Shown one piece after another: positions 1 to 60,444 of a stretch of 60,444 bases of DNA; the stretch's first letter is position 1, and each line of letters begins with the position of its first letter. The DNA comes from Nitrososphaerota archaeon. GTDB lineage: Archaea; Thermoproteota; Bathyarchaeia; Bathyarchaeales; Bathycorpusculaceae. The notes below the pieces were generated by a model. It made no database searches. It worked only from the letters and a program-made list of their open reading frames with translations, and was not told the origin of the DNA. Location of the stretch: assembly GCA_031256395.1 (NCBI GenBank), contig JAIRQQ010000070.1, positions 1 through 60,444 of the forward strand. Reading direction: 5' to 3'. Made by a program: the position numbers and the translations under genes.

Positions 1-3000
1 AGCCAGCAAAAGTATACCCAGGTCGGGTAGGCACAACACCAGACACAGTCACAGAAGCACCCGGTGCGTACTGAGTACTATCAACTGGAGCACCAACACC
101 ACCAGCAACATCATAAACCACAACAAAAGTTGGAATTGGGGTCCACTGAGCAACCAAAGTAACACCTGTGCTAGGCATTACAAACGAGTCACCACCAAAA
201 TAGATAACTCCGTTATAGAGCCAGCCAGCAAAAGTATACCCAGATAATTGAGGTTCATTACTAGATACAGTTACGGTGGCACCAGCAACATACTGGTTAT
301 TATCAACTGGAGCACCAACACCACCAGCAACATCATATATTACAAAATGAGGCACGCTCAGAGGAGCAATAATTCTTGTATCAAGCAGTGCATCACAACC
401 AGAACAATAGATACCCATCAAACCCTCAGCATCAACAGTCGCAGCAGTAATCACAGCCTCATAAGTACCACCAACATGATTAGCAGAATCTTTGGCTATC
501 ACCTCAGTATAACTATCACCACACAAAGAACAAGTATAAGTCCTCAAACCCGTCTCAGCACAAGTCGCAACCTTAGTCACAACACCAACATAATCATGAA
601 CACAAGTTGTAGAAATTACAGTTATTGTGCCTTGGTCAATTGTATAATGTTCAAGTTTTGCGTTGTGTTCAATACCGTCAAGTCCTGCGTTGAAATAACC
701 AAGAGTTAAACCGTTGATAGCACCAGCAGGTGCGCCCTCATTAATTTTAAATTTAATAGTAAACAAGATGTTACCAGTTGACACATCAACACCAGTAGGA
801 GAGGTAGCAGTTACAGTAACCTGCCCAGTGTTAGTCATTACATAAAAGTTTGAAGAAATAATATTACCAGGATCACAGCCAACATAGGTAAGCGTGTTAG
901 GATACTGCATTGTTAGACAGAAAGATGCAATCCCTGGATTATTTTCTAATGATACAGTCAAAGTTATCTCATCAGATGCATAGCCCGAAGCACTAGATAC
1001 GCTAACAGTAGGGTCGGTTAGGTCAAATGCGGCAAACATGACCATTTGAGCACCAGTTGGTTCCATCTTTGGTCCAAGTGGGCTTGGGTCAACATTCCAG
1101 ATATAGCGCAATAGGCGGGTAACATCAAGCATATTGATAACTCCATCGCCATTGACATCAGCATTTGCCGCCACAAAATTTGTTGATGAAGAATCAACGT
1201 TCCAGATATAGCGCAATAGGCGGGTAACATCAAGCATATTGATGGCATCATCACCGTTAACGTCACCATAAACTGCGTTTTTAACAGTAATTACGGGTTG
1301 TGTGGCAATTGGGTATTGGTATAGGTGTTCGTTGTGTTCGATTCCGTCACGATTTACGTTATAATATCCCAGGCTAAGTCCGCTAAGTTCGTCAATGATA
1401 CAATCATCTATTGCATCGTTGATTTTGAATGTGAGACCGAACAAGACTCTGCCAGAGGATACATCAGTGCCCATAGGAGAGGTAGCAGTTACAGTGATCT
1501 GCCCAGCAATTGTTGTGTCTGCATTAAAGTTTGAGGTGAAATCGCCTACAACTGGAGAAACGTAGGTAAGTGTGTCGGGGTAGCGCATGGTTATAGAATA
1601 TGATGCGATTCCAGGGTTATTTTCTATGGAAACAGTGAGTGTTACTTCCTCACCTGCTCTACCTGTTGCGCTGGTCACATGAACGCTTGTAGAAGATGAC
1701 CACTGAGCAACCAAAGTAACATTACAATTAGGCATCACAAACGAGTCACCATATGCATATGTGACACCTTCATAGAGCCAGCCAGCAAAAGTATACCCAG
1801 TCTTTGTCGGGACAACGTTTGATATTGGTACTGAAATACCTTGTTTATATTGACCCCCAATTGGGTTGCCAACACCACCAGCGACATCATAATTTAGGAG
1901 ACAGCCAGTAGCATCAAGAACGGTATAGCTAAGTTCCTCGCCACAGACAGAGCAGGTTACCTTAATGTAGCCATCCTCAGTATCAGTGGCATTAACAATT
2001 TCTGTAACTTCTGTATGGCCAAGTGCTGTACCCTTAGTCTCTTTTACATAATGGAGATCGCATTTAACGCAGGTATAGGTCCAGCACTCATTTGCCACGC
2101 AGGTTGGGTCTGTATGTACGCCATCATCGTTTTCCCACTCATGATAAAAAGAGCCTCCACCGCCAGTGCAGGGGATACGCAGTATCAATCCCTCGGGGAC
2201 TTCGTTGACATCGGTAATCTCATTTAGTGCAACTATGGCAGCCACCATTGCACTTGTGCTAGGAATTGAAGAGCCGGGTTTGTAATACTTGGCAGCTATA
2301 ATCCACAGGTCATCTGCTGGCATCACGGTATGTGTGAGTCCTTTCCAGTCGCCTATACCGTTGCTATATAATTTTCCTGCTTCGGGTTCGCCCAAGATTT
2401 CGGAAACTGTTACTAAATCATAGCCATTTGCAATCAAAGCGGGTATAACTAGTTCCATAGCGTCCACAGTTGATGCATATATGTCATGGCAGAGAATAAT
2501 TGTGCCATCTTTGGCGTTGCTCATAATTTGGTTATAGATAGAGGTTGCATTTAGAGTTCTCCAGTCATCAGAGTCAAGGGCGCAGAGTATGATTGCGAGG
2601 CCCATATCTTCTGCAGTGCTCATAACATTATCATTATATGCAAGATATGGAGGGCGGAACATGTCAGGGTAAACACCTGTTGCACTAAAAATAGCGTTAT
2701 TTGTACGTTCCAAGTCTTGTTTAAGTGCAGCAGGTGTAAGGGTTGTGTAATCGTCATGATTCCATGAGTGCCCAAAAACGTCACATCCCTGCGCAATGGC
2801 TCTTGCCGCTACAGCTTGATATTGACTCATTCGGGAGCCAAGAACGAAAAAGGTTGCTTTGGCATCATTATTTGCACTCAATATGTCCAATAATCGGCCT
2901 GTGTTTTCACTAGGTCCATCATCAAAGGTTAGTGCAATCATTTTATTATTAGAAACTTGAGCAGATGTGACTGCTACATCAGGAATAACACTCCAAACAA

Positions 3001-3067
3001 ATGTTAATCCTAATAACATGCATAGAAATATACTCATAAAACGTTTTTTAACTAGTTTATTCAACAT
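1..3067 (-). CDS. Secreted modular polysaccharide deacetylase (NodB/CE4) with LysM-like, cohesin-like, dockerin, CxxC and InlB-type repeat modules; C-terminus beyond left edge
   Basis: Manual translation from ATG at 3065-3067 (minus) stays in one frame to position 1: MLNKLVKKRFMSIFLCMLLGLTFVWS (signal), TFDDGPSENT, HSWNHDD, RPPYL, ILCHD (NodB motifs), DVNGDGVINMLDVTRLLRYIW (dockerin), GYTFAGWLYNG (InlB-type repeat). Not in the ORF track because no stop lies within the window. Confidence 0.9.
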   Translation of the reverse strand, partial: MLNKLVKKRFMSIFLCMLLGLTFVWSVIPDVAVTSAQVSNNKMIALTFDDGPSENTGRLLDILSANNDAKATFFVLGSRMSQYQAVAARAIAQGCDVFGHSWNHDDYTTLTPAALKQDLERTNNAIFSATGVYPDMFRPPYLAYNDNVMSTAEDMGLAIILCALDSDDWRTLNATSIYNQIMSNAKDGTIILCHDIYASTVDAMELVIPALIANGYDLVTVSEILGEPEAGKLYSNGIGDWKGLTHTVMPADDLWIIAAKYYKPGSSIPSTSAMVAAIVALNEITDVNEVPEGLILRIPCTGGGGSFYHEWENDDGVHTDPTCVANECWTYTCVKCDLHYVKETKGTALGHTEVTEIVNATDTEDGYIKVTCSVCGEELSYTVLDATGCLLNYDVAGGVGNPIGGQYKQGISVPISNVVPTKTGYTFAGWLYEGVTYAYGDSFVMPNCNVTLVAQWSSSTSVHVTSATGRAGEEVTLTVSIENNPGIASYSITMRYPDTLTYVSPVVGDFTSNFNADTTIAGQITVTATSPMGTDVSSGRVLFGLTFKINDAIDDCIIDELSGLSLGYYNVNRDGIEHNEHLYQYPIATQPVITVKNAVYGDVNGDDAINMLDVTRLLRYIWNVDSSSTNFVAANADVNGDGVINMLDVTRLLRYIWNVDPSPLGPKMEPTGAQMVMFAAFDLTDPTVSVSSASGYASDEITLTVSLENNPGIASFCLTMQYPNTLTYVGCDPGNIISSNFYVMTNTGQVTVTATSPTGVDVSTGNILFTIKFKINEGAPAGAINGLTLGYFNAGLDGIEHNAKLEHYTIDQGTITVISTTCVHDYVGVVTKVATCAETGLRTYTCSLCGDSYTEVIAKDSANHVGGTYEAVITAATVDAEGLMGIYCSGCDALLDTRIIAPLSVPHFVIYDVAGGVGAPVDNNQYVAGATVTVSSNEPQLSGYTFAGWLYNGVIYFGGDSFVMPSTGVTLVAQWTPIPTFVVVYDVAGGVGAPVDSTQYAPGASVTVSGVVPTRPGYTFAG
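1075..1270 (-). other. Dockerin type I domain (two Ca-binding repeats)
   Basis: GDVNGDDAINMLDVTRLLRYIWNVDSSSTNFVAANADVNGDGVINMLDVTRLLRYIWNVDPS. Confidence 0.88.
1095..1243 (-). repeat. 44-bp exact direct repeat within the dockerin coding region, 105 bp spacing
   Basis: ttccagatatagcgcaataggcgggtaacatcaagcatattgat at 1095 and 1200. Confidence 0.9.
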
Positions 3068-3864
3068 AATTATTACCCCTATCGCATTGATAATTACATA
3101 CGGCACCTATTTTTTTGGAATTTTTATCAGATTGGCGGTATTCTAAACATTGTGGATAGTTTTGTGTTCTATATGCGGTGTTACTGCCGCGGTTTGTCAT
3201 ATAGAAAAGTACACCGTTGGCGGTGTGCCGATGCTGTGAGAGACACAAAAGCACAGAATTTAGGGACTGATTGGAAATAGAAGTTCCAGATAAATTCATG
3301 CACTTAGAATGCAACCAACAATGACCAAAGTCCATCAACATAGCACCGATTAAAGGTTTATTTTCAACAGATTTTTGTAACAATCAAGCTTAGACAATTA
3401 TGAAAATAACTAAATATTTTCACAAAAATCAACCCCACAGCATTTTTTGCTAGAAGGAGACACTTGTTTACATCTGAAGCCACATACATCCAAATTATCC
3501 TGCCGCTTGCTCCATACCAATTGCTTAATATATTCTCAAGAAACCGGCCATATTAATTTTGCGCTCATTGCAAATAAAATGCATATAAAGATAATTCAAA
3601 CAAATAATTTCACTCTAATAAATTACAATAAAGCAATAACATTTCTTCTTACTGTATCATAAATAAACATCACTTGTTTCTTCATTAATAGTATTTCCAA
3701 AAATATATTAATAAAAAAGACATATCAAAAAATAACAACACCAAAACAACAACCAATCAAACAAGCAAATAAAAGACAATGATTCCAACGGAATATGTGT
3801 AGTCTGAACCTGTGGAAAATAACCTTTTTAGTGGAGCAGAACCTATTTTTCCACGTGAATCGAA

Positions 3865-5214
3865 GTGATTGTTGATTCAGTCATCCTCAACGCCAAAGCA
3901 TACCTAAAGGGGCAAATCACAGATTGTTGCATCGCTATAGAAGAAGGAATAATCCACAAAATCGGCAAAGAAACACAGATGCCAAATGCCGACCAAAAAA
4001 TTAACCTGCACAGCCGCCTGCTCGTATTACCAGGCTTAATTGATACACATGTACATTTGCGAGATGAAGGCAAAGCATACAAAGAAGATTTCACCTCCGG
4101 CACCTCTGCAGCAGCCGCGGGCGGCTTTACCACAGTTTTAGATATGCCAAACAATACACCCATCACCATGAGCGCTCAAACCTTGAGAAATCGCATAGAA
4201 ACGGCACAGAGACGAATTGTGGTTAATACAGGATTCTACTCAGAGTTTCCCCAAACCCTTCCCGAAATAAAAGAAATCGCTAACCAAGGCGCGGTTGGGT
4301 TCAAGCTATTTATGGGTGATCAGATAGGAGGGGTAAACATAGATGACAATACTGCCATAACAGAAGCACTAAAAGCCACAACAGAGGTAAAACTACCGGT
4401 TGCCATTCACGCAGAAGACCACACACTATTGGCAACTAATGAGGCCAAGCTTAAACAAGCAAAAAAAACAGCCCCAGCAGATTATCTGCGGGCACACACC
4501 AAAGAAGTTGAACGGGTAGCTGTTGAGCGCATTATTAAACTCAGCGCCAAAACAGAGGCACAGCTACATTTCTGTCACATCTCAACCAAAGAAGGCGTGG
4601 CAACAATAACAGAAGCAAAAAAAACCCAAAAAAACATCACCTGCGAAGTCACACCCAATCATTTGATGCTAAGCAACGAAGAGGTAGAGCGGTATGGTGC
4701 GCTGGCTATTATGGCACCACCGCTACGTGACCGACTTGAGGTGGAGGCATTGTGGCAAAGCGTAAACGAGGGATTGGTTGATACGTTTGGCTCAGACCAT
4801 GCACCTCACACCCTTGAAGAAAAACAAGCAAATAACATCTGGGAGGTAAAAGCAGGCATTCCCGGATTGGAAGTAACCCTGCCGCTTATGCTCACAATGG
4901 TAAAAAAGGGCAAGCTTTGCTTAGAACAAGTTGTGTCCCATCTTGCAGAAAACCCAGCACAAATCTATGGGTTAACAGATAGAGGCTATCTCAAAGCGGG
5001 CCAGGCAGCTGATCTTACCATCGTTGACTATCAGAACCCATTTAAAATAGATGCATCCAAATTTAAGTCCAAAGCCAAATTCAGCCCCTATAATGGCTGG
5101 GAAGTTAATGGCAAACCAGTTAAAACCATAGTGGGAGGACAGATTGTTTATGAGGAAAACGAAGTTGTTGCAAAGGGCGGCACGGGCAAAATCGTGCGGG
5201 GAGGTGCCCGGTGA
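3865..5214 (+). CDS. pyrC: Dihydroorotase
   Basis: PGLIDTHVHLRDEG, DMPNNTP, FGSDHAPHT motifs of the dihydroorotase family; GTG start. Confidence 0.9.
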   Translation: MIVDSVILNAKAYLKGQITDCCIAIEEGIIHKIGKETQMPNADQKINLHSRLLVLPGLIDTHVHLRDEGKAYKEDFTSGTSAAAAGGFTTVLDMPNNTPITMSAQTLRNRIETAQRRIVVNTGFYSEFPQTLPEIKEIANQGAVGFKLFMGDQIGGVNIDDNTAITEALKATTEVKLPVAIHAEDHTLLATNEAKLKQAKKTAPADYLRAHTKEVERVAVERIIKLSAKTEAQLHFCHISTKEGVATITEAKKTQKNITCEVTPNHLMLSNEEVERYGALAIMAPPLRDRLEVEALWQSVNEGLVDTFGSDHAPHTLEEKQANNIWEVKAGIPGLEVTLPLMLTMVKKGKLCLEQVVSHLAENPAQIYGLTDRGYLKAGQAADLTIVDYQNPFKIDASKFKSKAKFSPYNGWEVNGKPVKTIVGGQIVYEENEVVAKGGTGKIVRGGAR

Positions 5215-5702
5215 GGTTTCTTGTAGATGGGATGCTTGGGAAACTAGCACGTTGGCTACGCATGATGGGACATGACACAACCTATGATGTGCGCTTAGAG
5301 GATAAGAAACTTTTAGAGATAGCAAAGTTTGAGCAACGGGTATTGGTAACAAAAGACAAGGAGCTCTACAAACAAGCCGCCGCAAGGGGACTAGATTCGT
5401 TTTATGCGGAGGGTAAAACCGAGACGGAACGGCTTGCGAAAATTGCACAGCAATATGGGCTATTGTTAAAGATTGATCTGGATAAGTCACACTGCCCCAT
5501 CTGCAATACACCCATCAAATCGACCCCAAAAGAGCAAATAAAAACTCAGTTAAAAGCCAATACCGCACGCTACTACGAGCAGTTTTGGCGATGTCCCAAC
5601 TGTGGACAAATCTACTGGCAGGGTGCACACTGGAAACAAATCACAAACACACTCATAGAAGCCAACAAAACATTAACTACGTCCCGTTTGAGCAACCATT
5701 GA
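5211..5702 (+). CDS. Mut7-C RNase domain protein (PIN-like plus zinc ribbon)
   Basis: MRFLVDGMLGKLARWLRMMGHDT...VTKDKEL...CPIC...CPNCGQIYW; 4-bp overlap with pyrC. Confidence 0.85.
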   Translation: MRFLVDGMLGKLARWLRMMGHDTTYDVRLEDKKLLEIAKFEQRVLVTKDKELYKQAAARGLDSFYAEGKTETERLAKIAQQYGLLLKIDLDKSHCPICNTPIKSTPKEQIKTQLKANTARYYEQFWRCPNCGQIYWQGAHWKQITNTLIEANKTLTTSRLSNH

Positions 5703-5742
5703 CTAGAGCACCGCAAGACCGAGGCTTCATTGTGGAGGATAG

Positions 5743-5955
5743 TTAGGTGTGTTCTATGGTTAGGTGTGCTTTGAGTTCGGTTTTGCTGTTGAAGACTTTG
5801 CCGCATTTTTTGCATCGGTAGTTATGTTGGTGGCTTTTGTCTCCGGCTGTGGGTTCACCTGGGATGGGTATGTTTGGTGGAGGACGTTCGGGGTGTTCGG
5901 GTGGGGCGGGCAGAGGTGGGATACTGTGAAATATGTTAAAGGCCAATCTGATCAT
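5743..5955 (-). CDS. Small C2H2 zinc-finger protein with proline-rich N-terminal segment
   Basis: YRCKKCGKVFNSKTELKAHLTIEHT fits C-x2-C-x12-H-x4-H. Confidence 0.75.
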   Translation of the reverse strand: MIRLAFNIFHSIPPLPAPPEHPERPPPNIPIPGEPTAGDKSHQHNYRCKKCGKVFNSKTELKAHLTIEHT

Positions 5956-6058
5956 CAGTTTGTTTAGCTAAAGAAAGGTCTTAAGAGTATGTGGCTACTT
6001 GGTGTACAAACAACAATAAGGGCTAAAATTTAGCGAGAGAAGAAGAAAAGATGGCGTT

Positions 6059-6304
6059 TTAAAATAGCCATTTTAGGGGTATATCTTGGAATGTGCCGTC
6101 GGGTAGTGTGCGACGGATGGTGATGGGTAATATGTTTGCGTCGAGCTCGCTTAGTGCGATGTCTATGGGGTTGGTGTTTTCTGCGGCATCTACCAAGATT
6201 GGGGCTCCCATCGAGATTTGCAGGGCACGTGCGCCCACGATTCTTGCTTTCTCGAAGCGAGTGATTTTGGGGGGTCCTACGTTGATTGTTTTTTCTTGTT
6301 GCAT
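6059..6304 (-). CDS. rpoK: DNA-directed RNA polymerase subunit K (Rpo6)
   Basis: [26 protein letters not shown] signature. Confidence 0.92.
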
Positions 6305-6305
6305 T

Positions 6306-8003
6306 CTACATCATTCCACCAGGCATCATGCCACCCATACCGCCCATGCCCATTCCGCCCATTGGACCTCCGGGCATTCCTCCTCCTGGGGGCATTGGAG
6401 GAGACTTCATTCTTGCGGTTGAGATTACATCATCGATTTTTAGGATCATGGATGCTGCTTCATTGGCTGATTTGATGATTTGTTTTTTAACAGCGAGCGG
6501 TTCGTAAACGTTTTGTTTTGTCATGTCGTCGACTTTTCCAGCAGAAGCGTTTATGCCTGCCCAAGTTTGGCCTTGTTCATGACTTGCGCGGAGTTGGGTG
6601 AGAATATCCACAGAGTTCAGACCTGCGTTTTCTGCTAGGGTCACTGCGATTTCTTCTAGAGCCTCTGCAAAGATTGTTACGGCTAATTGTTCTCTACCTT
6701 GGAGGGTTTGGGCATATTTGCGCAGGGCACTTGCCATTTCTAGTTCAGGTGCAGCGCCGCCTGCAACGATACGGGGATCCTCTAGGAGGTCTTTTATGAC
6801 AAAGAGCGCATCGTGAATACTGCGCTCGGCTTCTGCAGCTAAGCGGGGGTTGCTAGCTCTTATGAGCAGGGTGACTGATTTGGGGTTTTTACATCCTTCG
6901 ATGTAGGTCATTTTGTCATCACCCGTCTTGCGTTCCTCGACTAGTTGGGCTTCGCCAAGATCGGTGCGTGCTAATGCGTCAATGTTGCTGATGATTTTGC
7001 CGCCGGTTGCTCGTGCGAGTTTTTCCATATCAGATTTTTTGGCTCTGCGAATGGCAATTATGCCTTTTCGGGTCATGAAGTGCTGAGCAAGGTCATCAAT
7101 GCCTTTTTGGCAAATCACGACATTGGCACCGGTTGCAAGGATTGTATCAATCATTGCTTTGATCATTGCTTCTTCTTGTTTTAGGAAAGCCTCAATCTGT
7201 GCGGGGGTTTCGATGTTTAGTTTAGCGTCGAGTTCTGGCTTTTCGTTTTCTAAGGAGACATCAAGTAGAGCAATCTTTGCTTTTTCTACTCGTTTAGGCA
7301 TACCGCTGTGTACAATTTCCTTATCAAGCACAATACCACTGATAAAGGTGGTCTCTGCGATGGATCCGCCAGTCTTTTTCTCAACTTTGATATCGTCTAT
7401 ATCAGCTTTCATTGCTCCATCAGGAGTTTTTTCTGCAATTGCTTGCAGAGCTTTAACGGCGATATCGGCGAGGTAGTCTTTGTGCTCAGAGACGATTTTG
7501 CTTCCCATTGATGTTACAGCAGCTTTTTTGAGATAATCAGATTTCTTTGGATCTATGGTAATAGCAATGTTGTCGAGGGTTTCTAGTGCTTTTTGGGCAG
7601 CTTGCTTGTAGCCCTCGATGATGATTGTGGGATGGATATTTTTATCCAAGAGTTCTTCGGCGCGGCTTAAAAGTTGACCTGCAAGGATAACTGCAGAGGT
7701 TGTTCCGTCACCGGTTTCTTTATCTTGGGTTTTAGCGACCTCAACTAGCATCTTTGCTGCGGGATGCTGGATATCCATTTCGTCAAGTATAGTTCGACCA
7801 TCACTTGTTATAGTGACATCGCCAAAGCCATCAACTAGCATCTTATCCATGCTCTTGGGTCCCAATGCACTTCGGACGGATTCAGCTACAACTTTAGCAG
7901 CCATAATGTTTCCATGCTGAGCGTCTTTTCCCCGGTTCCGTTTAGTACCTTCTCTGAGAACCATAATAGGGACTCCGCCCGCTGACGTGGGTATTGCTGA
8001 CAA
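6306..8003 (-). CDS. ths: Thermosome (group II chaperonin) subunit
   Basis: [52 protein letters not shown]-rich tail. TTG start at 8003 preceded by GGAGGT fits the family N-terminus; the tracked ORF extends to 8102. Confidence 0.95.
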
Positions 8004-8159
8004 ATCAAGTAAACCTCCAATTAATGCGAACAACAACATGACTGCCTTAACCATATAAGTTTTTCTAGGCACACATACCTTGAACAAGCCAGCAAAGGCC
8101 AACTTTGAGTGTAAAAATCTGACAACGATCTGTGTGGCTCAAAATATTAATGAGAGAAA

Positions 8160-9515
8160 TTAGGGATGACTGCGTTTTCTTAAAACTAAGTAAACGCAAA
8201 CAACTACAACTATAGCACCAAAGACTACGGCAACAATCGTCAGGGGAATATCTAGGGGTGCATCATCACCATGCGTAATATCCGCAGTTTCAGGGTCAGC
8301 TATAGCAACCAGCTCACTATCCCCATCAGACTGTCCATCACCTACATCCAATTGAACACCAACCGCTGGAACAGACGAACCCCCCACACTAGAAGCAGAT
8401 CCAGACTTCCCAATAGAATTCGAACTAGAACCAGACGAACTACTAGAACTGGGGCTTGGGCTGGGCTCAACACTAGGGCTAGGACTAGGTTCAACACTAG
8501 AACTGGGAATGTTGGGGTCATCTGGAAGCATCATTGACCAAGCTTCATGGACTAGTCTGACTTCACCGGTATCAGCCCAAATACCTATCTCTGCACCATA
8601 CATATGTCCATACCATTTATCGAGCGCAATACCAAACTGCCAAACCGGATAAATCTCTAAGGGGTCTTCACTGCGAACATTATCCGCACCCACAGAACCC
8701 ATAAAAGCCAAAAAACTCCAGCACACATTAGACACATTGAAATTCTCCACAGACAAACTAGAAACATCAACCCCTAAACTCCAAACATGATTTCTAGCCG
8801 CTTCCAATGCAATATCAATTGCTTCATCTTTGGAAAAATTCACAGACGTACTGCCCACGGAATATAACTGCCAGTAATCAACAACCGAATTCAAAATACC
8901 ATTCTTAACACCAATAGTTACCCATTTGGGACATGATTCAACATTAGTATCGGTATAAATCCACGAAAAATAGGTAGAGTCATCACCGTCAAGAACCTCA
9001 AACAACATATCCCCAGAGATCACAGTAAAATTGCCGCCCACACCAGCCTCCGCAGACAATATAGAGGACATCTGATCATAGGAAGAATCACCCACATAAT
9101 TTTGATATTTGGCAAGAAAACTTTTAGCAACAAAAACATCATTTACATAAGATTTAGGTTCTTTTTCAACAAAACCATCTTTGTATATAGATATCATTTG
9201 CAGGGTACCGTTTGCAAAGGTATAGTACAACCGGAAACTGTCTTCATCGGATTTGAGTGTATAAGTTATATGGTACTGAGGGTACTGAGGAAGACTAAAA
9301 TAACCGTCAAGCATGTCTTGGCCTTCAATATTGACGGCGTATTTTGCTGTATCAAATCCTAACACCACAGTTGTCAAGACTGCCGCCTTTTGATACAGTA
9401 TTGCGTCTTCCGCTTTAGCGTTTGGCACAGAAGCATAGACCATACCTACAATAAGTATTATGAAAAAGAAGATAGAGCACCATTTTTTTGAGCGACTATC
9501 CATTCTGATCACCAT
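8160..9515 (-). CDS. Secreted/membrane-anchored protein with Ser/Pro linker and C-terminal TM helix
   Basis: N-terminal signal, SVEPSPSPSVEPSPSPSSSSSSGSSS linker, C-terminal LTIVAVVFGAIVVVVCVYLVLRKRSHP. Confidence 0.75.
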   Translation of the reverse strand: MVIRMDSRSKKWCSIFFFIILIVGMVYASVPNAKAEDAILYQKAAVLTTVVLGFDTAKYAVNIEGQDMLDGYFSLPQYPQYHITYTLKSDEDSFRLYYTFANGTLQMISIYKDGFVEKEPKSYVNDVFVAKSFLAKYQNYVGDSSYDQMSSILSAEAGVGGNFTVISGDMLFEVLDGDDSTYFSWIYTDTNVESCPKWVTIGVKNGILNSVVDYWQLYSVGSTSVNFSKDEAIDIALEAARNHVWSLGVDVSSLSVENFNVSNVCWSFLAFMGSVGADNVRSEDPLEIYPVWQFGIALDKWYGHMYGAEIGIWADTGEVRLVHEAWSMMLPDDPNIPSSSVEPSPSPSVEPSPSPSSSSSSGSSSNSIGKSGSASSVGGSSVPAVGVQLDVGDGQSDGDSELVAIADPETADITHGDDAPLDIPLTIVAVVFGAIVVVVCVYLVLRKRSHP

Positions 9516-9667
9516 GTTTTAAATTGAGAAACGCTTCTTGTAGACCATCAATTTATTTCAAATATAACTCTGCAATACAGCGCTTCTCTGATTTATAAAA
9601 TTAAAAGACCTGTTATAAAGTTTCCTAAAAATGCATTCAACTATCAAATTTTAGTAGTTAAGAGAGA

Positions 9668-9746
9668 TGGCGGGCCCGCTGGGATTTGAACCCAGGACCT
9701 CCGGCTCCGCAGGCCGGTGTCATAATCCGTACTAGACGACAGGCCC
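9668..9746 (-). tRNA. tRNA-Arg (anticodon GCG), encoded CCA
   Basis: gggcctg...ccggcCTGCGGAgccgg...ctgggttcaaatcccag cgggccc g cca; acceptor, anticodon and T stems pair. Confidence 0.9.
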
Positions 9747-9948
9747 AACTGTCTTGTTAGCCCTCAAAATTTTGAAGGCAAAGGTAGTAAATACGGAGCT
9801 TGAACTTAAAAATAGTGGTTTCGGCCTCAGGGTTACTTTGACTCTATGAGAAAAACTGACCAAATAGGAGCATAAATCAGAGGATTGAAGCTGTGGAAAA
9901 AATCCACAAGCTTGTTAATCCTGTTTATCTTTGAAAAATAGAGGAAAG

Positions 9949-11640
9949 TTATTGGGGTTCGGTGTTGGTTTTGTTTAGTACCCGCTCTAGTGCGGCGATT
10001 ACGTTTTGTTTGCCCATTGCCAGCACATATGGACCGAGTTTGGGTCCTTGTTGTGCGCCCATAAGTACTGTGTAGAGTACTTTGAAGAAGGCGCCAACTT
10101 TTAGTTCGTTGTCTTTGGCGGCGTTAAAGATGGCGTTTTGGATTGCATCAGCGTCAAGGTCGGCTTGTAGTTTTATGCAGAGTTCGCTTAGGGCTTTGTG
10201 TTCGGCTACTGAGAGTTCGATGTTTGTTTCTTTGATTTCATCAAAGTCACGGGTCCAGTTAAGGGCGTATTGGATGCGTGTTTGGAGGTTTGTATCTATG
10301 CTTTGGTCTTTTTTGAGATAACCATAGCTTTGCAGTTTTTCGGTGATGTAGTCATTTATGCATTCTTTGGGGGCCATTTTGGCAAGAAATGCCAGCAGGT
10401 TGTAGGGTACATGGAGGCTGGGTTCAGCAGGTGGGTTCATGACATAGCAGTATTGGAATAGACCTTTGAGGCGGGTGGCTTCTTTTGGGTTGGTTTGTTT
10501 TTTGTTAAAGTAGATGTCTTCTAATTCGTCAAGTTCAGCCATATAGCTTGGGATATCTGAGACATCAAGAGCTCGAGTGCCTACGAAGCGTTTGAGCATA
10601 AGCAACAGAAGGGATTGGGGGGAACCATAGTTGAACCATACCTGAGGGGTGAATACGTTGCCGGCGGATTTGCTGATTTTTTTGCCGCCCTTATCGAGAA
10701 ACATTTCATATTGGGCATGGTTAGGCGGCTCATACCCAAGAACTTCACGACAGATACGATCATTTATGCGCACAGAGTCGGCGATGTCTTTGCCATAGGC
10801 TTCAAATCGTATGTCAAGGGCGCGCCATCTTGCGGCGAACTCGGATTTCCAAGTCAGTTTACCCTCGCCGCTTTTAATGTCCACTTCACCCTCATGACCA
10901 CAACCGGCAATGAGTCTGCCTTTGATTTCTTGGCCCTCGCATTTGTAGGTGACTTTATCAGTTTTGGGATCAAAGGTGTAGGCGCGAGTAGTATAGAGAT
11001 GACCACATTTATCACAGACCGCAAAGAAGGGCAAAACCGCGTTGTAGGTTTCTTGTCCAACTTCTTGTTTAATTATCTCGCCAATCTGCTTGGCATTTGT
11101 AAGTATGGTACGAATTTCACTTAGCAAAAGACCACGTTTGTAGACGTCTTGGGCGCTGTAGTACTGGTATTGGATACCGCATTTGTCAAGGGCTTCAAGT
11201 AGAAGCGAACTCATGTGTTTACCATAGCTCTCATGACAACCAAACGGATCAGGAATCGTGGATACAGAGTATCCGAGATATTTTTCCAAACTGTTAGCTA
11301 TATCAGCAGGCAGACCAGCGGGGACTTTGCGCAGACCGTCTTTGTCGTCGCAGAAGGCAATCAACTCTGAGTTGTAGCCCAAGTTTTTGAGCGCCAAGGT
11401 GACGGCATAACTTCGAGAGGCATCACCTAAACTACCAATATGAGGAAACCCAGAGGCACCCAAACCCATCTCGGTGCGAATTCTGCTCATGTCACGGTTG
11501 AGAGTTTGTTCACGTTCGATGACTTTTTTAGCCATCATATCGTACCATGTGCCCATGCCAACGATTTCATCAGTCATAACTTCTTTGCCTTCTCCCACAT
11601 GACAATGCAGAGATATAGAAAAATGTTTAGACAACCTCAA
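9949..11640 (-). CDS. lysS: Lysyl-tRNA synthetase, class I
   Basis: GLGASGFPHIGSLGD (HIGH-like) and KKISKSAGN (KMSKS-like); likely start is internal at MTDEIVGMG. Confidence 0.93.
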   Translation of the reverse strand: MRLSKHFSISLHCHVGEGKEVMTDEIVGMGTWYDMMAKKVIEREQTLNRDMSRIRTEMGLGASGFPHIGSLGDASRSYAVTLALKNLGYNSELIAFCDDKDGLRKVPAGLPADIANSLEKYLGYSVSTIPDPFGCHESYGKHMSSLLLEALDKCGIQYQYYSAQDVYKRGLLLSEIRTILTNAKQIGEIIKQEVGQETYNAVLPFFAVCDKCGHLYTTRAYTFDPKTDKVTYKCEGQEIKGRLIAGCGHEGEVDIKSGEGKLTWKSEFAARWRALDIRFEAYGKDIADSVRINDRICREVLGYEPPNHAQYEMFLDKGGKKISKSAGNVFTPQVWFNYGSPQSLLLLMLKRFVGTRALDVSDIPSYMAELDELEDIYFNKKQTNPKEATRLKGLFQYCYVMNPPAEPSLHVPYNLLAFLAKMAPKECINDYITEKLQSYGYLKKDQSIDTNLQTRIQYALNWTRDFDEIKETNIELSVAEHKALSELCIKLQADLDADAIQNAIFNAAKDNELKVGAFFKVLYTVLMGAQQGPKLGPYVLAMGKQNVIAALERVLNKTNTEPQ

Positions 11641-11790
11641 CTGTATCGAATTTTTGAGAGATAAAAATTTGTTCAGATTTTTTGAGGCTGTTTTGGTCGC
11701 TGGCCAGGATTACAAGCCTTCCTTAGCACTAACCAACAATCAACGAGATGTTTAGTTCAACAAGTTACACCAAGAGTAAATCCACGTTCA

Positions 11791-12990
11791 TCAACTGCTA
11801 TGTATGCAAGCGGGTAAGTGCACCAGAAAATCTACGACATTAACTAAAATGTCCAAATCAATGTTTTTGATGTTGTCCTTGGAGGTATGAATTAGTGTGT
11901 CTATCAGACTAAATATGTTGCAGGCCGTTAGGGCAATGGTTGGTATCTCTGCGGTGGCAAATATCATATGATCACCCATAGGCCAAGGCTCAATGCGCTC
12001 AAACCCAGGTGTTCTTTTCACGTATTCCATGAGTTGGTTCTCAAGTTTCTTTGGGCACGCATAAAAAGAGATAGAAGTATCACTGCCTCGTAACCCTATA
12101 CCATCTATATTCACAGCCAACAAGTATGCGGATGAGAGCTTTGCCATGTATGTTATTTCTCCGGGAGTGGAGTAGTAGTCTTCACCATTTAGTATGGCAA
12201 TTTCAATCTGGAACTGATAGTCTTTATGGGTAAGAGTCTCAGCTAAGACCAGCAGAGTAGATACACCCGAAGCATTGTCAAGAGCGCCCGGTGTTGTGGG
12301 TTGTGTATCAATGTGTGCTGAAAAACAGATCGTATCACGGCTTGATCCATATGTGGCGATTACGTTATGGGCTTTTACTGGAATCCGCTCTGTGTTAAGA
12401 GTTAGTTTTGTTTTCCGGTGGGTGCTTTGTAAAAAAGTATCCAACATGTCCGCACATACAACAGCACAAGGGATGTTAAAATCGCCATCCTGTATGATGT
12501 GCTCTTTATTTGGGCTAACCAAAATTATGGCTTGGGGATGTTTTTCTTCCAGCAACGCTATGATTTGCTTGTGTTCCTCAGGGTTATAGAATTCAAAGTT
12601 TTTTGGCATCAAGGGTTCTTTGCACAGTTCACCATAAATAAGCGCTATCTTGCCAGTTAGCTCCGCTTTTTGAAGCCCCGCTAAGGTATCAATACAAACA
12701 AAGTCGGCTTTGACGTCACAAGGAAGCGAATATTCTGCGGGTTCCACCGGCACCACCTGATCATCAACCAACAGCAATGCACCAGAGTTGATCCAGTCAA
12801 TACAATCAAATTCCTGTTTATACACCTGAAACCCGCATTTTTGCAATACCTCAAAAACGTAATCAATTGCTTCTTTATTTTTAGGAGAACCGGTGGGTCT
12901 TGGGCCAATTTTTTCGCATAACTGCTCCATATGTTGCTGTAATAAAGTTGCGCAATCTTTCAAAGAAACACCTCTTAGAATGATAATCAC
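11791..12990 (-). CDS. M28-family metallopeptidase
   Basis: FSAHIDTQPTTPGALDNASGVSTLLVLAE, NGEDYYS. Confidence 0.8.
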   Translation of the reverse strand: MIIILRGVSLKDCATLLQQHMEQLCEKIGPRPTGSPKNKEAIDYVFEVLQKCGFQVYKQEFDCIDWINSGALLLVDDQVVPVEPAEYSLPCDVKADFVCIDTLAGLQKAELTGKIALIYGELCKEPLMPKNFEFYNPEEHKQIIALLEEKHPQAIILVSPNKEHIIQDGDFNIPCAVVCADMLDTFLQSTHRKTKLTLNTERIPVKAHNVIATYGSSRDTICFSAHIDTQPTTPGALDNASGVSTLLVLAETLTHKDYQFQIEIAILNGEDYYSTPGEITYMAKLSSAYLLAVNIDGIGLRGSDTSISFYACPKKLENQLMEYVKRTPGFERIEPWPMGDHMIFATAEIPTIALTACNIFSLIDTLIHTSKDNIKNIDLDILVNVVDFLVHLPACIHSS

Positions 12991-13137
12991 TTTAGTATAA
13001 AATTCAACCGATTCAATGACAGCTAAAAAATAGTTGGTAGATATTTGGTGCAGAGGGATAACTTGGCGGGGTCGTTTATAGGGTTGAACATAATTTGACA
13101 GTTTTATGCCAATTTTTTAAAGCAAGTTTTCCAGCTC

Positions 13138-13977
13138 TTAATCAGTTGTATACGGCAACTGAAACTTGTGGGGCTTGTTGGATTTATCGACTACAACAGA
13201 CCCTTTAGCGACTAATTTATAGAGCTCAATTCTAACAAAATTTGAAGACTCCCCGATTGCTTTAGCAATGCTGTTAACGGTATTATTTCCCCGCTCTATT
13301 TGCATAAGCAAAACAGCAGTGATAAGTTTCAGCTCTGCTTCCTTTCTTATTGTTTTTTCGATTGGTGCTTCAATACCGTATTTTGTTTTGAGGTCTTGTA
13401 AGGTTTGATAGAGAGCATCTTCCCAAGACGTTTCGGATTTTTGGGATTGACTTTTGCATTCTTGAGATATAATTTCCCAGTTAAGGCCTGACTGGGCAAG
13501 TATTCGTGTATCATCCAAGTCGGCGTCTCTGTTAGTGATTGATTTGAATAGGAAAATGTCTTCTTCTGAGACTATAAATACCTGTAGTTTGCTACCTTGG
13601 TAGAGCGATTTTGCTCTACTTTGCATATCGGTGGAAAGAGTTAGTTTGCCACATACTTTGTTTAGAAATAGATCCCAACGGAAGCCATCTTGGTTTTCTA
13701 ATATAGCACTGGTTTGCATTTCGTGGTATGCTCTTGTTATTACTACGGGAGTTGGTTCTCTGTAACCTGTGGCGGTTAATGCTGTTTGGAGACTGTTTAG
13801 GTCTTCTTGGCTTGTGAGTATAATGTCTATGTCTTTGGTTGTAGCTTTTACACCATAGAACGTCATGGCGCCACCGCCTATCAAGTACAGCAAAAGAGGG
13901 TATTTTGTTAATGTGTTTAGTTTGTCGAATTCTTGTTTAAGATAGTCCCTAGCAAAGGAGCGTCGCTGAGCCATCAA
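13138..13977 (-). CDS. Nucleotidyltransferase-fold protein (AbiEii-like) with C-terminal wHTH
   Basis: LIGGGAMTFYGVKATTKDIDIIL (GG...DxD NTase motif); C-terminal NSIAKAIGESSNFVRIELYKLVAKGSV HTH; 4-bp overlap with upstream gene. Confidence 0.7.
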   Translation of the reverse strand: MMAQRRSFARDYLKQEFDKLNTLTKYPLLLYLIGGGAMTFYGVKATTKDIDIILTSQEDLNSLQTALTATGYREPTPVVITRAYHEMQTSAILENQDGFRWDLFLNKVCGKLTLSTDMQSRAKSLYQGSKLQVFIVSEEDIFLFKSITNRDADLDDTRILAQSGLNWEIISQECKSQSQKSETSWEDALYQTLQDLKTKYGIEAPIEKTIRKEAELKLITAVLLMQIERGNNTVNSIAKAIGESSNFVRIELYKLVAKGSVVVDKSNKPHKFQLPYTTD

Positions 13978-14909
13978 GCCATTACTCCATAATTATGTGC
14001 TTTCTCAGCAAATTCTTCCCAAGTTGGGAGCGGCTGTCCGTCGGGGCGTATGTGGGTCTGTAAAAATTCAAGCATATCTTTCACCTGTTTTTCCAACCCA
14101 TAATGCTTAGCTTCTCTGAGCAGGTATATTTTGTCTATTTGTTTTTCCATTTTTTTGAGCAACAACAGAGCATAAGTTGAATATCGCACATTATCGCGCT
14201 CCAGCAAAAGTGTATGTAGCGCCGCATCCTCAAGTTTGACTACCTCCTTTGTAGTTGAGTAGAAGTAAAAATCAAAGTCTGAAAAAAGCGGCAGATCATA
14301 GAGGGAAAAAATTGAGAGCGCCGTTTTATGGAAATTTTTTGTTGGAACTTTAGTGGTTTTAGGTGTTCTTATTAATAATGTCCAGTTATATTGCCAAAGG
14401 ATTACTGAAGTATCAGAGAGTTTTGCAACTATTTTCTGGACAAAAAAATTTTGGTACTCCTCTAAAAAGTCTAGTAGATTTCTGAACTGAGGGTTTACTT
14501 TGCCTTCTTGGGTGATTATACCCCTTGATTTAAAATCTTTCATGTAGCGCCAAAAAGTGTTTCTAGATACGTTCACGGGTTTGTTGGAATCATTTAAAAG
14601 GTGAAAGAGAATTTCAATAGCCTTATCTTTTAGTACGTTTTCCCAGTCAACATAATCATAAATCGATAGTAAACGCTTTAGCAGTATTGCATGTTTTGTG
14701 TCGTTAAAAGTCGCTTGCTTTTTTGTGCCTTTCCGAGTGATTTTTATCAAACTTTTAGTTTGTAATTTTTTAATGATATAGGTAATGAGTGGAGGTTTAA
14801 CAGAGAGTTTTGTCTGGATTAAATATAGCGCCGAGTTTCCTTTGGCTATTTCTTTTAGTACTTTCAGTTCTGCTTTACTGAATGTGTACTCCTCGGCAAA
14901 TGTTTTCAT
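13974..14909 (-). CDS. Winged-HTH protein, putative antitoxin/regulator partner of the NTase
   Basis: FSKAELKVLKEIAKGNSALYLIQTKLSVKPPLITYIIKKLQTKSLIKITRKG wHTH-like N-terminus; overlaps the NTase start. Confidence 0.6.
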   Translation of the reverse strand: MKTFAEEYTFSKAELKVLKEIAKGNSALYLIQTKLSVKPPLITYIIKKLQTKSLIKITRKGTKKQATFNDTKHAILLKRLLSIYDYVDWENVLKDKAIEILFHLLNDSNKPVNVSRNTFWRYMKDFKSRGIITQEGKVNPQFRNLLDFLEEYQNFFVQKIVAKLSDTSVILWQYNWTLLIRTPKTTKVPTKNFHKTALSIFSLYDLPLFSDFDFYFYSTTKEVVKLEDAALHTLLLERDNVRYSTYALLLLKKMEKQIDKIYLLREAKHYGLEKQVKDMLEFLQTHIRPDGQPLPTWEEFAEKAHNYGVMA

Positions 14910-14923
14910 AATGTTTCCATTAT

Positions 14924-14950
14924 ATTGAAATTATATTTAAGTTTTTCAAT
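14924..14950. promoter_or_regulatory. Inverted repeat flanking TATA-like element upstream of the wHTH/NTase operon
   Basis: ATTGAAA ttatatttaagtt TTTCAAT; TATA-like core about 22-31 nt upstream of the ATG at 14909. Confidence 0.5.
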
Positions 14951-15169
14951 TTAATAAAACATTAAATCCAATATACGTGCTTCCAGCAAGGCAACATAAG
15001 GCCAATCTGGTCGCCTAAGATCAAGAATCTATTACCGATACATCACTTTTCATTGACACAAACATCTATAGATATACTCCAAGAATTCTCACCAATAAAG
15101 ACGTTTTTTAGACTTTTAATTACAAAAACAGGATCAAATATACCTTTAATTATGGATAAGGGGCAAAAG

Positions 15170-15254
15170 TGCGGAGGGTGGGATTTGAACCCACGAACCC
15201 CTGCGGGATAAGAGCCTCAGTCTTACGCCTTTGACCATGCTGGGCGACCTCCGC
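15170..15254 (-). tRNA. tRNA-Leu (anticodon GAG)
   Basis: gcggaggtcgcccagcatggtcaaaggcgtaagaCTGAGGCtctt atcccgcaggggttcg tgggttcaaatccca ccctccgc; long variable arm. Confidence 0.9.
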
Positions 15255-15409
15255 TTAGATTCTACCTTAATTTGAGGCTTGCGAAGTATAGAAACATCCA
15301 GCCCATTTAAAGGCTTTACGGGAAACAATAAACAAGTCTCAAGGGGCGGTCGTTTACAATCTAGAAATAGGGCTAAAAAGAGCCATGGGGATTCATTTTT
15401 GATAGTTTG

Positions 15410-17359
15410 TTACATCTTTTCGGGTGCAACTATGCCGATAAGGTTTAAGGCGTTTCTTAGGACCGTTTGGATGGCTTTAACCAATGTTAAGCGGGCGTCT
15501 ATGAGTTGTTGTGTGTCGGCTTTGAGTACGGGGTAGGCGTTGTAGAAGGTGTTGAATTTGTCGGCTAGGTTGTTTGTGTAGTCGGCTATCATGCTGGGTT
15601 TGAGGTATTCGGTGGCTTCGATGAACATATCGGGGAAGCTTGCTATGGTTAGGATTAGTTCTTTTTCTAGTTGTTCGGTGAGTAGTTCATAGTTGGGGTT
15701 TTGGGGTTGGTTTGTTATTTTTCGTAGGATGCTTGTGGCTCGGGCGTGTGTGTATTGGACGTAGGGGGCGCTGTTGGTTTCAAAGTTGAGTACGCGTTCC
15801 CAGGTGAATACGACGTTTTTGCCGGGGTCTACATCGATTAGTGCGTAGCGTACTGCGCCTAGGCCTACAAAGGTGGCGATGGTTTGTTTTTCTTGGGGGG
15901 TTAGCAGGGGGGAGCGTTTGGTGACTTCTTGGTGTGCGCGGTTGATGGCTTCGTCGAGTACTTCGTCAAATGTTATGTAATGGCCGCGGCGGCTGCTCAT
16001 TTTGTATCCGGGTAGGGTGACTAGGTTGTAGGCGAAGTGGGTTAGGTTGTCGGCTTCTTGGGTGTGGTTTAGGGCGTAGAGGGCGAGTTTGAGTTGAAGT
16101 TGTGCTAGGGATTGTTCCATGCCGATGACGTTTATGACTTTGTTGGCGTGTTTGAATTTCCACAGGGTGTAGGCTATGTCGCGGGTGGTGTAGAGTGTGG
16201 TGCCGTCTGCGCGGACTAGGGTTAGGGGTGGGATTTCGTTGTTTTGGCTGAGTCCGAGTTTGTTTTTGAGGTTGAGTGTTTGGGTGACTTGGTTGGCGTT
16301 GAATTGTAGGACGCCTTTTTCGTTGGAGAGGTAGGGTGTGGTTTTTAGTTGGTTCATGACGTCGTTGACTTGGGGGGTCCATACGAGGTCGCTTTCCCAG
16401 TCCCATGAGTCATATGTGATGCTTACGCGGTTCATGGTTTCTTGGAAGCCGTTTAGGCAGAGGTTACTGACTTCGCGGATAAGGTCTTTTGCCTCGGGTT
16501 GGCCGTCTTCGTAGGCTCGGTTGAGTTTGTTGATTTCTTCTTCGGGGTTTGGGTCTTCTTCGATTTTTGCCAGCAGCATCTCAAAGAGTAGTGGATGTTT
16601 CTCTTTGAGCTCAGCAGCAATGGATATCCATTCGTCGAGCTCTTTGTTTGCTTTAGCCAAGTCATCGGCATTTTGCAATTCAGTTGCTCTATCTCGGGTT
16701 TGTTTGAGCCGATTTATTTCAACAATACAGCAAGTTACGGTGTATATTTTGCCCACAAACAAGTCAGATTTCTCAGTGGGTTTGGGTTTACCCAGCTTCA
16801 AATAACCATAGGCCACAACAGATGATTGACGCCCGACATCGTCGATATAGTAGTGACGAGAGACCTCATGACCTCTGTATTGGAGAATGCGAGCTAAAGT
16901 GTCACCTATCATGGGGTTGCGGGCCTGTCCGATATGGATAGGATGGAGAGGATTGACACTTGTGTGTTCAACAATTATTTTGCTGGGAGTATCGGTTTTG
17001 ACAAAGCCGTATTGGCTGTCTAATTCTTTAATGGATTGTAACGTGAGTGCGCTAAATTTGGCAAAGTTTAGGTGGAAATTTATGTATCCGCCACCTGCAG
17101 GTGCAACCTTGTCAATGAGACTAAATGCAGACGAATCGATTGCTGCAATCAATTGTTCTGCTAAATCCAGCGGTTTTTGGCCTATTTTTTTGGCTAACTC
17201 AAAACATAGTGAGGTTGCCAATTGACCATAATCAATGTTGGGAGTTTTTTTAAGATTGATAGGGGGCAACGCAATTTCGGGAAAAGATTTCTCGATAACA
17301 GCAGTTAATACCGTTTGACATTCTTGGCGAAACAACTCGAAAGGATTTGAGACAATCAT
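15410..17359 (-). CDS. argS: Arginyl-tRNA synthetase
   Basis: HTSVNPLHPIHIGQARNPMIGDTLARIL; C-terminal anticodon-binding region. Start likely MIVSNPFELF (17359); tracked ORF to 17422. Confidence 0.93.
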   Translation of the reverse strand: MIVSNPFELFRQECQTVLTAVIEKSFPEIALPPINLKKTPNIDYGQLATSLCFELAKKIGQKPLDLAEQLIAAIDSSAFSLIDKVAPAGGGYINFHLNFAKFSALTLQSIKELDSQYGFVKTDTPSKIIVEHTSVNPLHPIHIGQARNPMIGDTLARILQYRGHEVSRHYYIDDVGRQSSVVAYGYLKLGKPKPTEKSDLFVGKIYTVTCCIVEINRLKQTRDRATELQNADDLAKANKELDEWISIAAELKEKHPLLFEMLLAKIEEDPNPEEEINKLNRAYEDGQPEAKDLIREVSNLCLNGFQETMNRVSITYDSWDWESDLVWTPQVNDVMNQLKTTPYLSNEKGVLQFNANQVTQTLNLKNKLGLSQNNEIPPLTLVRADGTTLYTTRDIAYTLWKFKHANKVINVIGMEQSLAQLQLKLALYALNHTQEADNLTHFAYNLVTLPGYKMSSRRGHYITFDEVLDEAINRAHQEVTKRSPLLTPQEKQTIATFVGLGAVRYALIDVDPGKNVVFTWERVLNFETNSAPYVQYTHARATSILRKITNQPQNPNYELLTEQLEKELILTIASFPDMFIEATEYLKPSMIADYTNNLADKFNTFYNAYPVLKADTQQLIDARLTLVKAIQTVLRNALNLIGIVAPEKM

Positions 17360-17588
17360 CACTTGCGCTTCCACTATTAGTGCAATTAACCTTGCGGTTG
17401 TAGTGTAAATACGCTGACACATTTATGTGTCTAATGGATGCACATAGAAGAAACCAAAAAAACAAACACCCACACATCTCAAAAACAGATAGCCTGAAGA
17501 AAAGATAAAGTCAAAACCCTCTTTAGATCATCACAATAGAGCACACATATAGAAAGTATGTTGGAACTGGAAAATTGTTCCCAGAAGA

Positions 17589-18230
17589 TTAGGGTAGGGG
17601 TTTTTTGTCACGTTTTTTTGCTAAGGCCCGTTGGTTGAGTGCGTCGAGTTTTTCTGCAACCCGTTCAGAGCGTTGTTCTGCGGTGGCAATAAGGGGTTTC
17701 CAGTCTTTCTTTTTGACGATAGCAGTTAACTGGTCAGCTTGTGCGGGTAGCTTTTCTAGGGCGTCGTTGAAGCGTTTGTCGGCGGCTTCGTCAGATTCTA
17801 CAATTTCAAGGGCTTCCTCGGGGCAGGTTTTGATGCACTGTGGATCGCCTTCGCAAAGGTTACAGGCTATGGCTTTGCCGGTTTCGGCATGGATGGTAAT
17901 GCCACCATGTGGACAGGCTTGGACACACCAGTCGCATCCTTTGCATTTTGCATCGTCTACAATTAGGAGGCTGTTGACCTCAGATTGTGTGATTGCACGT
18001 TCAGGGCAGGCTTTTACGCATCGGGCGTCTATGCAGCCTCGGCAGGTTAGGGCAAAATTGAAGACGGGTACCATTCGTACGACGCGGATTCTACTGCGAA
18101 CGGGGTTCCAGCTGCCTTCACCTTTTTCTGTGGTGCAGGCATATTCGCAAATTCCACATCCAATGCATTTGCTTGGGTCCACTGAGACGAATTTTCTAGG
18201 CAAGGTTTTAGCGGACATGTGAATTATCAA
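17589..18230 (-). CDS. 4Fe-4S ferredoxin-type iron-sulfur protein
   Basis: CIGCGICEYAC, CRGCIDARCVKACP, CKGCDWCVQACP, CNLCEGDPQCIKTCP. Confidence 0.88.
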   Translation of the reverse strand: MIIHMSAKTLPRKFVSVDPSKCIGCGICEYACTTEKGEGSWNPVRSRIRVVRMVPVFNFALTCRGCIDARCVKACPERAITQSEVNSLLIVDDAKCKGCDWCVQACPHGGITIHAETGKAIACNLCEGDPQCIKTCPEEALEIVESDEAADKRFNDALEKLPAQADQLTAIVKKKDWKPLIATAEQRSERVAEKLDALNQRALAKKRDKKPLP

Positions 18231-18375
18231 ACCTTTTGGTGTTGATTATCTGTGCATAATCTGCTTTTATGCATTACCCAAGAAAAGGGGTTTTTTAAGC
18301 CAAAAACTAACAGTGATACAAAGAGTTAATTCTACATCTTTGCAGAGTATTTTTCTGTTAGCTATAGGGGGAAGG

Positions 18376-19272
18376 TTAGGGTTTGTTTTCGGTTGGTTTT
18401 TGTGGGAGGGTTACGTTTTTTTCTCCTGTGAGGTCTTTTTGTAGTGCTTGGGCTCTTTGGGCGACTAGTTGGGCTTCGGTTTGTATTTGGGGGTCTTTCA
18501 TTTCTTCTTTGCGTTTTTCGTTGGATTTTAAGATGAGGCGCAGAAGATCAGAGTCGTATGATTTGAGGAGTAATTCTGTGTTGGGTATGAGGCAGTGTCC
18601 GCCGATGTAGCCTGGAAACATTATGGGGCGGTCGTAGCGTTGGCGGTGGGTGTCTTCGAGGAAATCAATGGTGCTGTTAAAGTCGGCGTTGAATGTGTGT
18701 GCGATGCGATGCATTTCTTGGAAGCAAGTAATCATCCAAGCGCGGTAGGTGGTTTCAAAGAGTTTAGCTAATTCGGTCTCATTGCAGCTTTTAAGTACCT
18801 TAACTTGGAGACCCAGAGCCTCGAAATGGGTTTGGGCATCTTTTGCTGCTTTGGGTGTGGCGCCGCCGAGGTATTTGGGCCAGCGTTTCATCTCCCAGAG
18901 CATGTGTTCAGCGTTTATGTGCACACCTCGTGCGGGGGAGTGTACCACTTGGCAGTCGGGGCATTTTTTTGCAACCTGAAGAGAGGTTCCGGGTGGCACG
19001 GTGCTGTTAACTATAATTAGGTTAGGTTGATACTGTTTGGCATAGTCAGATATGATTTGGGCGAATTTTTCAGGGTTTGCACATGGAAGGGCTACTTGTA
19101 GAACGTCAATTTTGTTTGGGATTTTGGTTTGGTCTTGGTTGAGTTCTTGCATTTTGGTTTGGTCTAGATCTAAACCATAAACTGTAAACTCGGCTTTCTT
19201 TTCAGTGTAGAGGGAGAAAAGGGTATGGCCGATTTCACCTAACCCAACGATGAGTACTATTTGGTGAGTCAT
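18376..19272 (-). CDS. UDP-glucose/GDP-mannose dehydrogenase-like protein lacking the canonical C-terminal domain
   Basis: VLIVGLGEIGHTLFS Rossmann, NSTVPPGTS, PGYIGGHCLIPN; only about 300 aa; start taken at internal ATG. Confidence 0.75.
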   Translation of the reverse strand: MTHQIVLIVGLGEIGHTLFSLYTEKKAEFTVYGLDLDQTKMQELNQDQTKIPNKIDVLQVALPCANPEKFAQIISDYAKQYQPNLIIVNSTVPPGTSLQVAKKCPDCQVVHSPARGVHINAEHMLWEMKRWPKYLGGATPKAAKDAQTHFEALGLQVKVLKSCNETELAKLFETTYRAWMITCFQEMHRIAHTFNADFNSTIDFLEDTHRQRYDRPIMFPGYIGGHCLIPNTELLLKSYDSDLLRLILKSNEKRKEEMKDPQIQTEAQLVAQRAQALQKDLTGEKNVTLPQKPTENKP

Positions 19273-19338
19273 GCTAAGACCTCGATGGAAATCCATGGGT
19301 GTTAAAACTATTTAAATCTGGAGCACAAAAAGACAGGT

Positions 19339-19851
19339 ATGCAGAATTCAAAGCGAGGCATCGGTATTGTGACTGGTGCTAACGTAGAAATCGGCGCCAA
19401 TTGTGCGATTTGGAACTATGTTGTCATAGGGGAGGGAACCAAAATCGGTGCAGGCACCACTGTGGGTAGTTTTGTTGATCTGGGTAAAAATGTTACCTTG
19501 GGTAAAAACTGTAACATACAAGCTCATGTCACCATATCAAATGGTTGTGTGCTAGGCGATAATGTCTTTATTGCCCCAAACACCAGCCTCTTAAATGACA
19601 AGTACCCCAGATGCAACTATATGACGCCGCCAGTGATAAAAGATGATGCTACCATTGGGGGTGGGGTGACTATTCTTCCCAGCGTAACCATTGGTGAAAA
19701 AGCAGTGGTTGGCGGAGGGAGTGTTGTTACCAAAGATGTGGCTCCTAGAACCGTGGTTGCGGGTTGTCCGGCTAAGAAAGTTATGTCTCTTGAGGAATTT
19801 GAAGCTAAACGCGAAGAGTTTTTGGCGCAAAAGTGCAGGGTGCCACCATGA
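19339..19851 (+). CDS. Left-handed beta-helix (hexapeptide) acyltransferase, WbpD-like
   Basis: IGANCAIWNYVVIGEGTKIGAGTTVGSFVDLGKNVTLGKNC repeats. Confidence 0.88.
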   Translation: MQNSKRGIGIVTGANVEIGANCAIWNYVVIGEGTKIGAGTTVGSFVDLGKNVTLGKNCNIQAHVTISNGCVLGDNVFIAPNTSLLNDKYPRCNYMTPPVIKDDATIGGGVTILPSVTIGEKAVVGGGSVVTKDVAPRTVVAGCPAKKVMSLEEFEAKREEFLAQKCRVPP

Positions 19852-20837
19852 GAATTTGGTATGATGCCTGCACAGGTAAACAGGTCCGCTATGCCATTGC
19901 CATAGCTAAAAAATTCAGATCCGAGGGACATGAGGTTATCTTTACCACTCGTGAACATCCTGACACGATCCCACTAGCCAAAGGACTGGGTGAAGATCCC
20001 CTTGTTGTTGGGAAATATGCGCCAACAACGCTTGCTTCAAGGCTTGAGGAGAGCGCGGAGCGCATTATCCAATTTGCAAAGATGTTTGGAGATAAAAAAC
20101 CTGATGTGGCAATTGCTCATCAATCAGTAGAGCTTTGTCGAGTGGCATTTGGCTTGGGCATACCCATCATAACCACCGCTGATACACCTTATGCCTATGC
20201 AGTAAATCGCTTAACACTGCCCTTTGCACACACGGTAGTGGTTTCTGAGGCGCTACCTAAGAGTTTCACAGCAGACAATGGCGCCCACAATGTCGCAGTT
20301 TTTAGAGGCGTTGATGAGGTTGCATGGATTAAGGGATTTAACCCAAAAAAAGCAGTCAATGCAAAAAAACCACTAATCGTAGTTAGGCAAATAGAGAACA
20401 GAGCGGTCTATGCAGAGAAAAAGCAAGATAACGTCCAAACATTGGCGCAACGACTCGCTGAACTGGGAAATGTCCATGTTGTTCAAAGATACAACAATGA
20501 AAATGAAGAAGCCTACAAAGGAAAACTAGGTTTTGAGGATACTGCCGAGTTGGTAGCACATGCCGATTTGGTAGTTAGCTATGGCGGCACCATCACAAGA
20601 GAAGCGGCACTACAAGGTGTTCCCAGCATTGGTATCTCAGATATGGCAAAAACCTACGTTAACACCTACCTCACCGAGAAGGACTTTCCGCTATTTGCAA
20701 CAACAGAGGACCAGGTGATAGAGGTTGCTAAGCAGTATTTGGGCAAACGCTTTGATGTTGCCGATAAACTTGCCGCACTTGAGAATCCTGTGGATGTCAT
20801 CGCAGATATAGCCAAAAACATAACTAGACAAAAGTAA
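19848..20837 (+). CDS. DUF354 family protein (glycosyltransferase-like)
   Basis: MRIWYDACTGKQVRYAIAIAKKFRSEGHEVIFTTREH; ATGA overlap with acyltransferase. Confidence 0.82.
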   Translation: MRIWYDACTGKQVRYAIAIAKKFRSEGHEVIFTTREHPDTIPLAKGLGEDPLVVGKYAPTTLASRLEESAERIIQFAKMFGDKKPDVAIAHQSVELCRVAFGLGIPIITTADTPYAYAVNRLTLPFAHTVVVSEALPKSFTADNGAHNVAVFRGVDEVAWIKGFNPKKAVNAKKPLIVVRQIENRAVYAEKKQDNVQTLAQRLAELGNVHVVQRYNNENEEAYKGKLGFEDTAELVAHADLVVSYGGTITREAALQGVPSIGISDMAKTYVNTYLTEKDFPLFATTEDQVIEVAKQYLGKRFDVADKLAALENPVDVIADIAKNITRQK

Positions 20838-21594
20838 CGGTGACAGGATCGCCTATGCGGACAAGATATTTTTTAGCAAAACTAGCTTGATTTAGTGCAA
20901 GCTCTAAAAACCCATGACTGCCCACCAAGGCAACAGCTTCGTTTGGGTTAGTTTGGGCATAGGTTTCTCTTAGCGCCAACTTGAGTAGCCCTTGAGACAG
21001 CCCCACGGTTGCTGTTTGAGTTTGAATTGATTCGCTTGGGATGTTGGTTATGGCATTGCCAAAGCTGTCAATGTAGAGGATTTGACCAGTTATGGTGCCG
21101 TTGAGGTTTTGGATGCTGGCAAATTTGGGTGTGAGGGGGTGGGTGATCTCAGAGCCAAACTCGGCTACAGATATGCCGTTGTCGATGTGTGCTGCGGCGG
21201 GTGCGAAAATATCGCGGCCATGGAAAGTGTTTGAAACCTTGGGTAACCTAAATTTGGCGTTGGTGAGTTCATAGACTTGTTTGATGCCCTGTTGTTGTGC
21301 GGCCAGCATCAAAACACCATTATCAGGGCCTACAAAAAATGCTTGTTGGGTCTGGATTACAATTGCCCGTCGTTTTGTGCCTACGCCAGGATCCACAATC
21401 GCCACATGTATGGTACCAGCAGGAAAGTAGGGTGCCGCTGAAGCCAGCATAAAAGCGCCCATGCGTATGTTGAATTTATCTACGCCATGGGTTATGTCGA
21501 TGATTTTGGCGTTGGGGTTTAGGGTGTAAATCACGCCTTTCATCTGGGCGGTATAGGGGTCGTTTAATCCAAAGTCGGTGGTTAGAGTTATCAT
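20824..21594 (-). CDS. SAM hydroxide adenosyltransferase (DUF62 family)
   Basis: MITLTTDFGLNDPYTAQMKGVI...ITHGV...VDPGVGTKRRAI...GPDNGVL. Confidence 0.9.
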   Translation of the reverse strand: MITLTTDFGLNDPYTAQMKGVIYTLNPNAKIIDITHGVDKFNIRMGAFMLASAAPYFPAGTIHVAIVDPGVGTKRRAIVIQTQQAFFVGPDNGVLMLAAQQQGIKQVYELTNAKFRLPKVSNTFHGRDIFAPAAAHIDNGISVAEFGSEITHPLTPKFASIQNLNGTITGQILYIDSFGNAITNIPSESIQTQTATVGLSQGLLKLALRETYAQTNPNEAVALVGSHGFLELALNQASFAKKYLVRIGDPVTVTFV

Positions 21595-21596
21595 TG

Positions 21597-21947
21597 TTAG
21601 CCGCCATGGACCACTGGAACAAACACGATTTCGTCGCCGTCACAAAGTTGAGTTTCATAACCGTCTAGAACGCTAATTTCTCGTCCGTTAACTAGTATCA
21701 GTGAGTTGGAACGGGCGTTGTTTAGTTCTGAATCAGAAAAGGTATGTTTGAGCGTGGGTAATTCTTGGCAAAGAGTTTCTACAACGGTCTGTATGGAGGC
21801 TCCGTCTTGAAAGCTAAGGGTCAGCTGGGTTTTTCCTGAAATGTGACGTAACGCACCGAGAAATTTTATGGTTAAGAGCATGTTCAGTACACTAGACCAT
21901 AGCGGAGGAGTTGTATAAAGGTTAACTCTAAACCGCTCAATTTCCAT
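21597..21947 (-). CDS. MoaD/ThiS-family ubiquitin-like protein
   Basis: MLLTIKFLGALRHISGKTQ...DGDEIVFVPVVHGG with terminal GG. Confidence 0.85.
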   Translation of the reverse strand: MEIERFRVNLYTTPPLWSSVLNMLLTIKFLGALRHISGKTQLTLSFQDGASIQTVVETLCQELPTLKHTFSDSELNNARSNSLILVNGREISVLDGYETQLCDGDEIVFVPVVHGG

Positions 21948-21974
21948 GACTGATTTTTAAGAAAAAAGTAGATA

Positions 21975-23336
21975 TTATTGGTTTTTTATCCGCTTTCTTT
22001 GTTTAAACATAATGGTTACGCTTACAGCCACGATAACTAACAGGACAGCAACAACTACCAATAGTAGTTCAACAACAGTAAATGAGGAGAAGAAACCTAG
22101 CGAAGAATCGGAGTTTAGACTCATAGAGATTGTGTGTGTACTGTGGTGGTAGCCTATGATTATTATCCATACATCATTTTCTGAGAGAGTACTAAAGGGC
22201 ACTTCTTGCCCGTCTATGTATACTTTGAGGTTTTCTACAGTGGGCATTAGTGATTTTGGAATACAGGTTTGAACAAATCCAGAGGTTCCTGATTCACCAG
22301 ATACCGTGAAAGATATTTCTTCTTTAGCAGAGTTAAAGGCTAGTTCGGAGAGTGTAGAGTTGGAAGATACGGAGAATACGCTTGCAGTCTCAGTTGGTTT
22401 GTCCTCTATGGGCATGGGTGCTACGGCAAAGTTTACGGTTGTACCAACACCTGAGTATGCATCATCACCTGACCAGATGCCTTTAACGATGTAGGTACCC
22501 GAAGCTGAGGGCATCCAAACAGCAGAGAAGACGCCGTCATCACCAGTTATAAGATAAGCTAAATCATGCCAAGTTGAGCCGCCGTTTGCGCTGTAGGAGA
22601 ATGCTATGCCTGCACCAGTTAAGCCTACTTGGTCGTATGCTAGGGTACCCAGTAGCTGCACGCTAAATCCAGAGACAGATGTTGAACTTGAGCAGTAAAA
22701 GGTCAGATTTGGAACTGGAAGACCAGATTCAGGAGGTGGTGCAGGGGTTTCAGGTGATCCGGGGGGTTCAGTTATAGATATGTTTCCTGCAAAGAAAGCT
22801 CCTAGTTGGCGGTCTTTGGTCATCTCTACAATTATGCTTGTTCCAAGTCCTTGGTATTCGCCGTCAAGGTACCAGCCGCTAAAGGTGCAACCAGGAGCGG
22901 GTTGTTGGGTGATGGTTACTGTTGAGCCATAGGTGTAGTTCCATATTCCAGCCATTGGAACAGTTGTTCCGCCTTGTCCGGGGTTATTTGTAACGGTTAA
23001 ACAAACGGTTCGCGTGCTAAAGGCAGCGACTAATGTATAATCCTGTGTCATAGTTATTGGAATACTGGATAGTTTGCCTTGGTAGACTCCGTTTAGGTAC
23101 CAGCCATCAAACACATAACCAGGATTGGTGTATGCGCGCACTACAACTGTAGAGCCGTAATAGTAAGAGCCAGATCCAGGAGTTACGTAACCTGCGCCAG
23201 ATAGATTCACATTTACAGTTAGATTATTTTGTGATATACCATAGTAATATTGTGCGGTTGCAGTTGAAAATGTCCCTAAGAGTAGAAAAACCAATAAAAT
23301 ACTGGCCGCATATTTAGCCGGTTTCATATGATCCAC
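21975..23336 (-). CDS. Surface protein with InlB-type/bacterial-repeat modules, Ig-like domain and C-terminal TM
   Basis: Signal peptide; GYVFDGWYLNGVYQG, GCTFSGWYLDGEYQG repeats; TM then KQRKRIKNQ. Confidence 0.78.
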   Translation of the reverse strand: MDHMKPAKYAASILLVFLLLGTFSTATAQYYYGISQNNLTVNVNLSGAGYVTPGSGSYYYGSTVVVRAYTNPGYVFDGWYLNGVYQGKLSSIPITMTQDYTLVAAFSTRTVCLTVTNNPGQGGTTVPMAGIWNYTYGSTVTITQQPAPGCTFSGWYLDGEYQGLGTSIIVEMTKDRQLGAFFAGNISITEPPGSPETPAPPPESGLPVPNLTFYCSSSTSVSGFSVQLLGTLAYDQVGLTGAGIAFSYSANGGSTWHDLAYLITGDDGVFSAVWMPSASGTYIVKGIWSGDDAYSGVGTTVNFAVAPMPIEDKPTETASVFSVSSNSTLSELAFNSAKEEISFTVSGESGTSGFVQTCIPKSLMPTVENLKVYIDGQEVPFSTLSENDVWIIIIGYHHSTHTISMSLNSDSSLGFFSSFTVVELLLVVVAVLLVIVAVSVTIMFKQRKRIKNQ

Positions 23337-23483
23337 TAATAATTCATAAACAACAACAGATATAAATCTTTAACATAACTGGCGGTTTAATGCTTCATAA
23401 ACAATGGTTTAACAAACAGAGTTTAGCAAGCATAACCGTTAAGACTTACTTCTAACAATACACCATTCAACGGACGACTATGA

Positions 23484-25703
23484 ATGGCTGATAAAAAGAA
23501 AAGCTATGGCATATTATTAACCATAGTAGCAATCGGTTTTTTCTACCGATTTGCATTAATGACCATGCATGGTTATCCGCCCGGTGCAGACATAGGCTTA
23601 CATGAAAGCGTCATAAACTCAATTCTTGAACCCAACACAACCTTTTCCTACAATTATTACCACATGGGCGGAGGACTTTCTGCAACAAACCCAGGCTACC
23701 ACATCTTTGCATCTTTTCTCATAAACATGACAGGTGCACCCAGCTATCTCATACAAGCCACAATAGCAGCATTGTTTTCGACTCTTACCATACTGTGCAC
23801 GTTTATGGTTGTAAGACTGGTTTGGAGTGAACGGGCAGGGTTTGTTGTTGCAGTTTTAGCCACTTTTTTAGCAAGCGATATTTTGATGTTAAACTGGGGA
23901 GGATATCCAAATATTGTAGCGTTAGCGCTGATTCCACTTCTATTCTACTTGTTTCTCCAACCTACCAAACTTTCCAAGAAAACCTATCTTGTCAGCTCAT
24001 CGCTGATTGTCGCAACTTTGTTTTTAACGCACCTATTTAGTGCAATTGTTTTTTCCGTGATAATCTTGTTTGCACTGCTTGTTAGCACCGTTTTTGCCAA
24101 ATCAACCGGTTTTACAATCCGAAGGGCAAGTTGTTGGTTGATACCTATCTTTGTGGGAGTTGTGCTGGTTTCACCCTATCTCATCGATATAGTGCCGGTT
24201 TATTTTGGTTCAGAGGCAGCCATAACAGGAGGTGTTTCGGTGATGAAGCAAGCCGTTGTGGAAACCAGAGCAGTTTCATCTCAGATACTGGGACTTGCGA
24301 TCATACCGCTGGTTTTGTTTTTGGTTCTTTCAAAAAAGCAAAACGGTAAATTTTTTACTCTGCCCAGCGTTCTTTTTGCATCTGCAATTCTTGTACCGCT
24401 TGTTGCAGTGCAGAGCCATTTATTTGGTGTTTTTTTGGATTATGAGCGGTTTCTCTATTTTTTGGCTTTACCAGTTATTGTCTGTCTGGGACTAATTATC
24501 ATAACAACCGCAGATATTATAACAAAGAGATTGGGCAAGATTTGGATGCGTCTGCCGCATGTAAAAACTCGACGTGTTTTGATTTCGATTCTTTTAATCG
24601 GCTGTTTGTTTACACCCCTCTTTACTTTGCCACATGTTGGTTTGGCACAATCGAAGTATTTTCAGCTTATGACTCCTGCTAAATATGAGGCCATACAATG
24701 GGTTCAAACCAACACACCTGAGGGCTCAGTATGTGTTGCTGATGCAGAATTTGGCTGGTGGCTCTCAGGATTTGCGAAGCGTCCAACGCTTAGTGCAGTA
24801 AATCCACAGTTTTTGATTTTGCAACGTGAATTTGAACCTGCACAAATCGCTTCTAATCTCTTAGAGGCAAATTACTTGGTTGATAATGGGCTACTACAAA
24901 TTAAACAAACAGATTCACTTGCCAGTGATAATGTGCATGACATTTATGCAGTGCTAACTAATTCGGTTGTTAAACCGTTGATTTTCTCTCTCAATGATAA
25001 CCAGACAAGTTTGCTCTATCGAGATAATGGTTTGCCAAAGGAGACCAAGTTGGGGGTATTTACTAATACCAGCACCCAAGTCGTTAACAATGGTGATTTA
25101 ACATCGTTTATTATTTTAAAGGAAAGCGAGCAATTTAGAGTAACAGAGAAAATAACGATTTTTAGAGGCCTGCGCTTTGCAGAAATATCCTTTGTTTTTG
25201 AAAGCCAAACCGCTGTCAATTTTGATTGGCTACGCATACCGTTCCAATCAAGGGGAGTACCTCTACAGTATGCCAACAGTATCGGCATAGTGGATAACAC
25301 TATGCATATGGTGAACCAGATTGTTTTTCCTCAAAACCAGCTTGGAAACGATGTCATACTACAAGAGAACCCTGACTTCTATGAGGTAGTTTGCAACCTT
25401 GGCGGGCAATCGAAGGTTGAATTTAGTTTCTTTGTGGGCTTATGTCCCTATGAGGATACTTTAGATAACCCGCAAATAGATTTTTACAACAGCCTAATCG
25501 AGTACAACACCAAAACCTACCGAAACACTGTGGGAGATTTGCCGATTAACTATTTTGATTATAAAGAAGCCGTAGAGAAATGGAACATTGACTACATCGT
25601 TCTGCGGGATACTCAAGATGTTAACCGGTTTCTAAACGACCCGATGTTTGAGTTGGTATTTAAAAACAGTGAGACTACAATATTTAGAGTAATAAAAGCT
25701 TAA
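23484..25703 (+). CDS. Polytopic GT-C-like membrane glycosyltransferase family protein
   Basis: GYPPGADIGLHESVI luminal-loop-like motif followed by multiple TM helices and a soluble C-terminal domain. Confidence 0.6.
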   Translation: MADKKKSYGILLTIVAIGFFYRFALMTMHGYPPGADIGLHESVINSILEPNTTFSYNYYHMGGGLSATNPGYHIFASFLINMTGAPSYLIQATIAALFSTLTILCTFMVVRLVWSERAGFVVAVLATFLASDILMLNWGGYPNIVALALIPLLFYLFLQPTKLSKKTYLVSSSLIVATLFLTHLFSAIVFSVIILFALLVSTVFAKSTGFTIRRASCWLIPIFVGVVLVSPYLIDIVPVYFGSEAAITGGVSVMKQAVVETRAVSSQILGLAIIPLVLFLVLSKKQNGKFFTLPSVLFASAILVPLVAVQSHLFGVFLDYERFLYFLALPVIVCLGLIIITTADIITKRLGKIWMRLPHVKTRRVLISILLIGCLFTPLFTLPHVGLAQSKYFQLMTPAKYEAIQWVQTNTPEGSVCVADAEFGWWLSGFAKRPTLSAVNPQFLILQREFEPAQIASNLLEANYLVDNGLLQIKQTDSLASDNVHDIYAVLTNSVVKPLIFSLNDNQTSLLYRDNGLPKETKLGVFTNTSTQVVNNGDLTSFIILKESEQFRVTEKITIFRGLRFAEISFVFESQTAVNFDWLRIPFQSRGVPLQYANSIGIVDNTMHMVNQIVFPQNQLGNDVILQENPDFYEVVCNLGGQSKVEFSFFVGLCPYEDTLDNPQIDFYNSLIEYNTKTYRNTVGDLPINYFDYKEAVEKWNIDYIVLRDTQDVNRFLNDPMFELVFKNSETTIFRVIKA

Positions 25704-25756
25704 AAAGCAAGGATTAGTTGCGAAAAGATTGAGATAAAGAATAAAGGGCAACTAGC

Positions 25757-26137
25757 TTAGCTAAAGTTTTCAAATTTTTCTTGTGTGAGCGTTTCTACGA
25801 TGTCAGTTGCGATGTCAACAATTGAATCAGCCTGTTTCATCATGGCTTCTTCGTTGACTTCTTCGAGTTGCGAGATCTGCTGAACGATGGTTTCTAGTTC
25901 TATGAGAAACCTCAGAATCGAATCGTTGGAGCCTGGGGTTTTAGCGCTTTCGTCACGGATTAGAATCTCGATAAAGGCAGGTTCACCTAAGCTGTAGTAA
26001 ATGGCGTTTCGGGCTTTTCGAATGGCTTCTAAAACCAAATTTGACGCCATATAGGGGATTTTGCGCGCGGCTTCTAATTCAGCCTTTGCTTCACGCAAAT
26101 ACCTTAGTGCCCATCCTTTACGGTACGCATCCATCAT
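25757..26137 (-). CDS. Small helical protein, possibly HEPN-like
   Basis: RYLREAKAELEAARKIPYMASNLVLEAIRKARNAIYYSLGEP. Confidence 0.45.
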   Translation of the reverse strand: MMDAYRKGWALRYLREAKAELEAARKIPYMASNLVLEAIRKARNAIYYSLGEPAFIEILIRDESAKTPGSNDSILRFLIELETIVQQISQLEEVNEEAMMKQADSIVDIATDIVETLTQEKFENFS

Positions 26138-26154
26138 ACGGATTCTTTTCCGGT

Positions 26155-26391
26155 TTATTCGGCCATTTCTGATTCGTCAAGGTCAGAATCGTCATCTGAA
26201 CCGGCTTGAGCTAATGCGTTAGTGCGCGTTATGTATCCAGCAACTTTGTTACGTACCCGGGTAGTTGTGCCCCTGGTAACCTCATCAACTAGACGTTTGT
26301 TTTCCTCAAAGCTGGTTGTGAATTTGCCTGGAAAGCGCGTCATCAGGTCTTTGCCGAGGTGCTTTATCTGTTCAGTCTTCACTTTTCCTAT
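26155..26391 (-). CDS. rps17e: 30S ribosomal protein eS17 (S17e)
   Basis: (I)GKVKTEQIKHLGKDLMTRFPGKFTTSFEENKRLVDEV...RVRNKVAGYITR; expected start is ATA at 26391 behind GGAGGA. Confidence 0.85.
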   Translation of the reverse strand: MGKVKTEQIKHLGKDLMTRFPGKFTTSFEENKRLVDEVTRGTTTRVRNKVAGYITRTNALAQAGSDDDSDLDESEMAE

Positions 26392-26549
26392 GTTTATTCC
26401 TCCGGTGTTAACAGTTTTTCTCCAGCGTTTAAAAGCGTAGGAGCAACACTCAATAGAGAACAGGCTTAATTTAAGTTTGCGCCTCAACGGCGGAAAATAA
26501 GCCCCCGAGAGGTTACGAGTTGAACGCGAAATAGAAAAATGTCTTGTGA

Positions 26550-27320
26550 TTAGGGTTTGATGTTGAAGAAAACCTCAAAGTTTTGGGCAATCTGTTCAGC
26601 GGCTTCTTCAACAGATATTTTTTTAATGTCTGCCACTGCATCGACAACACATCGTATGTGAGAGGGCTTGGTTAGCTGACCATTGTAGGGTTGCTTCCAA
26701 TAAGTTACTGGCCCATCGGTCTCGGTTAACAGATTAGTCAAAGGAGTTTTTTCTACAACTTCACGAATACCATTAGAATAAGTAGCAGGCGGGCCTTCGG
26801 TGATAAAGTAGCCGTTATCTATAGCCTTAGCAAGCGCTGTTAGGGGATGGCTAAACCAATGCAGAAGCACCTTGTTGAGACGATAGGAGGGAAGCATCTC
26901 TACGATTTTATCGGTGGTTCCTCTGGAATGTATGATCACGGGAAGCTCCATTGTTTCAGCGAGACGCAACATTTTGTCAAATACGGTAAGTTGTTGCTCC
27001 CAGGTGGATTCGTATTTGTAGTCTAGTCCGATCTCGCCGATGGCAACTACTTTGCCTTTCTGGGTTAGGATATAGTCGATGGTTTCTTGGAGTTCGTTTT
27101 CTTTGAGTACATTTACGTTCCAGGGATGAATACCTAAAGCGGCATAGACCAAATCGGGGTATTGTTGGGATAATTTGATATCATTTTTGCATGATGCTAG
27201 ATCCAGCGAATTGGTAACTAGTGCAGTCACGTCAGAGTTTTTAGCATCCACTATTAGCTCATCAATGTGCCCGGCATACTCGGCCTCAGAGAGGTGAATA
27301 TGAGCGTCTATTAGCTTCAT
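26550..27320 (-). CDS. tatD: TatD-family metal-dependent hydrolase
   Basis: LIDAHIHLSEAEY, GEIGLDYKY, IHSRG, TETDGP. Confidence 0.88.
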   Translation of the reverse strand: MKLIDAHIHLSEAEYAGHIDELIVDAKNSDVTALVTNSLDLASCKNDIKLSQQYPDLVYAALGIHPWNVNVLKENELQETIDYILTQKGKVVAIGEIGLDYKYESTWEQQLTVFDKMLRLAETMELPVIIHSRGTTDKIVEMLPSYRLNKVLLHWFSHPLTALAKAIDNGYFITEGPPATYSNGIREVVEKTPLTNLLTETDGPVTYWKQPYNGQLTKPSHIRCVVDAVADIKKISVEEAAEQIAQNFEVFFNIKP

Positions 27321-27467
27321 TTTGTTCAGCGCTATATTTACCTTTGAGGGTTTTAAGATTTTCTTATGTTTACTTCAAATCAGCCGTTGGGAACATTTTA
27401 GTGTAAAAAGAGATAACAAAGGTTAAATACAGCCTTAAATAGAAAAAGAAGCGAAAGAGATGTCGAT

Positions 27468-27689
27468 ATGATTGAATTAGAAATAGCTGTAGCCCCCATG
27501 CATAGACTATGCAAAAAAGCAGGCGCTGACCGAGTAAGCGAAACCGCAGCAAAAGAACTAGCAAAATCCTTAGAGGAAATCGGCGTAAAAATCGCTAAAG
27601 AAGCACTCGATTTCGCGATGCACGCAGGAAGAAAAACCATCAAAGCGGAAGATATTGAAATCGCCGCAAAAAAAGTCATGGGAAAATAA
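27468..27689 (+). CDS. Archaeal histone
   Basis: ELEIAVAPMHRLCKKAGADRVSETAAKELAKSLEEIGVKIAKEALDFAMHAGRKTIKAEDIEIAAKKV. Confidence 0.95.
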   Translation: MIELEIAVAPMHRLCKKAGADRVSETAAKELAKSLEEIGVKIAKEALDFAMHAGRKTIKAEDIEIAAKKVMGK

Positions 27690-27859
27690 ACTAACAAATC
27701 TCACTTTCCATCCCTTCTTTCTTTTTGTTTCTCTAATCAGGTTTGGGATTCTAGAATTATTGTTGACAAATCGAACTATTTTCATAAAGAAAAAGCGGAA
27801 TCGACGATAAATTTAATTAACTTACCCAAATATACGAGCATCATTGGAGTGTAAACAGA

Positions 27860-28513
27860 GTGAAGGCCATCATATTTGGAGCACCGGGCGCAGGAAAAGG
27901 CACCTATTCCTCACGGTTACAGAACCAACTTGGCGTTGACGTTATCGCCATGGGCGATATTTTCCGTGAATCCGTTAAACAGAATTCCGAGCTGGGCAAA
28001 AAAGTCAAAAGTTACGTTGAACAGGGCGCATTGGTCCCAGATGCTGTTGTTGTAGAGGTTCTAAAAGACCGACTCAGCAAAATCCCTGAAGGTAAAGGTT
28101 TCTTACTTGATGGATTTCCACGCACCATCGAGCAGGCTAAAACTTTAGAGGGTATCGCAAAGATTGATGTTATTCTCCAACTAGATGTCCCTGATGAGAT
28201 CATCATCGAGCGGCTCTCTTCACGGCGTATCTGTAAAAACTGTAGTGCAGTCTACAACATTCGCTTTCTCAAACCCAAAGTAGAGGGTATATGCGACAAA
28301 TGCGGTGGTGAACTCTACCAGCGCAACGACGATAACATTGAAGTTATCCAAAATCGTCTCAATATCTACAAAACCCAAACCGCGCCTCTCATCGTATACT
28401 ACAGAGAGAAAAATATTCCATTTGTGGTCTCGGTTACCAAATCGCTGGATTCGCCACCTGAACCCATGGTTGCAAAAATGTTAGATGATCTAACAAAGAT
28501 GGGTTTCTGCTAA
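27860..28513 (+). CDS. adk: Adenylate kinase
   Basis: MKAIIFGAPGAGKGTYSSRLQ, LLDGFPRT, zinc-binding lid CKNC...CDKC. Confidence 0.95.
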   Translation: MKAIIFGAPGAGKGTYSSRLQNQLGVDVIAMGDIFRESVKQNSELGKKVKSYVEQGALVPDAVVVEVLKDRLSKIPEGKGFLLDGFPRTIEQAKTLEGIAKIDVILQLDVPDEIIIERLSSRRICKNCSAVYNIRFLKPKVEGICDKCGGELYQRNDDNIEVIQNRLNIYKTQTAPLIVYYREKNIPFVVSVTKSLDSPPEPMVAKMLDDLTKMGFC

Positions 28514-28959
28514 ATATCGAGTATAAACTCTAAAACCACTCGTTCAGGTTCGCGGATAATCACCATCAAATGGTATGTTACCGCTTTCACCCCTACTTTT
28601 TGGGGATGTCGTTTGGGGTTAAATTTTTCACCCCAGGCCTTTGCTGTAAATTTAAAGCTCTCAGGGGTTTCTTGCCAATCACTTATTTGGAATTTACTAT
28701 AAAGCATACCATCAGTTTCGAACTTGACCAGTAAAGCTTCAAGCCAATTGTAGAGCAAGGCATATTGGTCTTCGGCTTCCACCTCAAAGGTGTCTTCTTT
28801 GGTCTGAGCGATTTTGGCACTGTTTGTCATAGTTTCAAACAGAGCTAACGCCGCATTTTCATAGGCTTCCTCCATACGGATACCTAGCGCCCGAACGTAG
28901 ATGTCTGCAGTGTGTTCTAAGAACTCAAATTTCCCAGCGAACTTGTCAGATTTACTCAT
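28510..28959 (-). CDS. Archease
   Basis: KFEFLEHTADIYVRALGIRMEEAYENAALALFETM. Confidence 0.92.
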   Translation of the reverse strand: MSKSDKFAGKFEFLEHTADIYVRALGIRMEEAYENAALALFETMTNSAKIAQTKEDTFEVEAEDQYALLYNWLEALLVKFETDGMLYSKFQISDWQETPESFKFTAKAWGEKFNPKRHPQKVGVKAVTYHLMVIIREPERVVLEFILDI

Positions 28960-29043
28960 AACTTAACCAAAACTAGATAGGTGGGCTAGAATAAAAACAA
29001 ATTTTTCCATCAAAGAGAGATGGCTTATTACAAAAAAGGAGGA

Positions 29044-30087
29044 TTAGAAGTATTTGGTGGCTTTCTGTAGGGCTGCGGCGGCGAGTTTAGCAGAGAGATC
29101 GAGATCTTTGAGGCTCATTATACCAGTTGGGCTGTGGATGTAGCGTGTGGGAATTGAAATAGTTCCGCTTGGGATGCCTTGGCGTGTGATGGATATGCGT
29201 GCAGCATCGGTGCTACCAAGCAGGCCTGATTCGAGTTGGATAGCGATTTGTTCTTCCTGTGCTGTTTCACGAAGCCAGCGAAGAATCTTGGGGTGGGTGA
29301 TTAATCCAGAATCACTGATGGTTAATGCGGGTCCTTTGCCCATTTTTACGCTGGTATCGAATTCGCGTACGCCAGGAACATCGCCTGCGATGGTTACATC
29401 TAGTGCCAGTGCAAGGTCGGGGTCTACACCAAAAGCAGCAGTTGCCGCACCTCGCAGGCCCACCTCTTCTTGCACAGTACCCACCGCACAGACGGTGCAG
29501 TCTACTTCTTTTAGTAGCCGCATGGTTTCAACCATGACTGCGCATCCAGCACGGTTGTCAAAGGCTTTACCCATGACTGTGTCTTTGCCCAATGAGGCAT
29601 ATTTTACATCAAAAGCAACCGGATCACCAATTGCAACACCCATTCCAATAGCATCATCTCTGCTTTCAGCGCCTATGTCAATGAAGAGATCATCATAGCT
29701 GATGATTTTTTTACGTTCATCTTCTTTTTGAATATGGGGCGGCTTTGAGCCAATAACGCCGGGGTAGGTAACAGATTTGGTGTGAACAACAACTTTTTGC
29801 GCGGGAAGAATACGGTCGTCAATTCCACCCATTTTGCTAAACTGTATAAAACCGTCTTTGGTTATGGTTTTTACCATCAACCCGACTTCATCCATGTGTG
29901 CGGCAAGCATGATTTTGGGTGCGTTGGGTTTACCGTTTTTGATAGCTATGACGTTTTCCATTCGGTCAACTTGGATCTTATCTGAATAGGGTTTTAGCAT
30001 CTCTACCATAAGGTCCCGGACAGGGGTTTCTCTGCCGGTGACACCGCAAGCATTAGAGAGCTTTTCTAGATTCTGATTTAGTGACAA
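29044..30087 (-). CDS. M42-family aminopeptidase
   Basis: AAHMDEVGLMV, AFDNRAGC, GTVQEEVGLRGA; TTG start at 30087 preceded by GAGGT; tracked ORF to 30147. Confidence 0.9.
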   Translation of the reverse strand: MSLNQNLEKLSNACGVTGRETPVRDLMVEMLKPYSDKIQVDRMENVIAIKNGKPNAPKIMLAAHMDEVGLMVKTITKDGFIQFSKMGGIDDRILPAQKVVVHTKSVTYPGVIGSKPPHIQKEDERKKIISYDDLFIDIGAESRDDAIGMGVAIGDPVAFDVKYASLGKDTVMGKAFDNRAGCAVMVETMRLLKEVDCTVCAVGTVQEEVGLRGAATAAFGVDPDLALALDVTIAGDVPGVREFDTSVKMGKGPALTISDSGLITHPKILRWLRETAQEEQIAIQLESGLLGSTDAARISITRQGIPSGTISIPTRYIHSPTGIMSLKDLDLSAKLAAAALQKATKYF

Positions 30088-30259
30088 GATTGAGTACCTC
30101 AGTGTATAGCTAAAGTTTGAAGGCCTAATTATTAAATTGTTTTGCATAAATCAAGCATTAAAAACCCAGAACCAGCCTACAGCACATTGCGCATACATAC
30201 AAAATAACTAGCAGGTTAGACAGGATTAGAGGTAATATCAGGGGATGTTGTTTTGGTGT

Positions 30260-30838
30260 TTATAATTTTTTTGCGTCTCGATAGTTACGAACAAGTTGTA
30301 TAACCGCCATACCCATTGGCATAGCCACCACTAACCAAGTTGGGGTGTAGTATTGAGAGGGGATGAGCCAATCTATGAGTAACCACAAAAAACAGCCTAA
30401 TGTGACAATAAGAAGTATAGAGGAGCTGAGATATATTGCCAGAGCTTTATGTTGGCCATACTTTTGTTCAAGTTTTATGATTAGGCTGTTTGAGAAGAGG
30501 TCTTTGGCTTGTATGGGTTCAGAGGGATTAAGAGTTTGCATTGTTTCAGCTTCTTCTGCTCTAACACTCGCAGGTACATCACGAAGAAAAATACAACCAA
30601 GAATTGTTGTAATGCACATAGTCAAAATGCTCCAGAGGGGTTGACCCAAGATACCTATGCAACTGCCCAAAATATAGAAGCACAAAATGGGAACAACCCT
30701 GTAGCGCAGTTTGTTTGGTTTTTGTCTTGCTACATATATGTTGAAGGATACAAGAACAAGCAAAGATGCGAATAAGATAAGCAAAAGGGTAAATGATGAC
30801 GTAATGGTGTCCAATATTGTGCCTTCTTTAATTCTCAA
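30260..30838 (-). CDS. Membrane protein of unknown function
   Basis: Several hydrophobic helices, no recognisable family. Confidence 0.5.
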   Translation of the reverse strand: MRIKEGTILDTITSSFTLLLILFASLLVLVSFNIYVARQKPNKLRYRVVPILCFYILGSCIGILGQPLWSILTMCITTILGCIFLRDVPASVRAEEAETMQTLNPSEPIQAKDLFSNSLIIKLEQKYGQHKALAIYLSSSILLIVTLGCFLWLLIDWLIPSQYYTPTWLVVAMPMGMAVIQLVRNYRDAKKL

Positions 30839-30979
30839 AGTATGTAGATTTGTGAATTAATTAACGTTTAGAATTGTGTGTTTTAATTATGAAAAGTTGG
30901 CAGAGGTTAGGAGTTCTTGGCGGAGAGGTCAAATATTAAATAGCTGTTTTAGTTAGTAGGAATCATCTAGTGACCCTCA

Positions 30980-32269
30980 ATGTTAGACATCAAACTTATC
31001 CGCGAAAACCCTGATTATATCAAAGCTAATTTGGCTAAACGTAACAGTCCTGAATGTCTTCAGATGCTCCAAGATCTTATCAGCCTTGACAAAGAATGGC
31101 GGCAGAACAGCACCAAACTAAATGATCTTCGGCATGATCGAAAACAAGTTACAGTAGAGATTGCAAAACTCAAAAAAGCCGGCAAAGAAGCTACGGATGA
31201 GTTTAGAAGGGCCCAAGATATCGATCAAAAGATCAAGCTAGTTGAGACAGAGGTTTGTGAGCAGGAAATCAAAATCCGCACGTTCCTTCTTAACCTGCCA
31301 AATCTGCTCGACGAGTCGGTTCCAGTTGGTAATGATTCAAACGATAATCTCACCATTAAAAAATGGGGTACTGTTCCGCAGTTTAGTTTTCCAGTTAAAA
31401 ATCACATTGATCTTGCTTTGGCACTGGATCAGGTTGATATGGAGCGGGCAGGTAAAGTGGCGGGGGCGCGGTTCTTCTATCTCAAAGGCGATATAGCCCG
31501 CCTTGATATGGCGTTGATGAGTTTTGCCATAGATGAGCTGTCCAAGAGCGGCTATATTCCAATCGTTCCACCCTATCTTATGAACCGGGAAGCCTATGAA
31601 GGCGTGACCTCATTGGCAGACTTTGCAGATGTACTCTACAAAGTGGAGGGCGAAGACAGCTACTTAATCGCTACCTCTGAGCATCCCATGGCAGCTATGT
31701 ACATGAATGAAACCCTAAAGCAAGATGATCTGCCCATCAAGCTAGCAGGGATTAGTACTTGTTTTCGTAAAGAAGCCGGTGCGCATGGTAAAGACACCCG
31801 CGGCATTTTCCGGACACATCAATTTAACAAAATAGAGCAGTTTATCTTTTGTAATCCCGAAGACAGCCCCAAACTTCAAGAAGAACTCCTCGCAAACTCG
31901 GAGAATATTCTCCAAAAGTTAGAGCTGGCTTATCGTGTTGTTAATGTCTGTACTGGTGATATTGGTACTGTTGCAGCCAAAAAATATGATATTGAAGCGT
32001 GGATGCCCGCGCCGGGTGATTATCGTGAAGTGGTATCGTGTAGTAACTGTACTGATTATCAGGCCCGTCGTTTAGGAATTAAATACCGTCTCAAAGAGGG
32101 CGCGCCGCCGCTTGGACCTGTTCATACGCTTAATGCTACTGCTATTGCCACTGGGAGAACCATTGTTGCTTTGTTAGAGAACAATCAAAACGCGGATGGA
32201 ACGATAAATATACCGAAAGTGTTAAGGAAATATATGGGTGATAGAGAAAAAATAGGCTGTCAACGCTAA
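30980..32269 (+). CDS. serS: Seryl-tRNA synthetase
   Basis: MLDIKLIRENPDYIKANLAKR; FRKEAGAHGKDTRGIFRTHQFNKIEQF. Confidence 0.96.
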   Translation: MLDIKLIRENPDYIKANLAKRNSPECLQMLQDLISLDKEWRQNSTKLNDLRHDRKQVTVEIAKLKKAGKEATDEFRRAQDIDQKIKLVETEVCEQEIKIRTFLLNLPNLLDESVPVGNDSNDNLTIKKWGTVPQFSFPVKNHIDLALALDQVDMERAGKVAGARFFYLKGDIARLDMALMSFAIDELSKSGYIPIVPPYLMNREAYEGVTSLADFADVLYKVEGEDSYLIATSEHPMAAMYMNETLKQDDLPIKLAGISTCFRKEAGAHGKDTRGIFRTHQFNKIEQFIFCNPEDSPKLQEELLANSENILQKLELAYRVVNVCTGDIGTVAAKKYDIEAWMPAPGDYREVVSCSNCTDYQARRLGIKYRLKEGAPPLGPVHTLNATAIATGRTIVALLENNQNADGTINIPKVLRKYMGDREKIGCQR

Positions 32270-32296
32270 AAGTTTTAATACCGCCTTGAGAATCTT

Positions 32297-33064
32297 GTGG
32301 AACGACTTGGAGAAATTAGCTTGTCAACAAAATCGGCAAAGCATATCCGCGATAAGTGGCGCGGAAAGACATGGTACATGGTCATTGCACCACCGTTCTT
32401 CGGCAACATCGAGTTAGGCAGTATTCCGGCCCAAGAGGAAAAAATGTTACTGGGCAGAGTTGTAGAGGCAACTCTCTATGACATAACAGGTGACTTTTCC
32501 CATCATTACCTGAAAATGGCATTCCAAATTAACCAAATCGAGGGAAAAACTGCCCGAACTCTCTTCAAAGGTCATGAATATTCACGCGACTATCTCAGAA
32601 GCTTGGTTCGCAGAAGAACAACCAAAGTTGATGGATTGTTCAATCTCGTTACCAAAGACGGCTTCAAACTTCGTATATCCGTCTCTGCGCTGACTCTCTC
32701 GCGCATAAAGACTTCACAAGAAAAGATTATCCGCGACATGATGGAAAAGATCATCCGTGAGAAAGCTGCTACTCTTACCCTTGACCAATTTGTGCAAGAG
32801 ATGGTACTTGGCAAAATCGCCTCAGACATCTACAATCAAGCAAAACTTGTTGCACCCCTACGTCATGTTGGTATACGCAAATCCAAACTCGTCGCCGCCC
32901 CAGCAAAACTACCTAAATTCGCTGTAGCACCAATTGTTGAAGCAGAAGCCCCAGAAGACGAGGAACTAACAGAAGAAGACGACGAAGCCCTTGATGAAGA
33001 AGAGGGCGCAGAAGAAGACAACAACGACGATACAGAAGAAATAGAAGAAGCAACTCAGGCATAA
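32297..33064 (+). CDS. rps3ae: 30S ribosomal protein eS1 (S3Ae)
   Basis: DKWRGKTWYMVIAPPFFGNIELGSIPA; acidic tail. Confidence 0.92.
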   Translation: MERLGEISLSTKSAKHIRDKWRGKTWYMVIAPPFFGNIELGSIPAQEEKMLLGRVVEATLYDITGDFSHHYLKMAFQINQIEGKTARTLFKGHEYSRDYLRSLVRRRTTKVDGLFNLVTKDGFKLRISVSALTLSRIKTSQEKIIRDMMEKIIREKAATLTLDQFVQEMVLGKIASDIYNQAKLVAPLRHVGIRKSKLVAAPAKLPKFAVAPIVEAEAPEDEELTEEDDEALDEEEGAEEDNNDDTEEIEEATQA

Positions 33065-33162
33065 TCCTTTCTTCTTTCTTTATTTCTTTCCTTTTTAATC
33101 TAAACAGTTTTTAACTTTATTTGAGATAGGTTAGCTGTGCTTCAACAAGGAGATCGTAGATT

Positions 33163-34086
33163 TTGAGAGTTACCGCGTTAGCTGGGGGAGTAGGTGCGGC
33201 TCGGTTTTTGACAGGGTTAGTGCAGCTTATCAGAGAAGAAGACCTCTCAGTGATTGTCAACACAGGTGATGATATCGAGCTTTTTGGGTTACATATCTCC
33301 CCTGATGTGGACATAGTTACCTATACGTTGGCAGGTGTTGTAGATGGAGAAAAGGGCTGGGGGATCAGAGGTGATAGTTTCTGTTGTTTGGATAGGCTCA
33401 AAAGATACCAGGTCTCGGGCACATGGTTTAACGTCGGTGATCAAGATTTAGCTACGCATCTCTACAGAACCCAGCGTTTGGCGCAAGGGGCATCACTTGC
33501 AGACATTGCGGAGGAAGTTAGTCATAGTTTAGGACTTAAGACCAAGATTTTGCCTATGAGCAATGAACGCTTTGAAACGCGCATAACCACGCCTATGGGT
33601 AATATGCATTTTGAAGAGTATTTTGTTAGAGACCAATGCAGAGACGAAATTTTGGGCATCCAATTTGATGGCGTCGAATCCGCAAAACCGGCACCACAAG
33701 TGGTAGATGCGCTCCTAGACGCAGATCGGGTGATTGTCTGTCCAAGTAACCCTTTTGTGAGCATTGGCACGATTCTCTCAGTTAGAGGTATCAGAGAGGC
33801 ACTGCAACAAACAAAAGCGCGGGTGACTGCGATAAGTCCGATTGTTGCGGGGATGGCGCTTAAGGGTCCAGCTGATAAGATGCTACAAAGGGCAGGTTTA
33901 GAGGTTTCTGCATATAGTGTTGCTAAACTCTATGCTGATTTTTTGGATGCATTTGTGATCGATGAGAGAGATGTAGCAGAGAAAATGCGGATTGAAAAAT
34001 TGGGCGTGGACGTTTCAGTGACCAACACGATAATGAAATCGTTGGAAGATAAAATTTCACTGGCTAAAGCAACGCTATCGAGCTAA
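33163..34086 (+). CDS. cofD: 2-phospho-L-lactate transferase (F420 biosynthesis)
   Basis: TALAGGVGAARFLTGL...NTGDDIELFGLHISPDVD; TTG start with AAGGAG upstream. Confidence 0.92.
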   Translation: MRVTALAGGVGAARFLTGLVQLIREEDLSVIVNTGDDIELFGLHISPDVDIVTYTLAGVVDGEKGWGIRGDSFCCLDRLKRYQVSGTWFNVGDQDLATHLYRTQRLAQGASLADIAEEVSHSLGLKTKILPMSNERFETRITTPMGNMHFEEYFVRDQCRDEILGIQFDGVESAKPAPQVVDALLDADRVIVCPSNPFVSIGTILSVRGIREALQQTKARVTAISPIVAGMALKGPADKMLQRAGLEVSAYSVAKLYADFLDAFVIDERDVAEKMRIEKLGVDVSVTNTIMKSLEDKISLAKATLSS

Positions 34087-34247
34087 TTTTCAGCACACTA
34101 ACAACTACTTATGCAGAATCAAAACCAAAAAAACACAAATAAAAAACAAGTATAAACAAAGCATTTAAGTCATACATAAGCATAAAACGAAAGAAATATT
34201 TTAAAAAACGGAAATAAAATAGAATCTCGAGCGCAAACCGGCCGCGT

Positions 34248-34257
34248 TTTATATAAG
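34248..34257 (+). promoter_or_regulatory. Candidate TATA box upstream of DUF47 gene
   Basis: tttatataag about 50 nt upstream of the ORF start. Confidence 0.4.
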
Positions 34258-34304
34258 AAAACAATAGGTTATATTAAGCACAATAAATACTAATCAACCA
34301 AGAG

Positions 34305-34985
34305 ATGGACGGTATGGCTGAAAAGAAAAGTTACGATTGGTTTGAAAAACGCCGTAAAACAATAGGCTTAGAATTAGCCCATGAACAGATAACTAAAGCG
34401 TTTGATACGGTAACTTTGTTACATAAAGCAACCAAATGCTTCTCGGAGAAAAATTTCCTAGAATCCAAAAGATACATCGAGAACCTCTATAAAGCCGAAG
34501 AAGAAGTGGACAAACTTCGCAGTGACACTTTTATGGAACTCTCCAAAGGTGCCGCACTAATCTCAGATTACCGCGAAGACCTGCTACACCTTGTCAAGCG
34601 CCTAGATACCCTAGCCGATCATACCAAAGATGCCGCCCGATGTCTTGAAATGCTAGCTGAAGCCGAAATTCCTCAAGAGCTCTCAGAAAAAATCGTCTTT
34701 ATGACGTCCAAACTTGTTGAAACCGCTCAAACTCTACGGAGCAGTATCGAAAAAATTTCCGCTGCCCCAAATGAGGCCATAAAAGAAGCCCAACAAGTCG
34801 GAAAAATTGAACAGGCCATAGATAACGAATACCTTAAAACAAAAAACCTCTTCATCAAGTATGGAGCAAACATGAATTGTGGTGCCATGGTCATATTTGA
34901 TGACTTAATCGAATTCATAGAACAGGCCGCAGATATGTGCGCTGACACAGCCGACTATATACAGATACTCTCAAGCAGAGATTAA
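34305..34985 (+). CDS. DUF47 (PhoU-like) family protein
   Basis: DWFEKRRKTIGLELAHEQITKAFDTVTLL...DTAKDAARCLEM-like helical repeats. Confidence 0.8.
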   Translation: MDGMAEKKSYDWFEKRRKTIGLELAHEQITKAFDTVTLLHKATKCFSEKNFLESKRYIENLYKAEEEVDKLRSDTFMELSKGAALISDYREDLLHLVKRLDTLADHTKDAARCLEMLAEAEIPQELSEKIVFMTSKLVETAQTLRSSIEKISAAPNEAIKEAQQVGKIEQAIDNEYLKTKNLFIKYGANMNCGAMVIFDDLIEFIEQAADMCADTADYIQILSSRD

Positions 34986-35052
34986 CCTCTGCATTTATTT
35001 TTGTAACTATTAAGCTCATTTTTAAGATCAGGTAAACAGAAATAGAGAAGAG

Positions 35053-35076
35053 ATCTGTCACACTGACAGATTTTTC
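35053..35076. terminator. Perfect 8-bp hairpin followed by T-rich run between convergent genes
   Basis: ATCTGTCA CAC TGACAGAT tttttctt. Confidence 0.55.
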
Positions 35077-35091
35077 TTGATGTAGAAGGGG

Positions 35092-35523
35092 TTAGCGGCT
35101 GTAGTCTCTGCCGTCGGGTTTGGTGTTTGTTGGTTTTGCTCCAGCTTCGGGGATTTGGGGTAGCGGAATTGGAGGGGGAATATTTAGTGAGCGCGAAATT
35201 AGTACTGATTCGATGAAAACTACATTGGATATGGATTGGATGATTACCTGTGCTGGAGGTTTTTTCTGTTCATAATCTTTGAGGACTTTGTCGACTTCTT
35301 CTTTGTCACCTGTAACGTAGGCAGTACCTTTGAGATTCATTTGTGCAATGGAGGGGTTGTAGACGATTGATAAGACAAAGGGCACATCAAGAGAGTTATC
35401 TTGCTTTTTTTCCATGCCCACCACATTGATGTTTGTGTTTATCTGGATGGGTGGAATCGGTTTACGGATATCCCAGAATCTTTCTGCTGATATGCTTGTA
35501 ACAGTAACGTTAACTCGAAGCAT
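35092..35523 (-). CDS. Conserved hypothetical protein
   Basis: 143-aa beta-rich-looking ORF directly upstream of the convergent hairpin; no family recognised. Confidence 0.6.
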   Translation of the reverse strand: MLRVNVTVTSISAERFWDIRKPIPPIQINTNINVVGMEKKQDNSLDVPFVLSIVYNPSIAQMNLKGTAYVTGDKEEVDKVLKDYEQKKPPAQVIIQSISNVVFIESVLISRSLNIPPPIPLPQIPEAGAKPTNTKPDGRDYSR

Positions 35524-35566
35524 GGTAGGTCAAAAATAATAGTGTTGTGGGAGGATTTAAAACTGC

Positions 35567-35809
35567 TTATTTTTGCTTATAGCGCGTAAATCCGCAGTGA
35601 CCGCAAGTGAAGCGATTGTGGTGGTCGGCCATAAAGTATCCGGTGCCGCACCGTTCGCAGGCAGGGCGTACGCGAGAAACTTTATCATTTTCAACCTTGT
35701 AGAGGTCTTTGGCGCCTTTCTCGGTTTTACGTTTCTTATCAGTTTTTGCTTTATCGTCTTTCTTTGCACCGGCCGCTCCTTTTGCCGCTGGGTCATTCTT
35801 TGGTGCCAT
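35567..35809 (-). CDS. rps27ae: 30S ribosomal protein eS31 (S27ae)
   Basis: CERCGTGYFMADHHNRFTCGHCGFTRYK. Confidence 0.93.
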   Translation of the reverse strand: MAPKNDPAAKGAAGAKKDDKAKTDKKRKTEKGAKDLYKVENDKVSRVRPACERCGTGYFMADHHNRFTCGHCGFTRYKQK

Positions 35810-36120
35810 TATGCATTCGCCTCTTCAGCAGATTTCTCGTTTGGATTATTCCGTTTTTGGATGTACTCTGGCTCCACTAGTTTAGCTTGAGCAACAGATT
35901 GATAAACATTTGCAACTCCTTGGGTGATGCTTGTACCGGTTTTGGTACGCATACGTTTAACGTAAACGACTTCTGCACCGATTTTTAATTCACCTGCAAC
36001 GGCTTTTTTGACTTCTAGTCGCTGCGGAGTTTTCTCTTTTGGACCAGAAACGATGGTGAAACCTACCTCTGTCCGTTTCAGAAGTTGGTTCTCCTTGGTT
36101 GAATCTATTTTGATTTGCAT
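35809..36120 (-). CDS. rps24e: 30S ribosomal protein eS24
   Basis: MQIKIDSTKENQLLKRTEVGFTI...TPQRLEVKKAVA. Confidence 0.92.
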   Translation of the reverse strand: MQIKIDSTKENQLLKRTEVGFTIVSGPKEKTPQRLEVKKAVAGELKIGAEVVYVKRMRTKTGTSITQGVANVYQSVAQAKLVEPEYIQKRNNPNEKSAEEANA

Positions 36121-36163
36121 TAGTGTTCACTTAAGGCGTAAATTCAAACAGTATTCTTCTTAT

Positions 36164-36691
36164 TTAGCTTTTCGAAGTTTTCATCTCATTTAATAACCCT
36201 TTTACCTGTGCTTTTTTCTCAGAGGAGGCTTTAACGACCACAATACCGCAGTAAGGCTGACCATAAACGACAAACGCATCCTGAGCAGCATACAACACAG
36301 CTATTAGCACCAATAAATCCTCCTCCCCCTCAACAATTATGTGCGTATGCACCCCCGACTCCAAGGCCGTCTTAACTGCCAACACCGCCTGCTCAGTTAT
36401 GGTCCCCTGAGGATTTTGCACATACACCGTTTTTTCCACCGCCTCTTGGTGAGGCATAGCTATATCGCGCAAAGAAACATGGTCGATAATTGTGAGCGTG
36501 GGGTTGACACCATATTCATGGAGGTTTTGGGAAACCACATCACCCACTGAAATCAACTCCGACGGCTGCTCAGACAGGAGCAGAGCTTTGAGTTTAGTCA
36601 TGGTCTCTTGGGGCGTACCCTCAATTAGGGTACCGAAGGGTTCTTTGAGAAAAATACGCAACCGCGACGTTAGAGTGTACGCGGCCGTCAT
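36164..36691 (-). CDS. DUF359 protein (GTP-dependent dephospho-CoA kinase family)
   Basis: PFGTLIEG, ISVGDVVSQNL, VEGEEDLLVLIAVLYA, YGQPYCGIVVV. Confidence 0.88.
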   Translation of the reverse strand: MTAAYTLTSRLRIFLKEPFGTLIEGTPQETMTKLKALLLSEQPSELISVGDVVSQNLHEYGVNPTLTIIDHVSLRDIAMPHQEAVEKTVYVQNPQGTITEQAVLAVKTALESGVHTHIIVEGEEDLLVLIAVLYAAQDAFVVYGQPYCGIVVVKASSEKKAQVKGLLNEMKTSKS

Positions 36692-36724
36692 GGTTTAAAC
36701 CAACAACAAAAGAAACAGAAGGTG

Positions 36725-36910
36725 TTAACGCACTTTTAGGGCGTATCGGCCTTTTTCTTTGATATTCATGGCCTTAGCAATGGCACTATGGCCGGGGTCA
36801 AACATTACCACCAATCCGCTATAGTCTTCGCTAAAACTGGTGGATCTACATTTTGGGCAGACGTTATCTTTGGTTATGAAGTGGCAGTTGGTGCAGGCTT
36901 TTTCACTCAT
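36725..36910 (-). CDS. rpoE2: RNA polymerase subunit E'' (Spt4)
   Basis: MSEKACTNCHFITKDNVCPKCRSTSFSEDYSGLVVMFDPGHSAIA. Confidence 0.92.
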   Translation of the reverse strand: MSEKACTNCHFITKDNVCPKCRSTSFSEDYSGLVVMFDPGHSAIAKAMNIKEKGRYALKVR

Positions 36911-36922
36911 CTAATCAGGTCC

Positions 36923-37507
36923 TTATGCTGGTTCCTTTGTTGGCGCATCGGGTTTTTTCTCGACTCTGTTTTGATCCATATCGAGCCATTCTAGTTTGCC
37001 CAAAAATGGCTGACGTGCAGTTATGCCGATTTTGCCACTGCTACCAGCACGACCCAGTGAGACGGCGGTAATTCTTGCGCGGACTTGGTCGCCTGAGCAG
37101 AGTTTACGTTTGGATTCTTTACCTAAGAGGACACCTTGTTTCTCATCATAGCTGATGTAGTCATCCATGAGCTGAGATACGTGAAGTAATGCATCCACCG
37201 GTCCGATGCGGACAAATGCACCAAAATCAGCGATTTCCACCACATCACCTTCCACGATTTCTTGTATGATGGGATAGAAGGTAAGAAGACTAAAGTTTAC
37301 TTTGTGATAAGTTGCACCATCACCGGGAATGATTTTGCCGATTGGACTTACCTCTATACCGGTCACGGCTATAACATAGCCTAATTCCTCATCCACAATA
37401 CCCTCATACTTTTGTTTCACTTGGTCTCTACCCACTTTTTCTAAGGGGTTACCAAATGTTTCGGGCGGGATACGGATAGTATCTTGTAGAGTAATCAGTT
37501 TGAACAT
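36923..37507 (-). CDS. rpoE1: RNA polymerase subunit E' (Rpo7)
   Basis: DTIRIPPETFGNPLE...YEGIVDEELGYVIAV; S1 domain. Confidence 0.93.
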   Translation of the reverse strand: MFKLITLQDTIRIPPETFGNPLEKVGRDQVKQKYEGIVDEELGYVIAVTGIEVSPIGKIIPGDGATYHKVNFSLLTFYPIIQEIVEGDVVEIADFGAFVRIGPVDALLHVSQLMDDYISYDEKQGVLLGKESKRKLCSGDQVRARITAVSLGRAGSSGKIGITARQPFLGKLEWLDMDQNRVEKKPDAPTKEPA

Positions 37508-37930
37508 CTATGAAATCAACCCATCAATGTCAAGACGAGATTTTTGTCTCAGATAAATCACTGGCACACTTATATCTCTTAGCCTCCGCCGCAACACTCT
37601 ATCATTTGTAAAAACTGGAACCACCCAGCTTTGGGCGATTCTCAGTATAATATCATCAACCACTTCGCGGTTATCCTCAACAATAACTAAACGGCATTTC
37701 TCAGCTAAGCGCAAAGCAAAAGCCGCCTGACGGCGCAACTTGGGCTCACCCTCAGCCACCAGCATCTCCAGCTCATGCTTAACTGGCGAGAGCAATACAA
37801 ACTCGATATTTCTGTTAAGTAACACTCTAAGGGCTTCAAAAATGTCAAGTCTAACCTCAAGGGGCACAAACAATGCATTAGAATCCAAAATAACCTTCAA
37901 TGGTTCAGCTTTTCTATGTAAAACCGCCAC
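37508..37930 (-). CDS. PIN-domain protein (Fcf1/VapC-like)
   Basis: VILDSNALFVPLEVRLDIFEAL...FTNDRVLRRRL. Confidence 0.82.
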   Translation of the reverse strand: MAVLHRKAEPLKVILDSNALFVPLEVRLDIFEALRVLLNRNIEFVLLSPVKHELEMLVAEGEPKLRRQAAFALRLAEKCRLVIVEDNREVVDDIILRIAQSWVVPVFTNDRVLRRRLRDISVPVIYLRQKSRLDIDGLIS

Positions 37931-38019
37931 GTTTCTGGCTCCTATATAGTTAAGGAGATTAGAGGCTTAAACAGTTTGCCATTTATCAGGCACTACATTT
38001 GGTATTATTTAAATATTAA

Positions 38020-38484
38020 GTGTTACTGAAATCTGTTCATCAGGTGAGAAAAGTGCTTCACGAAAAATCTTGCGGCGCAGTTATATACATTAACAATCAA
38101 GACAAAACCCAATATCTACTCCTCAACTACACTGCTGGACACTGGGACTTTGTTAAGGGCAACGTAGAAGACAACGAAACAGAGAAACAAACAGTCACAC
38201 GCGAAATGATGGAAGAAACAGGCATAACAAGCGCAGAGTTCATCGACGGCTTTAGAGAAACCATCAGCTACTTCTACCGCAGACAGGGTCTAACCGTAAA
38301 CAAAGAAGTCATAATCTATCTCATCGAAGCCCAAACCGATGAAATCAAACTCTCCTTTGAGCACATAAACTATCTATGGGCAGACTATCCAACCGCCATT
38401 GAAAAATTGACGTTTAAAAACGCCAAAGAAACATTGGAAAAAGCACACAACTATTTGCAGAAAAAAGGGTTAGTCAAAGACTAA
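38020..38484 (+). CDS. NUDIX hydrolase
   Basis: GNVEDNETEKQTVTREMMEETGI NUDIX box. Confidence 0.9.
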   Translation: MLLKSVHQVRKVLHEKSCGAVIYINNQDKTQYLLLNYTAGHWDFVKGNVEDNETEKQTVTREMMEETGITSAEFIDGFRETISYFYRRQGLTVNKEVIIYLIEAQTDEIKLSFEHINYLWADYPTAIEKLTFKNAKETLEKAHNYLQKKGLVKD

Positions 38485-38488
38485 CTAC

Positions 38489-39736
38489 TTATTTTATAAA
38501 ACCGTAGCCGATGAGTCTCCATCGGGCAGTGATTTTTCTGCTGATAGCAACCCTAGAACCGGGCAGTGCACAGATGGGGCGGGTCAGCTTTACCTTAATT
38601 GTGTTCTGTTTGATGTTTATGACTTTGCCGACGTTAACCGCTGCACCGATGTGAAGCAACAAGGCCTCATCAGGGTTGATTTTTTCAACTTTTAGTAACT
38701 CTTTAGTTCCCACTACGCGTTCTAGCACATGGGTTTCCAAGGTGAGCTCAGTCACGATTGGGGGCAGTTGACCGGTTTTTCCAACAATGCTACCAGTTAA
38801 ACCGTCAGCTTTAGAATAGGAGGGATCTAGCAGAGTTCCAACACCGATTAAACCGCCACAGGTAGCTTCATTGACTTCTTGTACACCTGAGTGCAGACTG
38901 ACAATTTCGCTGATAAGAGGAGTGTAGACGGTTTTGCCTTCGCGCTCAGACATGATGCCGGGTCGAATCTCGACTTCTTCGCCTACTGCGAATTTGCCCT
39001 GAGCGATGGTGCCGCCGATGATTCCGCCCTCTAGGCCCTCGATGGTTGTGCCGGGCTTGTTGATGTCAAAAGAACGGATAATGTACATAAGCGGTGCCAA
39101 GTTGGGGTCGCGTTTAGGTGTGGGGATAATAGTTTGAATAGCCTCAAGGAGCACATCGATGTTTATGCCCCGTTGTGCCGAAATTGGAATGATGGGCGCG
39201 TTTTCTGCTACGGTGCCCTTCACAAATTCTTTAATTTCTTTATAACTCTCAAGGGCCCGTTTTTGATCCACGATATCTATTTTGTTTTGGGCGATGATTA
39301 TATTTTTTACACCGCTAACTTCGGCGGCTGCAAGATGTTCGCGGGTCTGAGCTTGAGGACATGGCTCATCAGCTGCAATGACCAAAATTGCGCCATCCAT
39401 AATAGCGACACCTGAGAGCATTGTTGCCATTAGTGCTTCGTGTCCAGGGGCATCGACAAAACTTATGGCACGCGTAAACTCTGCTTCACTATTACAGGCT
39501 TCACATACAGGTTTTATGGTATAGTTTTTAGGCGGAGGACATTTGGGACATTTATATATGGGCATATCGGCATAACCGAGTTTGATGGTAATGCCGCGTT
39601 TTAGTTCTTCACTGTGACGTGATGCCCACGTACCTGTTAATACCTGAACAAGCGTAGTTTTACCGTGGTCAACATGCCCAATGGTGCCGATGTTGACTTC
39701 GGGTTGCTTTGGCAAATCCTTAGTATCGTTACTCAT
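38489..39736 (-). CDS. Translation initiation factor aIF2 gamma subunit
   Basis: NIGTIGHVDHGKTTLVQVLTG, VDAPGHE, CPKCPPP...CEAC zinc knuckle. Confidence 0.96.
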   Translation of the reverse strand: MSNDTKDLPKQPEVNIGTIGHVDHGKTTLVQVLTGTWASRHSEELKRGITIKLGYADMPIYKCPKCPPPKNYTIKPVCEACNSEAEFTRAISFVDAPGHEALMATMLSGVAIMDGAILVIAADEPCPQAQTREHLAAAEVSGVKNIIIAQNKIDIVDQKRALESYKEIKEFVKGTVAENAPIIPISAQRGINIDVLLEAIQTIIPTPKRDPNLAPLMYIIRSFDINKPGTTIEGLEGGIIGGTIAQGKFAVGEEVEIRPGIMSEREGKTVYTPLISEIVSLHSGVQEVNEATCGGLIGVGTLLDPSYSKADGLTGSIVGKTGQLPPIVTELTLETHVLERVVGTKELLKVEKINPDEALLLHIGAAVNVGKVINIKQNTIKVKLTRPICALPGSRVAISRKITARWRLIGYGFIK

Positions 39737-39824
39737 ATTGTTCTTCTCTTCTAATAAGCCTGGAATGAATAAAGAAATTAATTATGGCACTTTATAAGGT
39801 TTGGGCATGCGCCCTGACAAAAAA

Positions 39825-40229
39825 TTATTGTTCAGGTGCCTGCTCAGCCTTAACCGGCAAAGCAATAGGTGCCGCGCCAGCGGGGCGATCCGTGATTTTC
39901 ATGTTAATCTGAACGATTTCATCAGTGATGATGTCACCGCATACAGTTTTGCGTCTACGTTCGCCTTCACGTGTAGGTTTAAAACCTGTGCCACCGCTTA
40001 GGACAACTGCACGGCGTATACCGCCATGGACATTTGAGCGCATAGGAACACCGTCACTATCAGAACCACCAGTAAGCTGCACTTTGTGTGCTGGTAAATC
40101 AACGACTGCACCATCTAGGGTTTCACCCAATTTTCTACCGATGAAGGGGCTTGCACGTGCTTCTTCGAGCTCTACTACTTTGGATGCACCCGTTTGTGGG
40201 TCGGAAACTATGACTTTGAATTTTGCCAT
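39825..40229 (-). CDS. rps6e: 30S ribosomal protein eS6
   Basis: FKVIVSDPQTGASKVVELEEARASPFIGRKLGETLDG...LTGGSDSDGVPMR. Confidence 0.94.
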   Translation of the reverse strand: MAKFKVIVSDPQTGASKVVELEEARASPFIGRKLGETLDGAVVDLPAHKVQLTGGSDSDGVPMRSNVHGGIRRAVVLSGGTGFKPTREGERRRKTVCGDIITDEIVQINMKITDRPAGAAPIALPVKAEQAPEQ

Positions 40230-40430
40230 TTACAGATTTACTCTCCAGCGGAAATATGAAGTTGGGCAACTCCCATTTAAGGTTTTAGCCCAAAAATAGC
40301 CATCCCGTGTTCGATGTTTATAGATAAAAAAACAAACTGCAACGCCAGCATCGTTTGAAGCCCACTATTGGCTAAGTAAGTACAAAAAAGGGTATAAAAT
40401 TTTTAGACACCAACATAGTGTTGTCTCTTA

Positions 40431-40574
40431 TTATTTTGTGGTTAAAACGCTTATACTTACGACCAAATCGGCAACTTGTTTTGCCTCTTGAAGGACCATA
40501 CCTAAACGGGTAAAGGGTTGCAGTGGTTTCTGGTTCGCTTTTTTGGGTTTTTCTAAAAAATCAGACACATCCAC
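40431..40574 (-). CDS. Candidate small protein (about 47 aa)
   Basis: GTG start right after an in-frame TAA: MDVSDFLEKPKKANQKPLQPFTRLGMVLQEAKQVADLVVSISVLTTK; the only clear small ORF I noted in the rps6e-MFS gap. Confidence 0.4.
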   Translation of the reverse strand: MDVSDFLEKPKKANQKPLQPFTRLGMVLQEAKQVADLVVSISVLTTK

Positions 40575-40701
40575 TTAAAGGATGACTTTTTGCTGTAAAC
40601 GGCCTAAAAGTCAAAAAACCCCCGATATGCAACAAAAGTGCTATCGTTAACACTTCGAGCTAAACAGTATTTGTATGAGCTAAGGTTTTAATTGGTCCTT
40701 T

Positions 40702-41970
40702 GTGGGTCTGTTGATTATGTGGCGGCTTGGGTTTTTCTTCCACGAGATGGCATTTGGTTTACTAAGTGTCTTTATACCTCTCTACTTAGTCGCTTTTAAC
40801 GACACAAGCGTGCTAGGCGGACCTTTAGTCGCATTAGGCATAATGACATCCATTGCAGTTTTTGCCTCAATCCCTGCATCATATATCTGGGGCTACCTCT
40901 GCGACAAAACACGCCGCTACAAAGTCTTTATTCTGCTCTCTTTCTCATCCACAGCCATACTGCTCTTTATGATGACACTACCATTTGCACAAAACATAGT
41001 GGTATTTGTTGCACTCTATGTAGTAATGCAGGTGCTCCACATATCCCATGAAGCTCCAAAAAACGTGCTAGTTGCCGAAAATTACAGCCGAGACGAATGG
41101 GAAAAATCCTACGGACTATATGAGGGCAGCACTGAAATGGGCTACTTTATCGGCTTAGCAATAGGCTTAGTCTTCACAGGAGGCTTATTCACATTTGCCG
41201 CCCTAAGCCCCGCTGTTTTAGCAACCTATACACTATACCTGTGTAGCGGACTTAGTGTGGTTGCGTTTATTCTCTCAGTTTTCCTAGTTGCTGATCCACT
41301 AATTATTTTTGAGCGCCGCCTAGTCAGCATTGAGAGAAAACTCAATTTTGCCTATCGCGGCATGCAGTCATACACAATGAATCGCTTCAGAATGCCCCGC
41401 CAGGAAAGTTTTGCAGGCTTTGCGGTTGCGCTTGTCATGTTCTCTTTAGCTACAAGCATATTCTTCACACCCTTGCCGATTTTTCTAAGCGATATCGTAA
41501 GCCAGTACCATACCTTAGGGTTGTCTTCAACTAGTTTTGTCTATTTTGCATACCTGCTCAATTCCTTGGGAGCAATGTCGGGGTATTTTTTTATCCGTAA
41601 TCGGGCATACTCGATGGATCTAAGAAAACAATTACCGCGCTTTGTGCTCATTCGAAGTATGCTCATTTTTGGTTTGGTAGCCGCAGTTCAGTTTGTAATT
41701 GCACCCGATATCGTAACAGGACTGGTTTTGGTTCTAATCGGCTTTGCCTATGGAGTGTATCATATTATGATGCTTTCACTCTCTATGGAGATTACACCTC
41801 AAGGAAAATCAGGGTTATTTGACAGCTTTATTGGGATAGGCACAGGTATCGGTTCATTTCTAGGGCCCTTTCTAGCAAGCAATCTCAGCTATATGCCCGT
41901 CTTTCTAATTGCCGCCGCCGTCTTTCTGTTAGCCTTTATAATTTTAAAGTTCATTGCGCTAAGAACTTGA
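40702..41970 (+). CDS. MFS transporter
   Basis: About 12 TM helices; SIPASYIWGYLCDKTRRYK loop motif. Confidence 0.82.
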   Translation: MGLLIMWRLGFFFHEMAFGLLSVFIPLYLVAFNDTSVLGGPLVALGIMTSIAVFASIPASYIWGYLCDKTRRYKVFILLSFSSTAILLFMMTLPFAQNIVVFVALYVVMQVLHISHEAPKNVLVAENYSRDEWEKSYGLYEGSTEMGYFIGLAIGLVFTGGLFTFAALSPAVLATYTLYLCSGLSVVAFILSVFLVADPLIIFERRLVSIERKLNFAYRGMQSYTMNRFRMPRQESFAGFAVALVMFSLATSIFFTPLPIFLSDIVSQYHTLGLSSTSFVYFAYLLNSLGAMSGYFFIRNRAYSMDLRKQLPRFVLIRSMLIFGLVAAVQFVIAPDIVTGLVLVLIGFAYGVYHIMMLSLSMEITPQGKSGLFDSFIGIGTGIGSFLGPFLASNLSYMPVFLIAAAVFLLAFIILKFIALRT

Positions 41971-42082
41971 TAACATATCAGCGCATTAAAAATAACAGGC
42001 ACAATGTCAAGCGTAGGTTAGTTGAAATAATTATAAAATTAAAAAGAAGAAAGGGTGAGGGAAATGTTTCCGCTCAGCTTGT

Positions 42083-43321
42083 TTATTCGGTGTGGACTCT
42101 GTAGAGATCGATGTCTTCGCGCATGGCTGGGGTTAGTTCGAGGAAGTCTCGGACTGCGCGTTCAACGTCTCGGCTTTGGGTGACGTATCTGCCAACTATG
42201 AGTATATCTGCACCTTGTTCGAGTGCTTCTTTGGCTGTTTCGGGGACGATGCCGCCTGCGACTGCGATGAGAAGTTTTTTGTTGGGGAAGGTTTTGCGTA
42301 TGATTTTTATGCGTTCAAGTCCGCTGGTTTGGCCGCTTTCTTGGTCTATGCCTCGGTGGAGGATAACAACGTCGGGGAATTCTTTTAGGGATTTTAGTTT
42401 TGCCAAGATGTCGTCTACGTTCATCATGTCTATGACTGCATAGATGCCAAGGCGTCGGGCTTCTTGTACGGTTGCATCAAGGGTCTCAGGTGATGCTAAG
42501 CCGGATGCGACAACTGCGTCTGCGGTGTCTTCATAGGCTGTGTCTACTTCGACTTTGCCTACGTCAAGTGTTTTGAGGTCGGCTATGATGAATTTGTCTT
42601 TGGCGATTTCGCGGATTTCGTTTATGACGCGTGTGCCGTAGCGTTTGATAAGCGGAGTTCCAACTTCCAAGATGATGCGGTCGCTGCCGGGTAGTTGTTC
42701 GATAACTTTCTTTGCGCCTTCAAGGGATGGTGCATCTAGTGCGATTTGTAGGTATGGTGGTCTCCATAGGCGTGGAACTTTAAAGCCCATGATTGGGTGC
42801 TTTGCACGGTCTTTGTCGTAGATGAGTTTATCTAATGATGGATATTTCACAAGTGCACGCTGAAGGGCCATTTTTGTTGCGCCATAGTTGTATTGGTAAA
42901 TTTTGCGATAATTGGTTGCTTGGGGGTGGATAAAGACACTTGCAACAATTACCCACTCATCAATTTTTGCGGCTGGAATAATGCCTTCTTCGGTTGCGTC
43001 TGCAACTGCTTTGGCTACTGCTGCTTGAGCGGGACCAAAGATTTTGCCTGTGTCAGCCATGTTTTTAACGGTGACTTTGGGCACGATAAGTGTGTAGGGT
43101 TTAGACGGCAGGTTGGGACGAATGACTGCCAAAAGGGGCGTATGACCTGCTGAGAGGTTTGCCATGCCGGTGGCAAATGCCTGCCCGACGGGACCGGTTT
43201 TTTCTCCTATGAGAAGGTCTACGTGTGCAACTTCATTCCCTTCGCCGACAAGGGATTCCCCAATTAAGTATACTGGGCCGCTGTCGCGGTTTTCTGGCTT
43301 GTTAACCTCTGTTCCTGTCAT
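42083..43321 (-). CDS. Bifunctional formaldehyde-activating enzyme / 3-hexulose-6-phosphate synthase
   Basis: IGESLVGEGNEVAHVDLLIGEKTGPVGQAFATG (Fae) fused to QIALDAPSLEGAKKVIEQL...IIADLKTLDVGKVE (Hps). Confidence 0.93.
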   Translation of the reverse strand: MTGTEVNKPENRDSGPVYLIGESLVGEGNEVAHVDLLIGEKTGPVGQAFATGMANLSAGHTPLLAVIRPNLPSKPYTLIVPKVTVKNMADTGKIFGPAQAAVAKAVADATEEGIIPAAKIDEWVIVASVFIHPQATNYRKIYQYNYGATKMALQRALVKYPSLDKLIYDKDRAKHPIMGFKVPRLWRPPYLQIALDAPSLEGAKKVIEQLPGSDRIILEVGTPLIKRYGTRVINEIREIAKDKFIIADLKTLDVGKVEVDTAYEDTADAVVASGLASPETLDATVQEARRLGIYAVIDMMNVDDILAKLKSLKEFPDVVILHRGIDQESGQTSGLERIKIIRKTFPNKKLLIAVAGGIVPETAKEALEQGADILIVGRYVTQSRDVERAVRDFLELTPAMREDIDLYRVHTE

Positions 43322-43499
43322 ATAGTTTACCTAAATCGTGTCTGTATTGTACGCCGTATATAAGAATGCCGGATACGATAGAAACGATTGAGGTTTAGGG
43401 AGGATTTTTTAGCGGTTAACGGTGTTTAAGCCGTTTTTTGATGCAATGCGGATATACAAATAGAATCTGCAATCTTTATATCCTAACGTTGAATAGTTA

Positions 43500-43784
43500 A
43501 TGACTCATATAGGCGGAGACCTTATGTCGTGGATTAATTGGACGCTACTTGGCGGTTTCATTGGCGGTTTTCTGCTTTTCCTCTATGGTGCCAATTATTA
43601 CAACGCAGTTGCCGGCTACAGCGGCGTCTTTCTCTCAATTGGATCCATTGCAACATGGCTAATTATCTTCGCCTACAAAGAACTCAAAAAACCCCCAGCA
43701 CCACCCGAGAATGTTGATTACAACATTCACATAGACACAAACAACAACACACAACAAACTAGCGCAGTTCAGTCTTCTGATTAA
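43500..43784 (+). CDS. Small membrane protein
   Basis: Two to three hydrophobic helices, hydrophilic Asn-rich tail. Confidence 0.55.
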   Translation: MTHIGGDLMSWINWTLLGGFIGGFLLFLYGANYYNAVAGYSGVFLSIGSIATWLIIFAYKELKKPPAPPENVDYNIHIDTNNNTQQTSAVQSSD

Positions 43785-43910
43785 GAAGTCAAACTGTAAA
43801 CTTACAGTAATTCAAGTACCTAGTGAACTGAGAAAGTTGAATGATGTTAACAAGTTTTTTGGAATTTAAAAACCAGAATATAAGAAACTGAAGAATTGGA
43901 GATATTGGAG

Positions 43911-43985
43911 TGCTCCGGCCGGGATTCGGACCCGGGTCGCCGACTCGAAAGGCCGGCATACTTGGCCGGACTATACTACCGGAGC
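43911..43985 (-). tRNA. tRNA-Glu (anticodon TTC)
   Basis: gctccggtagtatagtccggccaagtatgccggcCTTTCGAgtcgg...cgggtccgaatcccg gccggagc. Confidence 0.92.
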
Positions 43986-44039
43986 GCATTTGTTGAAAGC
44001 ACAAGCAGAATACAAATTCCTATGAATAAACCTTACCCT

Positions 44040-44576
44040 TCAAGAGTTCATCTTTTTACTGCTAGACTTGCCTTGTTTGCTCTTTTTTGGGGTAAACAGA
44101 AATCCGGTTATCTGTTCGATGAGTTTAGTTTGGGAGTCGAGTTTTTTTTCGAGATCTTCCACTCGTTTTTGGAAGTCGTTTGAGATTATTCTACCCTCGA
44201 TACGGTTGGAACTACGGAACATAAGCATCATTTTAAAAACTTCATCAACGGCCTTTTTTTGCTCGCTCTCAGAGGCAGGTTTGATACCAGCAATAACAGA
44301 GAGTAACTCGACGTAGTGCTCTTTGATTTTAAGTTCTGCGTTAACTGAGGGATCAACTGAGAGACTAATGTTGATTGGGTTCTTTTTAGCGAGTTCAGCG
44401 GCAGTTGGAAAACGAATAATGATATCCCCGTTTATCCAAGAGGTTACAAATTCTGTGACAATACGGTTGATATCTTGGTTGGAGAACAGCTGAGAGGGAT
44501 CAGCGTCCCCTTCGGGTTTGCGTTTGATTTTCACGCTAATTATTCTTTTATCCTCAGCATTGGCGTTATTTGTCAT
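44040..44576 (-). CDS. Hypothetical protein with C-terminal coiled coil and basic tail
   Basis: QKRVEDLEKKLDSQTKLIEQI ... KKSKQGKSSSKKMNS. Confidence 0.55.
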   Translation of the reverse strand: MTNNANAEDKRIISVKIKRKPEGDADPSQLFSNQDINRIVTEFVTSWINGDIIIRFPTAAELAKKNPINISLSVDPSVNAELKIKEHYVELLSVIAGIKPASESEQKKAVDEVFKMMLMFRSSNRIEGRIISNDFQKRVEDLEKKLDSQTKLIEQITGFLFTPKKSKQGKSSSKKMNS

Positions 44577-44657
44577 TTGGCTCTCTTCCCACGCATAGAG
44601 TATGCGCTGGCATTCTCCTAATTAAGGACTAGTATTTAAGAGCCAGCCTATCGGGTG

Positions 44658-45938
44658 TTAGAATGATATTTTGGTTGCTGAGGGAATCTGGCCTAGTACC
44701 TTAGCGGTGGCTTTCTCTACATCAGCGCGGTTTGTTTGATCAGTGTAGACACGCAAAATATTCATGAAACCTTTGAGGGTTTCAAAAATCTTGGAGCTCT
44801 CACTTAGACGCTGGAGTTTCTTCTCACCCGCTGTGCTTCGGGTGAACACTGGGATTTCGGTGGATTCCATGAGCACTGCGTGGTGGTAGGGTACGGAGGG
44901 CACAGTTGGAACATCGATGATAACTGTGTCTAGTTCAACCCCTGCTTCTTTGGCGATTTCGCCGCGTATCTGTAAGCGGTAGGATTCCTGTCCAAACAAG
45001 TTTGATATTAGAGCATCTTTTTCGTAGAAGGTGCGCTCATAGGCGCATTTGAGCATGCGTCGGTTTTCTAAATTGTTGATGATTTCGTTGGATGCACGGC
45101 ATTTTTTGAGTGCGGTCCAAACGGTGTAATCATCTAGTGCAAGGTATTCATCAGGGGTTTCAAAGGCAGTTAATCCAAGTTCACTGTTGGCCTTATCCAT
45201 AGCCGATGCCAGCATAATCTGGGCGGCGCGCCCGACGCGGTGGAAGTAGATACTTTTGAAAGATTCAATACGAGCAATCACAAAGGCCTCCAATGCTGAT
45301 AGGGCGCCTAGTTCGACAGCCAAGTTTTCGCCTAAAAGATCCAAAGCATGGATAAGGCGATACACATCTATGAAGCCGTACTCAGCGCCGGTGTGGTAGG
45401 TGTCTCGGACAATGAAATCTTGTTTGTCTACATCCACAGCACTGCTTATGATTTGGTCAAGAAAAGCGCGGTCTTTTTTGTGCAGCTTGCCAACGGCTAA
45501 TCCAGCGACTTCGTGGGGGTTGTGACCCATCTTGTCTAAGATGTCAGCTACTTCGCTGTTCTCAATTATCCAAGAGGTGAGGTCTTCATGGGTTTTGTTG
45601 AGGTTTTTGCTAAGTAAATGTTCAAACACATGTGAGAAGGGCCCATGACCGCAATCATGCAACAACGCCGAGAGGCGACACATATCCACCTCAGTCTCAG
45701 TTGCCGCTTGGGAAATGCGGGGGTTTACCAGCACCTGACCGGCTAGGAACATGACGCCTAAACTATGTTCGAAGCGGGTATGGTTAGCTCCGGGATACAC
45801 ATACTCAGAACCAGCCAACTGACGCAGACGCCGCAGTCTTTGCATGGGATAGGTATCTATGATTTTTTTCTCTGCGTCGGTTATGTACACATAGCCATGA
45901 ACGGGGTCTTTGATTTCGCCCCAATAAGCTTTAGGCAC
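44658..45938 (-). CDS. HD-domain phosphohydrolase (dNTPase/SAMHD1-like)
   Basis: KDPVHGYVYI, RLRRLRQL, HTRFEHSLG, LLHDCGHGPFSH; GTG start at 45938 preceded by GAGGT; tracked ORF to 45977. Confidence 0.88.
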   Translation of the reverse strand: MPKAYWGEIKDPVHGYVYITDAEKKIIDTYPMQRLRRLRQLAGSEYVYPGANHTRFEHSLGVMFLAGQVLVNPRISQAATETEVDMCRLSALLHDCGHGPFSHVFEHLLSKNLNKTHEDLTSWIIENSEVADILDKMGHNPHEVAGLAVGKLHKKDRAFLDQIISSAVDVDKQDFIVRDTYHTGAEYGFIDVYRLIHALDLLGENLAVELGALSALEAFVIARIESFKSIYFHRVGRAAQIMLASAMDKANSELGLTAFETPDEYLALDDYTVWTALKKCRASNEIINNLENRRMLKCAYERTFYEKDALISNLFGQESYRLQIRGEIAKEAGVELDTVIIDVPTVPSVPYHHAVLMESTEIPVFTRSTAGEKKLQRLSESSKIFETLKGFMNILRVYTDQTNRADVEKATAKVLGQIPSATKISF

Positions 45939-46002
45939 AAGCGCTACCTCTTGACAATTATATTTAGGGGTCTCCAATTAATGTATAGCGCAGATTACAA
46001 GG

Positions 46003-46623
46003 TTGAGTATTATGGCAGGAAAAGGAATCTTTCTGGTTATCGAGGGACTAGATGGAAGCGGAAAAACTACCCAAGCTAAAATTTTAGCCCAACGCTTATC
46101 TGAAACCTATAGCGTTCACCTCACCGCAGAACCCAGCCGAGGCAAAATCGGCACTTTTATTCGGGAATGTTGTCTCTATGATCAAACTCGGCTTCCAACA
46201 GAAGCTGAAGCCCTGCTCTTTGCCGCTGATCGCATTGAACATCTGCAGTCCGAAGTCAAACCCGCGCTTGATCAAGGTAAACTGGTCATCTGTGATCGCT
46301 ATATCTACTCATCGTTGGCATATCAGGGCAACTCAGGACTAAGTTTGGAGTGGATTAAAAGCATCAACAGCCAAGCTATGCAACCAAACTTTAGCATCTT
46401 TTTAGATGTACCGCCTGAACAGGTGATTGAGCGGTTACACCGCAAGAAATCAGTGATGGAAACCTTGGAGACTCAACAGAAAGTTCGAGAGGTTTACCTA
46501 AAGTTTGTGGAAAAAGGGGAGCTGATTCTAATTGATGGCGATAATCATCGAGAGATAGTAGCAGATGAATTATACGCTAAAATTATAGATCTGCTAAGAC
46601 CCGTTAAGGGCTACGTTTTTTAA
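46003..46623 (+). CDS. tmk: Thymidylate kinase
   Basis: FLVIEGLDGSGKTTQAKILAQRL, CDRYIYSSLAYQG. Confidence 0.95.
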   Translation: MSIMAGKGIFLVIEGLDGSGKTTQAKILAQRLSETYSVHLTAEPSRGKIGTFIRECCLYDQTRLPTEAEALLFAADRIEHLQSEVKPALDQGKLVICDRYIYSSLAYQGNSGLSLEWIKSINSQAMQPNFSIFLDVPPEQVIERLHRKKSVMETLETQQKVREVYLKFVEKGELILIDGDNHREIVADELYAKIIDLLRPVKGYVF

Positions 46624-46710
46624 ATCAATCAAGATACACAAACAAAAACCACCGTTTATAGCCAGAAACAAGGTTGTCTGCTAAGTAAAGAGGGAAAGGC
46701 TGGTTTAGTT

Positions 46711-46809
46711 TCATTTCTTCTTCTTTTTGAATTTGTACTTGAAAAAATAGCCTATCACCATGATAACAATGGTTACAACAACGATAATCAAAAACACCTC
46801 AACAGACAT
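46711..46809 (-). CDS. 32-aa single-TM peptide following ABC exporter genes
   Basis: SD GAGGTGG then ATG: MSVEVFLIIVVVTIVIMVIGYFFKYKFKKKKK*; below the ORF-track length cutoff. Confidence 0.6.
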   Translation of the reverse strand: MSVEVFLIIVVVTIVIMVIGYFFKYKFKKKKK

Positions 46810-46855
46810 TCCACCACCTCGTTTCAATGTTGTTCTGCATCAGTACAACTATTAG

Positions 46856-47593
46856 TTACTTCCATTTTGTTAGTATTTCCTCCCTGCGAAAAGTCGCTGT
46901 ACTCACAAAGAAGAGTGCCACATCAACCGCTAAGAGAATCCCTGAGATTATCAGCAGATTGTTTACATCCAAAGTTATAAGATTGGTTTCGCTAGCCAGG
47001 TATATGGCTATGAAGGGAAAGAACAAGAGCAAACCGTAGCTACTGGCGCTGCGTACATCGGTGACCTTTGAAGATACAATTATGCTAAATAGGATGCTTA
47101 ATACAGCGGCAATCGGCAACAAAACCAGCAATAATACACCCAGAGTCCAATTTGGGTAGAAGTAGTAACCTAGCTTGTCAAACGTTACGTGGTTCATACC
47201 AAACATAAAAACCACTGATGCGGCATACATAACAATCAAAGTGGGTAACAAAGCAGAGATTGCTTTTCCAAGCAAAATTTCGCCATCTGTTAGAGGAGTT
47301 GCCAGAAGCGGCTCAAGGCTTTTTTCTACTTTCTCACCGACTATACTGTATGAGGCAACACTTAGAGGGATAAAGGCGGCTCCGATTATGAAAAAAAATG
47401 AAAATGAATTCATTAGATTTGTAAGGGTAGTTACAGTGATTTCTGTATTTCTGGTTTGAGCAAAATTGAGCACTGTTGGAAAAATGATTGAGATTATGAT
47501 TGGGAAAGCGACGATGGGGTACCAGATGTTTTTTTGTTTACTAAATACCTTAAAGTCTCTAGTTGCTACAAGCCAGGCCTTTGAGAGTCTCAT
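46856..47593 (-). CDS. ABC-2 type transporter permease
   Basis: MRLSKAWLVATRDFKVFSKQKNIWYPIVAFP; about 6 TMs; ATGA overlap with ATPase stop; tracked ORF to 47701. Confidence 0.85.
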   Translation of the reverse strand: MRLSKAWLVATRDFKVFSKQKNIWYPIVAFPIIISIIFPTVLNFAQTRNTEITVTTLTNLMNSFSFFFIIGAAFIPLSVASYSIVGEKVEKSLEPLLATPLTDGEILLGKAISALLPTLIVMYAASVVFMFGMNHVTFDKLGYYFYPNWTLGVLLLVLLPIAAVLSILFSIIVSSKVTDVRSASSYGLLLFFPFIAIYLASETNLITLDVNNLLIISGILLAVDVALFFVSTATFRREEILTKWK

Positions 47594-48510
47594 GGTTCTT
47601 TCCTCACAAGTTTTAGGTAGGTATCTTCCAAGTCGGAGCCAACTACAGCTACAGTTTTGATGTGTCCACCTGCTAAGACGATAGCTTCCACTACAGGCCA
47701 ATTTTCTTTATCGGGGTCTTGGACGTTAAAGGTTAAGGTGTTAGTTTCGCTGGATAGATTTTTGAGCGCCAGATGATTTATCGCTTTTAAAATAGAGTTG
47801 TTGATTTGTTCGAGTTTGATGACGGTTTTTCTGTTGCTCACTGATTGTTCCAGCTCTTGGGGTGTTCCGACTGCGGTAAGTACTGTGTTTATGATGCCGA
47901 CGCGGTCGCAGATTCTTTGGGCTTCGGTGAGATTGTGGGTGTTTAAGAAAATGGTTTTCTTTTCGCGTTTTAGTTGAAGAATGAAATCGCGTACGGTTTT
48001 TGATGCTTCGGGGTCAAGGTTTGCGGTAGGCTCATCTAAGACCAGTACTTGGGGGTCATGAATCAGTGCTCGGGCTATGGCAAGTTTTTGCTTCATACCC
48101 TTTGAAAAAGTCGAGACTAAAACGTTTCGTTTCTCCCAGAGCTCCAGCATTTCAAGAAATCGTTTAATGTTATCTTTTCTTTGGGTTTCGGTGCAATCAT
48201 ATATTTTTCCATAAATATCGAGATTATCATATGCAGTGAGATGCTCAGAGAGACCCACATTGTCAGGTACCAATCCAATTATTTTTCGGATTTTTAATGA
48301 GTCGGCTTTGTTACCTATTTCATAACCGCCTACGGTTGCAGTTCCACTGGTCTTAGATATCAGACAACAAAGCATTCGTATTGTGGTTGTTTTTCCCGCA
48401 CCGTTTGGCCCCAGAAAACCAAAAACTTCACCGTCGTTTACATGAAGGGTCAGATTGTCCACAGCTGTCAAAGACCCAAATTTTTTGGCAAGGTTCTCAG
48501 TATCAATCAA
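47590..48510 (-). CDS. ABC transporter ATP-binding protein
   Basis: GPNGAGKTTTIRML Walker A, STFSKGMKQKLAIARAL signature, VLDEPTANLDP Walker B. Confidence 0.94.
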   Translation of the reverse strand: MIDTENLAKKFGSLTAVDNLTLHVNDGEVFGFLGPNGAGKTTTIRMLCCLISKTSGTATVGGYEIGNKADSLKIRKIIGLVPDNVGLSEHLTAYDNLDIYGKIYDCTETQRKDNIKRFLEMLELWEKRNVLVSTFSKGMKQKLAIARALIHDPQVLVLDEPTANLDPEASKTVRDFILQLKREKKTIFLNTHNLTEAQRICDRVGIINTVLTAVGTPQELEQSVSNRKTVIKLEQINNSILKAINHLALKNLSSETNTLTFNVQDPDKENWPVVEAIVLAGGHIKTVAVVGSDLEDTYLKLVRKEP

Positions 48511-48692
48511 GTTAACATTACCAAACTGTTTTGTAAAAATAACTATATTTTGATGGGTACAATCAAATATTTAAACATAAACCTAAGAAGAGCCATAGTA
48601 AGTAAACATAACCTGCACATCAGAGTTTGTTTCAACTTGGCTTTTTGGAAGCACCCAGATAAACAGCCGGCCTTGCGAGCAGGGAGTTGTGT

Positions 48693-49031
48693 CTAAAATT
48701 GGGTTAAATACGTCTCAAAATTCTTTCGATCCTTTAAGCATTGAGAACAAACACAGCTAAACGGCAGATTTTTAGTGGTGCACAATTCGAGATAGTTACA
48801 ACCTCTGCAGGAAAAATCTTTGCCGCAACGAGTGCAACTCTGCAGAAAAACCACATCATCTTTTAAAATGTCGCTAATAGTATCGATGACTTTTTCGATG
48901 TTGTTGTAGCTTTGAATAGAGAATAATCCTGCATTGCGATCATAGTCTAAGCCCAGATGGATGAGATTAACGAATTTTTCTTTCTCCACCCGGGGAAGCT
49001 TGAATCCTTTGCCGTTTAAAATAATGGTCAT
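48693..49031 (-). CDS. Cys-rich protein of unknown function downstream of RFC genes
   Basis: SCTRCGKDFSCRGCNYLELCTTKNLPFSCVCSQC (8 Cys); 7-bp gap to rfcL. Confidence 0.7.
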   Translation of the reverse strand: MTIILNGKGFKLPRVEKEKFVNLIHLGLDYDRNAGLFSIQSYNNIEKVIDTISDILKDDVVFLQSCTRCGKDFSCRGCNYLELCTTKNLPFSCVCSQCLKDRKNFETYLTQF

Positions 49032-49038
49032 GTTGTTC

Positions 49039-50280
49039 TCAATACCTGCCCATTTTTATTAGGAAATCGACTTCTTCGGGGGTGAACTTGAACCAGCCTA
49101 CAAGAGGACTTTTGGGTTTTTTTTGTAGTATGGCGCGGATGTAGGGTACAAAGTCATGTTTGGCGGTTTTGTGGCTGACATGACATTGGGCTCCGATTTT
49201 GCCGCATATTGCATCTAGCATAGTGCGTTTACCCTTGGTCCAAAACAGGGTAATGATGCGTATTGGGGGTGTGACAAGGGTGAAGGGTTTGTAGGATTGG
49301 GGGTTAACTGCTGAGGCGCGGGCTAGGGCGTTGTAGAAGTATTTGAGCAGATGCCAGTTTTCGGTACCTATGCGACCTCTAAACAGATCGGCTTGAGATA
49401 CATAGTCGTAAGCTTGGGCGAGTTCGGTGAGATTGGGGTAGCGTTTTGGGAGATTATCGCTAACTGAGAGCAAAAAATCATCGTAGTCGATGCTTGAGAA
49501 GGCCAGCATGGTTGAGGTCTCAGCAATGTTTTGTGCGGAAAAGTATCGGCGCAGGGTTTCGTCTAGACTTATGTCTTTGTTTCGTGAGGTGAGCATCATT
49601 GTGTCTTGGAGACTTAGATGATGGTTCTCTTCACCTAGACTCTGCAGGTCATTTATAGCAGAGCGCACATCGCCTTTGCTGTTCTGTGCGATGCGTTCAA
49701 GGGCTTCAAACTCTGCGGTTACATGTTCTAATAAACAAATTTTTTGTAACAGGGCAATTATTAGAGGAATACGAACTTGTTGGAAACGTATTAGTAGACA
49801 TTCTTTTTTGAGGGGCCGTAATTTTTCGATATCGGGGTCATTTGCGGCCATGATGACAGGTACAAGGGAGTCTTCGATGATTTTTAGAATTGCGTTGACT
49901 CCGCCACGGTCTTCATTACCGGCAATGCCATCAACTTCGTCAAGAAACAGCACGTTGCCGTTTGTTTGGGCGTTTTCAGTAAAGTTGTCTAGGGCCTTGT
50001 AGGATGTGGCGGGTTTGGCAACAGCGTTGATGGCTTTTTCGGATCGGGTATCGCTGGCGTTCATTTCAATGACAGAAAAACCCAGTTCGCGTGAAGCGGC
50101 CAAAACCAGTGCAGTTTTGCCAACTCCGGGTGGTCCATAGAGCAACACGGCTTTTTTGTTGTGACGTTTGTTTTTGAGCCATTCAATAAATAGGGCTTTT
50201 GCTTCGTCGTTGCCGGTTATGTCGGTTATTTTTTTGGGGCGGTACTTTTCAACCCAGAGTAGGTTATTTTGCGTCTGCAT
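49039..50280 (-). CDS. rfcL: Replication factor C large subunit
   Basis: LWVEKYRPKKITDITGNDEAKALFIEWL, LLYGPPGVGKTALVLA, FLDEVDG. Confidence 0.94.
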   Translation of the reverse strand: MQTQNNLLWVEKYRPKKITDITGNDEAKALFIEWLKNKRHNKKAVLLYGPPGVGKTALVLAASRELGFSVIEMNASDTRSEKAINAVAKPATSYKALDNFTENAQTNGNVLFLDEVDGIAGNEDRGGVNAILKIIEDSLVPVIMAANDPDIEKLRPLKKECLLIRFQQVRIPLIIALLQKICLLEHVTAEFEALERIAQNSKGDVRSAINDLQSLGEENHHLSLQDTMMLTSRNKDISLDETLRRYFSAQNIAETSTMLAFSSIDYDDFLLSVSDNLPKRYPNLTELAQAYDYVSQADLFRGRIGTENWHLLKYFYNALARASAVNPQSYKPFTLVTPPIRIITLFWTKGKRTMLDAICGKIGAQCHVSHKTAKHDFVPYIRAILQKKPKSPLVGWFKFTPEEVDFLIKMGRY

Positions 50281-51277
50281 AACTTTCCTCTATGCCCTTG
50301 CCAAATTTGGCAAATTGCGCAAGTAGTGCGCTTAGCTGGATGTCGCTGTTGGCACCTTGAGTGAGGCGGTAATCATATTCGCCGATGACTCCGGAGAGGT
50401 CTGCTTTTTGCTCAGCTGTGAGGTCGCTCATTTTAAAGATTTCACGCTGGACTTGGCGGATGATCTCAGTACCGCTAAAGCCAAAGTTACCCATGATGTC
50501 ATACATGGTTTTTCGGGCGTCCATAAAGTTGCCGTAGAGTGCTTTGCGGATCATTTTTTGCACTTGACTGGGACTGGCCTCTCCAATGACTAAAGATACG
50601 GTTTTTTCGTCTATGACGCCTTCTTTATATGCTGAGGCGGTTTGTAGTGAATTTATGGCGTGACGCAAATCACCTTCGGCAAAATCGACAATACGGTCAG
50701 CTGCTTCGGGGACTAAGGTTGTGCCTTCTTTTTCTGCGAGACAGATGAGGTGTTGTTTCATGGCTTCTTTGTCCACGCGACTAAAGCGGAATATGGCGCA
50801 TCGACTTTGGATGGGTTCGATGATTTTGCTGGATTGGTTACAGATGAGTATGAAACGGCTGGTGCGGCTACCGATTTCCATGATTCGGCGCAGTGCAGTC
50901 TGTGCGGGACCGGTCATTTGGTCACATTCATCTAGGATGATAAGAGCAAAGGGAACATCTTCGCCAAAGCCTGTGCGGCTGTAGCGGCTAAAATCTTTGA
51001 TACGATCTCGAACGGTGTCTATACCTCGCTCATCGGAGGCGTTTAATTCGAGAGTGAAGTTTTTCCAGTTTGCACCATATAGGGTGTGAGCGATGACAAG
51101 GGCAAGTGTTGTTTTGCCTGTACCAGGAACACCTGCAAACATGAGATGCGGCATTGTTTTTGGGTTTCGCATAAACGCCTGGAGACTTTCTACGATGTCT
51201 TTTACGCCGACAACTTCGTCGAAAGTTTTAGGGCGGTACTTTTCAACCCACATGAGTGCTTCTTCGTTAACTGCCAT
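50264..51277 (-). CDS. rfcS: Replication factor C small subunit
   Basis: MWVEKYRPKTFDEVVGVKDIVESL, FAGVPGTGKTTLAL, LDECDQMT. Confidence 0.96.
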   Translation of the reverse strand: MAVNEEALMWVEKYRPKTFDEVVGVKDIVESLQAFMRNPKTMPHLMFAGVPGTGKTTLALVIAHTLYGANWKNFTLELNASDERGIDTVRDRIKDFSRYSRTGFGEDVPFALIILDECDQMTGPAQTALRRIMEIGSRTSRFILICNQSSKIIEPIQSRCAIFRFSRVDKEAMKQHLICLAEKEGTTLVPEAADRIVDFAEGDLRHAINSLQTASAYKEGVIDEKTVSLVIGEASPSQVQKMIRKALYGNFMDARKTMYDIMGNFGFSGTEIIRQVQREIFKMSDLTAEQKADLSGVIGEYDYRLTQGANSDIQLSALLAQFAKFGKGIEESYADAK

Positions 51278-51440
51278 TAAATCATACCTTCACAATAATG
51301 CAATACAATAACCTCAGCTATAATTAATTTAACTTTTCTCTAAAGGCCCAATTAAGTAGCCTGTTTGTATGTGACAGCATAAGAGGGTTGAGTAGTAGTT
51401 GTAAAAGAAACCGTAAATGGGGGTTAGGTATGTGTTATTG

Positions 51441-51773
51441 TTATCTTAGTTTGCTTCCTTCGACTATGTCTTTTTCGGGTTGGAGAACAGATACGTTGCC
51501 TGCTTCATCTTCAGCGGCTAAAATCATGCATTGTGATTCAAGACCGGCTATCATTCGGCGTTGTAGATTTAGTAGAAATAAACACTTTTTGCCGGTTAGT
51601 TCCTCGGGTTTGTAGAATTTTATTAGTCCTGCGATGCATTGACGTTGCTCTGAGCCGAAGTCTACTTGGATTTTGATGAGTTTTTTGCTTTCAGCAACCG
51701 CTTCGGCTTCAACGATTTTGCCGATTCGCAGATCAAGTTTTTCAAAGTAGTCAAAAGTTATTTCTTCTGCCAT
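51441..51773 (-). CDS. Methionyl-tRNA synthetase beta subunit / tRNA-binding OB-fold protein
   Basis: ITFDYFEKLDLRIGKIVEAEAVAESKKLIKIQVDFG. Confidence 0.9.
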   Translation of the reverse strand: MAEEITFDYFEKLDLRIGKIVEAEAVAESKKLIKIQVDFGSEQRQCIAGLIKFYKPEELTGKKCLFLLNLQRRMIAGLESQCMILAAEDEAGNVSVLQPEKDIVEGSKLR

Positions 51774-51922
51774 TGAATCACGCTAAACCAGTTATTACGG
51801 TTTTGAGATATTTACTTTGCTGTCCCTACCAAATGTTTGGTTATCAGTTAACTAGAGCACATACTGTGCGTAGTTGTGAGACAATAGAAGAATATTGGAG
51901 ATGAGTTCTGTAGGTTTGGAGG

Positions 51923-52579
51923 TCAAGTTTTTGTTTGTTTGCGGTTGGTTTTGCGTTGGGTAGTTTCGAATTTTTTGAGCAAATCTTCGAGTGCTTTACG
52001 TCGTACTTCAAGGGTGATATCACCGCGGGTGGTTTCGATGATGCGGCGTGCGATGTCGGATTTGTGGCGTAGTCCAGGAACTAGCATGTAGGCTTCGTCG
52101 AGTGCTAAGAGTTGGATAAAGATTTGGTCCATGATTTCGAGGCATTTTATGGCTTTTTCGACTTCTCCTTCACGCAGGTAGTCTAGTGCGAGGCGTCTGT
52201 ATTCGCCTATAACGTCTGCTAAGCCCAAAATGTAGTCGACTGGTGACACATTAAGCTCAGAGGGGGTAGTGAATCGGTCATTTTTAACCAATGTAAACAG
52301 GATATTGGCTTCGGAGTATTCTTGTAGTGCTGCACTAAACATGCCGCTGTAGATTATTTCAGGGTATTCTTTAGCCTGTTCTTGGAGGTTTGTGATGATT
52401 GTTTGGGCGTCGTTGAGCATTTTTTGGGCGCTGTCGAATCGTTTTTGGTGTAGCAGCAAAATAGATTGTTTGGAGAGGCTGGTGGCTTTGCGCATGCATT
52501 CATGTGCGTCCTCACGGATTTTGTTTTTAGTTGTGAGTTCGTTTTTGATTTGCTGGATAATGTTTTCTAGTGAAGACAA
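51923..52579 (-). CDS. Translin family protein
   Basis: IIYSGMFSAALQEYSEANILFTL...ELNVSPVDYILGLADVIGEYRRLALDYLREGEVEKA. Confidence 0.85.
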   Translation of the reverse strand: MSSLENIIQQIKNELTTKNKIREDAHECMRKATSLSKQSILLLHQKRFDSAQKMLNDAQTIITNLQEQAKEYPEIIYSGMFSAALQEYSEANILFTLVKNDRFTTPSELNVSPVDYILGLADVIGEYRRLALDYLREGEVEKAIKCLEIMDQIFIQLLALDEAYMLVPGLRHKSDIARRIIETTRGDITLEVRRKALEDLLKKFETTQRKTNRKQTKT

Positions 52580-52668
52580 ATTGGCACCGAGTAGTAAGTG
52601 GGTTGGTTGTTTATTTAGTATATGTCCATCTATTAGCAGGATGTTTTTTGGTTTGGAGACCTAAAGAG

Positions 52669-52854
52669 TTAGGTTTCTTGCGGCCACTTTTCAACCAAGA
52701 GTTTGTTGTCACCAAGCAAAAAACTTACGCGGACAACTATGGTATCAGAACCCTTAAAGGGAAACATGCTGTCTTCTGCTAAGTCTTTGGGCAGATAAAC
52801 TAGATATTTGCCGTCTTTTCGTCGAAACAGTCTGCCTTTTCCTTCATTTACCAT
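52669..52854 (-). CDS. Small hypothetical protein (61 aa)
   Basis: MVNEGKGRLFRRKDGKYLVYLPKDLAEDSMFPFKGSDTIVVRVSF; plausible small ORF upstream of translin. Confidence 0.6.
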   Translation of the reverse strand: MVNEGKGRLFRRKDGKYLVYLPKDLAEDSMFPFKGSDTIVVRVSFLLGDNKLLVEKWPQET

Positions 52855-52948
52855 TGATTGATACTTACCGTTTGGTTGATACTAAGCATAAGGGCAAAAC
52901 TTGGGTATTTAAAATTTATTGCAACCAACCAATGCCAATTCAGCGCGA

Positions 52949-53914
52949 TTAGGTTTTGCCCACTTGGATTGCTTTCTCTAATCGGCTCAGCAGAATCACG
53001 CGGCTCTCAGGTGCTTCATTGATAATTTTGTAGCCGGTTTGCTCAGCGAGGTTTTGGGCGAATTCTCTGACTTCGCTGTGCAGAGGCATACGATCAAACC
53101 CCAACCGTAAATTTGAGAAGCCGATGTGCATGTATGCTTTAGCTTCGATGTAGGTTGGCTGAGCTTTCTCGATGAGTTTAGCGTATCCCTCCACTTCGGC
53201 CATGTTGTGGCCTTTTACCATAGTCATGCGTGTGGCGGTGGGGCAACGAAAACTTTTGAGTAGCTCGAGGGTTTCGTTGAGTTTTTTCCATGCGGCTGAG
53301 AATTGGGGTCTGCAGACTTTGTTAAAGACCTCCTCGTTTGGAGCGCAGAGTGAAACATAGAGCTGGGTGGGTTCTTGACTGAGTTGGGAGAGTTTTTGGG
53401 GCAGATTGCCATTGGTTACCAGAAAAGTTGTTAAATCTCTTTGATGGAAAGCGCTAAGCAAGTCGCCTAATTGTGCATAGAGGGTGGGTTCACCTGTTAG
53501 GCTTATAGCAACTTGATTGGGCCGCATAGCTTCTTGGAATTTGCGCCAATCAGTCTTTTCATTGCCCTTATAGCCTGAGATAATTCGTTCTTGGGCTCTA
53601 AAGCAACCCTCTACAATTTGTTCAGGTGTGTCTTTGTTGGGATTGTGCATTTCATCCCAGTGAACCTGCTGCATATCACCGCTTTGAGCTCTCCAGCAAA
53701 ACAGACACTGCTGGGTACAATAATGCAATGAGGGGGTCATCTGAATACAGCGGTGACTTTGGATGCCGTAGAATTTTTGTTTGTAACAGGGTCGATTGTT
53801 AACTATGGATTCATAGAGCCATTTGCATCGTTTTACTGCAGAGTTGGCACCGATTAGGTGATACTTTTGTTTTTTAAGCGCTGATAGTAGCGGAGATGCG
53901 GAGGGGTCTTGCAA
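52949..53914 (-). CDS. taw1: 4-demethylwyosine synthase (Taw1/TYW1), radical SAM
   Basis: QKFYGIQSHRCIQMTPSLHYCTQQCLFCWR, SLTGEPTLY. Confidence 0.93.
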   Translation of the reverse strand: MQDPSASPLLSALKKQKYHLIGANSAVKRCKWLYESIVNNRPCYKQKFYGIQSHRCIQMTPSLHYCTQQCLFCWRAQSGDMQQVHWDEMHNPNKDTPEQIVEGCFRAQERIISGYKGNEKTDWRKFQEAMRPNQVAISLTGEPTLYAQLGDLLSAFHQRDLTTFLVTNGNLPQKLSQLSQEPTQLYVSLCAPNEEVFNKVCRPQFSAAWKKLNETLELLKSFRCPTATRMTMVKGHNMAEVEGYAKLIEKAQPTYIEAKAYMHIGFSNLRLGFDRMPLHSEVREFAQNLAEQTGYKIINEAPESRVILLSRLEKAIQVGKT

Positions 53915-54101
53915 AATAGTGCACCGTTTGCTCTGTTATAGTTACGGTCTTTTAAAAAGACCTGCGCCGAAAACTACATTTAATGGCGAATCTTTTGTTA
54001 CTGCAGGCATCTGTTAGATATGTCCTGAAATGTTAGATGACAAAATTTAAAATGTCATACGACCTAACATCAGTATTAACTATTCAGGAGAACAAAAAAG
54101 G

Positions 54102-56168
54102 TTGAATAAGAAAGGTACAACATTCACCATCCTGATTCTCATGCTTTTTGCCGCTTTATCGGTGGCGCCTCTGGGAGGTTCGCAAAGCTTAGAGGTAAAT
54201 ATCTATCAGATAAATCCCAGCTCTGCGAGCGGACCAGCGGGATCTAGTGTAAATATTTTGGGCACCCTCTCCAACCCAAACGCATCTTATCAGATTATTT
54301 TTGGGAGATCTGTTATTGCCAGCGGTATTTCGGAGGGCTACTATGTGAACGCCAATTTTACGGTTCCTGAGAGTCCAGTAGGACGACATGCGCTCATACT
54401 ACAAGAGGTAGCAACCAACCGTAACTCAACTAACTATTTCACAATCACCATAGGCTACAGCATTGATGTGGCCAAACCAACGGTAATGGAGGGCGATAGT
54501 ATAGCCTTTAACGTATCAGTTACCGCGGGTAGCCTTGATGTTAACTATTATGCAAGGGTTGAGGTGGTTTTGCCCAGCGGCTCAACTTATACAACCAATG
54601 TAAACTTGGGCACCATTAACCAAAAGGGCACAGCAAGCGCCCAAGTTAGCTTTCCAAGCAACAGTTTTTCGCCCTCCAACGGTGCAATCGATTACACCGG
54701 AACCTATACCATAAAATTCAACAGTACTTTGGCTCAGAGTCAATTTATCGCAACCATTCTGGATTCATCAGTCTATCACAGAGGGGAAACCACCAAAATT
54801 TGTGCCACTGCCTATCAACCCAATCAAGCCGCAACGATAACATTTAGCAACCGCGACAGCACAATAGAAACACTCCAAGTCACTGCCTCTGCAGAGGGCA
54901 TAATTAGCACTACCTGGGTCATTCCCGATAACATGCCCATCGGAAGCTATACCGTAAAAATTTCATCGCAAGATAAACAAAAAGCCGTACAAGACCAACA
55001 GACTTTCGCAGTCCCCGGACACCAAGTAAAGGTACAAGTTACCAACCTTGCAGGCAAAGTAGTACCCGATGTTTTAGTTAGAGCCACCGATTCAGCGACC
55101 GATATAGTTCTTAGCGCTGTAAGTGGTTTGGATGGTATTACATTTTTCAGACTTGAAAATGGTCCCTTCAGCTTAACGGCCACATGGAAAGATATCAACA
55201 TAGGACAATCAAACATAGTGATTACAGGAGAAGAAACCTTTACACTGCGTTGTCAACTAACAGATACCATAATTACAGTTAAAAACACCGCAGGTGTCAC
55301 CATACCCTTTGTAGATCTAGACATAACCTACAATTATCAAGGAAGCACCAACTCAAAAAGTGACAATACCAACGGCCGAACAGATCACACAGGCCAATTC
55401 ACACTAACATCAACCTTAGCTGGCGCCACCTACACCGTGGATGCTTCACTCTACGGGAAGGTCTTTAACGCAGGCAACAACACCTTTAGCAATTCCATCG
55501 ATCAATCCGCCGCACAGGTTGTAATTGATTGCCCCATTCAAAACGTTTCCATAAACGTGAGCGGATATGACTATAAAGCCATACCTGAAGCACGTATAGA
55601 ATTTGTGGAGTGCACAAACGGACTATTTTATTCAGCAACAACTAACAGTGAAGGCAACTCGGCAACACAGATAACCTTTGGAATGTATCGCATAAGAGTA
55701 TACAGCGGAAATGCCCTAATCAACGAAACCACCACAGAGATTTTTGGGAATAGAGAACAACAAATCCACTGCACTCTCTATGGTATTCGCCTCTCTGTGT
55801 CAGTTGTTGATTTCTGGGGATCCTCTATTCCAAACGCCAAAGTAACCCTAAACGGACCAACAAAAGCCTCAGCTATTACCCAAAGCAATGGTATAGCAAC
55901 CTTTGACAACATCATAGGCGGCCATATGCAAATAATCGCCCAACCCCAGAGCGTATCTGAAGCCGCACAGGCCATAACAGTAAACATTAACGAACCCGCT
56001 ACGGTTCAAATTAAAACAGACAAATACATATCCCTTGGAGGCCTGCTTATACAAACAAGCACCCTAATCACTATTGGCATAGTATTTACAACTTTATTTG
56101 GATTCACCACCGTCGAGTTTTACCGGCATCGAAAAAGCCATAGCACAACACCTAAGGCAACAACGTAA
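54102..56168 (+). CDS. Surface protein with Ig-like/carboxypeptidase-regulatory-like repeats and C-terminal TM
   Basis: Signal peptide, repeated V.D.....P...V....T..TD..G beta-sandwich motifs, terminal TM helix. Confidence 0.75.
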   Translation: MNKKGTTFTILILMLFAALSVAPLGGSQSLEVNIYQINPSSASGPAGSSVNILGTLSNPNASYQIIFGRSVIASGISEGYYVNANFTVPESPVGRHALILQEVATNRNSTNYFTITIGYSIDVAKPTVMEGDSIAFNVSVTAGSLDVNYYARVEVVLPSGSTYTTNVNLGTINQKGTASAQVSFPSNSFSPSNGAIDYTGTYTIKFNSTLAQSQFIATILDSSVYHRGETTKICATAYQPNQAATITFSNRDSTIETLQVTASAEGIISTTWVIPDNMPIGSYTVKISSQDKQKAVQDQQTFAVPGHQVKVQVTNLAGKVVPDVLVRATDSATDIVLSAVSGLDGITFFRLENGPFSLTATWKDINIGQSNIVITGEETFTLRCQLTDTIITVKNTAGVTIPFVDLDITYNYQGSTNSKSDNTNGRTDHTGQFTLTSTLAGATYTVDASLYGKVFNAGNNTFSNSIDQSAAQVVIDCPIQNVSINVSGYDYKAIPEARIEFVECTNGLFYSATTNSEGNSATQITFGMYRIRVYSGNALINETTTEIFGNREQQIHCTLYGIRLSVSVVDFWGSSIPNAKVTLNGPTKASAITQSNGIATFDNIIGGHMQIIAQPQSVSEAAQAITVNINEPATVQIKTDKYISLGGLLIQTSTLITIGIVFTTLFGFTTVEFYRHRKSHSTTPKATT

Positions 56169-56267
56169 ATTTCGGCGCTTTTTAGAAAAAAGTTTATAGG
56201 CTTCCAAGAAACAATACACAACCAATAACTAAAAAGTGTAATATTTTGACTCCTGAGGTGTATCCTG

Positions 56268-56576
56268 TTGGCTCAAGCAAAATCTTGTTCTCCAACATGC
56301 CAATCATTCAAGTGCGGCAAAAATGTAGCAATTTTCCGAAGAGATTCCGTTTGGTGCAGAGATGGAGATGAACCCTGCAACGTTGCTAAATGTACATATT
56401 CAATGTGCTTTAAACGACGCTTGCTTCCGGGTGCAATTTGCGGTGAAACCGTCCGACGACAAACTTCCGAACATGATTTAGACGATGACTTTTACAAAGA
56501 TGAGGACAAATCCTCTGCCTCTGTGAAACTCAAAGGGAAAGCCCTGCGTAAACTCGGAGACCAAGACTACTACTAA
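56268..56576 (+). CDS. Cys-rich small protein
   Basis: CSPTCQSFKCGKNVAIFRRDSVWCRDGDEPCNVAKCTYSMCFKRRLLPGAICG. Confidence 0.7.
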   Translation: MAQAKSCSPTCQSFKCGKNVAIFRRDSVWCRDGDEPCNVAKCTYSMCFKRRLLPGAICGETVRRQTSEHDLDDDFYKDEDKSSASVKLKGKALRKLGDQDYY

Positions 56577-56635
56577 AAATAGAAACAGAAACAAACAAAA
56601 ATTATTTACCCGTGCTAAGCACGAGTACCTTCTCT

Positions 56636-56797
56636 CTATTTTGATTGAACCCGTTTAACTACTGGAGGCTTAACCTTCTTTAATATACGGTATCCACATA
56701 TGATGCATTTGATTTCTCCGCCGCGGAGTTCAAGTTCTTCGGAAGGAACCCGCGAACCGCATCTCATACATTCGTAAACAATTCCTGATTTTTCCAT
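56636..56797 (-). CDS. rpoP: DNA-directed RNA polymerase subunit P (Rpo12)
   Basis: MEKSGIVYECMRCGSRVPSEELELRGGEIKCIICGYRILKKVKPPVVKRVQSK*; below the ORF-track cutoff. Confidence 0.9.
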   Translation of the reverse strand: MEKSGIVYECMRCGSRVPSEELELRGGEIKCIICGYRILKKVKPPVVKRVQSK

Positions 56798-56874
56798 GCG
56801 TAAACGCCTGTTCCTACAAAGAAAAGCAATCTACTTTTAAACGTTTCCAATAGCATTATGCAGAGGATAAGCAA

Positions 56875-57723
56875 TTGAGAGTACGTCTCAAAGAAAAACT
56901 TGCAAACCAGCTACCACCCGATGCCTTAAGCCGCGTTTACAGTTCTTTTGATATAGTTGGCGATATCGCTATCATCAAAGCCCCCAGCAATCCATTCGAC
57001 GCACAAACCGTTGCAAAACAGATAATGGAAACCCATAAAAAAATTCGAAGCGTTTTTTCCCAAACCAGTCCAGTTGAAAACACTCATCGTATCCGAAAAC
57101 TCACATTACTATCAGGCGAAAATACTACGCTTACCAAACATAGAGAAGCAGGATGCATCTTTAAAGTGGACGTAGAAAAATGTTATTTTTCACCCCGACT
57201 CTCCCATGAACACCTACGGATTGCACATCAAGTTTCAAGAGAAGAAACGGTGGTTAACATGTTTGCGGGGGTGGGCTGTTTTAGCGTAATAATCGCCAAA
57301 ACAGCACCAAAAACAAAAGTGTACTCCATAGACATCAACCCCACAGCATACCAACTCATGACTGAAAACATACAAATCAACAACGTCAAAGACAACGTCT
57401 ACCCCTTACTTGGCGACTCCAAAGAAATTGTGGAAACCCAACTGCAAGGCACCGCCGACCGTGTGCTGATGCCCCTGCCTGAACTAGCCCTTCAATACCT
57501 ACCCACTGCAGTATTGGCACTTAAAAAAACAAACGGACAGATACATTACTACGATTTTGAACATGCTACCAGACAAGAAAATCCAGTTGAGAAAACCCAG
57601 CAAAAAGTCGCAGAGACACTTGACAAATTAGGCGTCAAGTACAGATTCAAACACACTCGTATCGTACGTAGCACCGGCCCAAACTGGTACCAAACGGTAC
57701 TAGACATTCAAATTGCACACTAA
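56875..57723 (+). CDS. Trm5/Tyw2-family tRNA methyltransferase
   Basis: ETVVNMFAGVGCFSVIIAK, YSIDINPTAYQLMTENI, DRVLMPLPE; TTG start. Confidence 0.88.
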   Translation: MRVRLKEKLANQLPPDALSRVYSSFDIVGDIAIIKAPSNPFDAQTVAKQIMETHKKIRSVFSQTSPVENTHRIRKLTLLSGENTTLTKHREAGCIFKVDVEKCYFSPRLSHEHLRIAHQVSREETVVNMFAGVGCFSVIIAKTAPKTKVYSIDINPTAYQLMTENIQINNVKDNVYPLLGDSKEIVETQLQGTADRVLMPLPELALQYLPTAVLALKKTNGQIHYYDFEHATRQENPVEKTQQKVAETLDKLGVKYRFKHTRIVRSTGPNWYQTVLDIQIAH

Positions 57724-57895
57724 TTTAGCAATAGCGCGATAAACCAGCTTTTCTTTATAAATCAAAACACAGCAAATATAACCCTAACTAAAAACAGATC
57801 CATTACGTTACTGCCTATACAGTAACCAACTCAAAGAGCAACCAAGTTTTTAGTTTAAGCAAGTTTTAATAACTCAGTATTCACTAGCTACGTGG

Positions 57896-58171
57896 TTGAT
57901 TATGAAACGCAAACTCATGGAAATCCTCGCCTGCCCCATAGACAAACATCATCCCCTTGACCTCCATGTCTTTGAAGAAAAAGACGAAATCATAGAAGGA
58001 ATAATTATCTGCACCCAATGCGGTCGATGGTACCCCATCCGTGACGAAATCCCCGAAATGCTCCCCGACGAGTTACGCAAAGAATCGGAAGACCTCCCAT
58101 TTCTAAAGAAATGGAAAGACAAAGTACCCCAACAGACCGTTACTGAAGGTAAACCCTTCAATCTAAAATAA
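57896..58171 (+). CDS. Trm112-like zinc protein
   Basis: KRKLMEILACPIDKHHPLDL...CTQCGRWYPIRDEIPEMLPDELR. Confidence 0.88.
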   Translation: MIMKRKLMEILACPIDKHHPLDLHVFEEKDEIIEGIIICTQCGRWYPIRDEIPEMLPDELRKESEDLPFLKKWKDKVPQQTVTEGKPFNLK

Positions 58172-58175
58172 CAGC

Positions 58176-59123
58176 CTACTCTATAGGCACTACCTTATTT
58201 TTAGCTGAAGACTCCAACGCCGCAGTCGCCACTTTGAGGGCCACTACACCATCCTCACCAGTTACCAAGGGTTTCTTTTTCTCTGTGACGCATTCAACAA
58301 AGTGTTGAAGCTCCGCTTTTAGAGGCTCTTGGAAAGGCAAGCGCGGCTGAACCGTTTCAGTTTTTTGCTCAATCCAAAAATCCTGAGTCATGTAATCAAG
58401 CCGCATAATGGCATCACTTCCCGTAACTGTCAACGTACGAGTCTTGTAGGGCGTGAGCCAGTTAGATTCAATAAACGCTGTCCTGCCACCCTCATATGTC
58501 AACATTATCTGAGCATAATCCTCAAACTTTTGGATCCTCATACTGCCCATGTTTGCATAAACAAAGATGGGCGGCTCATTAAATATGAAATTCATGACAT
58601 CGATATCATGAATGGCTGTGTCTTTAACAACACCAACATCACCAATGCGCTCAGGCCACTGTGAAACACGTTTAGCAGTGGCACAAACTAGCTCACCAAT
58701 TTTTTTGTTCTCCGCAGACTGACGAATTTGCTGCAACCCAGGGATAAAGCGCATCAAAAACCCCACCGTTAAATGTAACCCGTTTGCTTTAGCGATTTTT
58801 ACAAGTTGCTCTGCTTGCTGGGGCGTGGTTGCCATAGGCTTTTCAACTAAGACATGCTTACCAGCATTTAGGACGTTTAGGGCTTCTTGGAAAAGAATTG
58901 TTGACCAAGTACAAACACTGACGGCTTCAATGGATTTATCCCGCAACATCTCACTACTGTCACTGTAGGCTTTAACACCATATGAGTCAGCCATGGCTTT
59001 GGCCCGCTCTGCATTAACATCACATATGGCAACAAGCTCGGTTGAGTCAAGTTCGTTGTAGATTCGGGCGTGATTTTTGCCCCACTGTCCGGTGCCAATT
59101 ACCGCAACGCCTAATTTAGTCAT
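58176..59123 (-). CDS. Gfo/Idh/MocA-family oxidoreductase (WbpB-like candidate)
   Basis: GVAVIGTGQWGKNHARIY, VLVEKPMATTPQQA. Confidence 0.9.
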   Translation of the reverse strand: MTKLGVAVIGTGQWGKNHARIYNELDSTELVAICDVNAERAKAMADSYGVKAYSDSSEMLRDKSIEAVSVCTWSTILFQEALNVLNAGKHVLVEKPMATTPQQAEQLVKIAKANGLHLTVGFLMRFIPGLQQIRQSAENKKIGELVCATAKRVSQWPERIGDVGVVKDTAIHDIDVMNFIFNEPPIFVYANMGSMRIQKFEDYAQIMLTYEGGRTAFIESNWLTPYKTRTLTVTGSDAIMRLDYMTQDFWIEQKTETVQPRLPFQEPLKAELQHFVECVTEKKKPLVTGEDGVVALKVATAALESSAKNKVVPIE

Positions 59124-60442
59124 TTTTGGTCAGTTCCTCTTCCGAGTCCAAAGTATAAGAAGCCTTCTATCGCCATCTGTTTGGGGTCGAATTTTCCAGC
59201 TAAATCCACCACCACTGCTGGGGGTTTCATGAGGGATTTGATTTTTTTGAGATTGAGACGACTGAGTTGTTCGGGCCCGCCAAGTATGATGATGCAGTCG
59301 GCGCCTTCTACGGTTTCGTTTAAGCTGGTTTTTATGTTGGTGGCGGGTTCTTGGGCTTCTTTTTTGGCTAGGGGGTCATATAGGGTGACTTTGGCGCCTT
59401 TCTGCTCGATCAGCTTTATAAAGAGGTCTCGGGCGGATGAGGATCCTAAAACGGCTACTCTGCCGCGTCTTAGGGTTTTATCACAGCTTCGCAGAGCTTC
59501 TTGGGTCAAATTTATGGTGTGTTTAACCATCTCTTCATTTATTTGTCTGGCTAGAGGGGGCAGTCGTAGTTTGATGTTTAGGTTTTCGGCGTCTTCAAGC
59601 AACAAATAGGCGCCGTCGCATTCTTCTCCAACAAGGGTGGGTCTAGAACAGGGCATGTTGAGATTTAGGGCATCTAGAACCTTGAAATAGTCAGTGTTGG
59701 CATTTTCGCAGAAAACTGCAAACTCGTTGGTTAATGCCAAAAGGACATCTTGTTTTGCAATTGTGAAAAGGGTGGCTATTTCAGCGGTTTTTAGACCCAA
59801 AATTTCTTTAATGTTTTCTGAGAGGGGTTTTAGGATAACTACAGCGGCACCTAGGCTCAAGGTATCTGATGCGGCTACAATAGTTAGCTCCAATTGGGGT
59901 GTTGGGGCGTTTGTTGGGATTAGGGGACTGTAGGCTAATCCAAAGTCCTGACCTGCTTTTAGGCCGGAGGTGTTTTCAAGTATCTCTTTTATTGTGCCCT
60001 CAGTAAACCCTACACCTGCAATTCCGCCATAGATTACAAGGGTTCCACTGTGGAGGGCAGCTCCGATGTGTTTACAGGTATTTACTAACTCGGTATGGTT
60101 ATTTTTTTTCTGTTCATCGATCTTGGCTGTGAGAGTTATTATCACTATGTCACTTTGAGAAATTGCTTTTTTTAGTTCACTTGTAACGTTGATTTTTTCT
60201 TGGTTTAGGTGACTTTTGAGTTTAGCTTCTACCTCAGGCATAACAGGGGTTGTTTTTCCTTTCGCGACTCGCTTTACAATACTGGCATCAGCATCAGTGC
60301 AGATCACATTAAACCCTGCATCTGCAAACATGTTGGCATAGAGAATACCTGTGTGTCTGCAACCCACAATGGTAACAAGGTATTTTGAGCGAATTTCAGA
60401 AGTGTCTATTTCTTGTGGGGTCAGATGCAGGACTTGGGACAT
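59120..60442 (-). CDS. Divergent nucleotide-sugar dehydrogenase (UDP-glucose/UDP-ManNAc dehydrogenase family)
   Basis: VTIVGCRHTGILYANMFADAGFNVICTDAD Rossmann; LKTAEIATLFTIAKQDVLLALTNE; C-terminal VAVLGSSSARD...YDPLA; 4-bp overlap with 58176..59123. Confidence 0.8.
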   Translation of the reverse strand: MSQVLHLTPQEIDTSEIRSKYLVTIVGCRHTGILYANMFADAGFNVICTDADASIVKRVAKGKTTPVMPEVEAKLKSHLNQEKINVTSELKKAISQSDIVIITLTAKIDEQKKNNHTELVNTCKHIGAALHSGTLVIYGGIAGVGFTEGTIKEILENTSGLKAGQDFGLAYSPLIPTNAPTPQLELTIVAASDTLSLGAAVVILKPLSENIKEILGLKTAEIATLFTIAKQDVLLALTNEFAVFCENANTDYFKVLDALNLNMPCSRPTLVGEECDGAYLLLEDAENLNIKLRLPPLARQINEEMVKHTINLTQEALRSCDKTLRRGRVAVLGSSSARDLFIKLIEQKGAKVTLYDPLAKKEAQEPATNIKTSLNETVEGADCIIILGGPEQLSRLNLKKIKSLMKPPAVVVDLAGKFDPKQMAIEGFLYFGLGRGTDQK

Positions 60443-60444
60443 AC

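Follow-up and report, generated by a model that had tools for sequence, protein, structure and literature searches.

The locus and its host

The window, i.e. the whole stretch of 60,444 nucleotides that was analysed, opens with a partial coding sequence on the minus strand (2..3067) for a large NodB-LysM-cohesin-dockerin-cohesin surface protein. The frame is open from an ATG at 3067 to base 1, giving 1022 codons (1035 codons if counted from an upstream GTG), in line with the uninterrupted minus-strand frame of more than 1000 codons announced in an earlier note on this DNA, and it runs past the edge of the source sequence. Base 1 of the window is the end of contig C36 in its own assembly, so the 3' end of the gene and the C-terminus of the protein are missing. 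A continuation of the truncated gene was sought in the same genome, which is 90% complete, and none of its contigs carries it on.

The archaeal assignment made in the note holds. Other translations from the same contig resemble what we take to be a thermosome and further archaeal genes, and the named close relatives of the protein belong to Candidatus Bathycorpusculum, namely L040 from isolate Emb289P3bin80 (91%) and L041 from B. grumuli (54%). This genus unites termite-gut Bathyarchaeia with members found in peat soils, sediments and digesters (PMC10684969).

Domain organization of the window protein

The protein starts with a signal peptide (2960..3067, minus strand as for all features below; residues 1-36) whose hydrophobic core spans residues 10-28, with a hydropathy of 2.3 over 19 residues. 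It is followed by the NodB/CE4 catalytic domain (2393..2950, residues 40-225), identified by Pfam (Polysacc_deac_1, 1.4e-32), by the positions of its motifs and by PDB matches to CE4 enzymes. The next domain is a LysM with about 10 inserted residues (2171..2332, residues 246-299). The window copy scores 12.5 bits against a cut-off of 20.9 (E=0.15), whereas orthologs exceed the cut-off at the same place (L064, 1.6e-4; L075, 3.6e-5; L041, 2.7e-19 with two copies). In a further ortholog, L068, four LysM copies are matched at 1.5e-60, likewise over the cut-off.

A first segment of Cys-x2-Cys repeats (1904..2155, residues about 305-388), recognized from the sequence and from reference matches in orthologs, precedes the first InlB/List_Bact (Flg_new) repeat (1703..1894, residues 392-455). 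The central cassette consists of a first cohesin (1298..1687, residues about 461-590), a type I dockerin (1088..1276, residues 598-660) and a second cohesin (632..1015, residues about 685-812). The two cohesins match PF00963 at 52.4 and 42.1 bits (cut-off 24.1; Cohesin 1.9e-22 for the two copies). The dockerin, also supported by alignment, matches PF00404 at 56.8 bits (cut-off 22.9; Dockerin_1 1.2e-13) and contains two calcium-binding loops of the type DxNxDxxxNxxD, DVNGDDAINMLD and DVNGDGVINMLD, each followed by identical helices. A second segment of Cys-x2-Cys repeats (353..619, residues about 817-905), read from the sequence, leads to InlB/List_Bact repeats 2 and 3 (2..343, residues 909-1022), the latter cut by the contig end. 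The three Flg_new/InlB copies reach 5.4e-17 and, like the Polysacc_deac_1, cohesin and dockerin matches, are over the Pfam cut-offs. About four fifths of the portion of the protein encoded in the window is non-catalytic.

The signal peptide, the NodB motifs, the two cohesin-like domains, the dockerin and the at least three InlB-type repeats that the earlier note had read were thus recovered, and its LysM-like segment was corroborated through the orthologs. The Cys-x2-Cys repeats were absent from its list of domains. They correspond to no Pfam family and occur in archaeal and clostridial surface proteins, here in the window (353-619, 1904-2155), in L041 and in L166, L168 and L169; they could possibly form a metal site.

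The deacetylase domain

The CE4 family is defined by the motifs TFDD, H(S/T)xxH, RxPY, DxxD(W/Y) and I(V/I)LxHD (PMC5855634). All five are intact in the window protein, as TFDD (47-50), HSWNH (100-104), RPPY (138-141), DSDDW (165-169) and IILCHD (190-195), and the match to PF01522 (112.7 bits against a cut-off of 23.1) places the domain in CE4 (NodB homology domain). Neither of the two equivalog models reaches its cut-off, the NodB model TIGR04243 scoring 90.6 bits against 240 (E 8.8e-26) and the PgdA model NF045820 scoring 126.6 bits against 800. Deacetylases of the MurNAc type and of the poly-beta-1,6-GlcNAc type are both disfavoured on motifs and, because these other types are eliminated, beta-1,4-GlcNAc is the most likely substrate. 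The protein is a large surface enzyme that probably removes acetyl groups from a chitin-like polymer. AlphaFold2 models built from three-row alignments had a mean pLDDT of 39 for NodB-LysM and 30 for cohesin-dockerin-cohesin.

Full-length relatives and their gene neighbourhood

The missing C-terminus can be appreciated from relatives. The complete protein L041 comprises about 1290 residues. From its signal peptide it runs through NodB, LysM, Cys repeats and the cohesin-dockerin-cohesin cassette to further Cys repeats, another LysM, a Gly-Ser linker and, at the C-terminus, a membrane helix and its basic tail. L064 carries NodB, LysM and seven InlB repeats without the cassette, and ends with a helix of the same kind. 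In the nearest relative, the last 26 bases of contig C113 (L040) are the first of contig C35 (L116, reversed), which continues with Cys repeats, InlB repeats, a linker, a membrane helix and a GT2 gene; L040 and L116 are presumably one gene split at a repeat. Each of L041, L064 and the tail part L116 has such a C-terminal membrane helix.

In these same three cases, a processive GT2 is encoded by the next gene, which starts 12-16 nt past the stop codon of NodB. This enzyme matches GT2 families, with hyaluronan synthase as best relative of solved structure (1.4e-25), and its best NCBIfam models are PgaC_IcaA and NodC, at 151-165 bits, far below the cut-offs of 550 (NodC) and 422 (PgaC). A GT2 domain, a QxxRW motif in the form QQ(I/L)RW and several membrane helices, as judged from the sequence, make it a NodC/PgaC-like processive GT2. 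The genus contains 11 NodB genes of this family. For six of them, such a GT2 lies no more than about 5 kb away. Four others, the window's own among them, are cut off on their 3' side by the end of the contig, and no such GT2 was found near the remaining one, a divergent gene without LysM. The five genomes with the six linked genes contain 1-3 such GT2 each in roughly 2 Mb, so that the chance of each linkage arising at random is low, about 1.5% or less by our estimate (3 genes x 10 kb / 2 Mb). The assembly lacks a GT2 next to the window's own copy, and the best GT2 of this genome is 44% identical and lies on another contig; from the relatives, we infer that such a gene would follow here as well.

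Other arrangements were observed. NodB-LysM genes of G010, G001 and G024:C70 lie near a nucleotide-sugar dehydrogenase and a second GT2 subfamily, with another CE4 also nearby in G010 and G001. NodB-LysM proteins without the cassette (L076, L077, L145) have the same kind of gene neighbourhood. In addition, GH18-LysM and alginate-lyase-LysM proteins adjoin GT2 genes of the same family, which fits a turnover of the surface polymer.

Distribution of LysM and of the cassette

The earlier note considered this combination of domains unusual, and the survey agrees. Of 260 Bathyarchaeia genomes, 12 have a LysM match, 11 of them from this genus and one from the family (10 of 14 control genomes were matched, all ten bacteria). 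The full cohesin-dockerin-cohesin cassette was matched in five of the 260, all five in the genus. Cohesins and dockerins are not mentioned in the published accounts of these archaea that were consulted, nor is LysM in part of them, and a literature search on archaeal LysM deacetylases and archaeal poly-GlcNAc returned nothing relevant.

Besides the NodB proteins, the cassette is carried by a lipase (L067), two MACPF proteins, one GLUG-repeat protein and one unknown protein. The NodB and lipase cassette proteins end with a membrane helix, which is absent from the MACPF, GLUG and unknown ones; with this difference, the anchored members could hold the secreted ones, provided that the cohesins bind the dockerins. 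The lipase protein (L067:1554-6740, G012:C12) is membrane-anchored and combines a class 3 lipase, the cassette and six InlB repeats. The two MACPF proteins (L065:8758-13272 and L066:4183-8658, on G028:C2 and G024:C17) are secreted and join the cassette to a perforin-type domain just over the cut-off (2.2e-5 and 6e-5). A cellulosome, which would call for a scaffoldin of many cohesins and for numerous glycoside hydrolases bearing dockerins, is rejected for the window's own genome, which at its 90% completeness contains two cohesins, those of the window, and two dockerins only; the other dockerin belongs to a protein that matches PHP weakly.

Origin of the parts

A tree of 72 CE4 domains unites the 11 Bathycorpusculum NodB proteins in a single group (99/99). 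The group lies among clostridial CE4, joined to two clostridial sequences with a support of 87/96, and is separate from the remaining Bathyarchaeia CE4 in the sample. The tree includes only Clostridia, picked by similarity, and Bathyarchaeia and thus does not fix the donor phylum. The best clostridial matches reach about 205-220 bits against at most 50 for Bathyarchaeia outside this gene family. Cohesin-dockerin-cohesin with similar Cys repeats is also found in Clostridia. Given this grouping and the clostridial occurrence of the cassette, the parts look acquired from bacteria.

A putative surface polymer pathway

The reading that we favour, with a probability of about 55%, is that a NodB-NodC-like pair makes and deacetylates a beta-GlcNAc polymer of the archaeon itself. 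The deacetylase would be exported and, as in its relatives, held in the membrane of the archaeon by a helix at its C-terminus, with the catalytic head outside. The processive GT2 from the next gene would make a beta-linked GlcNAc polymer and deliver it to the deacetylase, whose CE4 domain would take acetyl groups off the beta-linked GlcNAc in the polymer, following the NodC/NodB logic. LysM would keep the polymer chain in place, and the cassette would link copies of the protein mutually, or to other secreted cassette proteins, on the cell surface. The polymer may be made by the archaeon itself because the next gene of the sister species encodes a chitin-synthase-like enzyme. If true, a GlcNAc-polymer synthase and a deacetylase would give an uncultured lineage of archaea a defined pathway for a surface polysaccharide, in the form of a testable NodB-GT2 gene pair. 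The deacetylase also gathers bacterial wall-type modules (CE4, LysM, InlB, cohesin, dockerin) in one archaeal protein whose catalytic part has its nearest sampled relatives in Clostridia. A more elaborate version, in which a chitin-like, partly deacetylated (chitosan-like) surface polymer of the archaeon results from a NodBC-type pair, the deacetylase comes from gut Clostridia and a single cassette lattice on the cell includes this enzyme together with the lipase and MACPF-type proteins, is rather unlikely.

It is possible, although we consider it somewhat unlikely, that the enzyme instead acts on outside material of the termite gut, i.e. chitin of insects or fungi or murein of bacteria, to which LysM and the cassette would bring it for defence or for foraging of a chitinolytic or cellulosome-like kind. 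LysM binds chitin and murein, and the CE4 relatives include the murein deacetylases PgdA and PdaC. The window's own genome encodes a GH18-InlB-LysM protein away from GT2, such material could also be the target of the GH18 and alginate-lyase relatives, and the cassette is also found on lipase and MACPF proteins. However, every LysM-type NodB gene with a readable flank is in an operon-like arrangement with, or close to, a NodC/PgaC-like synthase, and the proteins are anchored in the membrane rather than released. The earlier note had judged the substrate probably external, with a surface glycan as its other option. Since the synthase lies in an apparent operon with the deacetylase gene in relatives, the first proposal is not favoured and the second is preferred, as a glycan of the beta-GlcNAc type.

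The large non-catalytic portion and the presence of the cassette on five more proteins (lipase, two MACPF, GLUG and one unknown) whose N-terminal parts are unrelated would also suit a protein that is mainly a surface scaffold or adhesin made of cohesins, dockerin and InlB repeats, with the deacetylase as an accessory head. This is improbable: the CE4 motifs are intact, and the cassette-free L076, L077 and L145 occur in the same kind of neighbourhood.

An assembly artefact joining a bacterial fragment onto an archaeal contig, as the greater proximity of NodB to Clostridia than to other Bathyarchaeia and the position at a contig edge might suggest, is hardly credible given the same architecture in two other Bathycorpusculum MAGs, NodB genes of the same family in nine genomes of the genus and a cassette contig in G028 whose translations resemble what we take to be archaeal cobamide genes. 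Likewise, the chimera or frameshift within 1-3067 that the earlier note had named as a possible refutation is disfavoured by the same domain order in L040 (91%) and L041 (54%), which come from other, independent MAGs.

Comparison with known systems

The favoured NodB-NodC-like pair resembles rhizobial NodB-NodC in that a CE4 deacetylase stands beside a processive GT2 for which NodC is among the two best models. It differs in its scores, which are far below the cut-offs, in that no NodA was seen and in a deacetylase that appears exported and anchored in the membrane and carries LysM and cohesin-dockerin-cohesin in the same chain. The PNAG systems PgaC-PgaB and IcaA-IcaB similarly combine the synthase of a surface GlcNAc polymer with a CE4, PgaC_IcaA being the other best GT2 model. 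The Gram-positive GlcNAc/MurNAc deacetylases PgdA and PdaC share the CE4 domain with close sequence matches (2c1g, 6h8l), but the host here is an archaeon and the architecture and gene neighbours are different.

In ANME archaea, scaffoldin-like proteins that combine a dockerin with as many as five cohesins have been reported (PMC9012536). As in these and in cellulosome scaffoldins, cohesins and dockerin are found in one protein; in contrast, it is here a catalytic protein, two cohesins surround one dockerin and the cassette is common to unlike surface proteins. Large clostridial surface proteins display the same cassette order and similar Cys repeats, but their sequences resemble the cassette model only distantly, at 55-80 bits for the best, and no NodB was found in the clostridial cassette proteins examined. 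The modules and the logic are each known already, from NodB-NodC, PgaC-PgaB and archaeal cohesin-dockerin proteins, and it is their combination that is new.

Other LysM, cohesin and dockerin loci of the genus

The GH18-InlB-LysM protein of the window's own genome (L070:3162-4697, G000:C126) contains one InlB repeat and a clear LysM (1.7e-17) and is not beside a GT2. Alginate-lyase-2 (PL7-type) proteins that carry either one LysM or two were found at L077:4268-6325, L123:3448-5598, L139:445-2544, L142:1343-3277 and L145:3817-5853, several of them adjoining dehydrogenase-GT2 genes. Genes for a nucleotide-sugar dehydrogenase, a processive GT2 and a second CE4 form a conserved run in L076, L077, L117, L119 and L132, and also in G007, a genome with no LysM match. 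Cohesin/dockerin gene clusters of another kind occur in other genomes of the genus (G003:C37, G011:C8, G025:C40). Finally, the LysM match of L143:2353-3846 (G028:C86) lies within a run of ORFs whose translations we take to be phage-tail or contractile-injection baseplate genes.
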